Source of the DNA: Candidatus Krumholzibacteriota bacterium
Lineage (GTDB): Bacteria > Krumholzibacteriota > Krumholzibacteriia > Krumholzibacteriales > Krumholzibacteriaceae
Direction of reading: 5' to 3'
Length of the DNA: 64,000 nucleotides
NCBI GenBank assembly: GCA_016932415.1
Contig: JAFGCX010000011.1
Location: forward strand, 124,001-188,000
Shown here: in pieces, positions 1 through 64,000 of the stretch
Layout of the letters: each line of letters begins with the position of its first letter
Numbering within the stretch: position 1 is the first letter of the stretch
Program-made: the position numbers and the translations under genes
The notes under the pieces: generated by a model
Told to the model about the DNA's origin: nothing
Database searches by the model: none
Seen by the model: the letters and a program-made list of their open reading frames with translations, nothing else

Positions 1-396
1 AAGGGCCGCCTGTGTTTTTGGAGGAGTCCTGTTGATCTCGTCGGCAAGGACTATATTCGAGAAGACAGGCCCCCTGATGAACCTGAATACCCTGCCGTGA
101 GTCGATTTGTCTTCTTCGAGGACCTCGGTCCCCATGATATCGCTTGGCATCAGGTCTGGAGTGAACTGGATCCGGGAAAAGTCAAGGCCGAGACATTCTG
201 CTACCGTCGAAACGAGAAGTGTCTTCGCAAGGCCGGGGACGCCGACGAGAAGACAGTGCCCGCCGGCGAAAAGCGCGGTGATCAGCTCGTCGACCACCCT
301 GTCCTGCCCTATTATTACTTTTGCGATCTCGGCCCTGAGCCTTCCATACGCGTCGGCGAACCGGGCAAGAATGATCTCTTCCTTGTTATGATCCAT
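1..396 (-). CDS. MoxR-family AAA+ ATPase, N-terminal part only (cut by window edge)
   Basis: Reading the minus strand from an ATG at 396 gives an open frame that runs off the left edge. MoxR ATPases are AAA+ chaperones that help insert cofactors or mature metalloprotein and von Willebrand-domain partners. Visible are the family start '[12 protein letters not shown]', the Walker A segment 'GVPGLAKTL', the '[17 protein letters not shown]' segment and the Walker B stretch '[14 protein letters not shown]'. The start is chosen because GGAG lies 2 bases before it and it begins 26 bases after the stop of the upstream peptidase gene, so the two are probably cotranscribed. Downstream partners (DUF58, VWA proteins are usual) would lie outside the window. 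Confidence 0.9.
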
Positions 397-421
397 AGCT
401 CCGGAGATCTCCCTGGCGACC

Positions 422-2314
422 TTAATTTGTCCTGTCGCTGTTTTTAAGGTGTCTGTCGAGAAATTTCAGGACAGCGCCGTACCCGGCCAGCCTGTTCTCC
501 TTTTTAAGGAATCCGTGCCCTTCATCGTCGAATACCATATATTCTACTACCGCGCCGTTCCTTCTGGCCGCTTCGACGATCTCGTCCGATTCTATCTTGA
601 AGACCCTCGGGTCATTCGCGCCCTGCAGGACCATAAGAGGCCTTTTTATATTTTCGGCATGGAAAAGGGGCGAGATACTTTTCAGGTACTCTTCGTCTGT
701 CTCCGGATCTCCGATCTCCTTGTACAACGCGTCCCTGTAATTTTCCCACCAGGGTGGTATATTGCTCAAAGTCCTTACCCAGTTTGATATACCGAAGAGA
801 TCCACCCCCGCCGCGAACTCTTCCGGCTGGAACGCGAGAGCGGCAAGCACGATATATCCTCCATAGCTTCCTCCCAGTATCCCTATCCGGCCAGGATCGA
901 CATACCCCGTCTTGATAAGCCAGTTTTTACCTTCGACGCAGTCTCGAAGGTCTCCGTTGCCATGGCTGTGGTCGTCCAAAGCGGAAAAACGCTTTCCATA
1001 CCCGGAGCTTCCCCTGTTGTTCACCGCGAGGACGGCGTATCCATGATTTACAAGATACTGCAGCAGCGCCGAATACCCGACTCGCGCCTGCCCGCCCGGT
1101 CCGCCGTGAACGTAGACTATCGCTGGCACGCTCTCTCCTGGTTTTATCCCTTTCGGCTTGAAGTAAAGGGCAGGTATCACTTCGTCGTCAAACGACCTGT
1201 ATCTTACGATCTCCGGTTCTACAAGATCGTTTCTGTTGATCTCCGGATTCATCGAATCTGTCAGCTTCCTGTACTTTCCCGTTTCGAAGTCATAGACGAA
1301 AAGGTTGTTCGTCGATCTTGGATCGCTCAGATGGAACCTCATGTATCTTTCGCTTTTTGAAAACCCCACGGAAGATATGACGCCGTCTGGAAATGCTGGG
1401 AGCTCTACCAGCTCTCCCGTTTCTGTCCTGTAAATCCTGATCTCTGTCCTTCCGTCATTATTTATTCCCGTCGCCCGGTACGTTCCATTCCACGAGCAGT
1501 AGGAGAAGCTGATATCCCAGTCGGCTTTTTCAACCGTCTCGCTCTTCCCGGTCGCCAGTTCGTATTTTTTCAGATATGTGAATTCGCTTTCCTCGTCTGT
1601 GAGATAATACAGGTAGTTCGAGTCCTTGCTGAACTCGAGAGGTGTATATATTATATCCCCGGTGTGTTCCGATATATGTCTCATCTCTCCTGTTTCGCGG
1701 TCATAGATGTACATCTCGGTATCATGCTCTGTCAGCACTCTGGAGAAAGCCATATATCTCATGTCATCTGAGATCCAGGCGAAATTATATCCCGCGTCGT
1801 TGAGATATATCATCTTAGGAGTTAACGTCTCGATATCCATCAGGTAGATATCCATATACTTCGAGTCTCGCTTGTTCGATCCGAAAACGAAGTTATCCTC
1901 ATTTTTCGTCCATCCATAGAAAAGCGCCCTCGCTTTTACCTCCGGAGTGAGATCTTCGATTATGCCGTCTTCATCGCGCAGGTATATATGGTATATCTCG
2001 TTTCCACCCTTGTCGCTCAGGTAGAGAAACCTGTTATCTTCCGGAAAATATGAAAGGGCGAAAACGGAATGTTTACGAGAATCCGTAAGCTGGTCGGCGG
2101 GGCCTCCACTTATCGGTATCCTGTAAGCGTTGAAGATCTTCGACTCGTCCATCGTCACCAGCAGGTTTTTCTCGTCATGCGAAAAATATCCGCCCGACAC
2201 GATCACGTTATCCATGAACTGTTCGATCGTGTATTCCCTGACACCTTTTTCCGCGCAGGATGATATCATCGCGGTCAGAACGAGAAGTATCGCAACCGAT
2301 AGCCTGAATTTCAT
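422..2314 (-). CDS. S9-family (prolyl oligopeptidase / acylaminoacyl-peptidase type) lipoprotein peptidase
   Basis: A 630-residue serine peptidase of the alpha/beta hydrolase type that cleaves short peptides, probably in the periplasm. The start at 2314 is chosen over an upstream in-frame start because GGAGGA precedes it and because it gives a clean lipoprotein signal, '[20 protein letters not shown]', with the lipid-bearing Cys at residue 20. Residues of about 40-370 form the WD40-like beta-propeller typical of the family. The catalytic domain shows 'GGSYGG' (Ser483), 'GANDPR' (Asp568) and 'DEGHGF' (His600). It sits directly upstream of the MoxR gene. The exact peptide substrate cannot be read from the sequence. 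Confidence 0.93.
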
Positions 2315-2451
2315 CTTTCCTCCTCCAGTCGCATTTATCACCTGTCCCCGGATATCTCCCCGCCCCATTATATTTATAAAGTATAATCGGATTATGTACC
2401 ATTCTTTTTATCGCTTGCCCCCTGGCTTCTTCCCTTCCCCGCAGCGCAAAG

Positions 2452-4137
2452 CTAATCCCTCGTCAGCGACCTGTACTTGATCCGTTTCGGAATGTCGGCA
2501 GCCGAGCCGAGTCTTTCCCTCTTGTTACTTTCATATTCGGAAAAATTGCCCTCGAACCAGAAGGTCCTGCTGTCTCCCTCGAAAGAAAGTATGTGCGTCG
2601 CGATGCGGTCGAGAAACCACCTGTCGTGGCTTATGACAACGGCGCATCCCCCGAAATTCTCAAGCGCCTCTTCCAGGGCCCGCATCGTGTTGACGTCAAG
2701 ATCGTTTGTGGGTTCATCAAGGAGTATGACATTCGCGCCCTCCTTCAGCACCATGGCAAGATTCACCCTGCCGCGTTCTCCGCCGGAGAGCTTGCCGACT
2801 TTTTTCGACTGGTCCGGTCCCGAGAAGTTGAACTTCGCCACGTACGCTCTGGAGTTCACCTCTCTGCCACCAAGCAGAATCGTCTCCTCGCCACCGGAGA
2901 TCTGCTCCCATATCGATTTTTCCGGATCGAGAAGATCTCTCGACTGATCCACATACGCGAGCTTTACCGTCTCTCCAAGATGAATCTTCCCCGAGTCGGG
3001 AGCTTCCTCTCCCGTGATAAGCCTGAAAAGCGTCGTCTTTCCCGCTCCGTTGGCACCTATGACCCCCACGATCCCTCCCGGAGGCAGCGAAAAGTCTAGT
3101 CCGTCGAATATGATCTTTCCGTCGTATGCCTTGCTCACTCCTTCAGCTTTGATCACAACACCTCCAAGCCTCGGACCCGGCGGTATGAAGAGCTCAAGAG
3201 ATTTTCCCTTTTCACTCCCTCCTTCACCCATAAGAGACTCGTACGCGTTGATCCTGGCCTTGGCTTTCGTATGGCGCGCTTTTGGCGTCATCTTTATCCA
3301 TTCCAGTTCGCGCTGAAGGGTCTTGCGCCTCTGCGATTCGTGTCTTTCCTCCATCTCGAGACGTTTTTCCTTCTGATCCAGCCATGAAGAGTAATTCCCT
3401 TTCCAGGGAATCCCTTCTCCCCGGTCGAGTTCCAGGATCCATCCGGCGACATTATCAAGAAAATACCTGTCGTGGGTCACCGCGATGACGGTGCCGTCAT
3501 ACCCCTGAAGGTGGTGTTCGAGCCAAGCGATCGTCTCCGCGTCGAGGTGGTTCGTCGGTTCGTCAAGGAGAAGGATGTCGGGTTTCTGGAGAAGAAGCCT
3601 GCAGAGCGCGACTCTTCTTCTTTCCCCCCCTGAAATATGTTTGATGACCGTGTCCGGCGGCGGGCAGCGCAGGGCATCCATCGCCATTTCCAGCCTGGAA
3701 TCGAGGTTCCACGCGTCAAGCGAGTCTATCTTTTCCTGAACAGCCCCCTGTCTTTCCAGAAGGGAGTTCATCTCCTCTTCGTCAAGGGGCTCGGCGAACC
3801 GCGCGCTTATTTCATTGTACTCTTCGAGAAGCCTGACCGTTTCCCCGACCCCTTCCTGGACAGTCTCGCGGACCGTTTTCGTGTCGTCGAGACGAGGCTC
3901 CTGTTCAAGGAATCCTACTGTGTGCCCGGGGCTGAGGATCGTCTTTCCGTTGAACTCCCTGTCGACGCCGGCAAGTATCCTCAGCAGCGATGACTTGCCA
4001 GATCCGTTCAACCCGAGGACTCCGATCTTCGCTCCGTAAAAATACGAAAGGGAGATATCCTTCAATACCTGCCTGTTGTTATAGAATTTGCTTACTCCGA
4101 TCATCGAATAAATGATCTTGTTCGGTTCCGCGCTCAT
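2452..4137 (-). CDS. ettA: ABC-F ATPase EttA (energy-dependent translational throttle)
   Basis: A 561-residue cytoplasmic ABC-F protein with two ATP-binding cassettes and no membrane segment. EttA binds the ribosomal E site and gates elongation according to ATP/ADP level. Visible are Walker A 'GLNGSGKSSL' and 'GANGAGKTTL', signature 'HISGGERRRVALCRLLL' and 'LSGGERGRVNLA', and Walker B 'ILLLDEPTNHLDA' and 'VILLDEPTNDLD', with the linker helices 'EWIKMTPKARHTKAKARI' between the cassettes. The start at 4137 matches the family N-terminus ('IIYSMIGVSKFYNN') and has GGGGAG upstream; a longer in-frame start at 4371 would add about 78 residues unlike the family. It is separated by 137 bases from the S9 peptidase gene. 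Confidence 0.93.
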   Translation of the reverse strand: MSAEPNKIIYSMIGVSKFYNNRQVLKDISLSYFYGAKIGVLGLNGSGKSSLLRILAGVDREFNGKTILSPGHTVGFLEQEPRLDDTKTVRETVQEGVGETVRLLEEYNEISARFAEPLDEEEMNSLLERQGAVQEKIDSLDAWNLDSRLEMAMDALRCPPPDTVIKHISGGERRRVALCRLLLQKPDILLLDEPTNHLDAETIAWLEHHLQGYDGTVIAVTHDRYFLDNVAGWILELDRGEGIPWKGNYSSWLDQKEKRLEMEERHESQRRKTLQRELEWIKMTPKARHTKAKARINAYESLMGEGGSEKGKSLELFIPPGPRLGGVVIKAEGVSKAYDGKIIFDGLDFSLPPGGIVGVIGANGAGKTTLFRLITGEEAPDSGKIHLGETVKLAYVDQSRDLLDPEKSIWEQISGGEETILLGGREVNSRAYVAKFNFSGPDQSKKVGKLSGGERGRVNLAMVLKEGANVILLDEPTNDLDVNTMRALEEALENFGGCAVVISHDRWFLDRIATHILSFEGDSRTFWFEGNFSEYESNKRERLGSAADIPKRIKYRSLTRD

Positions 4138-4262
4138 ATTACTCCCCTGCCGCTGCCCGCGCAGCTTCTGAAAAAGAACGATATGTAAAGGGAGAGTAAA
4201 CGCTTTCCCGCAATAGTTCAATTCAAGAATTGAAACGGGTTCCGACAGGCAGGAAACTGTCT

Positions 4263-7200
4263 TTATCTGAGGAGGATCATCTTGCGCGACACTGCCTTTC
4301 CTTCCACCGAGAGTCTGCAGAAATACACCCCCGCGCTCGCGAGTCTGCGGCTTCCGTCTTTTCCGTCCCACCTTATCTCGTGAGGCCCGGCCTGGCAGCC
4401 GCGGTCGAGGAGCGATCGGACAAGCCTTCCACCCGCGTCATATATATCGATCGTCACGGGAGCCTCGCTTGAAAGTTCAAAACAGATCGTCACAGAGGGA
4501 TTGAAGGGATTTGGAAAAAGCCGCGAAATGACCGGGGCTGGAAGAGTTCCCGGATCATTCGCTCCTTGAAGCGAGATCACCATATCCGTTGAATTCGTGT
4601 TGACCGAGACGATCGACTTCCCACCGTGATGAAAGACAGGTGATATATTGCCTCCCGAATCATTTCTCCACTCCGGGATCAGCTCGCGCAAGCCCTCTGG
4701 ATTTTCCATTCCGAAAATCTCGATCCTTCCTTCAGCTCCCGGACAGTATATCCTGCCTTCCGAGATCGACACGCCTGAATATCCATATCCTTCCATCGCC
4801 TTCCTCGAGAGGATCCTTCCCCCGGTCATCTCCGCGGCGTACAGCGCGGCCGCAGGTGGCGCCGTGGCCATGAAAAAGATGACTCCTTTTTCTATATCAA
4901 CGCAAGCCGGGCCTGACAAGGCTCCATCAAAATCACTTCTCCAGATCGAAGATCCATCTTCAAGCGCCAGCACCTGCAGGATACCTGTAGAAGATATCGT
5001 CACCAGCCGGCCAGCGTGACAGATCATCGGAGCGGCCAGCGCCCCCCCGGAGGATGCCATCCATTCGATGGCGCCTGTCGAGGCGTGGATCCCTTTCAGT
5101 ATGCCGGCCTGTGTCGAATAAACGAGGAGGTCGCCGCTTCCCGCCGGGGGAAAAGGACTGACAGCATCGCCTTCGCCAGGACGATCCTCCCAGAGTTTCC
5201 TGCCAGTAAATGGATCGAAGGCGCAGACCCTGTCAATTCCACCAGTCGCCCTGTCGTGAAAAGCGACAAAGACTTTATTGCCGTGGACGACCGGGTCTTT
5301 AGCCACGCTGGTCTGATTGCCGGCCTCTTCCTCCACCCCGGCCGACCAGACGATCTCCGAAGAGGCCTGGTCGATCGCGTGCAGATACCTCCCGCATGAA
5401 GCGAACAGGACTCCCTTGAACCACGCCAGATACCGGGCTCCCGATTCAGAGATCCCGGGGAGTTCTCTTTTCCAAACGATAGAACCGTCAGCGAGAGAAA
5501 TAGAGTAGACCGAGTTATGTTCCCCTTCTCTTCTTGAAACAAAGACCCTCGTTCCGGCAACAAGTGGCTGGCAGAGAAGCGATCCTTCTCCATCGAGTCC
5601 GCTCTCCCACTCTTTTTCCAGAGGAGGCTCTGCCGATCCGTAAAAAAATCCTGTGTGTCCCGTTCCACCCTGGCAAGATATTCCCTCTCCTTCCATCCCG
5701 GGATCTCCCGCGTAGGAGATCCAGAGTGGTATGCTGCTGTTCAGTCTTAATCCGGGCCCTTCCACTTCAAGCCGAAGACGCGACAGGGGCGCCTCGGCAA
5801 TCTCTCCGATCTCAAACTCGAATCTCAGCGTCGCCTCGGAATTGACGGAGTCGAACACGGCGTATTCCCATTCAGTAGCCGTCTCCCCGCCAAGAGTTGA
5901 AATATCGAGGGATCCCCGGATTACCGATAGCTCGCCGGAGTGGTCTTTGAGACCGACCAGGCAGGCGATCCTTTCTCCCCTCCCCGCTCCACCGTCTCCA
6001 TCCCCCGAAAGCTCCCTGATACCGATGACTGTCCGCTCGAGAGTTATTTTTCCAGTGATGGGGATCATAAATTCGATCGACGTCTCTCCCTGGTCGCAGT
6101 CGAGGCTCAGGTTCACGCTCACTGCCTGCCCGGCCAGGGCCTCTTCAGCGACTGCCATACGGAGATCTATCGCTGTCTCATCAGAAGAAGTCATATCCCC
6201 GATGAAAAATTCCTTTTCCGACACGATAGAAATATACGGATCCCCGGTATCGACAGTAAGCGAAGCGGAAGTGATCTCCCGCCAGACATTCTTGACTGTC
6301 AGGGTAACCATGGCTGTCTCTCCCCCCTCGACCACTCCGTCTCCGTCCCCCGAATATTCCGCGCATAGATACCCGGCGACAGAGACCTTTATGCCCGGTT
6401 CCCTTTCAAGCGCGAGATCTGCCCTTACAAGCCCCGCTCCGGTGAATTCTTCCAGCCCCGGAGTGGAGATATTTTCCGCTGTATTGAGGATCTGGTTTTT
6501 TATCAACTCCGAAGTCTCGTATAATCCCGAGCTTTTCAGGAGAGCGGCAGTCCCGCTTACGAAAGGAGCGGCTACTGAAGTGCCGCTTCTATATCCGAAC
6601 AGGCCTCCGGGTTCGGTCGACAAGATCGAGATCCCAGGCGCCGCGCAATCGGTCCAGCCACCATATCCCGAGAAGATCGCCGGCAGATCATTCCTGTCAA
6701 CCGCGCCAACGGCGAGGCACTCGTCAAAAGCTCCCGGGTATACCGGCTCGTCGCTCCCGTTATTGCCTGAAGAAGCTATGATTATGACTCCGGCGTCGCT
6801 CGCATCTTTCACGGCCAGGTAAAGAGGCCCGGAATAACTTCCGCCAAAAGACATATTTATTATGTCCGCTCCGTTTTCAACGGCATAATCGAGCGCTTCG
6901 CAAATATCGCTCTCTTTAAGTTCTCCCGCGCCATCCCGGCGTTTATACCCCGCCCTGAGTATCATAAGCCTGCAACGGGGCGCGATCCCCTCAGTGCCGA
7001 TACCATTACCTGCCCGGGAAGAGATTATTCCACTTATGTGTGTCCCATGGCCATGGATATCATCGGGGATAGGATCAGGCGGCCCGGGATCCTCTCCCGC
7101 CGCTACTTCTTCCTCCGTCGCGCTCACGAAATCATATCCATGCAGATCGTCGACATATCCATTACCATCGTCATCGATTCCGGAAAGGCCAGCGGCTTCA

Positions 7201-7613
7201 GCGATATTTATCCAGAGATTCTCCATCAGATCGGGATGATCGAGATCGCACCCCGTATCTATTACGGCAACGACGACACTGCTGTCACCTTCAGTTATAG
7301 CCCGAGCCTTCTCTACCCCGATCCGGATCTTTCCCCAGGAATAAGGCCACAACGGATCGTGAGTTTCCAGGCAGAGCGATGTCTTGTTTATTTTTTCCAT
7401 TTCATCGGACCCCGCGGCAGAATTCCCGCCCTCCTCGATGAACCCGTACCTGATATCTTTCTCGCAGATAAAAAATCTATTTTCTCCGGTGTCGCCGGAC
7501 CTTTCGAGCCTGGCCCGGTCTGAGTATCGAGGGCTCCCTCCCGCGGGAGGGATGCAAATGATTACCGCGGCAAGAAAAAAACAGTTTCTCGCAGGTCTTT
7601 TGATTATTTTCAA
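4263..7613 (-). CDS. secreted subtilisin-like (S8) peptidase with PQQ-type propeller and C-terminal sorting domain
   Basis: An 1116-residue exported serine peptidase. A signal peptide (residues 1-26) leads into the S8 domain with Asp119 ('VIDTG'), His189 ('GHGTH') and Ser346 ('GTSVAAP'), plus the oxyanion Asn in 'SSGNNGS'. Calcium-like Asp-rich loops ('DDDGNGYVDD') are present. Residues of about 400-640 look like Ig-like modules with repeated 'SGDGDG' turns; about 650-1000 carry repeats of the BamB/PQQ-propeller kind ('VYSISLADGSIVWKREL'). The last 90 residues are a FlgD-like Ig/type A sorting domain ('RLFPNPFNPSVTICFEL' to 'GVYFCRLSVEGK'), which marks cargo for a type IX-like exporter. The start is a TTG with AGGA upstream. 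Protein substrate unknown. Confidence 0.92.
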   Translation of the reverse strand: MKIIKRPARNCFFLAAVIICIPPAGGSPRYSDRARLERSGDTGENRFFICEKDIRYGFIEEGGNSAAGSDEMEKINKTSLCLETHDPLWPYSWGKIRIGVEKARAITEGDSSVVVAVIDTGCDLDHPDLMENLWINIAEAAGLSGIDDDGNGYVDDLHGYDFVSATEEEVAAGEDPGPPDPIPDDIHGHGTHISGIISSRAGNGIGTEGIAPRCRLMILRAGYKRRDGAGELKESDICEALDYAVENGADIINMSFGGSYSGPLYLAVKDASDAGVIIIASSGNNGSDEPVYPGAFDECLAVGAVDRNDLPAIFSGYGGWTDCAAPGISILSTEPGGLFGYRSGTSVAAPFVSGTAALLKSSGLYETSELIKNQILNTAENISTPGLEEFTGAGLVRADLALEREPGIKVSVAGYLCAEYSGDGDGVVEGGETAMVTLTVKNVWREITSASLTVDTGDPYISIVSEKEFFIGDMTSSDETAIDLRMAVAEEALAGQAVSVNLSLDCDQGETSIEFMIPITGKITLERTVIGIRELSGDGDGGAGRGERIACLVGLKDHSGELSVIRGSLDISTLGGETATEWEYAVFDSVNSEATLRFEFEIGEIAEAPLSRLRLEVEGPGLRLNSSIPLWISYAGDPGMEGEGISCQGGTGHTGFFYGSAEPPLEKEWESGLDGEGSLLCQPLVAGTRVFVSRREGEHNSVYSISLADGSIVWKRELPGISESGARYLAWFKGVLFASCGRYLHAIDQASSEIVWSAGVEEEAGNQTSVAKDPVVHGNKVFVAFHDRATGGIDRVCAFDPFTGRKLWEDRPGEGDAVSPFPPAGSGDLLVYSTQAGILKGIHASTGAIEWMASSGGALAAPMICHAGRLVTISSTGILQVLALEDGSSIWRSDFDGALSGPACVDIEKGVIFFMATAPPAAALYAAEMTGGRILSRKAMEGYGYSGVSISEGRIYCPGAEGRIEIFGMENPEGLRELIPEWRNDSGGNISPVFHHGGKSIVSVNTNSTDMVISLQGANDPGTLPAPVISRLFPNPFNPSVTICFELSSEAPVTIDIYDAGGRLVRSLLDRGCQAGPHEIRWDGKDGSRRLASAGVYFCRLSVEGKAVSRKMILLR

Positions 7614-7988
7614 TTCGATCCTGACCGAAAATTAAGGAAATCTTTTTTTCTTACCTTTTTTCGTCCGAATCTGCCGATACTTGACTTTTTTCCTCCCCTT
7701 CCTTATGCAAACCATCTCTCTCGGCAGCGCTGCCATTCGGCCAACGCGCGGCCTGCCATAATGGCGGTGTCGTCTTGTCAAAATGTGCCTTGTTGGCAGT
7801 GTTTTCGGGCGCCGCGGCAGCGCACGGAAAGGCCAAGCCCGGCCAGCCGCATGGATAACCGTCGTTACTCTTTGTTATTGATGCAATTAGGGTCTTCATT
7901 CTATTCTGGCACGCATGATGCCATATACAGGAATGAAACTGCGGAACGTAAAAAGGTTATTTAGAGGTTTTTTAAAAGGAGGAAGAAG
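7614..7988. other. Intergenic region between divergent subtilase and Hsp20 genes
   Basis: About 375 bases between two divergent starts. It holds the sigma-54-like promoter listed separately at 7907-7922 and the ribosome-binding site AAAAGGAGGAAG just before 7989. An 82-codon frame on the minus strand (7651-7899) begins with ATG but has no good ribosome-binding site, an odd Pro/Ala/Asn-rich composition and no recognisable family, so it is not called as a gene. No RNA gene is recognised. Confidence 0.5.
7907..7922 (+). promoter_or_regulatory. candidate sigma-54 (-24/-12) promoter for hsp20
   Basis: The sequence TGGCACGCATGATGCC has the GG and GC pairs separated by exactly 10 bases (7908-7909 and 7920-7921), and its -24 half TGGCACG matches the sigma-54 consensus perfectly. 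The -12 half is ATGCC rather than TTGCW. It would start transcription near 7933, about 55 bases before the Hsp20 start. Activator sites were not identified. Confidence 0.5.
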
Positions 7989-8435
7989 ATGAAACTCGTA
8001 AGATGGATGCCGACATCGAACCTCAACAGGTTTGAAGATGAAGTAAACGATATTTTCAGCAGTTTTTTCCCGGCCAGACTCGATTACGCGCAGGGTGGCG
8101 GGAGAAATTGGGTTCCAAGGGTCAACGTCAGGGAACTCGATGAAAAATTCGAACTCAGCGCCGAGATTCCGGGGATGGAAAAGGACGAACTTTCCATTGA
8201 AGTCCAGGAAAACACCCTTACTATAAGGGGAGAGAAGAAGACGGAAGAGAAGATCGAGAACGAGAAAATGCATATAAAAGAGATCTTTCGGGGAAAATTC
8301 GAAAGGTCTTTCAAGCTTCCCGAAAACATCAAGGCAGACGATGTAGACGCGGAATACAAAAACGGCATGCTGATCGTCTCGATCCCAAAAACTGAACCGG
8401 CAAAACCCAAAGAGATCAATGTAAAGATCAAGTAA
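7989..8435 (+). CDS. Hsp20 / alpha-crystallin small heat-shock protein
   Basis: A 148-residue cytoplasmic holdase chaperone that binds unfolding proteins without ATP. The alpha-crystallin domain spans roughly residues 38-138, with the start 'WVPRVNVRELDEKFEL', the core 'IPGMEKDELSIEVQ', 'NTLTIRGEKK' and 'YKNGMLIVSIPK'. An IxI-like C-terminal anchor is present as 'INVKIK'. AAAAGGAGGAAG lies 4-12 bases before the ATG. The gene stands alone between a sigma-54-like promoter and a strong terminator, so it is a single-gene unit, probably stress-induced. Confidence 0.95.
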   Translation: MKLVRWMPTSNLNRFEDEVNDIFSSFFPARLDYAQGGGRNWVPRVNVRELDEKFELSAEIPGMEKDELSIEVQENTLTIRGEKKTEEKIENEKMHIKEIFRGKFERSFKLPENIKADDVDAEYKNGMLIVSIPKTEPAKPKEINVKIK

Positions 8436-8459
8436 GCCGGCGAAGCCCAGCGATGAAAA

Positions 8460-8486
8460 GGGCCGCTTTCCAGCGGCCCTTTTTTT
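8460..8486. terminator. bidirectional intrinsic terminator after hsp20 / bactofilin
   Basis: An 8-bp perfect GC-rich stem (GGGCCGCT at 8460-8467 with AGCGGCCC at 8472-8479) closes a 4-base loop. It is followed by seven T on the plus strand and by TTTT on the minus strand, so it can stop transcription from both convergent genes. Confidence 0.9.
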
Positions 8487-8542
8487 ATCCCTGCCAAAGC
8501 TTGTTTCCGCTCTGGCCCTTCACAGACTCGTCCCGAAGTATC

Positions 8543-9013
8543 TTACTTCGCCCAGGCGTTAGCTGTATCTTTCTTTTCCTTTTCGTCTTTTTCGATCTTC
8601 GGCGCGGCAGAAGAGGACCTTCCATCAGGGCTCATCTTGCAGGAACCTTCAAAGAAGACACCTTCGTCAATAACGAGACGTGTCGTTTTAATATCACCTT
8701 CAAGCCTTGAGCCCGCCTGAAGTTCTATTTTTTCTCTCGCGTCGATATTGCCTGTCATCTCTCCGCCGATAACCGCGCTTGCGACTTTAACGTCGGCTTT
8801 TACCTTGCCGCCCTTACCGACAACCAGAGTACCAGGACAATTAACAGTCCCCTCGAACTCTCCATCGATCCTCAAAGTGCCATCCTTGACCTCTATCGTA
8901 CCTTTTATGGTGCACCCCTGCCCGATTATCGAGTTCATCTTTCCTTCAGTCACCATGATCTCACCTTCTTTCCCGAACTTTGAAAACCCCATCACTGGAT
9001 TCTTTTTTTTCAT
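8543..9013 (-). CDS. bactofilin (polymer-forming cytoskeletal protein)
   Basis: A 156-residue bactofilin. The family self-assembles into filaments through a right-handed beta-helix and scaffolds cell-wall enzymes or chromosome-segregation factors at the membrane. The central region (about 25-125) has the regular hydrophobic/glycine repeats: 'SIIGQGCTIKGTIEVKDG', 'LRIDGEFEGTVNCPGTLVV', 'VIGGEMTGNIDA'. Flexible charged tails flank it. The ATG at 9013 is preferred over 9019 because AAGGA is spaced 5 bases from it. It follows the M23 peptidase gene after 8 bases and so is the last gene of a parA-parB-M23-bactofilin group. Confidence 0.93.
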   Translation of the reverse strand: MKKKNPVMGFSKFGKEGEIMVTEGKMNSIIGQGCTIKGTIEVKDGTLRIDGEFEGTVNCPGTLVVGKGGKVKADVKVASAVIGGEMTGNIDAREKIELQAGSRLEGDIKTTRLVIDEGVFFEGSCKMSPDGRSSSAAPKIEKDEKEKKDTANAWAK

Positions 9014-9021
9014 TATCATCC

Positions 9022-9801
9022 TTATTGCAAAAGGTATTTCAGGGGATCGACATGAAGGTTGTTCTGCGTTACCTCAAAATGCAGGTGTGGCGCGGAACTT
9101 CTTCCGGTATTCCCCGAATAGGCTATCGTCTGCCCCCTGCCGATCCGGTCTCCCTTAATTACTACCAGTCTTTCATTGTGTCCGTAAAGTGTTTTTATTC
9201 CATATCCGTGGTCTATTTTGACAAAATACCCGTACGTGTCGTCCCATGCAGCCTCTATCACATACCCTGCCGCGGCTGCCCTCACGGGCACTCCCTTTTC
9301 TACCCCTATATCTATACCGGGATGGTAGTCCTTGTCCTTCTCCCCTCCGGCAATATTATACCCCTTGGTGATATACCCCCTTACCGGCCAGAAGCTCGGT
9401 ATCGCGCTCATCATGCTTGATTTTTCGTTGTCGGTCTCGCCTGCCATATCCAGGTCTCCCGCGCTGGCATGCTTCAGGGCGACACTGTCTCGAGAGCTCA
9501 ATCCGAGCCCGAGCAGATTCCTCACCTTTAATTCCATCGCGTGCATCTCTGAAAGGTCCCGCATAAGCTCTCCGATCTTTTCATTCTTTTTCGTCAGCTC
9601 GGCGACCTGCCTTTCGAGTCTTACAGTCTCTCTTGTCTTTACAAGCAACCTCCCGTATGTCAGAACGAAAATCGATACGGTCAGCGCTCCAGCGGCCAAT
9701 ATGACCATGAAAAAATAAAAAAGCCTGTATGGGATCTTGTATGTCCTGGTTTTTTTCAGATCGTGAGGAACGATTATCACCGAAAATGTCTCTTTTTCCA
9801 T
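9022..9801 (-). CDS. M23-family peptidoglycan endopeptidase, membrane anchored
   Basis: About 259 residues: an N-terminal cytoplasmic stub, one membrane segment (about 25-48, 'LFYFFMVILAAGALTVSIFV'), a periplasmic coiled coil ('ETVRLERQVAELTKKNEKI') and a C-terminal LytM/M23 domain. Zinc ligands and catalytic residues are visible in 'HPGIDIG' and 'HLHFEV'. Such enzymes cut peptide cross-links in the wall; both motifs look intact, so activity is expected. An in-frame GTG at 9819 is the alternative start. It lies between parB and bactofilin; pairing of M23 enzymes with bactofilin is common in curved or stalked bacteria and points to local wall shaping. Confidence 0.9.
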   Translation of the reverse strand: MEKETFSVIIVPHDLKKTRTYKIPYRLFYFFMVILAAGALTVSIFVLTYGRLLVKTRETVRLERQVAELTKKNEKIGELMRDLSEMHAMELKVRNLLGLGLSSRDSVALKHASAGDLDMAGETDNEKSSMMSAIPSFWPVRGYITKGYNIAGGEKDKDYHPGIDIGVEKGVPVRAAAAGYVIEAAWDDTYGYFVKIDHGYGIKTLYGHNERLVVIKGDRIGRGQTIAYSGNTGRSSAPHLHFEVTQNNLHVDPLKYLLQ

Positions 9802-9836
9802 TTCTTTTCCCACGACCACCCCGAGTGGGCCAGCCT

Positions 9837-10694
9837 TTATATCGCCGTCTCTATCCCCATTATTTTCAGAACTGCCTCAAGATCATCGTCTGAATAGTAA
9901 TCTACGGTTATCGTCCCGCCCTTTTTGCCCGGCGTGATCCTCACCCTCGTGCCAAGATGCTTTTCCGCTCTTTCCTCAAGGGCTGTTATCGCCGCGTCTA
10001 CCTTCCTTGCCGTTCTTCGTCTTTTTTTCCTTTTCCCGGGCGCTACCTCTATCTCGACTTCCCTTACCGATATCCCTTTCTCAACTACTTTCAGCGCCAT
10101 CTCGATCCGTTTTTCATCCCCCTCGACAGCAAGTATCGCCCTGGCATGTCCGGCCTTGAGGCTTCCCTTTTCTATCAGTTCAAGCACCTTGTCAGGCAGG
10201 GACAGGAGCCTTATCGTATTCGATACCGTCGTCCTGTCCTTACCGAGCAGCTGGGATATCTCTTTGACTGACAGGCCGAATTCATCTCTGAGCGCCTTGT
10301 ATCCTCTTCCTTCCTCTACCGGATTAAGATCTTCTCTCTGAAGATTTTCAAGCAGGGCGAAATTCAAAGACTCCCTGTCCTTTATATCCCTGATAATAGC
10401 GGGGATCGTCGTTTTTCCCGCGATCTTCGAACTCCGGAGTCTTCTTTCCCCCATAATGAGCTGGTAGCGGTCGCCTTTTCTTCTTACGACGATCGGTTGG
10501 ATCACTCCGTTTTTCCTGATTGATTCTGCGAGGTCCCCGAGCTGCTTCTCGTCGAAATAAGCCCGTGGCTGATACGGGTTCGGCTCGATTGAATCTATTT
10601 CCAGCTCCTTTACTCTTTCCGTTTCCGAGACGCTTTCTTTAAGGTCTTGTGATATAAGCGCTTCGAGCCCCCTGCCAAGCACAGTCCTTTTCAT
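9837..10694 (-). CDS. parB: chromosome-partitioning protein ParB (Spo0J)
   Basis: A 285-residue CTP-dependent DNA clamp that loads at parS and spreads along the origin. Visible in order: the ParB/Srx CTP-binding fold with 'YQPRAYFDEKQLGDLAESI', 'GVIQPIVVRR' and the CTPase motif 'MGERRLRSSKIAG'; the helix-turn-helix parS-binding region 'SVKEISQLLGKDRTTVSNTI'; a basic linker 'GKRKKRRRTARK'; and a C-terminal dimerisation domain. It overlaps parA by 4 bases. Two parS sites lie 2.2 kb away. GGGGAGG precedes the ATG. Confidence 0.97.
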   Translation of the reverse strand: MKRTVLGRGLEALISQDLKESVSETERVKELEIDSIEPNPYQPRAYFDEKQLGDLAESIRKNGVIQPIVVRRKGDRYQLIMGERRLRSSKIAGKTTIPAIIRDIKDRESLNFALLENLQREDLNPVEEGRGYKALRDEFGLSVKEISQLLGKDRTTVSNTIRLLSLPDKVLELIEKGSLKAGHARAILAVEGDEKRIEMALKVVEKGISVREVEIEVAPGKRKKRRRTARKVDAAITALEERAEKHLGTRVRITPGKKGGTITVDYYSDDDLEAVLKIMGIETAI

Positions 10695-11491
10695 GGGGAT
10701 CCTCCCCTTTCTTTTTTCGCCGCGGGGTTCGTCCGCTTCTGTTTCTCTAAAATCTCTCTGGCAAGCATCAGGTAGCTTTTTGCGCCGCTACTCTGAACGT
10801 CATAAAGGATAACCGGTTTTCCAAAACTCGGCGATTCGCTCAGGCGCACATTTCTCGGGATTATACTGTCATAAACCTTTTCCCCAAAATAAGATATCGC
10901 TTCATCGGCAACCTGGCCCGACAACCTCAACCGTTTGTCAAACATCGTAAGCAGCACTCCCTCTATCGTCAGATCGGGATTGAGATGTTTCTGGACCATC
11001 CTGATTGTGCTTAGAAGCTGGCTCAACCCTTCAAGCGCGTAATATTCACACTGGATCGGTATCAACACTGAATCCGCCGCGGTCAACGTGTTCAACGTCA
11101 GGAGTCCCAGGCTCGGCGGACAATCTATTATTATAAAATCATATCTGTCCACAAGCGGCGCGAGAGCGGTTTTCAGTTTTCTTTCCCTCGCAAGCTGTGA
11201 TACCAGCTCGATCTCCGCCCCGTTAAGCCTTGGATGGGAAGGGACAAGGTCGAGAAGCCCCGTCTTCTCAATTATATCCTCGACCCTCGTCTTTCCTATA
11301 AGCGCCTCATAAATAGTCGGTTGTCCATTATCTATCCTTACGCCGAGCCCACTGCTCGCATTTGCCTGGGGATCGGCATCTACAAGAAGGACCTTTTCCT
11401 CTATCGCCCCGAGGCTTGCTCCGAGATTGACCGATGTCGTCGTCTTTCCGACACCACCCTTCTGATTCGCTACTGCTATTATTTTTCCCAT
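10691..11491 (-). CDS. parA: chromosome-partitioning ATPase ParA (Soj)
   Basis: A 266-residue deviant-Walker ATPase that dimerises with ATP on DNA and positions the ParB-parS complex. The deviant Walker A 'KGGVGKTTTSVNLG' is at residues of about 11-24; 'LLVDADPQANASSG' and 'FIIIDCPPSLGLLTLN' are the A' and B motifs. Its length is usual for chromosomal ParA. The stop overlaps the parB start (ATGA), so the pair is translationally coupled. Confidence 0.97.
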   Translation of the reverse strand: MGKIIAVANQKGGVGKTTTSVNLGASLGAIEEKVLLVDADPQANASSGLGVRIDNGQPTIYEALIGKTRVEDIIEKTGLLDLVPSHPRLNGAEIELVSQLARERKLKTALAPLVDRYDFIIIDCPPSLGLLTLNTLTAADSVLIPIQCEYYALEGLSQLLSTIRMVQKHLNPDLTIEGVLLTMFDKRLRLSGQVADEAISYFGEKVYDSIIPRNVRLSESPSFGKPVILYDVQSSGAKSYLMLAREILEKQKRTNPAAKKERGGSP

Positions 11492-11527
11492 TGTCTCTCT
11501 ATCAACCCTTTTTATAAAGAGTCTTGC

Positions 11528-12751
11528 TTACGGCTGGCTCATAAGCCATCCCGAATAATCTACATAGATATCCGGTTGCGGTGGCAGGAAGTCAAAGCCG
11601 TCATAAATCCTCTCCTGGATATCACTCTCATTTGTGACTCCCCAGAAGTTATATCTCGCGTCAATACCCGAATCGTTGAAATACTGAAAAAGCATAATGT
11701 CGTATCCGCCCGACGCCTTATCGTTAAGATATATCGAATTATAGTTTATGACCGGTAGCGCGTAATATGAGATCTTTATCCCGTCGCCGACGTTCGTCGC
11801 GATCGTGCACCCTTCGATTGCCACATCATATATATCTCCCGATCCGTCTTCATCTATTTCGATCCAGATTCCGTATCCCGAGTTATCTCTTATCTCGCAA
11901 TTGGTTATCTCTGCGTCAGCATCGAGGATATGTATGCCCCCGGCATTGTCCGAGACCCTGCAGTCTTCGACGGAAATCTCGGATTCTTCAACGTTTACGC
12001 CGATCCCTACTCCGTCATGGACAAATATCGAGTCAAGAACGACATTAGCTCCATCTTCAACGCTGATCCCCCTGACAGCCATCGTTATGTTGGCGTTTAA
12101 TATGCTGCCCGACGCATCCGGCCCATCAAAGAGGATCCCTCTCCACACCCCGTCCTCCCCCGGACAGATATTCGGCTTGAAGATGACGGGCGATCCTGCC
12201 GTCCCGACAACCTCAAGCCTCCCAAAGACATTCAACCCTCCTTCTTCCTGATCGATCACAACCGTCACTCCCGCATGTATGCGGAGAGTGGCAGAGGAGC
12301 CGACGAAGACCGGTTGTGGCGAATCTATCATATAAAACGACCCGTTATCTGACAGCTCGGTAATCCCCGAAATGACAGGGAGAGCTTCTCCCACCTCTAT
12401 CTCCGCGCTGCTTGTGCTTTCGTCCAACCGGTCTGTGGCCGTCACTTTAACCGTATATATTCCAGGCTCATCCGGCGCTATCCAGACAACCGAAAACCCC
12501 TCGCCTGATTCCGGGTAAAACTCTCCGTATTCAGCCTCCCATAGGACCGTGACCGGATCATCGTCAGGATCAGGGGCGGAACAGTAAAGCTCCACATCCC
12601 CCCCAGCCCCGACAAAACACTTCCCTATCGATATTTTGGGATCGTCAGGTGGCTTGTTATGGAATCCCAGGGACTGGTCGCAGCTTGAAAAGGTAGCCAC
12701 TGAAAGGGTAAATACCCCTAACACAATGAAACAATATGACTTGACCTGCAT
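11528..12751 (-). CDS. lipoprotein with PKD/Ig-like domain and right-handed parallel beta-helix
   Basis: A 407-residue exported protein of unknown function. The N-terminus 'MQVKSYCFIVLGVFTLSV' followed by 'ATFSSCDQS' is a lipoprotein signal with Cys at about residue 24. Residues of about 35-120 form a PKD/Ig-like module ('APDPDDDPVTVLWEAEYGEF', 'PGIYTVKVTATD'). The rest is a parallel beta-helix with repeating 'ITNCEIRDNSGYGIWIE' and 'GCTIATNVGDGIKI' rungs and a 'FNDSGIDARYNFWG' motif common to pectate-lyase-like cell-surface proteins. No catalytic residues can be assigned. It interrupts the usual rsmG-parA adjacency and lies on the same strand. Good confidence in fold, none in function. Confidence 0.85.
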   Translation of the reverse strand: MQVKSYCFIVLGVFTLSVATFSSCDQSLGFHNKPPDDPKISIGKCFVGAGGDVELYCSAPDPDDDPVTVLWEAEYGEFYPESGEGFSVVWIAPDEPGIYTVKVTATDRLDESTSSAEIEVGEALPVISGITELSDNGSFYMIDSPQPVFVGSSATLRIHAGVTVVIDQEEGGLNVFGRLEVVGTAGSPVIFKPNICPGEDGVWRGILFDGPDASGSILNANITMAVRGISVEDGANVVLDSIFVHDGVGIGVNVEESEISVEDCRVSDNAGGIHILDADAEITNCEIRDNSGYGIWIEIDEDGSGDIYDVAIEGCTIATNVGDGIKISYYALPVINYNSIYLNDKASGGYDIMLFQYFNDSGIDARYNFWGVTNESDIQERIYDGFDFLPPQPDIYVDYSGWLMSQP

Positions 12752-12849
12752 TTCCTTCTCCCTGTCAATCAGATGGGGTCCAGATGATTATAGGGTCGCT
12801 TTTATGATAAATCAATGGAAATCTCTCCCGGGCGGGCGGAAAGGGATGA

Positions 12850-12865
12850 CGTTTCACGTGAAACG
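12850..12865. promoter_or_regulatory. parS site 1 (ParB binding)
   Basis: The 16-base perfect palindrome CGTTTCACGTGAAACG matches the chromosomal parS consensus TGTTTCACGTGAAACA at every position but the two outermost. It is placed between the beta-helix gene and rsmG, about 7.5 kb from the origin. Confidence 0.95.
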
Positions 12866-12943
12866 CTGATGATGGAAGCCGGCCCCCCTCCCGGCACCTG
12901 TCCGGGCCGTCCCCGCATTCTTTTCTTCGTCTGTCGGCTCCTC

Positions 12944-12959
12944 CGTTTCACGTGAAACG
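12944..12959. promoter_or_regulatory. parS site 2 (ParB binding)
   Basis: A second identical 16-base palindrome CGTTTCACGTGAAACG, 94 bases (centre to centre) from the first. Two close sites give a strong ParB nucleation point next to rsmG. Confidence 0.95.
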
Positions 12960-12965
12960 TTGCGG

Positions 12966-13637
12966 TCAGTCCTTTTCTCTTCTGAAGAGCAGCAACGATC
13001 CCCTCTCTCCTTCTGCCGGCTCTGAAAAATCGAGGGTCATCTTCCCAGAATATCCCTCCAGCTCCCATTCCCACTCGCTTCCCTTTATCGTCAGGTACTT
13101 TCCGCCCGCGCCGAGAAGCGATTCAGCAAGAGGGAGGATCGCCGGCAGCCTCCCGGCCGCCTTGGAGATAACAAGGTCGTAAACGGCCTTTCCGCTGTCA
13201 AGCGCCGCATCCCCGCGGGTCCTGGTCCCCTCGAGGCTCATAAGAACGGCCAGCCTTTCAAGAAAGAGAGCTGCTTTTTCCTTCCTTTCATAGAAAGTGA
13301 TCTCGGTCCCCGGAGATAGAATCTTCCATATTATCCCCGGAAAACCGTACCCACTCCCTATGTCGGCGACCCTGATTGCCTCCTGATCCTTTTCCTGCTT
13401 TCTGGCCAGCGCTCCCGTCCTTTCGGCGAAATAAAGCATCAGCAGAGAATCGACCACCTGCCTTTCCAGGGATTCACCGAAGCTGCCCCTGGCGACAAGG
13501 TGCATCTTTTCACCCCATTCGATCTGCTCCCTGGCGAAGAGTTTTATTCTTTCGATCCCGGCATCGTCGAGCCTTCCGGGAAAAAGTCCTTCCGCCCTCT
13601 CGATGATCTTCTCTGCTATCTTTGTCTTTTCTGTCAT
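12966..13637 (-). CDS. rsmG: 16S rRNA (guanine-N7)-methyltransferase RsmG (GidB)
   Basis: A 223-residue SAM-dependent methyltransferase that makes m7G527 in 16S rRNA (E. coli numbering). Visible are the family segment 'EQIEWGEKMHLVARGS', the SAM-binding 'VADIGSGYGFPGIIWKI', 'FYERKEKAALFLERL' and the conserved 'DLVISKAAGRLPAIL' stretch. Its start overlaps the end of mnmG by 4 bases. Loss of this enzyme is known to give low-level streptomycin resistance in other bacteria. Second parS lies 6 bases after its stop. Confidence 0.95.
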   Translation of the reverse strand: MTEKTKIAEKIIERAEGLFPGRLDDAGIERIKLFAREQIEWGEKMHLVARGSFGESLERQVVDSLLMLYFAERTGALARKQEKDQEAIRVADIGSGYGFPGIIWKILSPGTEITFYERKEKAALFLERLAVLMSLEGTRTRGDAALDSGKAVYDLVISKAAGRLPAILPLAESLLGAGGKYLTIKGSEWEWELEGYSGKMTLDFSEPAEGERGSLLLFRREKD

Positions 13638-15547
13638 TTTCCGGTTTTCCCCGTCTCCGGGCCGTTTTCCACTCGTTTTCTGCTTTTTTCCAGAAAGATC
13701 ATCAGTATCGACAGGTCGGAATTTCTCACCCCGGTGATCCTCGATGCCTGGCCAAGGGTATGAGGCTTGAATCTCGCGAGCTTTTCCCTCGCCTCGGTGC
13801 TCAGCGCTTCCAATTCGAACGAAAAGCCTTCCGGTATTACCATCTTGTCCATTTTCAACAACTTGTGCGCTATCCTCTTCTGCCTCGATATATACCCGTC
13901 ATACTTGACCTCTATCGCCAGCATCCCGAGTTCCCTCTCGGAGAGCCCCAGTCCCCTGTCGCCGAGCACTTTTTCTATTTTTTCCGCTCCTATCCCCGGG
14001 TGTCTCGCCAGCTGGATCGCCGGCCTTGCTTCTTTCACCTCAGGGATCTCCACCCCGCCAAAGACCTTGTTTATCTTCGCCGCCGGGATGATCTCCCTTT
14101 CCAGCCTTCTTTTTGCCTTCAGGACCTTTTTCTTCCTCGAGATCATCTCGAGCCACAAGCCTTTGTCGAGAAGCCCGAACTTTACTCCGTACCGGAAAAG
14201 CCTTTCGTCGGCATTGTCCTGCCTGAGCAGCAGCCTGTGTTCCGCCCTCGAGGTAAACATCCTGTATGGTTCATCGATCTCTTTTGTTATCAGATCATCG
14301 ACCATGACTCCGGCGTATGCCATCTGGCGTCCCGGGATAAAAGGCGCCTCACCCCTGAGGGACAGCGAAGCGTTGATTCCAGCCAGGATTCCCTGGGCTG
14401 CCGCCTCTTCATATCCCGATGTCCCGTTTACCTGCCCGGCAAAGTAGAGGCCTTCGATCCTCTCCGATTCGAGGGACGCGCTGATCTGGTGGGGGGGGAA
14501 AAAGTCGTACTCTATCGCGTATCCATATCTTACTATTTCCGCCTGCTCAAGCCCTTCTATGGTTCTTATCATCTTTTCCTGGATCTCCGCCGGAAGGCTT
14601 GTCGAGAGACCGTTGATATAGATCTCTTCGGAATCCCTGCCCTCCGGTTCGAGAAATATCTGATGTCTCGGACGATCTGAGAACCTGACGACTTTGTCTT
14701 CGATCGAAGGGCAGTATCTCGGCCCCACTCCCTTTATCTGCCCCGAAAAGAGGGGGGCCCGGCTTATATTGTCCTTGATGATCTCGTGGGTCCTCGCGTT
14801 TGTATATGTTATGTGGCATGAGATCTGGTCGACTTCAAGGGATTTTGTCCTGAAAGAAAAGGGGCTTGGGAATATATCGCCCGGCTGTTCTTCGCATCTT
14901 GAAAAATCTATGCTTTCTCTCCTCAGCCTCGCCGGAGTCCCCGTCTTAAGCCGCCCTCTCTCTATTCCCTTTCTCGCAAGATCGTCGGAGAGGCGGCATG
15001 ATGGCGGCTCTCCTTCCCTTCCCCCTGGTATTTTCCTTTCTCCTATATGCATCAACCCGTTAGGAAAAGTCCCGAGCGCCATTATTACCTTCCGCCCCGC
15101 TATCCTCTCCCCCGAAACCGCAACTCCTACGACCTTTCCACTTTCCACGATTATTTCTTCGACCTCCGCCTCTGCCAGATCGAGCTGTTCGGCCAGGACG
15201 AGCGCCTCAAGCATCCTTTTGTGATATACTTTCTTGTCGGCCTGCGCCCTTGGAGACCAGACCGCCGGCCCTTTGGCCCTGTTCAGCATCCTGAACTGTA
15301 TCCCCGCCGCGTCGATGCAAAGCCCCATCTCCCCTCCGAGGGCGTCGACCTCTCTTACAAGCTGACCTTTTGCCAGGCCGCCGATGGCGGGGTTGCATGG
15401 CATCCTAGCTATGTCGCCCGTATTGATAGTCGCCAGCAGAGTATCGTTTCCCATCCGAGCCGCCGCGAGAGCTGCTTCGCAACCGGCGTGTCCAGCACCA
15501 ACGACTATAATGTCATATCTTTTATCAAGGGTTTTAGTAATAATCAT
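13634..15547 (-). CDS. mnmG: tRNA uridine-34 modification FAD enzyme MnmG (GidA)
   Basis: A 637-residue flavoprotein that, with MnmE, installs the carboxymethylaminomethyl group on wobble U34 of tRNAs using methylene-THF and FAD. The FAD-binding 'DIIVVGAGHAGCEAALAAAR' opens the protein; 'INTGDIARMPCNPAIGGLAKG', the NADH-associated 'GTFPNGLMHIGE', the catalytic-Cys region 'PRYCPSIEDKVVRF' and 'MFTSRAEHRLLLRQDNAD' follow. The C-terminal tRNA/MnmE-binding helices are complete. It overlaps rsmG by 4 bases and follows mnmE after 36 bases, in the classic origin-proximal order. Confidence 0.97.
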   Translation of the reverse strand: MIITKTLDKRYDIIVVGAGHAGCEAALAAARMGNDTLLATINTGDIARMPCNPAIGGLAKGQLVREVDALGGEMGLCIDAAGIQFRMLNRAKGPAVWSPRAQADKKVYHKRMLEALVLAEQLDLAEAEVEEIIVESGKVVGVAVSGERIAGRKVIMALGTFPNGLMHIGERKIPGGREGEPPSCRLSDDLARKGIERGRLKTGTPARLRRESIDFSRCEEQPGDIFPSPFSFRTKSLEVDQISCHITYTNARTHEIIKDNISRAPLFSGQIKGVGPRYCPSIEDKVVRFSDRPRHQIFLEPEGRDSEEIYINGLSTSLPAEIQEKMIRTIEGLEQAEIVRYGYAIEYDFFPPHQISASLESERIEGLYFAGQVNGTSGYEEAAAQGILAGINASLSLRGEAPFIPGRQMAYAGVMVDDLITKEIDEPYRMFTSRAEHRLLLRQDNADERLFRYGVKFGLLDKGLWLEMISRKKKVLKAKRRLEREIIPAAKINKVFGGVEIPEVKEARPAIQLARHPGIGAEKIEKVLGDRGLGLSERELGMLAIEVKYDGYISRQKRIAHKLLKMDKMVIPEGFSFELEALSTEAREKLARFKPHTLGQASRITGVRNSDLSILMIFLEKSRKRVENGPETGKTGK

Positions 15548-15583
15548 TATTAATATCTGTCTAACAGCTTGTATTACAGGTGG

Positions 15584-16942
15584 TTATTTTCCTATACAAA
15601 ACCGGCTGAAGATCGTTTCGAGCAGTTCTCCCGCTATCGACCGCCCCGTGATCTTCCCGAGCGCTTCTGCCGCTTCCCTGATCTCGAGGCTCATTATCTC
15701 CGCCCTGCCCTTCCCTTCGAGTTCTTCGAGCATCCTTTTCAGGCCTCGCGAGCACTCTTTCAGGGCCGCGGCGTGCCTCGAGCTTACCGCGCCATTTTCC
15801 CTGACTCTTTCGGCTATATCTTTCCTTATCGTGCCGGTGTGGATCATATCCCTGAGCCTGGAGATGTTCTCCCCCGTCTTTGCCGACACCTCTATCTCCG
15901 GCCCGCTTAGGCCACGGTCCTCCGAAGCGATCACTACCCCCAGATCGCGCTTGTTGAAGACTATTATATGGTTCTTCTTCTCTATCCTGGCTATTTCCCT
16001 TTTCGTTTCCTCGTCAAGCCCGGCGCTGCCATCTACAACGAAGAGTATCAGGTCCGATCCTTCGGCAGCCTTCCTTCCGATCGATATTCCCCTCGCTTCG
16101 ATCTCGCACCCCGTTTCCGCGATCCCCGCCGTATCTTCGAGAAAATATGTGAATCCGCCGATATGGATCCTTTCCCTGAGAAGGTCCCTCGTAGTCCCCG
16201 GAATAGCAGATACTATAGCCCTTTCCTCACCCAGTAGCGCGTTGTAGATGCTGCTTTTTCCCGCGTTTCTCGGCCCCAGCACTGTCACCCTGATGCCCTG
16301 CCTGAGTTTTTTCCCGGCGATCTCAGACTCTATCATTCCTTCTATCTCGCCGATCGCTCCGTCGATATTCTCGCGAAGAATCTCACTGTCGTATGTCTCG
16401 ATATCTTCTTCCGAAAAATCGATTGAAAGCTCGATCAGGGCAAGCTGCCGCAGGAGAATCGCCTCTATGTCTCCTATCTTTCTTGACAGCGACCCTTCAA
16501 GCTGTTCGAGCGCGACGCGTCCCTGGAGCTTTGTCTCCGCCGATATAAGATCAACGACCGCTTCGGCCTGTGCCAGGTCGAGCTTTCCTTTCAGGTAGGC
16601 TCTTTTCGTGAATTCTCCCGGGCCGGCGATCTCCGCGCCAAGCCTGACCGCTTCTTCTATGATCGAGGAGTAGACGTAGATGCTTCCATGGCAGGATATC
16701 TCTATGACATCCTCTCCCGTATATGAATTCGGCGCAAACATCGCCGTGACGAGGACCTCGTCGATCTGTTCGCCGGTGGAATTTTTTATGATCCTTTTGT
16801 ATACCCTGTGTGATTCCCGGCGGCCAGCCGGATCCGCCATCGAATCGAGGATTCCGAGCGCGTCGGGTCCCGAGATCCTGATCACGGCTATTCCCGAGAC
16901 TCCAGGCGGAGTACTCAGGGCAACGACAGTGGTTCCGTCCAT
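15584..16942 (-). CDS. mnmE: tRNA modification GTPase MnmE (TrmE)
   Basis: A 452-residue partner of MnmG. The N-terminal folate-binding domain ('IAVIRISGPDAL', 'SYTGEDVIEISCHGS', 'GEFTKRAYLKGKLDLAQAEA') is followed by an inserted G domain with P loop 'GPRNAGKSSIYN', switch 'AIPGTTRDLL' and 'FNKRDLG', and by the C-terminal helical part ending in the diagnostic 'RFCIGK' motif. It starts 3 bases after the stop of khpB/jag, so it is probably translated from the same messenger. Confidence 0.97.
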   Translation of the reverse strand: MDGTTVVALSTPPGVSGIAVIRISGPDALGILDSMADPAGRRESHRVYKRIIKNSTGEQIDEVLVTAMFAPNSYTGEDVIEISCHGSIYVYSSIIEEAVRLGAEIAGPGEFTKRAYLKGKLDLAQAEAVVDLISAETKLQGRVALEQLEGSLSRKIGDIEAILLRQLALIELSIDFSEEDIETYDSEILRENIDGAIGEIEGMIESEIAGKKLRQGIRVTVLGPRNAGKSSIYNALLGEERAIVSAIPGTTRDLLRERIHIGGFTYFLEDTAGIAETGCEIEARGISIGRKAAEGSDLILFVVDGSAGLDEETKREIARIEKKNHIIVFNKRDLGVVIASEDRGLSGPEIEVSAKTGENISRLRDMIHTGTIRKDIAERVRENGAVSSRHAAALKECSRGLKRMLEELEGKGRAEIMSLEIREAAEALGKITGRSIAGELLETIFSRFCIGK

Positions 16943-16945
16943 ATT

Positions 16946-17647
16946 CTATTTTCTGCCAGACCGGTTCGATTTTCTCTCCCGGCCCTTGTCCGCGGAGACA
17001 AAGACCTTTCTCATCTCCCCGTTCCCGACGGTATAAGTCGTTATCCCTTCCATCCCGGCGAGTGTCATATGGATGATACGCCTCTCGGACGCTTTCATCG
17101 GTTCGATTCCGACTTCCCTCTGCGTCTTTTTAGCTCTTTCGGCCGCTTTCTCAGCTTTCTGCCTGAGGATCTCCTGCCTGTTCTTCAGGTATCCGCCAAC
17201 ATCGACAGTCAACCTCTGGTATCCGCCCATCTTCCTCGACACGATCCTCCCGATCAGGTGCTGAAGCGAGTTCAGCGTGTCTCCCTTCCTGCCGATGAGC
17301 AGCCCGTCGACACCAGCCGTTTCTATATTTATATATGTCGAATCGTCTATCGTGTCAGAAAATATCCTGTACCCGACATCCAGCCCTTTCATTATAAGCC
17401 CGGTGACTTCGTCGGCTACCTCCTCTATCCCCTTCGATCCATTTTTCATCGACACCTTGACTCTCGCGCTCCTGGCGCCGAAGATCCCCAGGACCCCCTT
17501 CTGTCCGGGATCTATTATCTCAATATCTACATCTTCTATTTTCGAACCAAGGTCTTTCAGCGCCTTCTCCAGCGCTTTCTCTACAGTCTTTCCCTCTACC
17601 TCTACCGGTCTGCTATTTATTCTTTCCTGTCTCCCGTGCTTTTCCAT
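16946..17647 (-). CDS. jag: RNA-binding protein KhpB / Jag (SpoIIIJ-associated, R3H domain)
   Basis: A 233-residue cytoplasmic RNA-binding protein. The Jag N-terminal domain ('EVEGKTVEKALEKALKDLG', 'GVLGIFGARSARVKV') is followed by a KH domain ('LLIGRKGDTLNSLQHLIG') and an R3H domain ('MKASERRIIHMTLAG'). It is encoded next to yidC almost universally. ATG at 17647 has AGGAGA at a normal distance. The 124-base gap to yidC holds no gene. Confidence 0.94.
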   Translation of the reverse strand: MEKHGRQERINSRPVEVEGKTVEKALEKALKDLGSKIEDVDIEIIDPGQKGVLGIFGARSARVKVSMKNGSKGIEEVADEVTGLIMKGLDVGYRIFSDTIDDSTYINIETAGVDGLLIGRKGDTLNSLQHLIGRIVSRKMGGYQRLTVDVGGYLKNRQEILRQKAEKAAERAKKTQREVGIEPMKASERRIIHMTLAGMEGITTYTVGNGEMRKVFVSADKGRERKSNRSGRK

Positions 17648-17771
17648 ATCTGTCTCTCCTGCATCTTTCTTTTATATCCCCGGCCCATCTTTTCCCGTCC
17701 GGCGCCGCTCTCGGGCGCTTCGCGCTGAGCCGTTATCGATATTTCCCCGGGGCTTTTTATCCGCCCCATTG

Positions 17772-19571
17772 CTATGCGGTTACTTCGCCTTCCGCCGCTT
17801 CGGTCTCTATCGCCTTATGTACATAATACTGCTGGACGATCGACAGTATGTTGTTGATCAGCCAGTAAAGCACCAGGCCCGAAGGCATTCCGTAAAAAAT
17901 AAACGTAAATACCACCGGCATCATCGTTGTCATCATCTTGGTCTGCGCTGCCGGCCCCGCGTCTCCAGTCGGAGAGCCACCCATCTTTGACTGGACGAAC
18001 ATCGCCACGCCCATCAGAAGAGGAAGCAGGTGGAACTCGCTTCCGATGACAGGCAGGCTGAAACCAAACCCGAACAGGACGTCCGGCGATGAAAGATCAT
18101 TGATCCACAACCCAAGGGGGGCGTCTCTGAGTTCAATCGTGTTTCTGAGAACGTTAAAAAGAGCTATGAAAACAGGCATCTGAAAAAGAAGAGGCAGGCA
18201 TCCGCCAAGGGGATTGACCCCCGCCTCCTTGTACATCTTCATCGTTTCCTGGTTCAGTTTTTCTTTTTCGTTCTTGTACTTCTCCTGCAGGGCTTTGAGT
18301 TTTGGCTGGAGCCGCTGCATATCTTTCATCGATTTGAAGCTCTTGTGCGTGAGCCTGTAGAACAGGACTTTCGTCAGGATCGAGAGTATTATTATTATCA
18401 GCCCGTAGTTGGGAATGAACCCTTTCATCCACATCATCAGGCGAAGGACAAAAACGCTGAAAAATCGCATCTTGCCAAGCTCTATTGTCCTTTCCAGCCC
18501 TACTCCGTAATCCTTCAGCCCGTTCATGTCAAGAGGCCCGAAATAACATTTGAACGAATCTTCGACTTTTCTCGGGTCTCCCCGGAATGGATAAAATATC
18601 GAATACCCGGACATGCTGCTGTCCTTGTCTCCGAGCATCTCCAGGACTCCCGAGCGCTGCTCGTCCACTATTACCGCGCTGAGGAAGTATTTGCTTCTCG
18701 CGCCGGCCCAAACGACCATGCCTTCCTGGACTTTCCTGTCCGTTTTGCCGAATTTGCCCGAGCCCTCCTTATAATATTCATCCCCCACGCGCCCGAGCGA
18801 GGCCATCTGCCTTATCTCCCATTTTCTGTCTTTCTCGTTCAGCGCCAGGCCGCTCTCCCACGCGATCGCGTACCCACTGGCCCCTTTCATCTCTCCCTCT
18901 CTTACCAGGGAGATCGCCACGCCTACTTCGTAGCCCTCTCGCGAGAACCGGAACCTTTTTTCGACAGTCCCTCCCGAAGCCCCTCTCCATCTGAAGAGGA
19001 CTGTCGCCTCGATGCTTTCTCCGGTCAGGTCGATCTCCTCACCGTCATAGATCTCTCTGCCGTTGACAAGAGCGTCAAACCGGGCGCCGGAAAAGCCGGT
19101 CCTCTCCATGTCTTTCTCAACGTAGAGGGAAAGAGCCCCCTTCGCCCCTTCGGGAACGAGCTCAACATCCCCTCCGTCGCTCCTGGCGAATTCCCTCAGC
19201 TTAATACTCGTGATCTCCCCGCCGAGACTGCTCAGCGCGACTCTCATCTTCTCCGTAGCGACGGTAAAATTCCTTGTCTCCGCCGGATCATCAGGGGAAA
19301 AGAGCCTCCCCGTTCCCTCCCGCGCCTTGCTTTCGAAAAACTCCCCCTCCGCCTTTTCTCCGCCCGCCGGCAGATCCTCATCCGCGCCCTCCCTCGCGCT
19401 GTATTCCGATCCGGCCTCGAGGGAAGCGAGTGAATCGGCTACGGCCTGCTCGCGCAGTTCCACGGCTCTTCTGAGCGCCGCCTCTTTCTGCCTGGGCGCC
19501 ACATAGAGCATCTGCCATCCGAGCAATATCGCAAAGGTCACTGCTATAGCCAGAATAGAGCGCTTATCCAT
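17772..19571 (-). CDS. yidC: membrane protein insertase YidC
   Basis: A 599-residue inner-membrane insertase that integrates membrane proteins alone or with SecYEG. It has the Gram-negative form: N-terminal membrane anchor ('SILAIAVTFAILLGWQMLYV'), a large periplasmic beta domain (about 70-345), and a conserved core with five membrane segments. The core shows 'NYGLIIIILSILTKVLFYRL', the cytoplasmic helical hairpin 'MKDMQRLQPKLKALQEKY', 'GVNPLGGCLPLLFQMPVFIA' and 'PSGLVLYWLINNILSIVQQ'. The size and periplasmic domain support a didermal cell. Confidence 0.97.
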   Translation of the reverse strand: MDKRSILAIAVTFAILLGWQMLYVAPRQKEAALRRAVELREQAVADSLASLEAGSEYSAREGADEDLPAGGEKAEGEFFESKAREGTGRLFSPDDPAETRNFTVATEKMRVALSSLGGEITSIKLREFARSDGGDVELVPEGAKGALSLYVEKDMERTGFSGARFDALVNGREIYDGEEIDLTGESIEATVLFRWRGASGGTVEKRFRFSREGYEVGVAISLVREGEMKGASGYAIAWESGLALNEKDRKWEIRQMASLGRVGDEYYKEGSGKFGKTDRKVQEGMVVWAGARSKYFLSAVIVDEQRSGVLEMLGDKDSSMSGYSIFYPFRGDPRKVEDSFKCYFGPLDMNGLKDYGVGLERTIELGKMRFFSVFVLRLMMWMKGFIPNYGLIIIILSILTKVLFYRLTHKSFKSMKDMQRLQPKLKALQEKYKNEKEKLNQETMKMYKEAGVNPLGGCLPLLFQMPVFIALFNVLRNTIELRDAPLGLWINDLSSPDVLFGFGFSLPVIGSEFHLLPLLMGVAMFVQSKMGGSPTGDAGPAAQTKMMTTMMPVVFTFIFYGMPSGLVLYWLINNILSIVQQYYVHKAIETEAAEGEVTA

Positions 19572-19618
19572 CCCTGTATTTCCCTTCTATAAGAAGATGA
19601 TAGGTTTATCGGGCTTTT

Positions 19619-19843
19619 TCAGCGAACAGGATCATATCCGCCACGGGAGAACGGGTTGCATTTCAGAAGCCGGACAACGGCCTTGCCGCTTCCCTTGAAG
19701 AAACCATATTTCTTCAGAGATTCTTCCGCGTATGCCGAACAGGAAGGTGTAAACCTGCAGACCGGTGCGTGGTACGGGGAAATCGATATTCTGTATATCC
19801 TGACGGCCGCCAGACCGGCTTTAGTCAGAATCCTGGATATCAT
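19619..19843 (-). CDS. yidD: membrane protein insertion efficiency factor YidD
   Basis: A 74-residue protein of the YidD family, membrane associated through an amphipathic N-terminal helix and thought to aid YidC. The family core 'RISISPYHAPVCRFTPSCSAY' region (shown in part: 'CRFTPSCSAYAEESLKKYG') and the ending 'LLKCNPFSRGGYDPV' are complete. The ATG at 19843 overlaps the rnpA stop (ATGA); an in-frame TTG at 19849 is possible. Confidence 0.94.
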   Translation of the reverse strand: MISRILTKAGLAAVRIYRISISPYHAPVCRFTPSCSAYAEESLKKYGFFKGSGKAVVRLLKCNPFSRGGYDPVR

Positions 19844-20208
19844 CCGCAACTTGATATCAGTCCGGCTCTCTTGAGAGAGCTCACTACATCTTCCGTGAGT
19901 TCCTGAAATGATGTCTCCTCAGGACGAAATGAGGCTATAAATACTATCCAGATATTTTTCTCGTTAATTCGGTCCTTGACTGTTCTGAATATTTCCCTCA
20001 TCAGCCTTTTCGCCCTGTTACGCTGATAAGCCTTTCCAACGTTCTTTTTGCTGGCCACGAATCCCGGCAGAAGGCCCCTGTTCTCATCATCCCCCTCACC
20101 GTTTCTTCCCAGGTACAGTATCGTGATCTTTTGCCCCGCCTCCCTTTTCCCTTCACTGTAGACGAGCCTGAACTGCCTGCTATTCTTTAGTCCTTTCATC
20201 GATACCAT
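19840..20208 (-). CDS. rnpA: ribonuclease P protein component RnpA
   Basis: A 122-residue basic protein that, with RNase P RNA, trims tRNA 5' ends. The RNR motif region reads 'SKKNVGKAYQRNRAKRLMRE', matching the family. The start could be the ATG at 20208 or one three codons later at 20199; ribosome-binding signals are weak for both and the gene begins 21 bases after rpmH, so it is likely translated from the rpmH messenger. Confidence 0.95.
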   Translation of the reverse strand: MVSMKGLKNSRQFRLVYSEGKREAGQKITILYLGRNGEGDDENRGLLPGFVASKKNVGKAYQRNRAKRLMREIFRTVKDRINEKNIWIVFIASFRPEETSFQELTEDVVSSLKRAGLISSCG

Positions 20209-20229
20209 CGCCCGGGCTCATCCCGGAGG

Positions 20230-20364
20230 TCATACGGCCAGCCTCTTTCTTCCTTTTTCTCTTCTTCGCCTGAGCACTTCCCTGCCGTTCTTCGTGCTCA
20301 TTCTTTTTCTGAATCCGTGAGTTCTTTTTCTTCTCTTGTTATGAGGCTGAAATGTGCGTTTCAT
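20230..20364 (-). CDS. rpmH: 50S ribosomal protein L34
   Basis: A 44-residue highly basic ribosomal protein read on the minus strand from ATG at 20364 to TGA at 20230. It begins '[18 protein letters not shown]', continues '[20 protein letters not shown]' and ends 'RKRLAV', matching L34 almost end to end. AAGGA precedes the start. It is the first gene of the rpmH-rnpA-yidD-yidC-jag-mnmE-mnmG-rsmG series that runs leftwards from the origin. Confidence 0.98.
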
Positions 20365-20426
20365 TTTCTATCCTTTTCCATTCATTTCCATGCAGATAGA
20401 GGCCTTTGAATATATATAAACAACTT

Positions 20427-20455
20427 ACAATAGAAGTCCTCATCTTTTTTGTCAA
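20427..20455 (-). promoter_or_regulatory. sigma-70-type promoter of rpmH operon
   Basis: On the minus strand TTGACA (20450-20455) and TATTGT (20427-20432) are separated by 17 bases. The -35 is perfect and the -10 matches 4 of 6. Transcription would start near 20420, about 55 bases upstream of rpmH. Confidence 0.7.
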
Positions 20456-20741
20456 GCATTTTATCTCTATCTTTTTTAACTTGTTTGTTTATCATTCTTT
20501 TCAGATCTTATCCCCGCCGGTAATCTTTCCATTTTTTCGTCTTCTCCGCCCTTAAGGTATCCCGCAAGCTTTATCTCCTTGCATTTCCATCAGTTAGAAT
20601 TTATTCCACATTTTATGTAAATAATTCTTGATATCGATTTTTCCGTATGATACATTTCCGCCTGCGGGATCAGGGGAGGGTTCGTTTTTAAGGGCTTCGC
20701 AGCCCGTTTCTTTTCTTTTTTGCTTCCCCGGTTTTTTTGAT

Positions 20742-20829
20742 TGTGGATAACGTCATGACATCATATTGAAAACCCCGCCGCTAATGTTGTTATTATTAAA
20801 GTTATAGAGTTTTCCACATTTGTGGAAAA
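20742..20829. other. DnaA-box cluster upstream of dnaA (origin, left part)
   Basis: A perfect DnaA box in reverse orientation, TGTGGATAA, lies at 20742-20750. A facing pair TTTTCCACA (20810-20818) and TGTGGAAAA (20821-20829), each one base off consensus, lies 60 bases further. Between them is an A/T-rich stretch (about 20780-20808). The remaining 20456-20741 is A/T-rich spacer without a recognised gene. This is either the upstream half of a bipartite oriC or an autoregulatory dnaA promoter. Confidence 0.75.
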
Positions 20830-20888
20830 CAAGAAAGATTTTGAAAGCTGCCGGCCTTTCCGACGGACCGGTATCTTCGGTCATTGCT

Positions 20889-22244
20889 ATGAGACTAGAA
20901 CAAGACCCTGGCATCGACATATGGGAAACGATCCTCGACAAGCTTAAAAAGGTCGTAAACGCGCAGAGCTTTCAGACCTGGTTTGCCCCCACCAGGCTGG
21001 CCGGATATGAAAGGGGCGTCCTGCTGGTCGAAGGACCAAATTCGTTTTTCATCGACTGGCTCGCCGAACACCACATCGACAAGATAACCGAGGCCGCCTC
21101 GGAAGTCCTTGGCGAAAAAGTAGTTATAGAGTTTTCGTCTCCCTCTCCGCGCAGGACTGTCCGCGCGGAGAAGCCTGTTGAGCGCTCCGTACTTGTCAGA
21201 GAGCCGGTCATCCTTCCCAACAGCGTTCAACTCAACAGCCGATACACGTTCCAGGAGTTTGTAGTGGGAAACGAAAACCTCCTGGCTCACGCGGCGGCCC
21301 TCGCAGTAGCTGAAAAACCGGCCCAGACCTACAACCCCCTTTTCATCTACGGCGGCCCCGGCCTGGGAAAGACTCATCTTCTGCAGGCTATTGGCCATTT
21401 TGTCCTCGAGGAACATCCCGGAATGAGGATCTCGTATGTCTCGACCGAGAGTTTCATGAACGAGCTTATCCGTTCGATCAGAAACGGCGAGACCTTCGAG
21501 TTCAAGGAACGCTACCGCAATATAGATATTCTCCTGATAGACGACATCCACTTTCTCGCCGGCAAGGAAAGGACGCAGGAAGAGTTTTTCTATACTTTCA
21601 ACGCTCTCCACAACGCCAGCAAACAGATCGTCTGTACGAGCGACCGGCCCCCGAAAGAGATCCCGTCACTTCAGGACAGGCTTACTTCACGTTTCGAGTG
21701 GGGTCTTATAACCGACATCCAGCCTCCAGACCTCGAGACCAGGGTCGCGATCCTGCGCAAAAAGGTCGAAAAGGAGATAATGCCTATCCCTGAAAGCGTC
21801 ATCTTTCTTATAGCGGAGAACGTAAGGGGAAATACGAGGGAGCTGGAGGGGTCGCTCGTCAAGATCCTCGCCTGCGCCAGCCTGACAAACCAGGATATCA
21901 ATGTCGATATGGCCGGTGAGGTACTGAAAGTCTTTATCTCGGGAGCTGAGAAGAAAAAGATCTCTATAAAGTCGATACAGCGTGCTGTCGCGGCGGAATT
22001 CGACATCCCCGTACACACGCTTTCCGCCAAGACGAGGATGAGCCGCGTCGTTGCGGCGCGCCAGGTCGCCATTTTTCTTTCCCGCGAACTTACCTCTCTT
22101 TCGCTGGTGCAGATAGGAAAAGGTTTCGGGGGCAGGGACCACAGCACGGTCCTGCATTCGATCAAAAAGATAGAAACATCCATTTCCGTCGACCCGTCGC
22201 TTGAAAGGCAGATATCCGCTCTCAGAAAAGATCTTGAGACCTGA
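20889..22244 (+). CDS. dnaA: replication initiator DnaA
   Basis: A 451-residue AAA+ initiator that binds DnaA boxes, oligomerises with ATP and melts the origin. In order: N-terminal domain I ('WETILDKLKKVVNAQSFQTW'), linker, AAA+ domain with Walker A 'GGPGLGKTHLLQAIG' and Walker B 'LLIDDIHFLAGKE', sensor II 'GNTRELEGSLVKI', and domain IV with the DNA-binding signature 'VVAARQVAIFLSRELTSLSL' and 'GGRDHSTVLHSI'. The ATG at 20889 fits the family N-terminus; an in-frame TTG at 20820 would overlap DnaA boxes and add 23 unrelated residues. The ribosome-binding site is weak, which is usual for an autoregulated dnaA. Confidence 0.97.
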   Translation: MRLEQDPGIDIWETILDKLKKVVNAQSFQTWFAPTRLAGYERGVLLVEGPNSFFIDWLAEHHIDKITEAASEVLGEKVVIEFSSPSPRRTVRAEKPVERSVLVREPVILPNSVQLNSRYTFQEFVVGNENLLAHAAALAVAEKPAQTYNPLFIYGGPGLGKTHLLQAIGHFVLEEHPGMRISYVSTESFMNELIRSIRNGETFEFKERYRNIDILLIDDIHFLAGKERTQEEFFYTFNALHNASKQIVCTSDRPPKEIPSLQDRLTSRFEWGLITDIQPPDLETRVAILRKKVEKEIMPIPESVIFLIAENVRGNTRELEGSLVKILACASLTNQDINVDMAGEVLKVFISGAEKKKISIKSIQRAVAAEFDIPVHTLSAKTRMSRVVAARQVAIFLSRELTSLSLVQIGKGFGGRDHSTVLHSIKKIETSISVDPSLERQISALRKDLET

Positions 22245-22259
22245 TCTCTTACCGCCTCG

Positions 22260-22456
22260 TTATCCACATCCTCGCTGTTTATAAAATGTTGATTCCTGTT
22301 GGTATCTTTTCCCATGGGCATAATTGTTGAGATTTTCCACTTGTTCACACAAATGCCAACACCGCTTCGCCTCCTGCCGCTCGAGCCTGTTCTTGAACAC
22401 TTGGGTGATTATCCACATATCCACACGCTCTACTCCTACTACTGATTCTATTAATT
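22260..22456. other. oriC unwinding region between dnaA and dnaN
   Basis: Perfect DnaA boxes TTATCCACA occur at 22260-22268 and 22409-22417, the latter immediately followed by a second, one-mismatch box ATATCCACA (22417-22425). After a short G/C stretch come successive triplets CTA CTC CTA CTA CTG ATT CTA TTA (22430-22453), which on the opposite strand read as the 'DnaA-trio' 3'-GAT series, and then a long A/T-rich stretch to about 22560. The order box-box-GC-trios-AT matches the basal unwinding system known from Bacillus subtilis. The whole 22245-22594 interval has no gene. Confidence 0.85.
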
Positions 22457-22594
22457 ACACAATGTCTGTATAATACCTCCTGTTTATATTTTCCCTTTAT
22501 TTTGTCTTGTACGCGTGTATAAATTCCCTTATGATTCACTTTCCTGAAGAATGAAAAATTAATACGATTCAGAAAGCCTGGAGGAGGTAGCGGA

Positions 22595-23704
22595 GTGAAG
22601 GTAGTTATCCCGCTTGAAGAACTGAGCAAGAAAATGAACGCCATATCAGGCGTTGTCCCCGCGAAAACAACGATGCCGATACTCTCCATGACCCTTATCA
22701 AGGCCGACACTTCGGGGATCTCCTTTTCAGCCACAGACCTCGATATCTCAGTGACTTCAAAGGTGAACGGGAAGGTCGATGAAGAAGGATTGATTTCCGT
22801 ACCGGCAAAAAAAATAGCCGAGATCGTGAAATCGCTCTCCCAGGGAGAGGTAACGCTTTCGTCGAACGAAGAGAACAAACTCACTATCAAATGCGGGAAA
22901 AGCAGGTTTTCGGTAAATGGAAGAAGCGCGGAGGATTTTCCAAAACTACCCAAACAGGAAAGCAAGGCTGAATTCTCGATCGATTCCGCGCTTCTCGGAA
23001 AACTCGTCCAGAAGACACTCTACGCGGTTTCGACCGACCTTACCCGGCCCGCGCTATGCGGCGTGAAGTGGGAAATCGACAAGGGTGGAGTCCTGATGGT
23101 TTCTACAGACGGACACAGGCTCGCGAAGGCCGAAGTGAAACTGGCGCTCGGAGAGATAAAGAAATCGGAAGTGATCGTGCCTCCAAAAGCCCTTTCGACA
23201 TTCAAGGCATACGCCCAGAAAGACGAGATGATCAGGGTCAACATCGGAGATAACAGCATATCGTTCGAGATGGACGAGGTGTCGATTTATTCGCGCCTTC
23301 TCGAAGGACCCTTCCCGAATTATCAGAAAGTGATCCCGGCAAACAACACAAGAGAGATGCTTGTATCGAAGGAAGCTTTGTCGATGGCAACGAAACGCGT
23401 ATCGATTCTTTCCGACGCGCTGACGCATCAGGTGATCTTTTCTCTCGGTAAAGACAATCTGAGGCTCCATGTGACGACGCAGGATCTTGGAGAAGCGACA
23501 GAGGATATCGACGCGACATACTCTGATGAAGAGATGGAGATAGGTTACAACGCCGCGTATATTCAGGATATTCTCAGAACTTTCGATACTGACGATATCG
23601 CATTCAATCTCGACAGACCGGACAATGCCGGAATAATAAAACCGGTCGAACAAAGCGGGGAAATCAAACAGCTCTGTATCGTCATGCCTCTGAGAATTCT
23701 GTGA
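22595..23704 (+). CDS. dnaN: DNA polymerase III beta subunit (sliding clamp)
   Basis: A 369-residue clamp with three repeats of the processivity fold; two copies ring the DNA and tether the polymerase. 'VVPAKTTMPILSMTLI' and 'GISFSATDLDISVT' mark domain 1, 'RPALCGVKWEIDKGGVLMVS' and 'TDGHRLAKAEV' domain 2, and the end 'QLCIVMPLRI' forms the peptide-binding pocket. It starts with GTG behind GGAGGAGG. The unwinding region lies just upstream. Confidence 0.97.
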   Translation: MKVVIPLEELSKKMNAISGVVPAKTTMPILSMTLIKADTSGISFSATDLDISVTSKVNGKVDEEGLISVPAKKIAEIVKSLSQGEVTLSSNEENKLTIKCGKSRFSVNGRSAEDFPKLPKQESKAEFSIDSALLGKLVQKTLYAVSTDLTRPALCGVKWEIDKGGVLMVSTDGHRLAKAEVKLALGEIKKSEVIVPPKALSTFKAYAQKDEMIRVNIGDNSISFEMDEVSIYSRLLEGPFPNYQKVIPANNTREMLVSKEALSMATKRVSILSDALTHQVIFSLGKDNLRLHVTTQDLGEATEDIDATYSDEEMEIGYNAAYIQDILRTFDTDDIAFNLDRPDNAGIIKPVEQSGEIKQLCIVMPLRIL

Positions 23705-23734
23705 TATTATCAGAGGGAAGTGTGGTGAGCAGGG

Positions 23735-24844
23735 TTGATCATTAAAGATATAGAGTGTGTCAATTTCCGGAATATCGAAAAAGCCAGCCTGGAATTCTCC
23801 GACACTTTCAATATCATCGAGGGAGCGAACGCTCAGGGGAAGACGAATCTTCTTGAGGCTGCGCATGTTTTTTCCCTTGGAAGGGGTTTCAGGACAAGAA
23901 GGACAGACGAACTGGTAAGGTTCGGTGAGGAATATTTTTTCCTTAAGCTTGCCGGAAAAAGCGATAACGACGTGGATTTCACGATCGAGTTCGGATATGA
24001 ACGGGGGGGCAAACCAAGAGTCTCGGCTAACGGAAACAGGCTTTCATCCCTGTCGGGGATGATCGGTATAATGCCGACAGTAATATTCACGCCGGGAGAT
24101 GTCGAGCTTGCCTCGGGACCTCCGTCGCAAAGAAGATTATTCATCGATTATACCGCCGCGCAAATATCTCCGGCTTTCCTCTCGGACCTGGGTGAGTTCA
24201 GGAGGGTCTTGAGGCACCGGAACACCCTGCTCAGAAAGATTTCAAGCGGAAACGGGGAAAAGGAAGAGCTTGGCGCCTGGGACGAGATTTTTATAAGAAA
24301 GGGCGCTGCCCTGACAAGAGGAAGGATCGAGGTTCTCAGGCAGATCGAGGAAGCAGCGAGGGAGATATTCGAGAGGATCAGGCCGGCAGGGGAAAAGCTC
24401 GGAGCCAGATACCGGGCGTCTTCCCGCGTCGGGAAGGATTCGATCGAGGAAGATCTCAGAGAAGCGCTTGGCAGGAACGCGGGGACTGAACAGAAACGCG
24501 GGTTTACGCTGACAGGGCCGCAGTATGACGATGTCGACCTGTTGCTTGACGAGGTGCCGCTGAGGAGGTTCGGTTCCCAGGGAAGAAAAAGACTTGTCGC
24601 GGTCGTTCTTAAACTTTCCCAGGCGGTTGTGATCATGGAGAGGCGAGGAGAGAGGCCCGTAGTCCTTCTCGATGATATTTTCTCCGAACTGGACGCCGAA
24701 ATATCGGGAAAAGTAAGAGACCTCCTGTCGGACAGGTACCAGAGCCTTATAACTTCACCCCGCAGCGGCGCTTTTTCGCCTCTGCCGGAGGGAGCGGCTG
24801 TCTTCTCTGTCGAAAAAGGCTCTTTCAGGCGCCTGAAGCAGTAG
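23735..24844 (+). CDS. recF: DNA replication and repair protein RecF
   Basis: A 369-residue SMC-like ATPase that loads RecA at gapped DNA with RecO and RecR. Walker A 'EGANAQGKTNLLEAAHVFSL', the conserved 'SPAFLSDLGEFRRVLRHRN' region, the signature 'GSQGRKRLVAVVLKLSQ' and Walker B 'RPVVLLDDIFSELD' are seen in order. The start codon is TTG; the 30-base gap after dnaN and the usual dnaN-recF order support cotranscription. Confidence 0.95.
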   Translation: MIIKDIECVNFRNIEKASLEFSDTFNIIEGANAQGKTNLLEAAHVFSLGRGFRTRRTDELVRFGEEYFFLKLAGKSDNDVDFTIEFGYERGGKPRVSANGNRLSSLSGMIGIMPTVIFTPGDVELASGPPSQRRLFIDYTAAQISPAFLSDLGEFRRVLRHRNTLLRKISSGNGEKEELGAWDEIFIRKGAALTRGRIEVLRQIEEAAREIFERIRPAGEKLGARYRASSRVGKDSIEEDLREALGRNAGTEQKRGFTLTGPQYDDVDLLLDEVPLRRFGSQGRKRLVAVVLKLSQAVVIMERRGERPVVLLDDIFSELDAEISGKVRDLLSDRYQSLITSPRSGAFSPLPEGAAVFSVEKGSFRRLKQ

Positions 24845-24916
24845 TTACATGACCCTTTTTTGGGGGAGATTTTTGTTTATTTTTGAGGGCGGACGTAATA
24901 GAATGAAACCGCCCCG

Positions 24917-27168
<2,252 letters not shown>

Positions 27169-27265
27169 GAAAGAGATAATATTGCAAGGGGCTCTTTTTG
27201 CAGCTTTCCCTAAAGAGTGGCGGAAAGGGGTCTTCCCGAGCGGGACGCAGAGGAGGCGCTGATAG

Positions 27266-29785
27266 ATGGATTTAAGCAGGCAACGGGTCATACCGGTCTA
27301 CATAGAAGACAAGATGAAAAGCAGCTATCTCGATTACTCGATGAGCGTGATCGTTTCGAGAGCCCTTCCCGATGTCAGGGACGGGCTCAAACCGGTACAC
27401 CGGCGCATACTGCTAGCGATGAACGACCTGAACCTCGCTCATAACAAGCAGTATAGAAAATCGGCAAAACTTACTGGAGATGTCTCGGGTAACTATCATC
27501 CGCACGGGACCGCGTCGGTCTATGGAGCGGTCGTGAGACTGGCCCAGGATTTTTCGATGAGGTATCCCCTGATCGACGGGCAGGGGAACTTCGGGTCTAT
27601 CGACGGAGACGCCGCCGCGGCGGAAAGGTACACGGAAGTCCGTATGGAAGCGATCGCCGAGGAACTGCTCGCTGATATAGACAAGGAAACGGTCGAATTC
27701 GGTCCGAACTATGACGAGACACGGCAGATGGCCCTGGTGCTTCCGTCGAGAGTCCCCAATCTTCTGATAAACGGAGCCTCGGGGATCGCCGTCGGGATGG
27801 CGACGAACATCCCGCCCCACAACCTGACGGAGATAACGAACGCTCTTAAAGCCCTGCTCGACGATCCCGAGATCAGTGACAACAAGCTTTACCGCCATGT
27901 TCAGGGGCCGGATTTTCCGACCGGCGGAATAATATACGGAAGATCGGGAATCAGTGACGCTTACAGGACCGGGCGCGGACTTATTACTTTGAGAGCCAGG
28001 GCGAATATAGAGACACAGAAGGGCGGAAAGACAAGTATTGTCATATCGGAGATCCCCTACCAGACGAACAAGTCGGCGATAATCGAAAAAGTCGCCGAGC
28101 TGGTAAGGGCGGGAAAACTTTCCGGGATATCGGATATCAGGGATGAATCGGACAAAGAAGGGCTGAGGATCGTAGTCGATCTGAAAAGGGACGCTTACCC
28201 GAAGGTAGTGCTGAGCCACCTCTTCAAGCATACCGGGCTGCAGGTGACGTTCGGTATAATCATGCTGGCTCTCAACAGGCTGCGCCCCGAGGTGATGAGC
28301 CTCAGGCAGATGATGGCTTATTACCTCGAGCACAGGGAAGAAGTCATCACCAGGAGAACGAGGTTCGATCTCGCCCGGGCAGAAGAAAGGGCGCATATAC
28401 TGGAAGGGTACAAGATCGCCCTCGATAATATAGACGAAATAATCAAGCTGATCAAAAAGAGCGCTTCTCCGGCCGAAGCAAAAAACGCGATGATGAAAAA
28501 GTTCGCGTTGAGCGACCTGCAGGCGCAGGCGATCCTGGATATGAAGCTGCAGAGGCTGACCGGGCTCGAACGGAAAAAGATTGAGGATGAGTACCTTGCC
28601 CTGATACAGAAGATCGCCTATTTCAAATCGATCCTTGAGAACCGGAACATGCTTCTGGAGCTGATAAGGGAAGAGCTTGAAGAGTTGAAAGAGAAGTATG
28701 GCGACGGAAGGCGCACGGAGATACTCGATGCCGACGGGGAAGTCAACCTCGAAGACCTTATCGCCGAAGAGGAGATGATCATCACCGTGACGCATTCGGG
28801 GTATATCAAGAGGATCCCGGTCGGAACGTACAAGCGCCAGAAAAGAGGGGGGAAGGGGATCACCGGCATGGGGATGAAAGACGAGGATTTCGTCGAACAG
28901 ATGTTCATCGCCTCCACCCACAGTTATATCCTTTTCTTCACCAATACCGGAAAATGCTTCAGATTGAAAGTACACGAGATCCCCCAGGGCGGCCGGCTTG
29001 CCAGGGGAAAGGCGATGGTCAATTTCTTCCCGATGAGCCAGGACGAAAACATTACCGAACTTATACCGGTAAGCGATTTCGACAACGGTGACTATCTTGT
29101 AATGGTGACAAGGCAGGGGATAGTCAAAAAGACGGAGCTTTCAGCCTATTCAAAGGTCCACAGCGGCGGACTTATAGCTATCAAACTGCGCGAAGGAGAC
29201 AACCTCGTAAGAGCCAAGCTGACTTCCGGGAACGACGATCTGATAATCGCCAAAAAGAGGGGAAAGCTTGTCAGGTTCAACGAGACCCAGATAAGGGCTG
29301 TCAATAGAGCGTCGATAGGGGTAAAGGGAGTGACTCTTGAGAAAGATGACGAAGTCGTCGAAATGGTGATCGTCAAGAGAGAGTCAGACCTCTTCTTCAT
29401 AACGGAAAACGGTTATGGGAAACGTACCCGGATCAGCGAGTTCCGAAACACCAACAGGGGCGGCAAGGGCGTCATATGCATACAGACGGGAGAACGCAAC
29501 GGCAATCTCGTGACCTCGAGAGAAGTAGTGGAATCGGATGAAGTTATGATCATAACAAAGAGTGGGATGATAATCAGATCGCCGGTGACAGGAGTCAGGG
29601 TCGTTGGAAGGGCGACGAAAGGAGTCAGGATAATCAACCTGAAAGACGGAGATAAAGTCGTCGACGTAGCCCTCGTCGCCGGAGGAAAAGTCGACGATGA
29701 TGACGAACCTGAAGATGATGTCACGGCGGCAGAAACAGAGGCAGAGGGCGAGGAAGAGGAAGCCGGCCTCGATCCGGAAGAATAG
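27266..29785 (+). CDS. gyrA: DNA gyrase subunit A with non-canonical quinolone-site residues
   Basis: An 839-residue breakage-reunion subunit. The catalytic Tyr122 ('AERYTEVRM'), the preceding 'YHPHGTASVYGAVVRLAQDF' helix and the GyrA box 'QKRGGKG' in the C-terminal beta-pinwheel make it a gyrase rather than topoisomerase IV. Pinwheel repeats ('FFTNTGKCFRLKVHEIP', 'IVKKTELSAYSKV') lead to a strongly acidic tail ('EDDVTAAETEAEGEEEE'). The residues aligned with E. coli Ser83 and Asp87 are Ala and Gly, an unusual state discussed among the findings. AGAGGAGG precedes the ATG. Confidence 0.97.
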   Translation: MDLSRQRVIPVYIEDKMKSSYLDYSMSVIVSRALPDVRDGLKPVHRRILLAMNDLNLAHNKQYRKSAKLTGDVSGNYHPHGTASVYGAVVRLAQDFSMRYPLIDGQGNFGSIDGDAAAAERYTEVRMEAIAEELLADIDKETVEFGPNYDETRQMALVLPSRVPNLLINGASGIAVGMATNIPPHNLTEITNALKALLDDPEISDNKLYRHVQGPDFPTGGIIYGRSGISDAYRTGRGLITLRARANIETQKGGKTSIVISEIPYQTNKSAIIEKVAELVRAGKLSGISDIRDESDKEGLRIVVDLKRDAYPKVVLSHLFKHTGLQVTFGIIMLALNRLRPEVMSLRQMMAYYLEHREEVITRRTRFDLARAEERAHILEGYKIALDNIDEIIKLIKKSASPAEAKNAMMKKFALSDLQAQAILDMKLQRLTGLERKKIEDEYLALIQKIAYFKSILENRNMLLELIREELEELKEKYGDGRRTEILDADGEVNLEDLIAEEEMIITVTHSGYIKRIPVGTYKRQKRGGKGITGMGMKDEDFVEQMFIASTHSYILFFTNTGKCFRLKVHEIPQGGRLARGKAMVNFFPMSQDENITELIPVSDFDNGDYLVMVTRQGIVKKTELSAYSKVHSGGLIAIKLREGDNLVRAKLTSGNDDLIIAKKRGKLVRFNETQIRAVNRASIGVKGVTLEKDDEVVEMVIVKRESDLFFITENGYGKRTRISEFRNTNRGGKGVICIQTGERNGNLVTSREVVESDEVMIITKSGMIIRSPVTGVRVVGRATKGVRIINLKDGDKVVDVALVAGGKVDDDDEPEDDVTAAETEAEGEEEEAGLDPEE

Positions 29786-29799
29786 AGAACCCAGGCGTC

Positions 29800-31656
29800 A
29801 TGAAGAGTAGAACCGGAATAAAAAGAGCCTTGGTGGTCGTCGCGATGCTGGTGACCGGCGTGGCCGTATCTTCCTGGGGCGCCGGCAGGCAGCCGGAAAA
29901 GACCGGGCTGGCTCATCGCACGGGAAGAGTCGCCGCGAATCTTCCAGAGAACGGAAGCCTCGGCAAGCGCATCTTCGGGGGCGAAGAATTCGCCATAAGA
30001 TGGCCCGGGGAGGGGGGGAAGGAGTATGTCGAGGAAGGCGGATTCATGATCAGGCTGAGAGTGGAGGGCGAAGAGCGGCCCTTCGTATTCGGCCCGGCGG
30101 CGTTCAGGGGGGTCAACTCTCGTATCGAAGCTAACGTTTTCCACGAGGGGGATGAAGGAGGGATAAGATATCCACTGCCGGGATGTGATGATGATGGTGA
30201 CGGCAGGGATGATGAAGACCCTCTTGACTATCTGGACAATGACCAGGATGGAGCGATCGACGAGGATTTCGGGATCACCGGAAACGAGATGGCTGTTGCC
30301 CTCGGGGTCGAACCTGTGACGGGGATCACGCTGACACAGTCGAGCTATACATGGTCTTACGGGCACGTCAGGGATTTTATAGGATTTACATCAGAGTTCA
30401 GATATCCGGAGAGCGGGGAGAAGCAAAGCCCCGATATCATCGACCTTCAGGCCGCGCTGTACGCAAGATTCGCCATTGGACGAGGCGAAACAGTCGGCCG
30501 CGCCGATGATGACGAGACTTTTCTCATAAGAAAAAAAGAGGGCGGAGAGCAGGAAAGAGAAGACTCCTTCCTGCATTACCCGTGCGTATGCGACGGTGGC
30601 GGTAAAGGTTGCTGCGCGCTGGTCGTCTTCAATTTCGAAGGGCCGGGAGCGCAAGGTTCTCCGGACTATCCGGTCATAGCAGGAAGACGCTCTTCTCCCG
30701 ATTCTCTGATGTGTGCCGCCGGACAAGAAAGAGAAGAGGGTAGAGACAAAGAGGAAACTCTCCGCCACGAAAACGCGATCTATAAAGAACTGGCAGGCGC
30801 CTTTGAGGTCTCGACGAAAGAAACAGGAGAAAAAACGGTTGTAAGCAAAATAGGGGCGATACCGAGGCTTTGTCCGGGAGAGAAGTTCACGATAGAGTGG
30901 GCTCTCGTATTCGGAGGTTCTGAAGAAAGGCTTGCCAGGAATATAGACAGAGCGATTGAGACGTATAAGGGCGTAGCGGAAAAAGATGGAAAAGAAAACC
31001 GCTGGATAGTACCGGCCAGAAAAGCTTCCCATATCACCCTCCCGGGCCGGCTGGCGCCCATATGGGTGCGTGGCGGGAGAAGGCCGGCAGCATCGATAAT
31101 AGTCCCGGAAGGGATTGACGAGGAGATCGAATGGCTTAAGGTCGCTGGAGAGACGAGCGAGACTTTCGAACAGATCGGACAGAGAGTGATGATAACGATC
31201 GAGGACAGGGTAATAGAAAAGAGCGAGGCCTTCCTAATAGAGGGCCAGCTTTCTGACGGGACTTTATTTGCCGCCAGGATAAGCGAAAATGATATCGCGG
31301 GATTCGCCGCCGATGAACCGGTGTCACCGGGACGCCTGCCCGAAGAATGCATGTCGGTATTCCCAAATCCGTTCGCGTCGTCTCTTAACGTAAGCCTGAG
31401 GATAAGCGATGCTCCCGTGGCAGGTGGGGCTGCGAAGGCCGAACAGATCCAGGGGATCAGCTCGGTGAAGATATACGATGTAAAGGGCCGTCTTGTCAGA
31501 ACGGTCATGCCCGAAGAATATCTTCACCCGGGCGATTACAACCTCGGCTGGGACGGGAACGACGAAAACGGCATGCCGGTATCTGCCGGGGTCTATTACT
31601 GCAAGTTGCAGATCGACGATCGGACCCTTACCAAAAGGATAATTCTACTCAGATAA
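29800..31656 (+). CDS. secreted protein of unknown function with C-terminal FlgD-like sorting domain
   Basis: A 618-residue exported protein. An N-terminal signal ('IKRALVVVAMLVTGVAVSSW') is followed by a domain of about 500 residues without a recognised family, containing an Asp-rich calcium-like loop 'GCDDDGDGRDDEDP' and 'NDQDGAIDEDFG' of the thrombospondin-3 kind and a Cys cluster 'CVCDGGGKGCCALVVF'. The end is a FlgD-Ig/type A sorting domain ('CMSVFPNPFASSLNVSLRI' ... 'GVYYCKLQIDDR'). It begins 14 bases after gyrA with a poor ribosome-binding site. Outer-surface location is inferred; function unknown. Confidence 0.82.
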   Translation: MKSRTGIKRALVVVAMLVTGVAVSSWGAGRQPEKTGLAHRTGRVAANLPENGSLGKRIFGGEEFAIRWPGEGGKEYVEEGGFMIRLRVEGEERPFVFGPAAFRGVNSRIEANVFHEGDEGGIRYPLPGCDDDGDGRDDEDPLDYLDNDQDGAIDEDFGITGNEMAVALGVEPVTGITLTQSSYTWSYGHVRDFIGFTSEFRYPESGEKQSPDIIDLQAALYARFAIGRGETVGRADDDETFLIRKKEGGEQEREDSFLHYPCVCDGGGKGCCALVVFNFEGPGAQGSPDYPVIAGRRSSPDSLMCAAGQEREEGRDKEETLRHENAIYKELAGAFEVSTKETGEKTVVSKIGAIPRLCPGEKFTIEWALVFGGSEERLARNIDRAIETYKGVAEKDGKENRWIVPARKASHITLPGRLAPIWVRGGRRPAASIIVPEGIDEEIEWLKVAGETSETFEQIGQRVMITIEDRVIEKSEAFLIEGQLSDGTLFAARISENDIAGFAADEPVSPGRLPEECMSVFPNPFASSLNVSLRISDAPVAGGAAKAEQIQGISSVKIYDVKGRLVRTVMPEEYLHPGDYNLGWDGNDENGMPVSAGVYYCKLQIDDRTLTKRIILLR

Positions 31657-31658
31657 TA

Positions 31659-32990
31659 ATGTCACTCTATAACCCATCATCAGACATTCCCGAAGAAAGA
31701 GCGATCCTGATCGGCGTAAAACTTCCCGGCGCGACAGTCCAGCGGGAACGCGAAAATCTCGAAGAGCTGAGCCAGCTTGCGTCAACGGCAGGGGCGCAGG
31801 TGATCGAGACGCGTTTGCAACAGAGGGCGGGGGTCGACGGAGCCACATATATCGGAAAAGGAAAGATGGAAGAGATAGGGAAAATCGTTGAAGAAAAAGG
31901 ACTCAACCTGGTGATCTTTGACGACGACCTTTCGCCGGCGCAGGCACGAAATCTGGAGGACCGGATCGGAATAAACGTGATCGACAGGACGGAACTCATA
32001 CTTGATATTTTTTCGCGCAGAGCAAGGACAAGACAGGCAAAACTTCAGGTAGAGATAGCTCAGCTGACCTACGCGCTCCCACGGCTGAAAAGACTCTGGG
32101 ACCATCTGTCCAGGCAGGACGGCGGTATAGGCACGCGAGGCCCGGGAGAGACCCAGCTGGAGGTCGACAGGCGACGGGTGCGAGAGAGGATCTCCTTTCT
32201 CAAGAAAGAACTGATCAAGATAAGCCAGAGGACCGGGGAAAGAAGGAAAAAGAGAAAAGACACTTTTAACGTGACGATCGTAGGATATACCAACGCTGGC
32301 AAATCGACTCTTCTGAACCGGCTCTCCGGAGCGGGGGTCCTTGAGAGCGGGATGCTTTTCTCAACGCTGGATTCGATTTCGCGAAAGATCGTCATCGAAG
32401 AAGGAGTCGAATTCGTCCTGACCGATACGGTGGGGTTCATAAGAAAATTACCGGCGCACCTTGTCGCCAGTTTCAGGGCGACACTGATCGATGTTGAAGA
32501 GGCCGACCTGCTGCTCCACCTTGTCGATTTCTCGTCCCCCCTGTTCGAAGAAAGAATAGATATTGTAAACCAGGTCCTCGAAAGAGTACTGACCGGAAGA
32601 GGAGAGAGTCGGGACGGATCAAGAAAGATCCCGACGATAACGGTTTTCAACAAGACGGATCTCGGGGCCACGGGAGAAGAGATCGCGGCGGCATGCAGAA
32701 AATACGAAGTGGCTACAGCTATAAGCGCGGCAAGAGGAACAGGGACAGAGCAGCTTCTCCTGATGATAAAAGACCGGATCGACAGCAAAAAGGTAAAGGC
32801 AAGAGTCAGCCTGAATGTCTCCGACGGAAGGACGCTGGCATTTATAGAGGCGTCGGCGAGGATCCTCGAACGGACGATCGAAGGAGAGATGATCGAACTT
32901 ACCCTGCTCATTGACAAAAAAGATCTTGGAAGGATCGAAAAAGCGGGGAAGGCGCAGATCAGCATCCTCAGGCAGGGCATCGACAGGTAA
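31659..32990 (+). CDS. hflX: GTPase HflX
   Basis: A 443-residue ribosome-associated GTPase that splits stalled or hibernating ribosomes. The N-terminal HflX domain ('EELSQLASTAGAQVIETRLQ', 'YIGKGKMEEIGK') and the conserved linker 'IGTRGPGETQLEVDRR' precede the G domain with P loop 'GYTNAGKSTLLNRL', 'LTDTVGFIRKLPAHLVASF' and 'FNKTDLG'. It starts 2 bases after the previous stop without a clear ribosome-binding site. Its stop codon lies inside the palindrome at 32979-33008. Confidence 0.95.
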   Translation: MSLYNPSSDIPEERAILIGVKLPGATVQRERENLEELSQLASTAGAQVIETRLQQRAGVDGATYIGKGKMEEIGKIVEEKGLNLVIFDDDLSPAQARNLEDRIGINVIDRTELILDIFSRRARTRQAKLQVEIAQLTYALPRLKRLWDHLSRQDGGIGTRGPGETQLEVDRRRVRERISFLKKELIKISQRTGERRKKRKDTFNVTIVGYTNAGKSTLLNRLSGAGVLESGMLFSTLDSISRKIVIEEGVEFVLTDTVGFIRKLPAHLVASFRATLIDVEEADLLLHLVDFSSPLFEERIDIVNQVLERVLTGRGESRDGSRKIPTITVFNKTDLGATGEEIAAACRKYEVATAISAARGTGTEQLLLMIKDRIDSKKVKARVSLNVSDGRTLAFIEASARILERTIEGEMIELTLLIDKKDLGRIEKAGKAQISILRQGIDR

Positions 32991-33008
32991 GAAACCCTAC
33001 CTGTCGAT
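32979..33008. terminator. hairpin spanning both stop codons of convergent genes
   Basis: A perfect 11-base inverted repeat (ATCGACAGGTA at 32979-32989, TACCTGTCGAT at 32998-33008) with an 8-base loop. It contains the last codons and stops of hflX and of the opposing membrane-protein gene. There is no T-run, so it may act as a hairpin barrier or 3'-end stabiliser rather than a classical intrinsic terminator. Confidence 0.6.
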
Positions 33009-34277
33009 CTCCAGCTTCCCATCTTTCATGTAAACACCTGGAAATTTTTCCGCGAAGTCAACCTTGCTGGCCAGGGTAGCCTTGTTTGCCGCCTTTGCTT
33101 CGTAGCTCCGGTCGAGCTGGACTACTATGAAACGGGAGAGGAAGATGAATATCAGGGGAACTACGAAAGGCACGAACTTCTTCCATCTGGTCGATGAAAT
33201 AAGCCTCGAACAATAGACAGCTCCGGCGGCTATCACGGAGACGAACCCGACCGAAACGAGATAGAGATGGCGGATATTCAGCCAGTCGTAGGGGAATTGG
33301 AAAAAGGCGAAGGGAAGGACCATAATATATGTCCATGCTATAAGAAATCTGATCGTGCGGTTCCCGAAGATAAATCCGAAGAATGAGTACGAGAGCACGG
33401 TAAGGGCGAAGAAGATCCGGATCGCTGTCGCGAACCTGTAAATAAACCGTACTGCGCTGCCGCTTTCAGTGACAAGATGGGAAGTATGGATAGGAAAGAT
33501 CATCCTCACAAGGTAGTTGATGACGTTTTTCCCGGCGAGAAGAAGAAAAGAGAATATCCCGGGATTCTTCGTGTAGAGCGACGGGCTGTAATGGAAAACG
33601 GAATATTTTATCACGAGAGACGCCGCTGCGATCAAAAGGAGAACGATAAAATTCGCCCTGAAGACGCGTTTGCCCGTCTCGTTGCGGAAGAAAAAATTAA
33701 AAGCGAGGAAAGCTCCAAGGATCGAAAAGCTCGTACTTCGCGTAAACATCGAGGCTATGAAAAAGAGAAGGGTGAAAAAATACCTGAAAGAAGCGATCTT
33801 TCCCTTCCCGTCCAATTCGTTTTTAAAGTAAAAGATCATAGTCAGCAGGGTTATCGACGTGATGATAAGGTCTTCAAGCCCCGAAGCGATCATTACCGCC
33901 TTGCCATAGCTGCCGACGGTGAAGACGAAAAGAAGTCCCGAAAGAAACGAGACGGCCCTGTCTTTCAGAAGGGTGTTCACGAGGAGGTAGACAAGAAACG
34001 AATTGAAGGCATGCAGGAGAATGTTGAAAATAAAGTATGCCCTGGAATCGAAAAAGAAATTATTAAAAAGCAGGAAATGAACTCCATAGACAAGGGGTTG
34101 AAATTTGAACGGAGCCGTGCTGTCAAAGAGGGCCGACTTGTCTTCGAGCATCCTCATGCTGTTTTCCAGGGAGACGAAATCGTAGCTGCTCCAGAATCCG
34201 TTGTCGATCGACATCCCGAAAAAGAGGAACGCGAACGAGACAAAGACTGCCATTATCAATAAGTCGATCCATCTCAT
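32997..34277 (-). CDS. polytopic membrane protein, GT-C-like, function unknown
   Basis: A 426-residue inner-membrane protein with about ten hydrophobic segments and aromatic-rich loops. The layout (N-terminal segment, then a loop with 'FWSSYDFVSLENSMRML' and 'FKFQPLVYGVHFLLFNNFFF', then many helices) resembles the GT-C glycosyltransferase/mannosyltransferase superfamily, whose members use lipid-linked sugars, but no acidic catalytic pair is certain ('SYDF' near the first loop is a candidate). It faces hflX tail to tail and is divergent from the aldehyde dehydrogenase. Assignment beyond 'membrane protein' is weak. Confidence 0.75.
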   Translation of the reverse strand: MRWIDLLIMAVFVSFAFLFFGMSIDNGFWSSYDFVSLENSMRMLEDKSALFDSTAPFKFQPLVYGVHFLLFNNFFFDSRAYFIFNILLHAFNSFLVYLLVNTLLKDRAVSFLSGLLFVFTVGSYGKAVMIASGLEDLIITSITLLTMIFYFKNELDGKGKIASFRYFFTLLFFIASMFTRSTSFSILGAFLAFNFFFRNETGKRVFRANFIVLLLIAAASLVIKYSVFHYSPSLYTKNPGIFSFLLLAGKNVINYLVRMIFPIHTSHLVTESGSAVRFIYRFATAIRIFFALTVLSYSFFGFIFGNRTIRFLIAWTYIMVLPFAFFQFPYDWLNIRHLYLVSVGFVSVIAAGAVYCSRLISSTRWKKFVPFVVPLIFIFLSRFIVVQLDRSYEAKAANKATLASKVDFAEKFPGVYMKDGKLEIDR

Positions 34278-34463
34278 TTATTCATGACCCCCGGGGAAAC
34301 GGATTGCTGCATGACGAGGGAGAGTGTAACATATAAAGGGGATAAAAGTGAACCGCAAATAAACCTGGGAGGCGGGTCAGGCCGGGATGCGATAATCGGG
34401 GGTAAAGTCCGTGCGCGAAAGACATCCGGCAATCAGCGGAGATTAAGCGGGAGGGCAGGCGCG

Positions 34464-35876
34464 ATGGAAAAATACTGTTATGTCGGAGGGGAATGGACGC
34501 AAAAGGGAGAACTTTTCGAAGTGACGACTCCCGGCGGAAGGTCGGTGGTGGGTCAGGCACTCAGGCCCGACGAAGGGGAGATCGAAAGGGCTCTGGAAGC
34601 GGCGGTGATGAGGTTTCCATTACAGAAAGGAATGCCGGCGCACGAAAAGGAGGATATCCTCCTCGGGGCGGCGGCCGGCATAAGGGAAAGAAGCGATGAA
34701 TTCACCAGGACTATAATAGCGGAAACGGGAAAGCCGATCCGTTACGCCGCTGGCGAGGTCGAACGAGCGATCCGGACATTCACCGAGGCGGCCCAGGAAT
34801 GCAGCAGACTCTGCGGGGAGATGATACCGCTCGACGTGACACGTCCTGGGGAGGGAAGATTCGGGATAACCGGGTGGTTTCCCGCCGGACCGGTTCTGGC
34901 GATCACGCCTTTTAATTTTCCGTTGAATCTTGTAGCGCACAAGGTAGCGCCCGCAATCGCGGCCGGAGCGCCGGTGATCGTCAAACCTTCGAGCGAGGCG
35001 CCCCTGGCAGCGCTACTGCTGGCCGAGGTGCTTGAAGAAGCGGGGCTGCCGCCCGGAGGGTTGAGCGTTCTTCCGATGACGGGAGAACAGGCCGGAAGAC
35101 TGGCGGCGAGAAAAGAGATAAAGAAAGTCACCTTTACGGGCAGCGCCGATGTGGGGTGGAACCTATGGTCTTCCTGCGCAGGAAAGAAAATAACCCTTGA
35201 GCTGGGAGGGAACGCCGCCGTAGTGCTGCATGAAGACTGGGATGATATCGATTCTGCCGTCGAGAGGATAGTGGTCGGGGCTTACGCCTTTTCGGGGCAG
35301 GTCTGCATTTCGGTGCAGAGAATACTCGTATCCCGATCGATCCTGGGACTTTTTATCGATAAGTTCGTCAAAAGGACGGCATCGCTGAAAAGAGGGGATC
35401 TTTTCGAACGGGAGACAGAAACGGGGCCGATGATAACCGTCGAGGAGGCCGAAAGGGTTGAAAGCTGGATAGCAGAAGCGGCTGGCGCTGGCGCGCGGAT
35501 CCTGGCCGGAGGAGAGCGCGAAGGGGCTTTTTACCCTCCAACGGTCATTAACGGAGCGGCGAAGGGATTGAAGGTCGTCGACGAAGAACTCTTCGGGCCG
35601 GCAGCTGTCGTGACCGGGTACGACGATTTCGATGAAGCGATAGAAATGGTCAACGATTCGAGGTTCGGCCTGCAGGCCGGAGTCTATACGAAAGATATCG
35701 GAAGGATCAGGAGCGCCTTCAGCCGGATAGAGACGGGAGGGGTCATTATCGGGGATGTCCCCACCTTCCGTGTAGACAGGATGCCGTACGGGGGAGTAAA
35801 GGATTCGGGAACGGGAAAAGAGGGCCTCAGGTACGCGATAAGGGAGATGTGCGACATGAGGCTTCTCGTGATATGA
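34464..35876 (+). CDS. NAD(P)-dependent aldehyde dehydrogenase
   Basis: A 470-residue aldehyde dehydrogenase oxidising an aldehyde to its acid. Visible are 'ITPFNFPLNLVAHKVAPAIA', the Lys of 'VIVKPSSEAPLAALLLAEVL', the cofactor loop 'VTFTGSADVGWNL', the general base Glu in 'ITLELGGNAAVVL', the nucleophile Cys in 'FSGQVCISVQRILV' and the end 'YGGVKDSGTGKEG'. The ATG at 34464 with GGAGGG fits the family; an in-frame start at 34284 would add 60 non-family residues. The substrate is not readable; closest general type is the succinate-semialdehyde/lactaldehyde/phosphonate group. Upstream lies a possibly structured leader (34381-34430). Confidence 0.92.
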   Translation: MEKYCYVGGEWTQKGELFEVTTPGGRSVVGQALRPDEGEIERALEAAVMRFPLQKGMPAHEKEDILLGAAAGIRERSDEFTRTIIAETGKPIRYAAGEVERAIRTFTEAAQECSRLCGEMIPLDVTRPGEGRFGITGWFPAGPVLAITPFNFPLNLVAHKVAPAIAAGAPVIVKPSSEAPLAALLLAEVLEEAGLPPGGLSVLPMTGEQAGRLAARKEIKKVTFTGSADVGWNLWSSCAGKKITLELGGNAAVVLHEDWDDIDSAVERIVVGAYAFSGQVCISVQRILVSRSILGLFIDKFVKRTASLKRGDLFERETETGPMITVEEAERVESWIAEAAGAGARILAGGEREGAFYPPTVINGAAKGLKVVDEELFGPAAVVTGYDDFDEAIEMVNDSRFGLQAGVYTKDIGRIRSAFSRIETGGVIIGDVPTFRVDRMPYGGVKDSGTGKEGLRYAIREMCDMRLLVI

Positions 35877-35878
35877 CC

Positions 35879-35914
35879 GGCAGGCGGGGGAGGCTGCCGG
35901 CTCCCCCGTTTGCC
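35879..35914. terminator. convergent-gene hairpin after aldehyde dehydrogenase
   Basis: GGCAGGCGGGGGAG (35879-35892) pairs with CTCCCCCGTTTGCC (35901-35914) through 14 pairs, two of them G-T, around an 8-base loop. It lies between the convergent aldehyde dehydrogenase and M20 genes. No T-run follows on either strand. Confidence 0.65.
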
Positions 35915-35938
35915 CGAAAACCGGAAAGCGCTGACCGG

Positions 35939-37177
35939 CTACTCCTGAAGGAATAGATTCGCGAAGATCTTCGCGTCTCCCTTCATCCCCGCAAGGGTCG
36001 TATATTCATTCGGCTGATGGCAGGTATCCTCTATTTTCGACCAGACAACCGCGTTGAACCCGTTTCTTCTGAAGACTGCCGCGACCGTTCCTCCGCCGAT
36101 ACCCATCGGCTTCGCTTCTATCTGGTAGACATCACCGATCGCGCGCGCAAGGGCCCTGACTACCGGCGCGTCGACAGGGGTCGCCGGAGCGGCCTCTTCC
36201 TTCTGTACGGAAGAAGTGGTTATTTTGACGTTGAATTCTTTCTCAACTCCATCGGCGATAGAACGGATCTCTCTGTCCACTTCCGCGAGGTCGATTCCCG
36301 GGAGGACGCGCATATCGAGGTAGAAGACGTCATCTCCCGGTATCGTGTTGATGTTGGGGACATTGGCGTCTTTTTTTGTCGCTTCGAAGGTGCTTGTCGG
36401 CGGATCGAAGACCTCGTCTTTCCTGTCGAATATCTCATAGAGGGAATGAAGCCTTGTTATCAGGTGCGCGCCGGCGTAATGAGCGTTGACGCCCGCCGCG
36501 GGAGTCGAAGCGTGGCATTGTTTGCCTTTCGTCTCGACCTTGAGCCAGTAGATCGATTTTTCAGCGACCTCTATCATCGCTCCGTCGGGTTCGCCCGCGT
36601 CGGGAACGATTATGTAATCGTTCTTTCCGAACATGTCGCATTTGTCGAGCATATATCCTATTCCGTACTCGCTACCCGTTTCCTCGTCCGAAACGAGAGC
36701 GATGCAGACGTCATATGGAAGCTTCGCTCCGAGCTCTTTGATCGCCTTGAGAGCAAAGAGGGGAGTCACTATTCCGTGCTGGTTATCCTCCGTTCCCCGG
36801 CCGTAGATATTGCCATCTTTCAGGACGACCTTGTAAGGATCAGTATCCCATTTTTTAAGATCTCCCGGGGGGACTATATCCATATGCGCCATGACCCATA
36901 TTCTTCTTGCCGTCGAGGCGCCTTTCATGACGGCGGCGATATTGGGCCTGACACCGGATGGGACGCGTTTGTCAGGGGCGTCGAAATGATGGACCTCGTC
37001 GAACCCGATCTCGCTGGAAAGCCACTCTTCTATAAAAGCCGCTTTTTTGGATTCACCCTCTCCGTCGTTATCCGGGCCGAGGGCGGGGATGGCGGTCATT
37101 TTCGTCTGAAACTCGACCATCGAATCGGAATAGCTTTCGATCCTGTCATATATTTTTTTAATGATATCTGAATCCAT
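35939..37177 (-). CDS. M20-family zinc peptidase / deacylase
   Basis: A 412-residue cytoplasmic di-zinc amidohydrolase (dipeptidase, ArgE/DapE/ACY1 group). Metal-binding and catalytic segments are 'VMAHMDIVPPGDLKKW', 'GRGTEDNQHGIVTPL', the catalytic Glu pair in 'SDEETGSEYGIGY', 'IVPDAGEPDG' and the final His region 'DTCHQPNEYTTL'. A dimerisation lid lies at about 200-320. The ATG at 37177 has GGGAG upstream and starts the family N-terminus. The wording of the sequence does not tell between dipeptidase and acetylornithine-type substrates; 'M20 family metallo-hydrolase' is safest. Confidence 0.9.
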   Translation of the reverse strand: MDSDIIKKIYDRIESYSDSMVEFQTKMTAIPALGPDNDGEGESKKAAFIEEWLSSEIGFDEVHHFDAPDKRVPSGVRPNIAAVMKGASTARRIWVMAHMDIVPPGDLKKWDTDPYKVVLKDGNIYGRGTEDNQHGIVTPLFALKAIKELGAKLPYDVCIALVSDEETGSEYGIGYMLDKCDMFGKNDYIIVPDAGEPDGAMIEVAEKSIYWLKVETKGKQCHASTPAAGVNAHYAGAHLITRLHSLYEIFDRKDEVFDPPTSTFEATKKDANVPNINTIPGDDVFYLDMRVLPGIDLAEVDREIRSIADGVEKEFNVKITTSSVQKEEAAPATPVDAPVVRALARAIGDVYQIEAKPMGIGGGTVAAVFRRNGFNAVVWSKIEDTCHQPNEYTTLAGMKGDAKIFANLFLQE

Positions 37178-37411
37178 GACAACTCCCGTCAATCTGTTGC
37201 TTCTGGCCTGCGCCGGCACAGCCGGCAGGATTTCATGAAATAATCATTACACCGGGTCTCGCGAGGGTCAAGGGCTTTCTTGAAAAAGAGATGCCAGCAG
37301 GTCCGGAAAGAGGGAACAGATTTCACTGTTGACTTTCAAAGAGTAAAAATGGTTCAATGAAAAACGATCGGCTACTGGCTTTTATGATTTATCACAAAGA
37401 AAACAGCAGAA

Positions 37412-39577
37412 ATGAAAGATATCAATCAAAAGCTGGAAAAAGGAGACGCAGGAAAAAGCCCGAAGCCGGAACGGAAGAAGACAATATCCGAGAATTCAAA
37501 TGGCAGGCTGCTCGGCCTTGAGAGCAGCCTGTTCATTTTCAGGGAACTGTGCGGCAACAGCAGCCTTGACAAATCGATTCAGAATATAACCGATTATCTC
37601 CTTGAACTTATCGACCTTTCTTTCGTGATGTTCATCACCGAAGACCTTTCCGGAAGCAGCCTGAACACAAAAGCGATATCGGCAAGAGAGGGAGTCTATC
37701 ATTATATCCAGGGGATCAAATACCGGTACGGAGCCTCTGGATACATGGATAAATGGATCGGCGAGATCTTCGACGCTCAGGGGGCGACAAAACTCGATTC
37801 GGAAATGCTGGGAGGTTTTCTTGCCAAGATCTCCAGCGAGGGAATAATCTCGGAAGAGACCTTCCTGGCGATCATCGATTCGATGAAAACGAAAGAGAAT
37901 CTCGAAACGCTGTTTATTGGAAGAAAAAGAGGAAACGGACAACCGCTTTTTATTATAGCCCTGTCGAGCAGCCGGAAAATAACCAAGACGGAACTCGGGC
38001 TTATATATTCGCTGTCTGACTCGATCGCGGCAGCCCTTGAACGAAGGGTGGAGATCGAAAGAGCATCGAGAGAGCTTACAAGATACAAAGCTCTTGTCGA
38101 CAGCAAGGAACACGCGTTTTTCCTTTTGATCGATGGAAAGCTCGAATTTTTCAGCGAGAAACTCCCCGAAATACTTGGAACCGTTAAAAAAAATCTTTTC
38201 GGAAAAAGAATAGAGACTTTTTTTGATGAGGAAAGCGCCCGGGATCTTGTCAAAATGATCTGTAACTTCAACGAGATGGAAGGACCCGCTTCAAAAAAAT
38301 ATTATCATATATACAGACTCGCCGATAGCGCCGAGGAAGTCGAACTGCAGATCCATTCGATCGATTTCAGGGGCAAAAGGGCGATCAGGGGGACAGTCGA
38401 GAATGTCAGCCAGAAGAGCATGCTGGAAAAGACCGCCATGGAGTCGATCCATCTTGAATCGATGGCGAAACTCGCCGGTGGCGTGGCGCATGATTTCAAC
38501 AATCTCATCGGCGCGATGATAGGGTTTTCATCTCTGGTAAGAAATTCACTTCCGGAAAACGACCACCGGGTGGTCCAGCTCGAGAAAATAGAGGAAGCGG
38601 GGGCAAAGGCGAACAAATTGACTCACCAGCTTCTGTCGATGTCGAGAAAAGGGAATTATGTCTGCGAGATCGTCGATATAAGCGAAGTGGTCGACCGGGC
38701 GGCCAAAAGCTGTCTTCTCTCGCAGGCGAACATCTCCCTCGCCAAGGAGTTCAGAGCCGATCTCTGCAATGTGAAGGGAGACCCGTCACAGCTGCACGAA
38801 GCGTTTTTCAATATACTTATGAACTCGCGTGAAGCTATGCCTGATGGAGGCAACATAAAGATAGCGACAGAAAAGGTATTCATAGACAGTACGAACGAGA
38901 TCTTTTCCAATGGAATGACAACAGGGGATTATATCCGGATAACTATCTCGGATGACGGGATCGGGATGGCGCCCAGCGTGTTCAGGCGGGCGGCCGAACC
39001 GTTCTTCACAACGAGAAAAGAGATGGGAAACAAGGGGCTTGGCCTTCCGGCGGCGATCGGTATAATCGAGGGGCACCAGGGGAAGATGGACGTCAGGAGC
39101 CGGGAAAACACCGGAACAGAAGTGATGATCTTTCTGCCGCTGACGGCGATGGATCAGAAGAACCAGGGCGGAGGGAGCTGGAATTCGAAAGAAACGAAAA
39201 AAATCCTTATAATAGATGACGAAGAGATCATACTTGACCTGGCGGCAGCGATGCTCGCAATGCTCGGATATGAAGCGGTAAGGGCTGAATCAGGGCAAAA
39301 GGGTCTGGAGATATTGAAGTCGCAGAGGATCGATCTCGTTTTTCTTGACCTTGTCATGCCGGAGATGTCGGGAGACGAGGTCTTCACGAGAATAAAGGAG
39401 TTTAAACCTGACCTGCCGATAATCATAGCAAGCGGATACAGCGAAGATTTCGTTATACAGCAGCTGCTTGACAGGGGAGCAGTCTCATTTCTGAAAAAAC
39501 CCTACAGGCTTAAGGATATGGCCGCGGTAATGCAGGGTGCGATGGGGGTGTTGTTGCAAGCCGAGAGGAAGGGGTGA
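37412..39577 (+). CDS. hybrid sensor histidine kinase (GAF-like, PAS, HisKA, HATPase, receiver)
   Basis: A 721-residue cytoplasmic hybrid kinase without membrane segments. Residues of about 25-215 look like a GAF-type sensor, about 220-330 a PAS domain, then the phospho-acceptor helix 'LAGGVAHDFNNLIGAMIGF', the ATP site with 'NILMNSREAMPDGG', 'ISDDGIGMAPSVF' and 'GNKGLGLPAAIGIIEGH', and a C-terminal receiver domain ('ILIIDDEEIILDLAAAML', phospho-Asp in 'VFLDLVMPEMSGDEV', Lys in 'FLKKPYR'). It ends in the receiver with no output domain. Its stop overlaps the next kinase (TGATG). The start is ATG with a weak ribosome-binding site. Confidence 0.92.
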   Translation: MKDINQKLEKGDAGKSPKPERKKTISENSNGRLLGLESSLFIFRELCGNSSLDKSIQNITDYLLELIDLSFVMFITEDLSGSSLNTKAISAREGVYHYIQGIKYRYGASGYMDKWIGEIFDAQGATKLDSEMLGGFLAKISSEGIISEETFLAIIDSMKTKENLETLFIGRKRGNGQPLFIIALSSSRKITKTELGLIYSLSDSIAAALERRVEIERASRELTRYKALVDSKEHAFFLLIDGKLEFFSEKLPEILGTVKKNLFGKRIETFFDEESARDLVKMICNFNEMEGPASKKYYHIYRLADSAEEVELQIHSIDFRGKRAIRGTVENVSQKSMLEKTAMESIHLESMAKLAGGVAHDFNNLIGAMIGFSSLVRNSLPENDHRVVQLEKIEEAGAKANKLTHQLLSMSRKGNYVCEIVDISEVVDRAAKSCLLSQANISLAKEFRADLCNVKGDPSQLHEAFFNILMNSREAMPDGGNIKIATEKVFIDSTNEIFSNGMTTGDYIRITISDDGIGMAPSVFRRAAEPFFTTRKEMGNKGLGLPAAIGIIEGHQGKMDVRSRENTGTEVMIFLPLTAMDQKNQGGGSWNSKETKKILIIDDEEIILDLAAAMLAMLGYEAVRAESGQKGLEILKSQRIDLVFLDLVMPEMSGDEVFTRIKEFKPDLPIIIASGYSEDFVIQQLLDRGAVSFLKKPYRLKDMAAVMQGAMGVLLQAERKG

Positions 39578-41160
39578 TGGAGGAAAAAGTGATGGATGAT
39601 TTCCGCGAACTGTTTGCAAAAATACAGAAAAGCGGGAACAGCCGGGATTATCTCGATATCATGGAGGCTATACTCGAGAACGATCTCGTAGGTTTTGCTG
39701 TAATCGACCTTGATGGAGAATACAAGGCTTTCAACCGGGGCGCCGAAAAGCTGACGGGGTTCAGCAAGTCGGAACTTCTCGGTTCCAAGCTCGATTCCGC
39801 GCTGTATTCTGAAGAAGACTATGAATCGATAAGGAACGCCCTCTCCGGCGATATAGATATACGGAACAGGGAAATCAAGATAAGGCGGAGCGACGGTCGC
39901 GAGAAGGAACTGATCTTCTCCATGTCGCCCCAGAGAAACAGTGACGGCGCGATCACCTGCTACCTTCAGATACTGATAGACAACAGCCAGAAAAAGCACC
40001 TGCAGGACCTGCTTCTGCATTCGCAGAAAATGGAGACGATCGGAGAGATGGCGGGGGGGATCGCTCACGATTTCAACAACCTTCTCGAAGGAATCCTCGG
40101 CTACACCTCTTTTATGATGGACCTTATCGAGCCGGGCCATGAACTCTGGACATATCTCGAGATCGTCGAAAGATCGGCAAGAAAAGCCTCTGAGCTCACG
40201 GAGAGGCTGCTGACGCTATCCAGCAACCGGACAGCGGAAAAGAGCATCTTAAACTGCAACGCTCTTATTCGTGAAGTGATCAAACTTTTTGAAAAGACGA
40301 TAGACAAGAAGATCGTCCTCGAAACGAATCTGTTCAGAAACCTCAAGGCGATCAGCGGATCAGCCACGCAACTGGAGCAGGCCCTGCTCAACATCTGTCT
40401 TAACGCGAAAGACGCGATGCCGGACGGAGGAAAGCTCGTCGTGACTTCGGCCAATATCGAAGTCGACGATTCATATCCGAAAATAAGCCTGTCGATGGCG
40501 TATGGAAGTTATGTGCGGATATCGATATCCGACACGGGGATCGGGATGGATGAGAGAACAGTCGAAAAGATCTTCGAGCCTTTCTTCACTACCAAGGCGA
40601 GGGGTGAGGGGACGGGGCTCGGTTTGAACATGGTGTATGGGATCGTCCATAACCACGGCGGATTCATCGATGTCTACAGCGAGGTCGGCAAAGGTACGAC
40701 GTTCAATATATACCTGCGTGCGGAGAAGGACGACCTGCCGGAAGAGAGCGATGAGAGGGAAAGGATAGCGTACAAGCCGGGCGAAGGTCAGACAGTCCTG
40801 ATCATCGACGATGAACCGATGATCCTTGATATCGGAAGCGAGATGCTCGAAAAGCTCGGATACAAAGCACTCACCGCTGTAAATTCCGAGAAGGGGATGA
40901 AATATTTCAACGACAGGATAGACGAGATATCACTTATTATTCTGGACATCATCATGCCGGGAGAGAATGGCAAGGAAGTGCTGGATAAAATAAGGGAGAT
41001 CAGGAAGGAGATCCCGGTGATCCTTTCGAGCGGATACGACAGATCGATACTCGACCGGAAGATCCTCGATGACGCCAATATCCATTTTATGCAGAAGCCC
41101 TATTCGATAGGCGACCTGGGGCTGATGCTTAACAGAATATTCCTCGATCCCGAAGAATGA
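39577..41160 (+). CDS. hybrid sensor histidine kinase (PAS, HisKA, HATPase, receiver)
   Basis: About 527 residues. A PAS domain (about 25-135, 'AVIDLDGEYKAFNRGAEKLT') leads to the His helix 'MAGGIAHDFNNLLEGILGY', the ATP site ('NICLNAKDAMPDGGKL', 'ISDTGIGMDERTVEKIFEPF', 'GTGLGLNMVYGIV') and a C-terminal receiver ('LIIDDEPMILDIGSEML', 'ILDIIMPGENGKEV', 'MQKPYS'). It has the same design as the preceding kinase and is translationally coupled to it, so the two probably form one signalling unit and may phosphorylate each other's receivers. An alternative start is the ATG at 39592 with GGAGGA. Confidence 0.92.
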   Translation: MEEKVMDDFRELFAKIQKSGNSRDYLDIMEAILENDLVGFAVIDLDGEYKAFNRGAEKLTGFSKSELLGSKLDSALYSEEDYESIRNALSGDIDIRNREIKIRRSDGREKELIFSMSPQRNSDGAITCYLQILIDNSQKKHLQDLLLHSQKMETIGEMAGGIAHDFNNLLEGILGYTSFMMDLIEPGHELWTYLEIVERSARKASELTERLLTLSSNRTAEKSILNCNALIREVIKLFEKTIDKKIVLETNLFRNLKAISGSATQLEQALLNICLNAKDAMPDGGKLVVTSANIEVDDSYPKISLSMAYGSYVRISISDTGIGMDERTVEKIFEPFFTTKARGEGTGLGLNMVYGIVHNHGGFIDVYSEVGKGTTFNIYLRAEKDDLPEESDERERIAYKPGEGQTVLIIDDEPMILDIGSEMLEKLGYKALTAVNSEKGMKYFNDRIDEISLIILDIIMPGENGKEVLDKIREIRKEIPVILSSGYDRSILDRKILDDANIHFMQKPYSIGDLGLMLNRIFLDPEE

Positions 41161-41375
41161 AAGGAGCGCGCAGGAACCAAGGGATCTTCAGGAAGGACCG
41201 ATACCCCACCAGGAAAGATATTTTGAGGCGGGAGAGCATCCGCTCGAACGGCCCAGATGATTTTAATGCAATCGGCCCTCGATGCCGGCAGGATACCCCG
41301 CCCGGGGGGCGGTGGGAAGCCCCTTTCGAGGCGCCCGAAAGGCAGGCCGGGCAAGGAAACGATAAGGAGAGAGTG

Positions 41376-43052
41376 ATGGTAAAGAGAAGAGCATTGATGT
41401 TGGCCGGCAGTTCTCTGCTGGTCTTTATTCTCGCCGTGGCGGCCCGCGGAGGTGAGACTGTGAAAGGGAAAAGCATCGAAGAAAGAATGGCCCCGTACGC
41501 CCCGGTGGAGTTGAAAGTCCCGTGGGACCTTCTTGGCGGGAACGAGACGGCTGTCCTTGAGAAGCTTTATCGCGCGTCTAAGGTAATGGACGATATTTTT
41601 CTGACGCAGGTGTCGAAGGATAACGCAGATCTGAGGAAAAAACTTGTGGCTGAGGGCGATGGAAAGAAGCTCAGATTTTTCGACCTGAATTTCGGGCCCT
41701 GGGACAGGCTGGAAGAGCATGAACCTTTTGTCCCGGGCAAGGAAAAACCAGCCGGCGCGAATTTCTATCCCGAGGACATTACAAAGGAAGAATTGGGGAG
41801 CTGGCTTGAAGCGCATCCGGAAGATGCTGAAAAATTCGAAAGCAACTTCACCGTGATCAGGCGCGGCGAGGACGGAAGCCTGAAAGCGGTTCCGTATTCG
41901 GTGGAATACAGGGGAAAACTCGAGGAAGCGGCAAGATACATGAATGAAGCGGCCGATCTGACCACAAACGTTTCTCTGGCCAGATTTCTAAGATCAAGAG
42001 TAGCGGCCTTTTTCAGTGACGATTATTACCAGTCCGACATGGACTGGATGGATATCACGGACAACCTGATAGATATCACGATAGGGCCGTACGAGGTATA
42101 CGAGGACAACCTGTTCAACTACAAGGCGGCATTCGAGTCCTTTTTGTGCATACGCGATCCGGAAGAAAGCAAAAAACTCGACGGGTTGAAACACTATCTC
42201 CAGAAAATGGAATTGAACCTTCCCGTGGAGGACAGGTACAAGAACCTTGACAGGGGAAGCGACTCGCCGATCGCCGTCGTCGACGAGATATTCTCCGCGG
42301 GGGATACAAAGGCCGGAGTACAGACGCTTGCGTTCAATCTTCCGAACGACGAAAGGGTGCGCGAGGCGAAAGGCTGCAAAAAAGTGATGCTACGGAACAT
42401 GTGCCAGGCGAAGTTCGAGAAGATCCTCGTTCCGATAGCGGAAAAGGTGATCGATCGGGAGCAGTTGAAATATCTTACTTTCGACGCTTATTTCAACCAC
42501 ATCCTGCTGCATGAATTCTCTCATGGACTCGGCCCGGGGATCATAACTCTTGAGGACGGCACGGAAACTACCGTGAATAAGATGTTGAGCAATACGTACT
42601 CCGCGATAGAAGAAGCAAAAGCAGATATTGTGGGAGAGTATAATTTTTATTATCTTATTGATGAAGGGTTCTATGACGACAGGCTGGAAAAAGAGACGGC
42701 CGTCTCTTTTCTGGCAGGGTTCTTCCGCTCGGTCCGATTCGGTGTTGAAGAAGCTCACGGCAGGGCGAACATGATTATCTTCAATTTCATGAAAGAAAAA
42801 GGGGCTTACAGCCAGGATCCGGCAACCGGGCTCTGGTCTGTGGATTTTGCCGCCGCAAAGGACGCGGTCAAAGCGCTGTCGCATGAGATCCTCATGATAC
42901 AGGCCCGTGGGGACTACGAAGAAGCGGCACGATATATAGAAAAATATGGAGAAATGGGCGAGGATGTCACGGCATCGTTGAAGAAGCTCGAAGGCGTCCC
43001 CGTCGACATAATACCGTCTTTCGAGATAGAAAAGAGGTATGCGGTCAACTGA
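41376..43052 (+). CDS. dipeptidyl peptidase III-like zinc peptidase (M49), exported, pentapeptide motif
   Basis: A 558-residue protein related to M49 dipeptidyl peptidases, which remove dipeptides from the N-terminus of short peptides. The zinc site reads 'HEFSHG' (His379, Glu380, His383) with the third ligand in 'AIEEAKADIVGEY' (Glu413); canonical DPP III has the six-residue HExxGH, so one residue is missing, as in Caldithrix DPP III. An N-terminal signal ('ALMLAGSSLLVFILAVAARG') suggests export. The ATG at 41376 has AAGGAGAG upstream; a longer frame from 41157 would add 73 non-family residues. Confidence 0.85.
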   Translation: MVKRRALMLAGSSLLVFILAVAARGGETVKGKSIEERMAPYAPVELKVPWDLLGGNETAVLEKLYRASKVMDDIFLTQVSKDNADLRKKLVAEGDGKKLRFFDLNFGPWDRLEEHEPFVPGKEKPAGANFYPEDITKEELGSWLEAHPEDAEKFESNFTVIRRGEDGSLKAVPYSVEYRGKLEEAARYMNEAADLTTNVSLARFLRSRVAAFFSDDYYQSDMDWMDITDNLIDITIGPYEVYEDNLFNYKAAFESFLCIRDPEESKKLDGLKHYLQKMELNLPVEDRYKNLDRGSDSPIAVVDEIFSAGDTKAGVQTLAFNLPNDERVREAKGCKKVMLRNMCQAKFEKILVPIAEKVIDREQLKYLTFDAYFNHILLHEFSHGLGPGIITLEDGTETTVNKMLSNTYSAIEEAKADIVGEYNFYYLIDEGFYDDRLEKETAVSFLAGFFRSVRFGVEEAHGRANMIIFNFMKEKGAYSQDPATGLWSVDFAAAKDAVKALSHEILMIQARGDYEEAARYIEKYGEMGEDVTASLKKLEGVPVDIIPSFEIEKRYAVN

Positions 43053-43152
43053 AGACTAGGCCGGAGATGACCTCCGAAAAGCTGGTCGGCCTTCCGGGGG
43101 ATTAATGTTGAGATACCGCGTGTCCGGCCACCCCTGTTCAGTTAACTGCAGA

Positions 43153-43234
43153 GAAGCCCCCAGAGTAGTCACTGGGGGCTTCGAACTGAAAGGGCCGATA
43201 CGCCCGCGCCGTAAGCGGCGTAATAAACGCGGGC
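43153..43234 (+). other. two hairpins between DPP III and SIMPL genes
   Basis: GAAGCCCCCAG (43153-43163) and CTGGGGGCTTC (43172-43182) form a perfect 11-bp stem with an 8-base loop and no T-run. Downstream, GCCCGCG (43202-43208) pairs with CGCGGGC (43228-43234) and encloses a smaller CCG-TAAG-CGG hairpin. The first may end the DPP III transcript; the second sits just before the ribosome-binding site of the next gene. Confidence 0.55.
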
Positions 43235-43252
43235 AAGGAAAGGAGGCTTCAG

Positions 43253-43945
43253 GTGTACAGATCAGGGTTTCTGATGGTGTTTTCTGCCGCGATCCTCGCT
43301 GCTTCTTCCCTCGCTTTTGCCGCTGGAGCGGAGATATCCGTTTCGGGGCAGGGAGAGGCGGCGGTAGTGCCTGACATAGCGAAAATACACTTTTCGATCA
43401 CGGCCAGAGCGGATAAATCTGAAGAAGCGGCGAGGGAAAGCGCCAGGCTTCACGCTGAAGTAGTGAGCGCCCTCAACGCGGCGGGATTTTCGGAAAAAGA
43501 GATATTTACTACCCTGTTCAGGGTCGAACCGGAATATCAGTATTCCGAACAGACAAGGCAGAGAGAACGGAAAGGTTATTCTTCGAGGCAGATGCTCTGG
43601 GTGAAGACCGAGGACTTCTCGAAGATCGGGAATATCATAGATGCTATTCTTACCTCGGGAGCCGCCGAGATCAATGATATCCAGTATTCATCTTCGAGGA
43701 TCGATTTTATGAGGAAGAGAGCCCTGTCCGACGCGATAAGACGGGTCAGGGAGGACGCCGAGACGCTGGCGAGAGAGGCGGGGGGAAGCCTGGGAGAATT
43801 GATAGAGATATCGACACCCTGCCAGGATGGTCCCGGGATCATCGAAGCAGTGCGGTTTGGCGGGGCGCAGGTACAGGCGCAGCAGGTCCCGGAGGAGATA
43901 ATAGTAAGGGTCAGCGTAAGTTGCCGCTGGCGGTTCGTAAAATAA
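43253..43945 (+). CDS. exported SIMPL-domain protein (DUF541)
   Basis: A 230-residue periplasmic or surface protein. The signal peptide ends at about 'FAAGA'. The SIMPL fold is seen in 'EISVSGQGEAAVVPDIAKIH', 'SEEAARESARLHAEVVSALN', 'EIFTTLFRVEPEYQY' and the end 'EEIIVRVSVSCRWRF'. Family members are stress-linked periplasmic proteins (YggE type) of unclear mechanism. It starts with GTG behind AGGAGG. Confidence 0.9.
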   Translation: MYRSGFLMVFSAAILAASSLAFAAGAEISVSGQGEAAVVPDIAKIHFSITARADKSEEAARESARLHAEVVSALNAAGFSEKEIFTTLFRVEPEYQYSEQTRQRERKGYSSRQMLWVKTEDFSKIGNIIDAILTSGAAEINDIQYSSSRIDFMRKRALSDAIRRVREDAETLAREAGGSLGELIEISTPCQDGPGIIEAVRFGGAQVQAQQVPEEIIVRVSVSCRWRFVK

Positions 43946-43960
43946 AGCACTTCCCGGGAG

Positions 43961-44962
43961 CTAACCGATTCGGAGGACCCCAGCGCCTGATATCCGGCTT
44001 TCCCTTATCATCAGGAGGGCCTCATTCGCCGCCTCAAGGGGAAAAAGAGTCGTATCGGTCCTTATCGGTATCGAAGCGGCAAGAACAAGAAGCTCTTGAC
44101 CGTCACGCCGGGTCGAATTTGCCACGCTCCTGAGAACCTTCTCGTGGTACAGATGCTTTTCATAGTCGAGAGGCGGCGTGTCGCTCATCGTGATCCCAGC
44201 CAGGGCTACTGTCCCTCCCTTTTCGACAGCGGCGAGGGCGTCGGGGATCAGCCCGCCCGCCGGTGCGAAGATTATCGAGGCATCGGGTTTTACCGGGGGA
44301 ACATCTCTGGACGAGCCGGCCCAGAAAGCGCCGAGCCTGATCGCGTGGTCCCTGTGTTCTTCGCTCCTTGAAAAGACCAGGACTCTGCAACCCCAGTGAA
44401 CGGCGATCTGTATCGTCACGTGCGCGCTCGCGCCAAAACCGTAGAGACCGAGGACCTGGCCTTTCGCTATACCGCTGATCGACAGCGCCCTGTAACCGAT
44501 GATACCGGCGCAGAGAAGCGGAGCAGCCGCTTCGTCCGAGAAGCCCGCCGGCAGTGGATATACAAAGGCAGCGGGCAGGGCGACATATTCAGCGTACCCT
44601 CCATTGATGTCATACCCGGTGAAACGGGCGCCGGCGCAAAGGTTTTCGCGCCCGCTTTCGCACCAGCGGCAGCTGAGGCAGGTGCTGCCAAGCCACGCGG
44701 AGCCCACCCTCTCACCGAGCGCAGGAGAAGAGACCCCGGGGCCATGTTTCTCGACCGTTCCCACGATCTGATGACCGGGGATCAAGGGAAGGAGCGGAAG
44801 TTCAAGGTCTCCCTCTATGGTATGGATATCGGTATGGCAGAGACCGCAGCATGAAACGCGAAGGAGTATCTCCCCCGGGCCAGGTTCGGGAACGGGGATC
44901 TCCGCCAGATCAAGCGGCCTGTCCTCAAGCAGCCCGGGTTTTCTCAGTATCATCGCTTTCAT
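43961..44962 (-). CDS. zinc-dependent medium-chain alcohol dehydrogenase
   Basis: A 333-residue NAD(P)-dependent alcohol dehydrogenase. The catalytic zinc ligand Cys ('CGLCHTDIHTIEGD'), the His in 'LIPGHQIVGTVEKHG', the four-Cys structural zinc lobe 'CLSCRWCESGRENLC' and the Rossmann segment 'GQVLGLYGFGASAHVTIQIA' are present; the GxGxxA form suggests NAD(P). It resembles the AdhA/YjgB-type zinc alcohol dehydrogenases. ATG at 44962 has GGGGG at a normal distance. It is divergent from the corrinoid cluster; a metabolic link is possible but not shown. Confidence 0.93.
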   Translation of the reverse strand: MKAMILRKPGLLEDRPLDLAEIPVPEPGPGEILLRVSCCGLCHTDIHTIEGDLELPLLPLIPGHQIVGTVEKHGPGVSSPALGERVGSAWLGSTCLSCRWCESGRENLCAGARFTGYDINGGYAEYVALPAAFVYPLPAGFSDEAAAPLLCAGIIGYRALSISGIAKGQVLGLYGFGASAHVTIQIAVHWGCRVLVFSRSEEHRDHAIRLGAFWAGSSRDVPPVKPDASIIFAPAGGLIPDALAAVEKGGTVALAGITMSDTPPLDYEKHLYHEKVLRSVANSTRRDGQELLVLAASIPIRTDTTLFPLEAANEALLMIRESRISGAGVLRIG

Positions 44963-45183
44963 AAGAAGCCCCCTTGATTTACCATTCATTATTGCGCTAA
45001 AATGCGTCAGGCTGGCGCACGCGATTATTTCCAGGCGGGGCAGGGCCCGGGCCGGCGCGCGCGCGGCTTTTCATCGAATGATACACCCGACGGGAATCCG
45101 ATGGCCACAAAGATTCTTGACAGATCCATGAGATAAAGGCAAATCTATTGATCCGTCCCTGATTGAAAATGGAGGAACGTGAT
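44963..45183. other. Divergent intergenic region before corrinoid cluster
   Basis: Contains a G/C-rich run with CGCG repeats (about 45035-45070) and a TTGACA at 45117-45122 without a convincing -10 at 16-18 bases. No cobalamin riboswitch core could be made out, although a 'gacgggaatccgatggc' stretch at about 45091-45107 recalls part of one. Confidence 0.4.
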
Positions 45184-45831
45184 ATGAAAGGACATCTGGA
45201 AGAATGCAGAAAAGCTGTTCTTGAAGGAGACCAGGACAAAGCAGCCGAACTTGCCGCGGCGACTCTTAAAGAGGGATTGCCACTCCTCGAGGTGATCGAG
45301 GAAGGATTCGTAAAAGGGATAAGAGAGGTCGGCAGGCTGTGGGAAGAGGGGACGCTTTTCCTTCCCGAGCTTGTAATGGGCGCAGAGGCGATGAAAAAAG
45401 CGATGGAGGTCCTTCAACCGGCGCTCGAAGCGAGCAGCGAAAAACAGCAGAAGGCGGGACATGTAGTCATCGGTACGATAGAAGGCGATATACATGATAT
45501 AGGGAAGACTCTCGTGGCGACGATGCTCGCGGCGAACGGATTCGAGATCACCGATCTCGGGGCAGATGTTCCCGCTCTGGCGTTTGTTGACGAGGCAGAG
45601 AAGAAAAATGCCGATTGCATAGCCGTTTCGGCGCTTCTGACGACGACGATGCCCGGACAGAAGGATGTGATACTCGAACTTGAAAACCGATCGATGCGGA
45701 AAAAAGTCAGGGTAATGGTAGGTGGCGCGCCCTGCGACGAGAAATGGGCTGAACAGATCGGAGCCGACGGGTACGCGGGAGACGCCGTGGCGGCGGTCAG
45801 CCTGTTGAAAAAACTCCTGGATGAAGGGTAG
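45184..45831 (+). CDS. corrinoid protein of a methyltransferase system (B12-binding)
   Basis: A 215-residue methyl carrier. An N-terminal helical cap (about 1-85, 'EEGFVKGIREVGRLWEEG') is followed by the B12-binding Rossmann domain with the lower cobalt ligand His104 in 'GDIHDIGKTL', 'VSALLTTTMPGQKDVI' and 'VMVGGAPCDEKWAEQIGADG'. It has the MtbC/MttC/MtgC form that accepts a methyl group from a substrate-specific methyltransferase. ATG at 45184 with GGAGG is chosen over an upstream TTG. First gene of a cluster with homocysteine methyltransferase, activation protein and MttB. Confidence 0.95.
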   Translation: MKGHLEECRKAVLEGDQDKAAELAAATLKEGLPLLEVIEEGFVKGIREVGRLWEEGTLFLPELVMGAEAMKKAMEVLQPALEASSEKQQKAGHVVIGTIEGDIHDIGKTLVATMLAANGFEITDLGADVPALAFVDEAEKKNADCIAVSALLTTTMPGQKDVILELENRSMRKKVRVMVGGAPCDEKWAEQIGADGYAGDAVAAVSLLKKLLDEG

Positions 45832-45889
45832 GGCGGCTGAGGCCGGGCCCCGGGGATATCGTGACCGCACGGTGAAAGACAGGAATGTG

Positions 45890-46795
45890 ATGAAAAAAGA
45901 TTTCAGGGATATTATCAGGGGAAAAAGGATCCTCTTCGATGGGGGAATGGGGAGCATGCTTATCGCCGGCGGGCTGGGCGAGAGGGAAGTCCCCGAGCAA
46001 TGGAATTTTCTCAATCCGGAAAAGATGATCGCAATACACCGGGCGTACATCGACGCGGGAGCCGACGTCATCCAGACGAACACATTCGGGGCTACATCGA
46101 TCAAGCTTGGCGCATCGGAAGGGGGAAGAGGCCTCGATCCTTCCGGCGTCAACGAAAAGGCAGCCGCTCTTGTCCTTGAAGCCCTGGAAAAATCGGGAAA
46201 GAGCGAAGTATATGTCGCCGGAGATATAGGCCCCACCGGAGAGTTCTTCGCTCCGGTAGGAAGGCTCACCGCGGAAAAAGCAAGAGAGGCGTTCCTTCAA
46301 CAGGCAGCGGCGCTTGACCGCGGCGGAGTCGACATTTTTCTGATAGAGACGATGTATGATATCCGGGAAGCTCTGGAAGCGCTAAGAGCGGTACGAGAGA
46401 TCTCGGACAAACCGGTAGCAGTAGAGATGACTTTCGACAAAAAACCGAAAGGGTATTTTACCCTTATGGGCGATACGCCGGAGAAGGTCGTCGAAGCGCT
46501 TGCTTCCGAAGGCGCAGACGTCCTCGGAGCAAACTGCACCCTCTCCAGCGACAGGATGATAGATCTTGCCCCGCAGATGAGAAGGCTGACAGAGTTGCCT
46601 CTGCTTTTCCAGCCGAACGCCGGCAAGCCCGAGATCATCGGCGGAAAGGCGGTATACCGCCAGAGCCCGGAAGAGTTCGCCGCCGACGTGGGGAAGATGC
46701 TGAAAGCGGGGATCGAAGCGGTGGGAGGTTGCTGCGGTACGACTCCCGATTTTACGGCGCCGCTCAGAAGGCTTGTCGACGATTTTAACAGATAG
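45890..46795 (+). CDS. homocysteine S-methyltransferase family protein (MetH module 1-like)
   Basis: A 301-residue barrel enzyme that takes a methyl group, here probably from the methylcorrinoid protein next door, to homocysteine. 'LFDGGMGSMLIAGGL' opens the barrel; 'DVIQTNTFGATSIKLG', the zinc Cys in 'GANCTLSS' and the pair in 'AVGGCCGTTPDFTAPL' complete the three-Cys zinc site. It corresponds to only the first module of MetH. AGGA is 5 bases before the ATG. Confidence 0.93.
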   Translation: MKKDFRDIIRGKRILFDGGMGSMLIAGGLGEREVPEQWNFLNPEKMIAIHRAYIDAGADVIQTNTFGATSIKLGASEGGRGLDPSGVNEKAAALVLEALEKSGKSEVYVAGDIGPTGEFFAPVGRLTAEKAREAFLQQAAALDRGGVDIFLIETMYDIREALEALRAVREISDKPVAVEMTFDKKPKGYFTLMGDTPEKVVEALASEGADVLGANCTLSSDRMIDLAPQMRRLTELPLLFQPNAGKPEIIGGKAVYRQSPEEFAADVGKMLKAGIEAVGGCCGTTPDFTAPLRRLVDDFNR

Positions 46796-46826
46796 AATAT
46801 CAGATATCGCGCGCATAGGAAAAATA

Positions 46827-47471
46827 ATGGAACCGGTAATAATCGACAATATCACGATCAACCCGGACAGGGCCGAAGTCGTCAGGCTGCTCGGCAAAAA
46901 AAGGGATAGTGGCGAGAGTTTTTCCGACAGGGTCGAAGAGGCCCTCGAAGAGGCGATGTCGGAGGCGGCGCGGCTGATAAGGCCGGCAGGGATATACCTG
47001 ATCACGGCGGGAAAGGATCTTCCGCGATCGACGATCTTCGACGATCTCGAAAAAGTAGCTTTCTGCATATGCACGATAGGGCCGATGCTTGAAGACCTCG
47101 TATCGGAACTCTCAAAGACGGGAGAATTGCTCAAGGCGGTGATACTCGATTCTGTGGGGTCAGTCTGCGCCGAGGAGACAGCCAACCACATCGACAGGCT
47201 TATCGCGGCGAAGGCTGCCGGGGAAGGACTGAAGACTTCATGCAGGGCAAGCCCCGGATACGGGGACTGGGATATAAAAGAACAACGTTCGATCTTCGAT
47301 CTGCTCGACGGAGGGAAGATCGGAGTCAGACTTTCCGAAAGCAGCATGATGATCCCGAGAAAATCGGTGTCGTTCGCTATAGACATAGCCGAAAGGCCGG
47401 CAAGGATGAGAAGCGAGAATTCTTGCAGGAACTGCGATATGGACAGATGTTTCTACAGAAGGGATAAGTGA
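46827..47471 (+). CDS. stand-alone MetH-type activation domain protein (corrinoid reactivation)
   Basis: A 214-residue protein resembling the C-terminal reactivation module of methionine synthase, which remethylates oxidised cob(II)alamin with SAM and an electron. The diagnostic 'CRASPGYGDWDIKEQRSIFD' carries the SAM-binding RxxPGYGD. It ends in a Cys cluster 'CRNCDMDRCFYR' that could bind metal or accept electrons and is not part of MetH. ATG at 46827 has AGGA upstream and lies 31 bases after the methyltransferase gene. It supports redox repair of the neighbouring corrinoid protein. Confidence 0.88.
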   Translation: MEPVIIDNITINPDRAEVVRLLGKKRDSGESFSDRVEEALEEAMSEAARLIRPAGIYLITAGKDLPRSTIFDDLEKVAFCICTIGPMLEDLVSELSKTGELLKAVILDSVGSVCAEETANHIDRLIAAKAAGEGLKTSCRASPGYGDWDIKEQRSIFDLLDGGKIGVRLSESSMMIPRKSVSFAIDIAERPARMRSENSCRNCDMDRCFYRRDK

Positions 47472-47534
47472 CGCGCCCAACCGCGCGACAGTAGCCGAAA
47501 CGGAAATATGCGATAGAGGAAAGCGAGGCGGGAA

Positions 47535-48989
47535 ATGAGCCTGATGCCGAGAGTCCGGTGGTTCGAAAAAGAGGACAGACAAAAGATCGTCGACGAGGCA
47601 AAGGAGATCCTCGAGGAGATCGGAGTATTCGTGGAAAACCGCGAAGCTCTCGAACTTCTCGGCGGCGCCGGCGCGAAGATTGACGGAGAGACGGCCAGGA
47701 TCTCCGGGGCGATGGTCGAAAAGGCTCTCGAGACGGCGCCGGAAAGAATACTTCTCTATAACAGGGACGGGACGGTCGCGATGGATCTTGGCGGGGAAAG
47801 GATACATTTCAATCCCGGTTCGGCAGCGCTCAGGATATTCGATCATAAGCTCGGAGACGCGAGGATACCCGACACATCGGACGTGAAGGCTTTCGCCACG
47901 GTGATCGATGCCTTGCCTGGATACTCGGCGCAGAGCACGGGGATGATACCGGGCGATGTTCCTGAAGCGATAGCTGACAGGTACAGGGTCTATATAGGGC
48001 TTCAATATTCATCGAAACCGATTGTGACGGGGACATTCAGAATAGACGCGTTCAAATCGATGCACGCGATGCTTTCCGCCGTTTCCGGGTCGGAGGAAAA
48101 GCTGCGGGAAAAACCGATCGCCATATTCGACTGTTGCCCCTCTCCCCCGCTTAAATGGAGCGATCTTACCTGCCAGGCGCTGATCGATTGCGCCCGGACC
48201 GGCATTCCCGCCGAACTTATCTCGATGCCTTTGACGGGGGCTACATCCCCGGTTACGCTTGCCGGAGCGGTCACGCAGCACTGCGCGGAATCTCTCAGCG
48301 GCATAGTGATCCATCAGCTCGCGTACCCCGGGGCGCCGATCATTTACGGCGGATCGCCGGCATGTTTCGATATGAGGAAAGGGACGACCCCGATGGGAGC
48401 GATCGAGACGATGATGATAGACGGAGCTTACGCGGAGGTAGGAAAACATCTCGGAGTCCCGGTCCAGGCATATATGGCGCTGAGTGATTCGAAACCTGTA
48501 GATTACCAGGCGGGGATGGAAACGGCGATGGGAGCCATCGTTGCGGCGGTTTCGGGGATAAACAATATTTCCGGTCCGGGGATGCTCGATTTCGAATCAT
48601 GCCAGAGCCTGGAAAAACTCGTTCTAGACAACGAGATCTGCCAGATGGCTCGAAGGCTGACTGCCGGGATAGAGCTGAGGGACGACCCGATCGCCAAGCC
48701 GATCATAAGCCAGGGCCTCGAGAAAGGGGAATTCCTTTCCCTTTCCCACACGATGAAGTGGTTCCGTAAGGAAGTATATATGCCGGGCGAGGTCATTGAG
48801 AGGGGTACGCTCGAAGAATGGCGCGCCGGCGGCAGGGCAGACGCGGCTGGCAGAGCGGCGGCGAAAGCGGAGAAGATACTGGCGACGCACAAGCCGGAAC
48901 CGCTCAAAAAGGATACGGCAGAGATCCTCAGGGATCTGATGGAAGCGGAAGCAAAAAAAGCCGGTATGGACAGATTGCCAGCGCTTTAA
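47535..48989 (+). CDS. MttB-family (trimethylamine / quaternary amine) corrinoid methyltransferase, non-pyrrolysine
   Basis: A 484-residue TIM-barrel methyltransferase of the MttB superfamily. Archaeal MttB has an in-frame TAG for pyrrolysine; this frame has none, which places it among bacterial non-Pyl homologues, some of which demethylate glycine betaine, carnitine or proline betaine. Segments seen: 'VRWFEKEDRQKIVDEAKEI', 'GDVPEAIADRYRVYIGLQ', 'ISMPLTGATSPVTLAGAV' and 'GISNISG'-like 'AAVSGINNISGPGML'. It would pass the methyl group to the corrinoid protein at 45184. The methyl donor cannot be told from sequence. Confidence 0.9.
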   Translation: MSLMPRVRWFEKEDRQKIVDEAKEILEEIGVFVENREALELLGGAGAKIDGETARISGAMVEKALETAPERILLYNRDGTVAMDLGGERIHFNPGSAALRIFDHKLGDARIPDTSDVKAFATVIDALPGYSAQSTGMIPGDVPEAIADRYRVYIGLQYSSKPIVTGTFRIDAFKSMHAMLSAVSGSEEKLREKPIAIFDCCPSPPLKWSDLTCQALIDCARTGIPAELISMPLTGATSPVTLAGAVTQHCAESLSGIVIHQLAYPGAPIIYGGSPACFDMRKGTTPMGAIETMMIDGAYAEVGKHLGVPVQAYMALSDSKPVDYQAGMETAMGAIVAAVSGINNISGPGMLDFESCQSLEKLVLDNEICQMARRLTAGIELRDDPIAKPIISQGLEKGEFLSLSHTMKWFRKEVYMPGEVIERGTLEEWRAGGRADAAGRAAAKAEKILATHKPEPLKKDTAEILRDLMEAEAKKAGMDRLPAL

Positions 48990-49032
48990 ATATCAGAGAT
49001 GACAGTGCGGGTTTATTCCGGTCGGAGAAAAG

Positions 49033-49692
49033 TTGAAAGAAAGATATTTCACTCAGGAAAATATTAACGAGGTCTCCGCGAAGATGATCGCCGGGCTCGG
49101 GATGGACGGGACAAAGAGGCGACAGACATTTTCTCCGACTGCGTCGGCACTTTTGATTCTCGACATGCAAAGGTATTTTCTCGACAGTGATTCACACGCG
49201 GCGATCCCGTCGATGCGGGATATAATCCCCTCGATCGCTTCGCTCGCCTCTGCCTTCTCGTCGATAGGGCGGCCGGTCGTAATGACAAGGCACCTTAATA
49301 CAGACGAGAACGCCGCGATGATGGGGCGCTGGTGGAGCGACCTGATCAGGGAAGAAGACGAAAAAAGCAGGATCGTTCCCGAGCTTTCGTTCTCATACGC
49401 CGATATCATCGTAAAGACCCAATATAATGCCTTCTACGCGACGGAGCTTGAAGAGTTTCTCCGGAGGGCAGGCGTGGAGCAGCTCGTCATGACGGGCGTG
49501 ATGACGCATCTCTGTTTGGAGAGTACGGCAAGAGCGGCTTTTGTAAGGGGATTTGAGACCTTTGTCCCGGCAGATTCCACGGCGACATACAACAGGGAGC
49601 TTCACGAAGGGTCGCTGAGAGGCCTGGCGCATGGATTCGCGGTCCCGGTCCTTTCCGCCGATATTACCGGAGCGATCGAAGATGCGCGCTGA
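49033..49692 (+). CDS. isochorismatase-family cysteine hydrolase
   Basis: A 219-residue hydrolase with the Asp-Lys-Cys triad: Asp in 'LLILDMQRYFL', Lys in 'IIVKTQYNAFYAT' and Cys in 'VMTHLCLESTARAAF'. The family includes N-carbamoylsarcosine amidase, nicotinamidase and isochorismatase. In a methyl-transfer cluster an amidase acting on an N-methylated compound is a reasonable guess, no more. It starts with TTG behind GGAG and overlaps the next gene by 11 bases. Confidence 0.88.
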   Translation: MKERYFTQENINEVSAKMIAGLGMDGTKRRQTFSPTASALLILDMQRYFLDSDSHAAIPSMRDIIPSIASLASAFSSIGRPVVMTRHLNTDENAAMMGRWWSDLIREEDEKSRIVPELSFSYADIIVKTQYNAFYATELEEFLRRAGVEQLVMTGVMTHLCLESTARAAFVRGFETFVPADSTATYNRELHEGSLRGLAHGFAVPVLSADITGAIEDAR

Positions 49693-50575
49693 CCCTCTGA
49701 AGACTGTCATCATCGTCGGCGCGGGACCCGCCGGTATCGCCGCCGCGGTGCAGCTCGGCAGGTACGGGATCGACACGATTATCTTCGAAAAGGAAAAAGC
49801 GGGAGGTCTGGCGAGAGAGGCGAACCTGGTCGAGAACTATCCGGGATTTCCAGGCGGTATCGAAGGGAGCTCTCTGGCAGACCTCTTCGAGCGGCACCTT
49901 GAAAACGCAAAAGCCCGGGTGATCTTGCAGGAGGTGAAGTCCCTGGAATATACCGGCGGCCGTTTCGTGGCGGAGACAGGTAACGGAAGACATGAAGCGG
50001 GGATAGCCATAGCTGCTTCGGGCACGGAGGCACTGTTTCCAGAGGGGATAGAAATATCTCCCGGCGCGGAGGGTTCGGTATCCACCGGGCTTTCAACGCT
50101 CTTACGTTCGACAGGTAAAAGGATCGCCATAATCGGGTCGGGAGACGCGGCGTTCGATTACGCGCTTAATCTTTCCAGGCATAACGAAATAGAGATACTG
50201 ATGCGTGGCCGGGATCCAAAAGCGCTTCCCCTCCTTGTTGAAAGGGTCCACAGGCAGCGAGGGATAAAGGTGACGGGGGAGTTCGACGTGGAGAAGGTCG
50301 GAAAGGCCGGGCAAGCCTTGAGTATAATGGCCCGGGGGGAAGGATCGGTGCGCGAAAGCATCGAGGCGGACCATCTCCTATTTGCCATCGGGAGGGAACC
50401 GGCGACAGGCTATTTTGGCAGAGAACTCTCCAGGAATATCGATTTGCTTTTGGGTGAGCGTATCCTGTATCTTGCCGGGGACGTCAGGAACGGGCCTTTC
50501 AGGCAGGCAGCGATAGCGGCAGGAGACGGGATAAGAGCGGCAATGGAGATAGAGAGGAAGATCGCCGGACGATGA
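49682..50575 (+). CDS. thioredoxin-reductase-like FAD/NAD(P) oxidoreductase without redox Cys pair
   Basis: A 297-residue two-domain flavoprotein. FAD-binding 'VIIVGAGPAGIAAAVQLGRYG', NAD(P)-binding 'RIAIIGSGDAAFDYALNLSR' and the C-terminal FAD motif 'ILYLAGDVRNGPFRQAAIAA' match the thioredoxin reductase fold, but the CxxC disulfide of true reductases is missing. It could serve as a ferredoxin- or flavodoxin-type electron supplier, for example for the corrinoid activation protein or the radical SAM enzyme next door; this is inference. It overlaps both neighbours. Confidence 0.88.
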   Translation: MRADPLKTVIIVGAGPAGIAAAVQLGRYGIDTIIFEKEKAGGLAREANLVENYPGFPGGIEGSSLADLFERHLENAKARVILQEVKSLEYTGGRFVAETGNGRHEAGIAIAASGTEALFPEGIEISPGAEGSVSTGLSTLLRSTGKRIAIIGSGDAAFDYALNLSRHNEIEILMRGRDPKALPLLVERVHRQRGIKVTGEFDVEKVGKAGQALSIMARGEGSVRESIEADHLLFAIGREPATGYFGRELSRNIDLLLGERILYLAGDVRNGPFRQAAIAAGDGIRAAMEIERKIAGR

Positions 50576-51510
50576 TAAAGGTAAAAGCGAAAGCGGGAGA
50601 CGAAAAGATAGCAACGGTATACATAGCGGAGACGCAGGCCGGCAGCATGATCGAGTTTGTAGAATCGGTACAGCCTCCCATCCCGAGAGAAAGAAAATGG
50701 GTCCTTATCATCTCGACTCTGCATGGCTGCCCCGCCGGGTGCAGATTCTGCGACGCGGGAAGAACGTACGAGGGAAAGCTGTCCGCCGGCGAGATGCTCG
50801 GACAGGTAGATTACATGGTCAGGGCGCGATACCCCGATCTGAAGGTCCCGGCGGAAAAATTCAAGGTGCAGTTTGCCAGGATGGGAGAACCTTCGTATAA
50901 CGAAGATGTCCTTGATGCGCTTGAGAAACTGCCGCTCGTCTGCGACGCGCCAGGATTGATCCCCTCACTTTCAACGATAGCCCCCGCGGGGACGGAAAAA
51001 TTCTTCGAGCGTCTCCTTGAGATCAAGAAAAGGCTCTATCCGAAGAACTTCCAGCTGCAGTTCTCGATCCACACGACTGACTCCGAAAAACGCGACTGGC
51101 TTATCCCCGTCAAAAAGCAACAGTTCGCGCAGTTAGGGGAATACGGAGACAGGTTCTATGATGAAGGTGGAAGAAAGATCACGCTCAATTTCGCGCTAGC
51201 CGAAGGGATGCCTCTTGATCCGGGCGTACTTCTCGGGCACTTTCACCCCGGCCGGTATATCATTAAGATGACTCCTGTCAATCCGACCTGCCAGGCCGGC
51301 AGGAACGGAGTAAAATCACGTATTATGCCTGATGAGAAAAGGTGTGATGTCGCGAAACCTCTTGAAGCAGCCGGGTACGAGGTGATCCTGAGCATGGGCG
51401 AACTGGAAGAGAACCAGATCGGAAGCAACTGCGGTCAGTATATAAAGAGCTATCTGGAAGAACCCGGAACATTCGACGCCGGGTACAGCTATTCCCTGCG
51501 GGAGATCTGA
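50572..51510 (+). CDS. RlmN-like radical SAM protein of unknown target
   Basis: A 312-residue radical SAM enzyme. The cluster motif Cx3Cx2C is 'HGCPAGCRFCDAG' (Cys53, 57, 60); 'QFARMGEPSYNEDVL' matches the 'GMGEPLxN' segment of RlmN/Cfr, and 'IGSNCGQYIKS' (Cys287) matches the methyl-carrying C-terminal Cys of RlmN. The first RlmN Cys, seven residues before the cluster, is Ile here, and the protein is shorter than RlmN. It overlaps the flavoprotein gene by 4 bases (ATGA) and ends the operon at a strong terminator. Confidence 0.85.
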   Translation: MIKVKAKAGDEKIATVYIAETQAGSMIEFVESVQPPIPRERKWVLIISTLHGCPAGCRFCDAGRTYEGKLSAGEMLGQVDYMVRARYPDLKVPAEKFKVQFARMGEPSYNEDVLDALEKLPLVCDAPGLIPSLSTIAPAGTEKFFERLLEIKKRLYPKNFQLQFSIHTTDSEKRDWLIPVKKQQFAQLGEYGDRFYDEGGRKITLNFALAEGMPLDPGVLLGHFHPGRYIIKMTPVNPTCQAGRNGVKSRIMPDEKRCDVAKPLEAAGYEVILSMGELEENQIGSNCGQYIKSYLEEPGTFDAGYSYSLREI

Positions 51511-51607
51511 CCTCGCCCCAAAACCGGGCTCTTTCCCACCTATAATCGATATAAATGCATGGCAGGAGCTTTTTCCCGCCGGGTGGCGCTACCGGCGCAA
51601 AGGCAAA

Positions 51608-51637
51608 AAAGCCCCCCGGCAGATACCGGAGGGCTTT
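51608..51637. terminator. bidirectional terminator between radical SAM gene and porin
   Basis: AAAGCCCCCCGG (51608-51619) pairs with CCGGAGGGCTTT (51626-51637) with one mismatch around a 6-base loop; A-run before and T's after make it work on both strands, between convergent genes. Confidence 0.85.
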
Positions 51638-51711
51638 AACAAGTCTACTTAATTCTGCCTGGCGCGGCGTGCGAACAAGAGATGCCAGGCAGGAACTCGC
51701 ATCTTCGCCAG

Positions 51712-52908
51712 CTACTTGATCGCGCATTTCAACGCGAACTGGAACCTGAGGCCGTCGTATTCGGTCAATGTATCGGTGATCTCTCCCGCCTCATTCTCCC
51801 GGGTGAGATATTCTGTCTTCGCGTAACCGACCTCGAGGATCGCCGTGACCCTTTTGGTCATGCTGTAGAAAAGGTTGCCGAAGATATCGCTGTTACGGCT
51901 CATCATATCCCACTCGCCATCCTCGTCGGGGGTCTCCCATGACGCGTCGTCAGGATCGTCGAAGCCATAACCGGCGTTGACGGTGACCCTGTCGGTCATC
52001 TTGACCGAGAGCATCCCCCAGCCACCCATCGAGGCGAGAGGATTGTTCATCTCGTCGACGCTCTGGCCTATGCCGCCGAGATACTGGCCGAGGTTCTCAC
52101 CGGTGAAAAACTCTCCCTTCAGGCAGACCTTCTCGTTGAAGGCCAGTAGGAGATCGGCGTTCGCCGACCAGGAGGTGACCTCTTCGAGATCGTCGACGTC
52201 GTATTTCTCGATTCCGTAGTGGCCGGAAAATCCGAGCGACATCTTGCCCGATTCGCCGAGCAGCGACGCGTACCCAAGGCGGCCCTGGACTGCGGGAAGG
52301 CCCGAATCGGCTCCATCGTCGATCTTGTCGCCATCGAGGTCCCCCCCGATGTTGCGCGAGATGCCTGCGTCGAGAGTGATCTTTTTGTCCTCACCCGTTT
52401 CCTTCCAGGTGGAGAAGCGGATCTGGGGGCGGCGGTATCCTATGTTGCCCTGGTACCAGAGCACCGAGTAGTTCGCCGTGCTCGGATTCAGAGGGGAGAT
52501 GATATCCCACGTCTGTCCGGCAAGGAGGGACCACTGGCATTTGCTGATCTTGAAAAAGGCATGGCGAAGCATCGGATCCGCCTTGTTCTCCCCTCCCCCC
52601 GCGTTTTCGAAATCGAATTCCACGTACGCCGTCGTCTTGTAATCCCCTTCCATCCACCAGAAATCGAAAGCTAGCCTCGATTCACGGGCTGTGAGGAAAA
52701 ACTCGTTGTTGGCGTCTCCGCTGTACGGCTGGACATATAGCAGGTAATTTCCGGGGAAAAGCCTCGTGGTGTCGTAGATAAGGTCGGTCTTGAGGTATCC
52801 GCCGAACTTGAACCCAAAATCCTTGTCGGCCTGTTCGCCGGAAAAAACAGGCGTCGCTATAATCGCCGCGACGGCAAGGATGATGGTGATCGAAAAGAAG
52901 CGTCTCAT
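51712..52908 (-). CDS. outer-membrane porin, DcaP-like beta barrel
   Basis: A 398-residue beta-barrel protein. A signal peptide ('FSITIILAVAAIIATPVFSG') is followed by alternating amphipathic strands: 'FKFGGYLKTDLIYDT', 'ARESRLAFDFWW', 'TTAYVEFDFENAGGGE', 'MLRHAFFKISK', 'LLAGQTWDIISPLNPSTANY' and 'YRRPQIRFSTW', the pattern of the DcaP/porin 4 family. The last residue is Lys rather than the usual terminal aromatic, although 'LRFQFALKCAIK' is a proper last strand. It would carry small solutes across the outer membrane. It has its own promoter and a clean terminator. Confidence 0.88.
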   Translation of the reverse strand: MRRFFSITIILAVAAIIATPVFSGEQADKDFGFKFGGYLKTDLIYDTTRLFPGNYLLYVQPYSGDANNEFFLTARESRLAFDFWWMEGDYKTTAYVEFDFENAGGGENKADPMLRHAFFKISKCQWSLLAGQTWDIISPLNPSTANYSVLWYQGNIGYRRPQIRFSTWKETGEDKKITLDAGISRNIGGDLDGDKIDDGADSGLPAVQGRLGYASLLGESGKMSLGFSGHYGIEKYDVDDLEEVTSWSANADLLLAFNEKVCLKGEFFTGENLGQYLGGIGQSVDEMNNPLASMGGWGMLSVKMTDRVTVNAGYGFDDPDDASWETPDEDGEWDMMSRNSDIFGNLFYSMTKRVTAILEVGYAKTEYLTRENEAGEITDTLTEYDGLRFQFALKCAIK

Positions 52909-52970
52909 CTCTTCTCCTTCGTGTATGAGGTAACAGATCCGCGGCGGCCGTCTGCCGCCGGCAACCTGTC

Positions 52971-53000
52971 CTTTTAAACAGAAATAACCCGGAAAGTCAA
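52971..53000 (-). promoter_or_regulatory. candidate promoter of porin gene
   Basis: On the minus strand TTGACT (52995-53000) and TAAAAG (52971-52976) are spaced 18 bases, about 60 bases upstream of the porin ATG. An inverted repeat of GCGGC/GCCGC type lies just downstream in the leader (about 52941-52960). Confidence 0.5.
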
Positions 53001-53029
53001 TTATAAATCTTTTTTGAACGGGTAGCGGT

Positions 53030-53947
53030 TCACCCGATCGCCACCATACGCTCGATCGATCTTCTCGCCGCCGCGGCTGTTTCGGCCGGGACTTTTACGA
53101 CAGGCCCGAGGGTCTCAAGGGACAGTGCTATCTTTTCAAGGGTGATCTTCTTCATGTTGGGGCAGATCGCCTCCTTCGACGCGGGGATGAAGACCTTTTC
53201 CGGATAAAGGGTGCCGAGCCTGTACACCATTCCGACCTCGGTGCCGACCACAAAGACGGTAGCGGGATTCTCCAGCGCGTGGCGGATCATACCTCCCGTG
53301 CCGAGAAGGATATCGGCCTCGGCCGCTATCGAGGGATTGACCTCGGGGTGGACCATCACGACCGCGCCGGGGTATTGCTTTCTCAGCGCCCTGATCTGTT
53401 CGGGAAGTATCTTCTGGTGCGAGGGGCAGTAGCCGTCCCAGAGGATCAGGTCGCGTCCCGTGCGCCGGGCTATCCATCCGCCGAGGTAACGGTCCGGGCC
53501 GAATATGATCTTTTTGCCGGGATCGATCGACTTGACTATCTCCAGCGCGTTCGCCGAGGTGCAGCAGATATCGGTCAGAGCCTTTACTTCGGCCGGCGAA
53601 TTGACATACATCACCGTCACCGCGCCGGGAGTCTTTCGCTGCAAAGCACTGAGGGCCTCAGCGGTAATCATATCGGCCATCGGGCATCCCGCCGAGAGTT
53701 CGGGAAGAATGATCTTTTTATCCGGAGCGAGGATCGAGGCGGTCTCCGCCATGAAATGAACGCCGCAGAAGATGATCACCTCTTCAGCCAGAGAAGCGGC
53801 GAGCCGGCTCAGATCAAGGGAGTCGCCGAGATGGTCGGCGATATCCTGGATCTCGGGAGGCTGGTAGTTGTGGGCGAGGATCACGGCGCCCTTTTCTTTT
53901 TTCAGCGCGTCTATCCTCGCGGAAAGTTCCTTTTTCGACATTCCCAT
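53030..53947 (-). CDS. nadA: quinolinate synthase NadA
   Basis: A 305-residue [4Fe-4S] enzyme that condenses iminoaspartate with dihydroxyacetone phosphate to quinolinate in NAD synthesis. 'ILAHNYQPPEIQDIADHLGD', the first cluster Cys in 'IIFCGVHFMAETA', the second in 'DICCTSANAL' and the third in 'KEAICPNMKKITLEK' are all present, as are 'AGCPMADMI' and 'HPEVNPSIAAEAD'. It is encoded last in an operon with Fe-S assembly genes that could supply its cluster. nadB and nadC are not in this window. Confidence 0.96.
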   Translation of the reverse strand: MGMSKKELSARIDALKKEKGAVILAHNYQPPEIQDIADHLGDSLDLSRLAASLAEEVIIFCGVHFMAETASILAPDKKIILPELSAGCPMADMITAEALSALQRKTPGAVTVMYVNSPAEVKALTDICCTSANALEIVKSIDPGKKIIFGPDRYLGGWIARRTGRDLILWDGYCPSHQKILPEQIRALRKQYPGAVVMVHPEVNPSIAAEADILLGTGGMIRHALENPATVFVVGTEVGMVYRLGTLYPEKVFIPASKEAICPNMKKITLEKIALSLETLGPVVKVPAETAAAARRSIERMVAIG

Positions 53948-53966
53948 TTACCGTTCTTTTTTCCGA

Positions 53967-54554
53967 TTACCCGTGCTTGTGGATCGACGCGCCGCAATGG
54001 GGACATTTTTCCCGTGATCTGTCGGCGATCTTGCCGCAATGCGGGCAGGTGTCGAACGAAGTCTTGCACGAATTGCAGAGCATCGACGAAGCATCGATAT
54101 CGGCGTCGCAGTAGGGGCATTGCTTGTCCTTGCCACTCCTTTTGACTTCGTGAAGTTCGGGCACTTCGGCCGGTTCTCCCGTCTCAAGCCTTTTTCTGTA
54201 GTCCTCTATAGCGGCGTGCAGGGCGTCGGCCCCGAGGTTGGAGCAGTGCAGCTTGTTGGTCGGCAGGCCTCCGAGTTCTTCGGCGACCATCTCGTTCGTT
54301 ATCTCCATCGCTTCATCAAGGGTCTTGCCAAGAGCCATCTCGCTGACCATGCTCGAAACGGCGATCGCCGCTCCGCATCCGAAAGTCTTGAATCGGATAT
54401 CGGCGATCCTGTCATCTTTTACCGAGATCATGAATGTCATCATATCGCCACAGGTGGGATTGCCGACCTCACCAACGCCGTCAGGCTTTTCAAGGTCGCC
54501 CACGTTTCTCGGATTCATGAAATGGTCCATTACCTTGTCACTATAAAGAGCCAT
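53967..54554 (-). CDS. IscU/NifU-type Fe-S scaffold fused to tandem zinc ribbons
   Basis: A 195-residue fusion. Residues 1-125 form an IscU scaffold with Cys35, Asp37 ('GNPTCGD'), Cys60 ('FGCGAA') and Cys104 ('KLHCSNLG'). Residues 146-187 form two zinc-ribbon-like Cys4 knuckles: Cys146/149/160/163 and Cys170/173/184/187 ('CPHCGK', 'CPHCGAS'). NifU normally carries a ferredoxin domain and a Nfu domain here instead. It overlaps the IscS-like gene by 14 bases. Confidence 0.92.
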   Translation of the reverse strand: MALYSDKVMDHFMNPRNVGDLEKPDGVGEVGNPTCGDMMTFMISVKDDRIADIRFKTFGCGAAIAVSSMVSEMALGKTLDEAMEITNEMVAEELGGLPTNKLHCSNLGADALHAAIEDYRKRLETGEPAEVPELHEVKRSGKDKQCPYCDADIDASSMLCNSCKTSFDTCPHCGKIADRSREKCPHCGASIHKHG

Positions 54555-55728
54555 CTTTTTTCTCCCTGTATATCGGTGACATCTCGCGCAGGCGCGAGAC
54601 TACCGGTTTCATCTCGTTGATCGCGTAGTCGATCTCGCCCGCGCTGTTCTCCGGCCCGAACGAGAATACTATCGAACCCTGGGCAGTCGCCGCGTCGAGC
54701 CCGAGGGCTTCGAGGACATGGCTCCCCTTCAGGGAACGCGAGGTGCAGGCCGAACCACTCGCCGCCATGATCCCCTTCTGGTTAAGGAAGAGCAGAAGCC
54801 CCTCTCCCTCGATATATTTTACACAGAACGAAGCGAGCCCGGGAAGCCTCTTCTCCGGGTGGCCTGTTAATATCACATCTTCGATACTGCCTGGAAGTCC
54901 TTTTATCATCCGGTCCCTGAGTGTGATGAGCAGAGCGGCTGTTTCATCCAATTCGGCAAGAGCGAGCCTTGCCGCGACGCCCATCCCGGCGATCGCCGGG
55001 ATATTTTCCTGCCCGGCTCTTCGATTTCGCTCCTGGACTCCTCCTTCGATCAGCCTGTTCATCGGAACGCCTTTTTTCAGGATGAGTGCCGCTGCCCCGG
55101 GAGGGCCGCCGAAGTTCTGCCCGGCTATAGTCATGGCGCTGACCGGCATATCATCGAGCTTTATCTTTATCTGGCCGGCAGCCGCCCAGGAATCAGTATG
55201 GAAAGGCACTCCCTTGTCAGCGCAGATCATCGACAATTCTTCGATCGGTTCGATCGTCCCGATCTCGGAGCTGGCGTGAATGACAGAGACAACCGCCGCT
55301 CCTTCGGACAGGGCTTCGTCAAGTTGTCCCGGATCGACCAGCCCGGTCCGGTCGACCGGGAGGGTGACAAGCTCGAACCCTTCCTTTCGGAGAGATTCGG
55401 CCGGGATCACCACTGAATGATGTTCGATCGCCGAAATGATCACTCTGGGGGATTTTTTCTTTCTCGCCCTGGCTATCCCCTTGATCGCCATATTGTTCGC
55501 CTCTGAACCGGTCGCGGTGAAGATGATCCCGGACGGGTCCGATCCGATAAGAGCGGCTACCTTTTCCCTGGCCTTCTCAAGTTTTTCCGCCGCTCTCTGC
55601 CCGCGGTCATGGACACTTTGCGGATTTCCGAATCCATCAAGAAGAAGCCGCGACATCTCGTCCACCGCCTCGGGTCTGGCAGCTCTTGCCGCGTTATGAT
55701 CGAAAAAAGTCTCTTTCTGTTTATCCAT
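54541..55728 (-). CDS. cysteine desulfurase-like protein (IscS/NifS fold) lacking the PLP lysine
   Basis: A 395-residue class V aminotransferase-fold protein aligned over its length with IscS. The persulfide Cys328 is kept in 'ASGSACTSRSLKG', as are His103, Asp179 ('HTDS') and 'GGVQERNRRAGQEN'. However, where IscS has 'SGHK' with the PLP-binding Lys, this protein reads 'AGQNFGGPPG' (Gln204-Asn205; codon AAC at 55114-55116). The N-terminal 'DHNAARAARPE' is also unlike the usual 'DNAATTP'. Without the lysine, ordinary desulfurase activity is unlikely; a role as cluster ligand donor or scaffold partner of the IscU fusion is more likely. First gene of the operon. Confidence 0.92.
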   Translation of the reverse strand: MDKQKETFFDHNAARAARPEAVDEMSRLLLDGFGNPQSVHDRGQRAAEKLEKAREKVAALIGSDPSGIIFTATGSEANNMAIKGIARARKKKSPRVIISAIEHHSVVIPAESLRKEGFELVTLPVDRTGLVDPGQLDEALSEGAAVVSVIHASSEIGTIEPIEELSMICADKGVPFHTDSWAAAGQIKIKLDDMPVSAMTIAGQNFGGPPGAAALILKKGVPMNRLIEGGVQERNRRAGQENIPAIAGMGVAARLALAELDETAALLITLRDRMIKGLPGSIEDVILTGHPEKRLPGLASFCVKYIEGEGLLLFLNQKGIMAASGSACTSRSLKGSHVLEALGLDAATAQGSIVFSFGPENSAGEIDYAINEMKPVVSRLREMSPIYREKKDGSL

Positions 55729-56079
55729 ATCGCAATCCTTTTAATCAGAATAATTACCGTCTCTCGAATAATCCATCAATAGGCGGAGTAACGCAAACAA
55801 AATCTGGCTCCCCGCCGGAGTGGCTCGCGCGATGGTTAAAAAAGAATTTAGTGGAACTATCCCGTGCCGATGACATATAATAGAAAACCAGTTCAGATGA
55901 TTACTCCGGCGCCCCACGCTGTCAAGGCAATCAGGATGGCAAGATCCGGATGTGGGAGCTGGAGCGGTTTGTTTTGGACCGGGAATTACAACTGGAAGGC
56001 GGCTGCGGAGGTTTTCACGCGGGCCGCCGATGAAGGATCCGGAAAAATCCGGACCGAACCTCAGGTGGAGGACAGAATT
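55729..56079. other. Divergent intergenic region between IscS-like and DUF1573 genes
   Basis: Holds a TATAAT at 55876-55881 reading rightwards with only a weak -35 (TGGAAC, 55853-55858), which would fit transcription of the DUF1573 gene with a leader of about 190 bases. An open frame from 55864 runs into the DUF1573 gene, but its first 72 codons look unrelated to any family and the signal peptide starts at 56080. GGTGGAGGACAG just before 56080 is the ribosome-binding site. Confidence 0.45.
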
Positions 56080-57129
56080 ATGAAGGATATTCGAAAACTG
56101 GCAATGGCACTGGCGCTGTTTTCCCTGCTGGCCGGCGTAGCGCTTACGGCGACGGCGCAGGCAACGGATTCGCCTATGTTCTTTGTCAGGGAAAAAACTG
56201 TCGATCTCGGCAACTTCTATGAAGGGCTCGACATCGCATATGACTTTACGGTCAGAAACAACGGGGTAGGTGAGCTGCACATAACAAGCGTGCGGCCTGG
56301 GTGAGGCTGCTCAGTGGCCGACTATGACAAGGTCATCCTTCCCGGGCAGGAAGGGAAAATAGGAATAAAGATCACAGGATTCAAAATTCACCCCGGGCGT
56401 TTCAAGAAGTCTTTCACGGTCGCGACGAACGATCCCGAGAACCAGAAGGTAGTCCTCTATGTGACCGGAGTGGTAAAGAAGGTCTTCGAGTTCTCGAAGA
56501 GCCTCAACCTTTCCGGATTCGCGGGGGAAAAGCTTGAACTTGAATCGATCATCTCGATACAGCTTCCCGAAGCGATCGCCTTCACCGGGTGGCACTGGTC
56601 GGAAAAGAGCAGGGATTACGATTTTCTCTGCGACAATCTCGGCATCGATATGTTGACCATGGAAGCGGGAAAAAGATTCAGCCTCAAGGTCTGGACCAGA
56701 GGAGAGGTGAAGCCGGGTAACTACGGCGGTGACCTTATCCTCGAAACCGATTTCAAGGATATTCCCGAAAAGAGCGTGATGTTCCGGCTGACGATAACGC
56801 CTGATGTCCAGGCTACGCCGAGCAACGTGATAATGAAAGAGATGAGGATCGCTGAAGGCACTACGAAGAATTTTGAAAAGATAGTGTCAGTGATCGCGAC
56901 GAGGGGAGATACTCTCAGGATCCTCGAAGTCATTCCTGACAGGGAGGATATCACGGTCAACGTGAGGGAGACCCGCCCGGGAAAAGCGTTCAGCTGCGTG
57001 GTAAGTATCCGCCCGCCCGCGGAATCGGGAAAATACCAGGGCTCGGTGACATTTGTCACCAATTACAAGGGATACGAGAGAATTACAGTGCCGATAACGG
57101 GAATGGTCAGGTCAGTTCCGGAGAATTAA
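56080..57129 (+). CDS. candidate selenoprotein: exported DUF1573-domain protein with in-frame TGA at codon 75
   Basis: Read through one TGA (56302-56304), the frame encodes 349 residues. An N-terminal signal ('LALFSLLAGVALTATAQA') is followed by a DUF1573/Ig-like domain: 'REKTVDLGNFYEGLDIAY', 'NNGVGELHITSVRPG', then TGA, then 'GCSVADYDKVILPGQEGKI'. DUF1573 proteins have a conserved Cys-Gly-Cys here, so the TGA takes the place of the first Cys (Sec75-Gly76-Cys77). The frame is identical on both sides and stays open for 825 bases after the TGA. Two further Ig-like modules fill the C-terminus ('HPGRFKKSFTVATNDPE', 'SVTFVTNYKGYERITVPI'). The alternative is a nonsense mutation or sequencing error. 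A TlpA-like thioredoxin follows. Confidence 0.7.
56302..56336 (+). promoter_or_regulatory. candidate bacterial SECIS element after the TGA
   Basis: Starting 20 bases after the TGA, ATGAC (56324-56328) pairs with GTCAT (56332-56336) around AAG; a further inner G/C region (GGC...GCC at 56305-56319) precedes it. The apical loop lies about 25 bases from the TGA, inside the spacing usual for bacterial SECIS hairpins, and carries the G/GGU-like sequence that SelB recognises. The stem is short, so this is suggestive only. Confidence 0.4.
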
Positions 57130-57163
57130 ATATCTCCGGATGGCGTTGGTTCGAATTTTACCG

Positions 57164-57195
57164 GGGTGTGCCATGGCATGGGCACGCCCTTTTTT
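57164..57195 (+). terminator. intrinsic terminator between DUF1573 and TlpA-like genes
   Basis: GGGTGTGCC (57164-57172) pairs with GGCACGCCC (57181-57189), one G-T pair, around an 8-base loop and is followed by six T (57190-57195). The next start codon is only 17 bases away, leaving no room for a separate promoter. Confidence 0.8.
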
Positions 57196-57211
57196 GAAAG
57201 GATGAAAAAGG

Positions 57212-58135
57212 ATGAAGACAAAAAGAATATTGGCGGCTTTTCTGGTGGCCCTGGCTATCATGCCGGCATTCGCCGCGGGCCAGGACAGGGAAGAAGAGGC
57301 GAGGAATCAATATGCCGCGATGATGCAGGAATTCGAGCAGAAAAGATCATCTCTCGGGCAGATGCAGCTGATCGAACTGGCAGAGAAGAATCTCACCATG
57401 TTCATCGAAAAATTTGATGGAACTGTCGCTTCGGGCAGCGCCCGGGTCGTTCTGGGGCAGATATTCAGCGGGACCGGAAGGGAGAAGGAAGCGGTAGAAC
57501 ACCTCGTCAGATACCTTGCCGCGCCGTTCGAAAAACAGCCGGTGGAAGAGGGCGTGGCAAGGCAGATCCTTGCTACCGCCTATATGTCGATGAATAAATT
57601 CGATGAGGCGGAGGAACAGTTGAAGGCGATCATCGATCCGGCAAGCGGAGCCGATCCCAGAACGAAGCAGATGGCAAACGCGACTCTTCCAAAGATGGAG
57701 ATCCTCAGGAAGCTGAAGATCGGCAACAAGGCGATCGATTTTTCAGTTACTGCCGCTGACGGAAAAAAACTTGATCTGCAGCAGTACAGGGGAAAAGTAG
57801 TCCTTATAGATTTCTGGGCTTCCTGGTGCGCGCCGTGCAGGGCGGAGATGCCGACGGTCAAAAAGGTATACAGCGAGAACAAGGGGAAGGGTTTCGATAT
57901 TATTGGGATCTCAATGGATGACAGCAGGGAAAAGTTCGACAGTTACGTCAAGGAACAGCAGATCGAATGGCGGCAGGTCTTTGACGGAAAAGGGTGGCAG
58001 GCCGAGTTGGGATTAAAATACGCGGTCGGTTCGATCCCTTCGACTTTTCTTGTCGATCGCGCCGGAGTGATCAGGTATAAGAATCTCCGCGGGAATGAAC
58101 TCGGGGAAGCGGTCGCCGAACTGCTTGCCGAGTAG
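57212..58135 (+). CDS. exported TlpA/ResA-like thioredoxin with N-terminal helical repeat domain
   Basis: A 307-residue periplasmic thiol-disulfide protein. After the signal peptide ('ILAAFLVALAIMPAFAAG') come helices of the TPR kind (about 25-165, 'QLIELAEKNLTMFIEKF', 'QILATAYMSMNKFDEAEEQL'), then a TlpA-type thioredoxin domain with the active site 'WASWCAPCRAEMPTV' (Cys206, Cys209) and cis-Pro in 'GSIPSTFLVDR'. Proteins of this sort reduce or isomerise disulfides in periplasmic partners, for example cytochromes c. Its position directly after the candidate Sec-containing DUF1573 protein suggests a redox pair. AAAGGA precedes the start by 8 bases; the upstream terminator overlaps the leader. 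Confidence 0.92.
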   Translation: MKTKRILAAFLVALAIMPAFAAGQDREEEARNQYAAMMQEFEQKRSSLGQMQLIELAEKNLTMFIEKFDGTVASGSARVVLGQIFSGTGREKEAVEHLVRYLAAPFEKQPVEEGVARQILATAYMSMNKFDEAEEQLKAIIDPASGADPRTKQMANATLPKMEILRKLKIGNKAIDFSVTAADGKKLDLQQYRGKVVLIDFWASWCAPCRAEMPTVKKVYSENKGKGFDIIGISMDDSREKFDSYVKEQQIEWRQVFDGKGWQAELGLKYAVGSIPSTFLVDRAGVIRYKNLRGNELGEAVAELLAE

Positions 58136-58161
58136 AGCTGCGAAAAAATCCGATCGGAGCA

Positions 58162-58200
58162 GGGCCGGACGAGCTGAAATTACGCTTCTCCGGCCCTTTT
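58162..58200 (+). terminator. intrinsic terminator after TlpA-like gene
   Basis: GGGCCGGA (58162-58169) and TCCGGCCC (58189-58196) form an 8-bp stem with a 19-base loop, followed by TTTT. Confidence 0.75.
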
Positions 58201-58285
58201 ATTTTCGCAGCAGCGTTTCTGTCAGTACTGGCAGGGCAAAAAGCTGACAGCAAAGAAATATTTTAAAAAAACCGAGAAAAAAAGG

Positions 58286-58315
58286 TTGACATTCGTTTAA
58301 TATTTATGAAATTAT
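58286..58315 (+). promoter_or_regulatory. candidate sigma-70 promoter of the hydrogenase-like operon
   Basis: A perfect TTGACA (58286-58291) with AATTAT (58310-58315) after 18 bases, in an A/T-rich stretch. A small hairpin CGCCG-TTTCA-CGGCG lies in the leader (about 58343-58357), before the start at 58384. Confidence 0.55.
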
Positions 58316-58383
58316 GTGCGCTGTTCTCAAGTTGGAGCCACGCCGTTTCACGGCGGTAACTTTTAAAAACAGAGAAGAATTAA

Positions 58384-59433
58384 ATGAGATTCATTGATTC
58401 GACTGATTTTGAGAGGCTTTTAAAAAAGCTCTCTGCAGAGGGGGAGCTTGTTGTTCCTGTCAGGGAAGAAGATACAGGAAAAATCCATATACAGAGAGTA
58501 GAAGCATTTCCGCTTCCGGCAGGCACCGCTTTCGATGGATTCAGATCTGTCGAAAGCCTTAAAGGGTTCGCGCAACACCTCAGGTCTGTTGTCGCCAGGT
58601 ATCCTTCCGAAGATATGGATCAGATGGAAGCCGAAGAATCGTTCCCGGTATTCGTGATCGTCGGTGCCAGGGGATGCGACCTCAAAGCTATGGAACTTGT
58701 CGACAGCGTCCAGGTGGAAGGCGATTATACAGACCCATTCTACAAGATCAGAAGGGACAGGATGCTGGTAATAGCCTCAGACTGCACGGAGTGCGGCGAG
58801 AGCTGTTTCTGTACTCTGACCGGATCCAACCCATGGCCCGAAAAAGGTTATGACCTTACTATCTCGAAAGTCGGAAGCGGATACCTCGTAGAGGAAGGTT
58901 CGGAAAGAGGAGCGGCGATCCTGTCGGAAAACAGCGAGCTCTTTTCAGAACCGAGGGAAGGGCAGGAAAAGGCAAGGGTCGAAAACCGCGAAAAGGTCCT
59001 CGCGCAGCTGAAGTCAAACAACAAGGATTACCCGGCATCGGCCGAGATGACCGAAAAGCTCCGGGGGGTACTGAACGACGAGCTCTGGAACGAAGAGTCG
59101 GCAAGATGCGTGGAGTGCGGCGCGTGCACCAACATATGTCCGACCTGTTATTGTTTTCTCCTCTTCGACCAGCAGGACGGGGAGCAGTTCAAAAGAGTGA
59201 TGTCATGGGATTCCTGCCAGGTAACAGGTTATGCCAGGATGGCGGGCATGGGTACTCCAAGGCCCCGCCTTTCTGACAGGGTCAAGCACAGGCTTTACCA
59301 TAAATATGATTATCTGGTCCTCAGCCATAACGCGGTCTTTTGCACCGGCTGCGGCAGATGTATCGACGCGTGCTCGGCAAGCATAGATATGCGCGATGTG
59401 TTCCGTAAAGTAAAAACGAAAGCAACCAGATAA
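58384..59433 (+). CDS. 4Fe-4S protein, hydrogenase beta-subunit (HydB/AsrA) like
   Basis: A 349-residue iron-sulfur protein of the type found as beta subunit of sulfhydrogenases and as AsrA. Cys motifs in order: 'SDCTECGESCFC', the ferredoxin pattern 'CVECGACTNICPTCYC' and 'CTGCGRCIDACSASI', giving two or three [4Fe-4S] clusters. 'SFPVFVIVGARGCDLKAMEL' is the family N-terminal half. It would pass electrons between the FAD subunit encoded next and the membrane complex. First gene of the operon. Confidence 0.9.
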   Translation: MRFIDSTDFERLLKKLSAEGELVVPVREEDTGKIHIQRVEAFPLPAGTAFDGFRSVESLKGFAQHLRSVVARYPSEDMDQMEAEESFPVFVIVGARGCDLKAMELVDSVQVEGDYTDPFYKIRRDRMLVIASDCTECGESCFCTLTGSNPWPEKGYDLTISKVGSGYLVEEGSERGAAILSENSELFSEPREGQEKARVENREKVLAQLKSNNKDYPASAEMTEKLRGVLNDELWNEESARCVECGACTNICPTCYCFLLFDQQDGEQFKRVMSWDSCQVTGYARMAGMGTPRPRLSDRVKHRLYHKYDYLVLSHNAVFCTGCGRCIDACSASIDMRDVFRKVKTKATR

Positions 59434-59447
59434 GGGAGCGAAAGGGT

Positions 59448-60266
59448 ATGGAAAACCCGTATTATCCCATAGATACTGTCCTGGAAGACGTGATTACCGA
59501 GACTCCGACGATCAGGACTTTCTGCCTGAAGCCAGCCAGGCCGGTTAAATTCAAGGCCGGGCAGTTCATGCAGCTTACAGTTCCCGGTGTCGGAGAAGCG
59601 CCATTCACCCCGAGCAGCGACCCGAATATCGAAGACAGGATGGAGATCACCATCCTCAGGACCGGTAAGGTCACCGAGGCGCTTCATGAGCTTAAGCCTG
59701 GAGCCAGACTCGGCCTGAGAGGTCCTTTCGGCAAGGGGTACCCGCTTGAAAAGCTCGGCGGCAAGGATGTCCTCGTGGTCGGTGGTGGGGTGGGGCTTGC
59801 TCCGATGCGCTCGCTGCTCTACGCCCTTTTCAACGATCCCTCGAAATACAACAGGATTGATATCAAGTTCGGGGCAAGGGAGCCGGCCGAACTGAGTTTC
59901 CGCAGGCAGTACAAGGAATGGAGCAGTCTTGCTTCGAACATCTCGTTAAAAACAACGATCGATATTCCTCATCCCGACTGGGACGGGCATGTCGGACTGG
60001 TCACGACTCTTCTTGATGACCTCGAGGTAAAGATCGCCGACTCGTTCGCCCTTTCATGCGGCCCCGAGATAATGTTGAAGTTCGTAACCCTGAAACTTCT
60101 GGAAGTGGGATATACTCCACCACAGATCTATCTTTCGATGAACAGGAAGATGTCATGCGGTATGGGAAAATGCGGTCGCTGTAATGTCGGGCATTACTAT
60201 CTTTGCGTCGATGGCCCCGACATGTGTTACGAGAAGATCAAGAACGTACCTAATGTCTTTGGCTAG
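59448..60266 (+). CDS. FAD/NAD(P)-binding oxidoreductase, hydrogenase gamma-subunit (HydG/AsrB) like
   Basis: A 272-residue ferredoxin-NADP reductase-type subunit. FAD-binding 'KAGQFMQLTVPGVGEAPFT', NAD(P)-binding 'VLVVGGGVGLAPMRSLLYAL', 'LSCGPEIMLKFVTLKLLE' and a C-terminal [2Fe-2S] motif 'MSCGMGKCGRCNVGHYYLC' are present. With the HydB-like subunit it forms the module that connects NAD(P)H to iron-sulfur clusters in sulfhydrogenases. Starts 14 bases after the previous stop with GGGAG. Confidence 0.92.
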   Translation: MENPYYPIDTVLEDVITETPTIRTFCLKPARPVKFKAGQFMQLTVPGVGEAPFTPSSDPNIEDRMEITILRTGKVTEALHELKPGARLGLRGPFGKGYPLEKLGGKDVLVVGGGVGLAPMRSLLYALFNDPSKYNRIDIKFGAREPAELSFRRQYKEWSSLASNISLKTTIDIPHPDWDGHVGLVTTLLDDLEVKIADSFALSCGPEIMLKFVTLKLLEVGYTPPQIYLSMNRKMSCGMGKCGRCNVGHYYLCVDGPDMCYEKIKNVPNVFG

Positions 60267-60320
60267 TATGCCGCGGTTGGGCGCTCTCGGCGGAGAAGCC
60301 GCCCGGGAAGAAAATGGTCT

Positions 60321-62108
60321 ATGAGTGAGATAAACAATTATTGTTCGATCTGTTCGCTGGCCTGTCCCGTTATTTTCAGGGGTGGAAGCAGGTCGCCTTC
60401 CTTCACAAGAGATTCGATCCTGTCGATAGACTGGGACGACAGGGAAGGTTCGAAGTATGGCGGCAGTCTTTGCGCGCGCGGTAACTCCGCGGTCGAATTC
60501 GTCTCCCATCCGAAAAGACTGAACTATCCGTTCGTCCTCGGGAAAAGGTCGAATTTCGAGGCGGCGGTAAAGGAGACTGCCAAAAACCTTGCTTCGATCA
60601 AGGCTGAATCCGGAGCGGGGAGCATAGGTGTCCTTATAGGGGAGAACCTGACCAACGAAGAAGCCGCTCTCGCGCTGAAATTCGCGAAAGATGTCATTGG
60701 TACTTCCAGTATAGAGATCTTTGCTCCTGACGATACGCCTCTCTTCTCGGCATATCTCGATTGCGATTTTTCCGCCCTGTCGACGACGGCCGAAAAACCG
60801 GCGGGCACTAAAAGTGTCTATCTGATGATCGGTGATTCCTTTTCCGACCATCCGTGTACGGCAAAAACGGTCCTGGCCGGAAAGAACTCGGGCAGGGGTA
60901 ACGAGATCATAGTAATAAGTCCGGAACTCAATCACACGGCGTGGTTTGCAGGCACACACCTTATGTGCAATCCCGGCGGAGAGACTGCTGTAGTGGCGGG
61001 ATTGTTGAAAGCTGCGGCGGCAAAAAGCGCCAACCCGCTTGTCCCCGCGCTGAAAAGCATTATTGACGGTATCGAATGGGGAGATATAGAAAAACTCGGC
61101 GGAATAGAAAGAAAGATCGTCGAAAAAGCGGCATTTTCGATTCTCGGATCTGCGAAAATCGAGACTTACATGTCGAACATATTCGGAAGATTCTCCTCCC
61201 CTGGGCTGCTTTCTCTCTTTGCCGAGGCTCTTACGAGCATCTGCCCCGGAGAGAAACTCTTCGACCCGCAGTTTGTCCAGCAGAATACCTGGGGTATCTA
61301 TTCGGTCCTGGCTGGAGCGGGATGCGGAACGGTCCTGGGGAAACTTGAAAGCAGCGATATCGAGGCTCTTGTGATCCTGGGGCTCGATCTTTTCTCTGTA
61401 TATCCCGCGGCTCCGGTGGAAAAAGCGCTCAGGGAGAAGAAGTTCACCGTAGCCACGCAGCTCTTCTGGGGACAGACCGCCGCGCGTTCAAACGTAGTCA
61501 TACCGGCGGCGGGACTGATGGAGAAAAAAGGAACGGTCTCGCCATCGTTCAGGGATGATCTAGTACGGAAGGAAGCGATCGATCCGCCGGCGGGGGCTTT
61601 TTCTGATGAGGAATTTCTCAGGGCGCTCGCCAGGGAGATGGGAGCCGATCTCGGTTCGGCCGATGTCAGAAGAAAGACTGAAAGATCAGGGTCGTGCGAA
61701 GGGCTTGCCGCGAGATGGACCTCCTATTCGAATTCGCTCCGGGCGAACGGATCTTCCCAGGCAGTGCTGCTACCGTGGAGCGAGCCGGTCCATGCAGCCG
61801 ATGGAGCGATCACCAGGCATCTTCACTGGTCCAGGGTGACATCACCCGGACCGAAGCTTCTTGTCTCGAAAGAGGCTGCCGCTGAACTCGGGCTTGCGGG
61901 AGGAGAAAAAGTCAAAGTCTCCTCCGATGGCGGAGAAGAAGTATTTAAAACGGAAGTCACCGAAAGACTCAGGGGCAAAACAGTTGCCGCTTCGATACAT
62001 TTTCCTTCGGTCCGAAAGCTGTTTCCGTGGAAACTCGATGAAAAATCTGAATGCGTGATCCTTGCGCCGGTTCCCGTCAACCTTGAGCGTCAGAGCGAGA
62101 AGAGCTGA
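60321..62108 (+). CDS. molybdopterin oxidoreductase-fold subunit (NuoG/FdhA-like)
   Basis: A 595-residue protein of the molybdopterin-binding superfamily. The N-terminal [4Fe-4S] motif is 'CSICSLACPVIF' plus 'SLCARGNSAVEF'; the middle ('IGVLIGENLTNEEAALALKF', 'QLFWGQTAARSNVVIPAAGL', 'EKKGTVSPSFRDDLVRKEA') and the C-terminal MopB-like barrel ('PKLLVSKEAAAELGLAGGEK') fit the family. It is shorter than FdhF and the position of the catalytic Cys/Sec of formate dehydrogenases reads 'APDDTPLF', so it may be an electron-transfer subunit as in NuoG rather than a formate dehydrogenase. Confidence 0.85.
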   Translation: MSEINNYCSICSLACPVIFRGGSRSPSFTRDSILSIDWDDREGSKYGGSLCARGNSAVEFVSHPKRLNYPFVLGKRSNFEAAVKETAKNLASIKAESGAGSIGVLIGENLTNEEAALALKFAKDVIGTSSIEIFAPDDTPLFSAYLDCDFSALSTTAEKPAGTKSVYLMIGDSFSDHPCTAKTVLAGKNSGRGNEIIVISPELNHTAWFAGTHLMCNPGGETAVVAGLLKAAAAKSANPLVPALKSIIDGIEWGDIEKLGGIERKIVEKAAFSILGSAKIETYMSNIFGRFSSPGLLSLFAEALTSICPGEKLFDPQFVQQNTWGIYSVLAGAGCGTVLGKLESSDIEALVILGLDLFSVYPAAPVEKALREKKFTVATQLFWGQTAARSNVVIPAAGLMEKKGTVSPSFRDDLVRKEAIDPPAGAFSDEEFLRALAREMGADLGSADVRRKTERSGSCEGLAARWTSYSNSLRANGSSQAVLLPWSEPVHAADGAITRHLHWSRVTSPGPKLLVSKEAAAELGLAGGEKVKVSSDGGEEVFKTEVTERLRGKTVAASIHFPSVRKLFPWKLDEKSECVILAPVPVNLERQSEKS

Positions 62109-62110
62109 TT

Positions 62111-62590
62111 ATGGAAAAAAGAATCTATATAAACATGAACCTGTGTACCGGATGCAGAGCATGCGCCGCTGCGTGCGCCGGAGGGCATGACGAACAGGGG
62201 CTTCTAAAGCACGGACCGGTCGAGGAGTCCGCGCTCATGCCTCTGCATTGCCGCCACTGCGATACGCCTCTTTGTCTTGAAGTCTGTCCACAGGACGCGA
62301 TCAAGAAGGAAGAGGACGGAACGATCGTAAGAAAGAACCAGCTGTGCATCGGGTGTAAATCATGTATCATGGCCTGTCCGTTCGGAGTGATGTTCGTCTA
62401 CAGCACCTGGCACATCTCTCCGAAATGCGATCTCTGCCAGGATCGACTCAAGGAAGATAAGCAGCCAAGGTGCGTTTCTACATGTACTTCCGGAGCGCTT
62501 GTCTTCGAGGAACTTACAGAGTTGGAGAAAAAACACGGAAATGCCACTGAGGGCGGACGCTACTTCACCCGATGGATGTTGACGCGTTAG
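62111..62590 (+). CDS. HycB-like polyferredoxin (4Fe-4S) subunit
   Basis: A 159-residue protein with four Cys-rich cluster motifs of the DmsB/HycB type: 'CTGCRACAAACAGGH', 'CRHCDTPLCLEVCPQDAI', 'CIGCKSCIMACPFGVM' and 'CDLCQDRLKEDKQPRCVSTC'. It transfers electrons between the molybdopterin-fold or HydB/HydG subunits and the membrane complex. It starts 2 bases after the previous stop. Confidence 0.93.
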   Translation: MEKRIYINMNLCTGCRACAAACAGGHDEQGLLKHGPVEESALMPLHCRHCDTPLCLEVCPQDAIKKEEDGTIVRKNQLCIGCKSCIMACPFGVMFVYSTWHISPKCDLCQDRLKEDKQPRCVSTCTSGALVFEELTELEKKHGNATEGGRYFTRWMLTR

Positions 62591-62602
62591 CGGAGAGGAC
62601 CT

Positions 62603-63532
62603 ATGGATTTAAAGTATCTGTTCTATTATCTGATATTCCCCGGATTTCTCTTTACCGGGGTGGTCGGGCTGTTGACTACCTGGGTAGACAGAAAAGTGAC
62701 AGCAAGGGTCCACTGGAGAGTAGGCCCCCCGTGGTTTCAGCCTTTTGCCGATACGATGAAGCTTTTTGGCAAGGAAGTGATCATCCCGGCCGGCGCGAAA
62801 AAGACGGGATTTCTCATCATGCCGGTTATCGGCCTGGCAGCAGCGACGCTCGCCTCTACGATAATATGGCTGGCGAATCTCGATCCGTCGGGTTCGTTCG
62901 TCGGGGATTCGATAGTCGTTCTTTATATAATGACTATCCCCGCGATAGCGATGATCCTTGGGGCGAGCGCTTCGGGCAACCCCCTCGGTATCCTCGGTGG
63001 AAGCCGGGAGATGAAACTTCTTTTCGCGTATGAACTGCCCCTTGTGATCTCGATGCTGACGACGGTCTACAAAGCTGGCAGTTTTTCGTTTGAACAGATA
63101 CTGGCGAAACAGGCGGCATCGGGGATCATGCTGGGGAGCGTATCGGGAGTCATAGCCTTCATAGTGACTATAATGTGCGTGCAGGCGAAACTCACATTCA
63201 TCCCGTTTGATATTCCCGAAGCCGAGACGGAGCTGGCCGGCGGGACTCACATCGAGTATTCAGGCGCACCGCTGGCGATCGTAAAACTGAACACGGCGAT
63301 CATGTTCTTCGTTCTTCCAATATTCATGATAACACTCTACTGGGGTGGGATTTCACTGGCGGGGTGGGGAATCCTGACCTCGATACTGAAATACGTCGCT
63401 ATCGTGGTCATTATAGTTCTTATAAAGAATACAAATCCAAGGGTCAGGATCGATCAGGCCCTGCGTTTTTTCTGGGGACCGATGCTTGTACTCTCTATAA
63501 TAGCCATGATCCTGGCTGTGCTCGGTTACTAG
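62603..63532 (+). CDS. NuoH/HycD-like membrane subunit of group 4 hydrogenase or complex I-like enzyme
   Basis: A 309-residue integral membrane protein with eight hydrophobic segments. The first loop 'WVDRKVTARVHWRVGPPWFQ' and the conserved acidic loop 'FDIPEAETELAGGTHIEYSG' match NuoH/HycD and line the quinone- or proton-coupling cavity. 'LFAYELPLVISMLTTVYKAG' is a middle segment. It links electron flow to ion movement. AGAGGA precedes the ATG. Confidence 0.94.
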   Translation: MDLKYLFYYLIFPGFLFTGVVGLLTTWVDRKVTARVHWRVGPPWFQPFADTMKLFGKEVIIPAGAKKTGFLIMPVIGLAAATLASTIIWLANLDPSGSFVGDSIVVLYIMTIPAIAMILGASASGNPLGILGGSREMKLLFAYELPLVISMLTTVYKAGSFSFEQILAKQAASGIMLGSVSGVIAFIVTIMCVQAKLTFIPFDIPEAETELAGGTHIEYSGAPLAIVKLNTAIMFFVLPIFMITLYWGGISLAGWGILTSILKYVAIVVIIVLIKNTNPRVRIDQALRFFWGPMLVLSIIAMILAVLGY

Positions 63533-63547
63533 GTCGCGGAGGAAAGT

Positions 63548-63961
63548 ATGTCACTGGCTTTGAAAGCTTTAAAAAAATCACCCTGGGTATTTCACGTAAA
63601 TACCGGTGCCTGCAATAACTGCGACATAGAGATCCTGGATGCCCTTACTCCAAGATTCGACGTTGAACGGTTTGGAATAGTGCTTGTCGGCAGCATCAGG
63701 CACGCCGACGTGCTTCTTATAAGCGGTCCGGTAACGAGAAACGTACTCCCCAGGCTCAAAAGACTTTATGAACAGGCTCCCAAGCCGGTCAAGGTCATAG
63801 TGGTCGGGGCCTGCGGTTGTAATTGCGGCATTTTCAGAGACGGATACAACATTATCGGCCCTGTTGACAAATATCTGCCGGTCGATGCTTATGTCCCCGG
63901 ATGCCCTCCGAAACCGGAGACGATCATTGCCGGAGTAGTAAAAGTACTTAACACACTATAG
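63548..63961 (+). CDS. NuoB/HycG-like [4Fe-4S] subunit
   Basis: A 137-residue small subunit carrying the proximal (N2-type) cluster. Ligand Cys are seen in 'GACNNCDIEILDAL', 'VVGACGCNCGIFRDGY' and 'YVPGCPPKPETIIAG'. It matches the small subunit of group 4 [NiFe] hydrogenases and NuoB. GGAGGAAAGT precedes the ATG. The large subunit (NuoD/HycE), the Mrp-like antiporter subunits and any NiFe-maturation genes are expected to the right of the window. Confidence 0.94.
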   Translation: MSLALKALKKSPWVFHVNTGACNNCDIEILDALTPRFDVERFGIVLVGSIRHADVLLISGPVTRNVLPRLKRLYEQAPKPVKVIVVGACGCNCGIFRDGYNIIGPVDKYLPVDAYVPGCPPKPETIIAGVVKVLNTL

Positions 63962-64000
63962 GCAGGCCGAGAGCCTGAGACATAACGAGGGAAGCAGGAA

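Follow-up and report, generated by a model that had tools for sequence, protein, structure and literature searches.

An in-frame UGA in a DUF1573 gene of Krumholzibacteriota is very probably a selenocysteine codon and lies beside a gene for a TlpA-type thioredoxin

A gene for a DUF1573 protein in a 64,000-nucleotide stretch of DNA from a Krumholzibacteriota bacterium (hereafter, the window) is interrupted by one TGA, raising the question of whether that codon ends the protein or is read as selenocysteine (Sec). DUF1573 proteins are widespread; we know of no function for them. The gene (56080..57129, + strand) runs from ATG at 56080 to TAA at 57127-57129, and the sole break in its frame is the TGA at 56302-56304, codon 75, in the run CGG CCT GGG TGA GGC TGC TCA GTG. 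From TGA to TAA, 825 bases form an open frame, and the product is 349 residues long when read through, including the putative Sec75. The Pfam DUF1573 model (PF07610) matches residues 37 to 132, on both sides of the TGA, with 66.7 bits (gathering score, 26.1). The TGA falls on the family's first Cys of Cys-Gly-Cys, and site comparison across relatives assigns it to the first position of a U-G-C motif; the second Cys of the motif, Cys77 (TGC, 56308..56310, + strand), is invariant in 19 and in 34 aligned sequences. The frame, its length, and the position of the TGA are thus as the first-pass annotation had described them. That annotation had also held that UGA is a normal stop elsewhere in the window, and genes at 49631-50575, 50572-51510, and 60321-62108 do end in TGA, which excludes reassignment of the code. 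The window holds 69 TGAs with at least 60 open codons on both sides; 12 other leading ones were rejected as Sec sites, since their frames, read by eye, resemble noncoding or antisense frames.

The protein is predicted to be exported: it begins with a signal peptide-like stretch (judged by eye), followed by Ig-like domains. An AlphaFold2 model is all-beta and confident (mean pLDDT, 92.9), with U75-G-C77 placed between strands 66-73 and 78-82. A Foldseek search against the PDB returned Ig-like domains of ciliary proteins (the majority), adhesins, and cadherins; these are structural proteins matched at low TM-scores, and the search gave no functional lead.

We compared codon 75 across relatives. 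Orthologues at 39 to 70% identity are full-length with a single TGA at the same codon, and in distant relatives, at about 24 to 31% identity, the match holds one stop, again TGA at the codon 75 equivalent. Within the class (Krumholzibacteriota), the codon is always TGA in 26 UGC genes from 25 genomes; six UGC genes from outside the class (two from Desulfobacterales, one from a Deltaproteobacterium, one from CSSED10-310, and two from other genomes) all have TGA as well. Where a related gene has a stop at this position, it is TGA in every case (33 genes), a pattern not due to chance; neither TAA nor TAG was seen there among the related genes compared. Paralogues in tandem arrays (L036, L038, L155, and L157) and relatives from Acidobacteriota and Bacteroidota have TGC or TGT at the site. 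The search for orthologues accordingly found TGA or Cys at the site with conservation on both sides, and no random stops or decay. This comparison shows Sec and Cys to be equivalent at the position. The tree places the genus g2 Cys paralogues within the Sec clade, so their Cys is secondary to Sec. The tandem arrays comprise two or three DUF1573 genes, in which Sec and Cys forms are mixed or Cys forms occur alone. No relatives were found on plasmids. A DUF1573-like gene from another family of the class (L162:2270-3412, genome G037) has one in-frame TGA in the motif GGUACP, that is, UAC rather than UGC, and possibly represents a variant Sec site.

We searched the genome (assembly of 3.11 Mb, 95.5% complete) for the Sec machinery, and every component that Sec decoding requires (selA, selB, selC, and selD) is present. 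SelB, with winged-helix and beta-barrel SelB domains, is encoded on the same contig as the DUF1573 gene (350.5 bits). SelA scored 490.4 bits, and two SelD genes scored 377.6 and 337.1 bits; all four scores are over the respective cut-offs. One of the SelD genes (L016:1396-2451) has an in-frame UGA of its own, in the motif CLGUASKLDP. The other (L015:289-2556, G000 C10) lies behind a NifS-like cysteine desulfurase domain in a fusion of 755 amino acids (judged by eye), and Cys occupies the position of the Sec. A gene for tRNA-Sec (anticodon UCA) was detected at L006:1494-1580 (G000 C36; 53.8 bits). The 3′ side of this gene is cut by the contig end, and ARAGORN gives no report. Of 80 genomes of the class, 73 have a SelB match over the cut-off.

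The sequence after the UGA is constrained at both the protein and the RNA level. For six pairs, dN/dS was 0.09 to 0.18 after the UGA versus 0.15 to 0.24 before it; purifying selection is stronger downstream than upstream, which rules out gene decay. Synonymous identity over the eight codons +4 to +11 was 87%, compared with a gene mean of 48%, and this is the top eight-codon window of the gene. Codons +9 to +11 (AAG GTC ATC) are invariant and codons +6 to +8 are relaxed, a pattern that fits a stem with a variable loop. The corresponding candidate SECIS hairpin (56314..56336, + strand) starts 9 nt after the UGA, spans 10 to 32 nt downstream, and pairs GUGGCC with GGUCAU around an 11-nt loop; synonymous identity is 92 to 100% in its arms, and the loop is relaxed. 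In the alignment 96.7% of cells are paired, with no compensatory changes, and L022, the nearest relative, has a weakened form of the hairpin. A second candidate hairpin (56337..56354, + strand; CCUUCC, loop CGGGCA, GGAAGG) lies 33 to 50 nt after the UGA, has G's at the head of its loop, and shows compensatory changes in two pairs (C-G/U-A and U-A/G-C). Over codons +4 to +11, the six aligned Cys paralogues, a small number of sequences, have lower synonymous identity, except in the middle.

The published model of the bacterial SECIS has a loop of 3 to 9 nt, a stem of 4 to 16 bp, G in the first two loop positions, and a distance of 16 to 37 nt from the UGA (PMC13188914). The first hairpin has a loop of 11 nt and a spacing of 15 nt; the second has a loop of 6 nt and a spacing of 38 nt, one over the limit. 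Each candidate hairpin thus departs from the model by little, in at least one limit. The first-pass annotation had proposed one hairpin 20 to 35 bases downstream. Two hairpins are supported close by, so that position was approximate, and energy-based folding of the single sequence placed the region after the UGA no better than shuffled sequences (z = +1.1). Taken together, the alignments indicate a clear RNA-level constraint just after the UGA.

Since the genome has full Sec machinery, the site is restricted to TGA or Cys codons, purifying selection extends downstream, and the RNA after the UGA is constrained, we consider it nearly certain, on comparative grounds, that UGA 75 is decoded as selenocysteine. 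The cell's own SelA, SelB, SelD, and tRNA-Sec would decode it in an exported Ig-like DUF1573 protein, and a conserved element in the RNA immediately downstream would guide insertion.

Two other origins of the TGA have to be weighed against decoding as Sec. A one-base change from TGC or TGT would suffice to create it, whether by sequencing error or in a decaying pseudogene, and the first-pass annotation had allowed for such an error. The same TGA, however, recurs in separate assemblies of 25 genomes of the class and in several genomes outside it, and purifying selection persists beyond it; orthologues and dN/dS rule this origin out, leaving it a negligible chance. Alternatively, translation could stop at the UGA and restart, by coupling, at GTG 56314, yielding two proteins. 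This GTG lies 9 nt past the UGA with GAGG 7 nt upstream and a purine-rich stretch before it, and 24 of the 33 related genes have GTG at the equivalent position. In the other nine, however, the codon is GCG, GCA, GTA, ACG, ACT, or GCC, and this loss of the start codon excludes restart as a general mechanism. Moreover, a single Ig-like domain spans the UGA, the Cys paralogues encode the same frame as one protein, and a split gene would have no need of TGA in particular, whereas TAA and TAG never occur. We regard restart as very improbable.

What the Sec residue does is suggested by the next gene. A TlpA/ResA-type thioredoxin with a WCAPC motif, exported, is encoded at 57212..58135 (+ strand), as the first-pass annotation had noted, and its adjacency makes it our proposed redox partner. 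Of the 27 genomes with enough contig beyond the Sec gene to tell, the window genome included, 26 have a TlpA-type gene downstream on the same strand; G042 is the sole exception, with no adjacent TlpA gene, and in G047 the distance is about 1.2 kb. In family f1 a wider order is also kept, with NadA, NifU, and NifS genes divergent and hydrogenase-like subunits downstream. In family f7 the TlpA gene remains, and the other neighbors seen in family f1 were not detected. At L163 in G136, genes for a DsbD/CcdA transmembrane protein, TlpA, a rhodanese, and MauE form a run that includes the Sec gene. From the TlpA adjacency and the G136 context, we infer an extracytoplasmic redox relay. Further along the window, 58384-63961 encodes sulfhydrogenase/sulfite reductase beta- and gamma-like subunits, an Fdh/NuoG-like protein, a ferredoxin, NuoH, and NuoB; the order of the first three of these genes is kept in many family f1 genomes.

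In such a relay, Sec75-Gly-Cys77 would form a selenylsulfide/selenolate redox center outside the cytoplasm, which the TlpA-like thioredoxin may reduce (or oxidize). It is gene order and Sec/Cys exchange that point to the redox role and the pairing, and we lean toward the thioredoxin as the partner of the Sec protein. Set against this is the reading that Sec is inserted into a motif that mainly binds a metal or a substrate, with TlpA a mere neighbor through conserved gene order. The best PDB matches of the Ig-like fold are structural (mostly cilia) proteins, and the hydrogenase-like and NifS/NifU/NadA genes of family f1 are likewise syntenic. As is well established, however, Sec takes the place of Cys mainly at redox-active sites (PMC1794560); moreover, TlpA persists in family f7, where those other neighbors were not detected, and L163 offers a CcdA-TlpA context. 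We consider this second reading rather unlikely. Returning to the redox relay, a broader proposal, which we put forward tentatively, is that an exported Ig-like Sec-Gly-Cys protein and a TlpA-type thioredoxin form a conserved two-gene unit in several Krumholzibacteriota families. The unit would act as an electron relay outside the cytoplasm, based on selenium and dedicated to that task; its genes would have undergone tandem duplication and switches from Sec to Cys, and its RNA signal fits none of the standard bacterial SECIS limits exactly. The presence of Sec at the first Cys of CGC, kept across several families of the class, and the pairing with a thioredoxin indicate that this Cys does the work and suggest what to assay for DUF1573 proteins.

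The first-pass annotation had suggested a possible new selenoprotein family, and this did not hold. A 2008 survey listed OS_HP2 (pfam07610, motif UxC; PMC2398784), a 2022 review listed a "DUF1573 domain-containing protein, pfam07610, UGC," citing a 2007 study of an Olavius symbiont (PMC9312934), and a 2026 review lists the DUF1573 UGC selenoprotein again (PMC13188914). The NCBIfam model NF041425, "OS_HP2 family (seleno)protein," is the best match of the window protein (E = 1e-24; 86.7 bits). As this score is under the curated cut-off of 100, the gene could escape automatic annotation, and we assign it to the broader kind defined by PF07610 and UGC instead of the curated NCBI model. Scores of relatives that have this TGA range from 81 to 136; the Krumholzibacteriota relatives scanned score 89 to 107, most of them under the cut-off (L042, L066, and L068 pass), and one Desulfobacterales copy scores 135.5. 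The threshold thus misses a lineage, whose genes of this kind may be recorded as truncated. In the literature searched, a single paper mentions both the phylum and selenocysteine, and there the phylum occurs only in the title of a reference; this has no bearing on the literature beyond. New here are the occurrence of the OS_HP2 kind in Krumholzibacteriota, the adjacency to TlpA, and the derivation of Cys copies from Sec copies.

By sequence, then, the window protein is a somewhat divergent member of the described OS_HP2/DUF1573 UGC selenoproteins. It shares with OS_HP2 and NF041425 the Pfam domain, the U-G-C motif, and the Sec position, and every A1 member matches NF041425; it differs in its score under the cut-off, in Ig-like domains beyond the modeled one, and in the adjoining TlpA gene. 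Cys-form DUF1573 proteins of Bacteroidota and Acidobacteriota have the same domain and a CGC motif, but with TGC or TGT at the site; synonymous constraint after the site is weaker in the few Cys paralogues aligned. The TlpA-family UGC selenoprotein (NF041054; PMC13188914) likewise has UGC and is of the thiol-disulfide redox type. There, Sec lies within the thioredoxin-like protein itself, whereas here the thioredoxin has a plain WCAPC motif and the Sec is in its neighbor.
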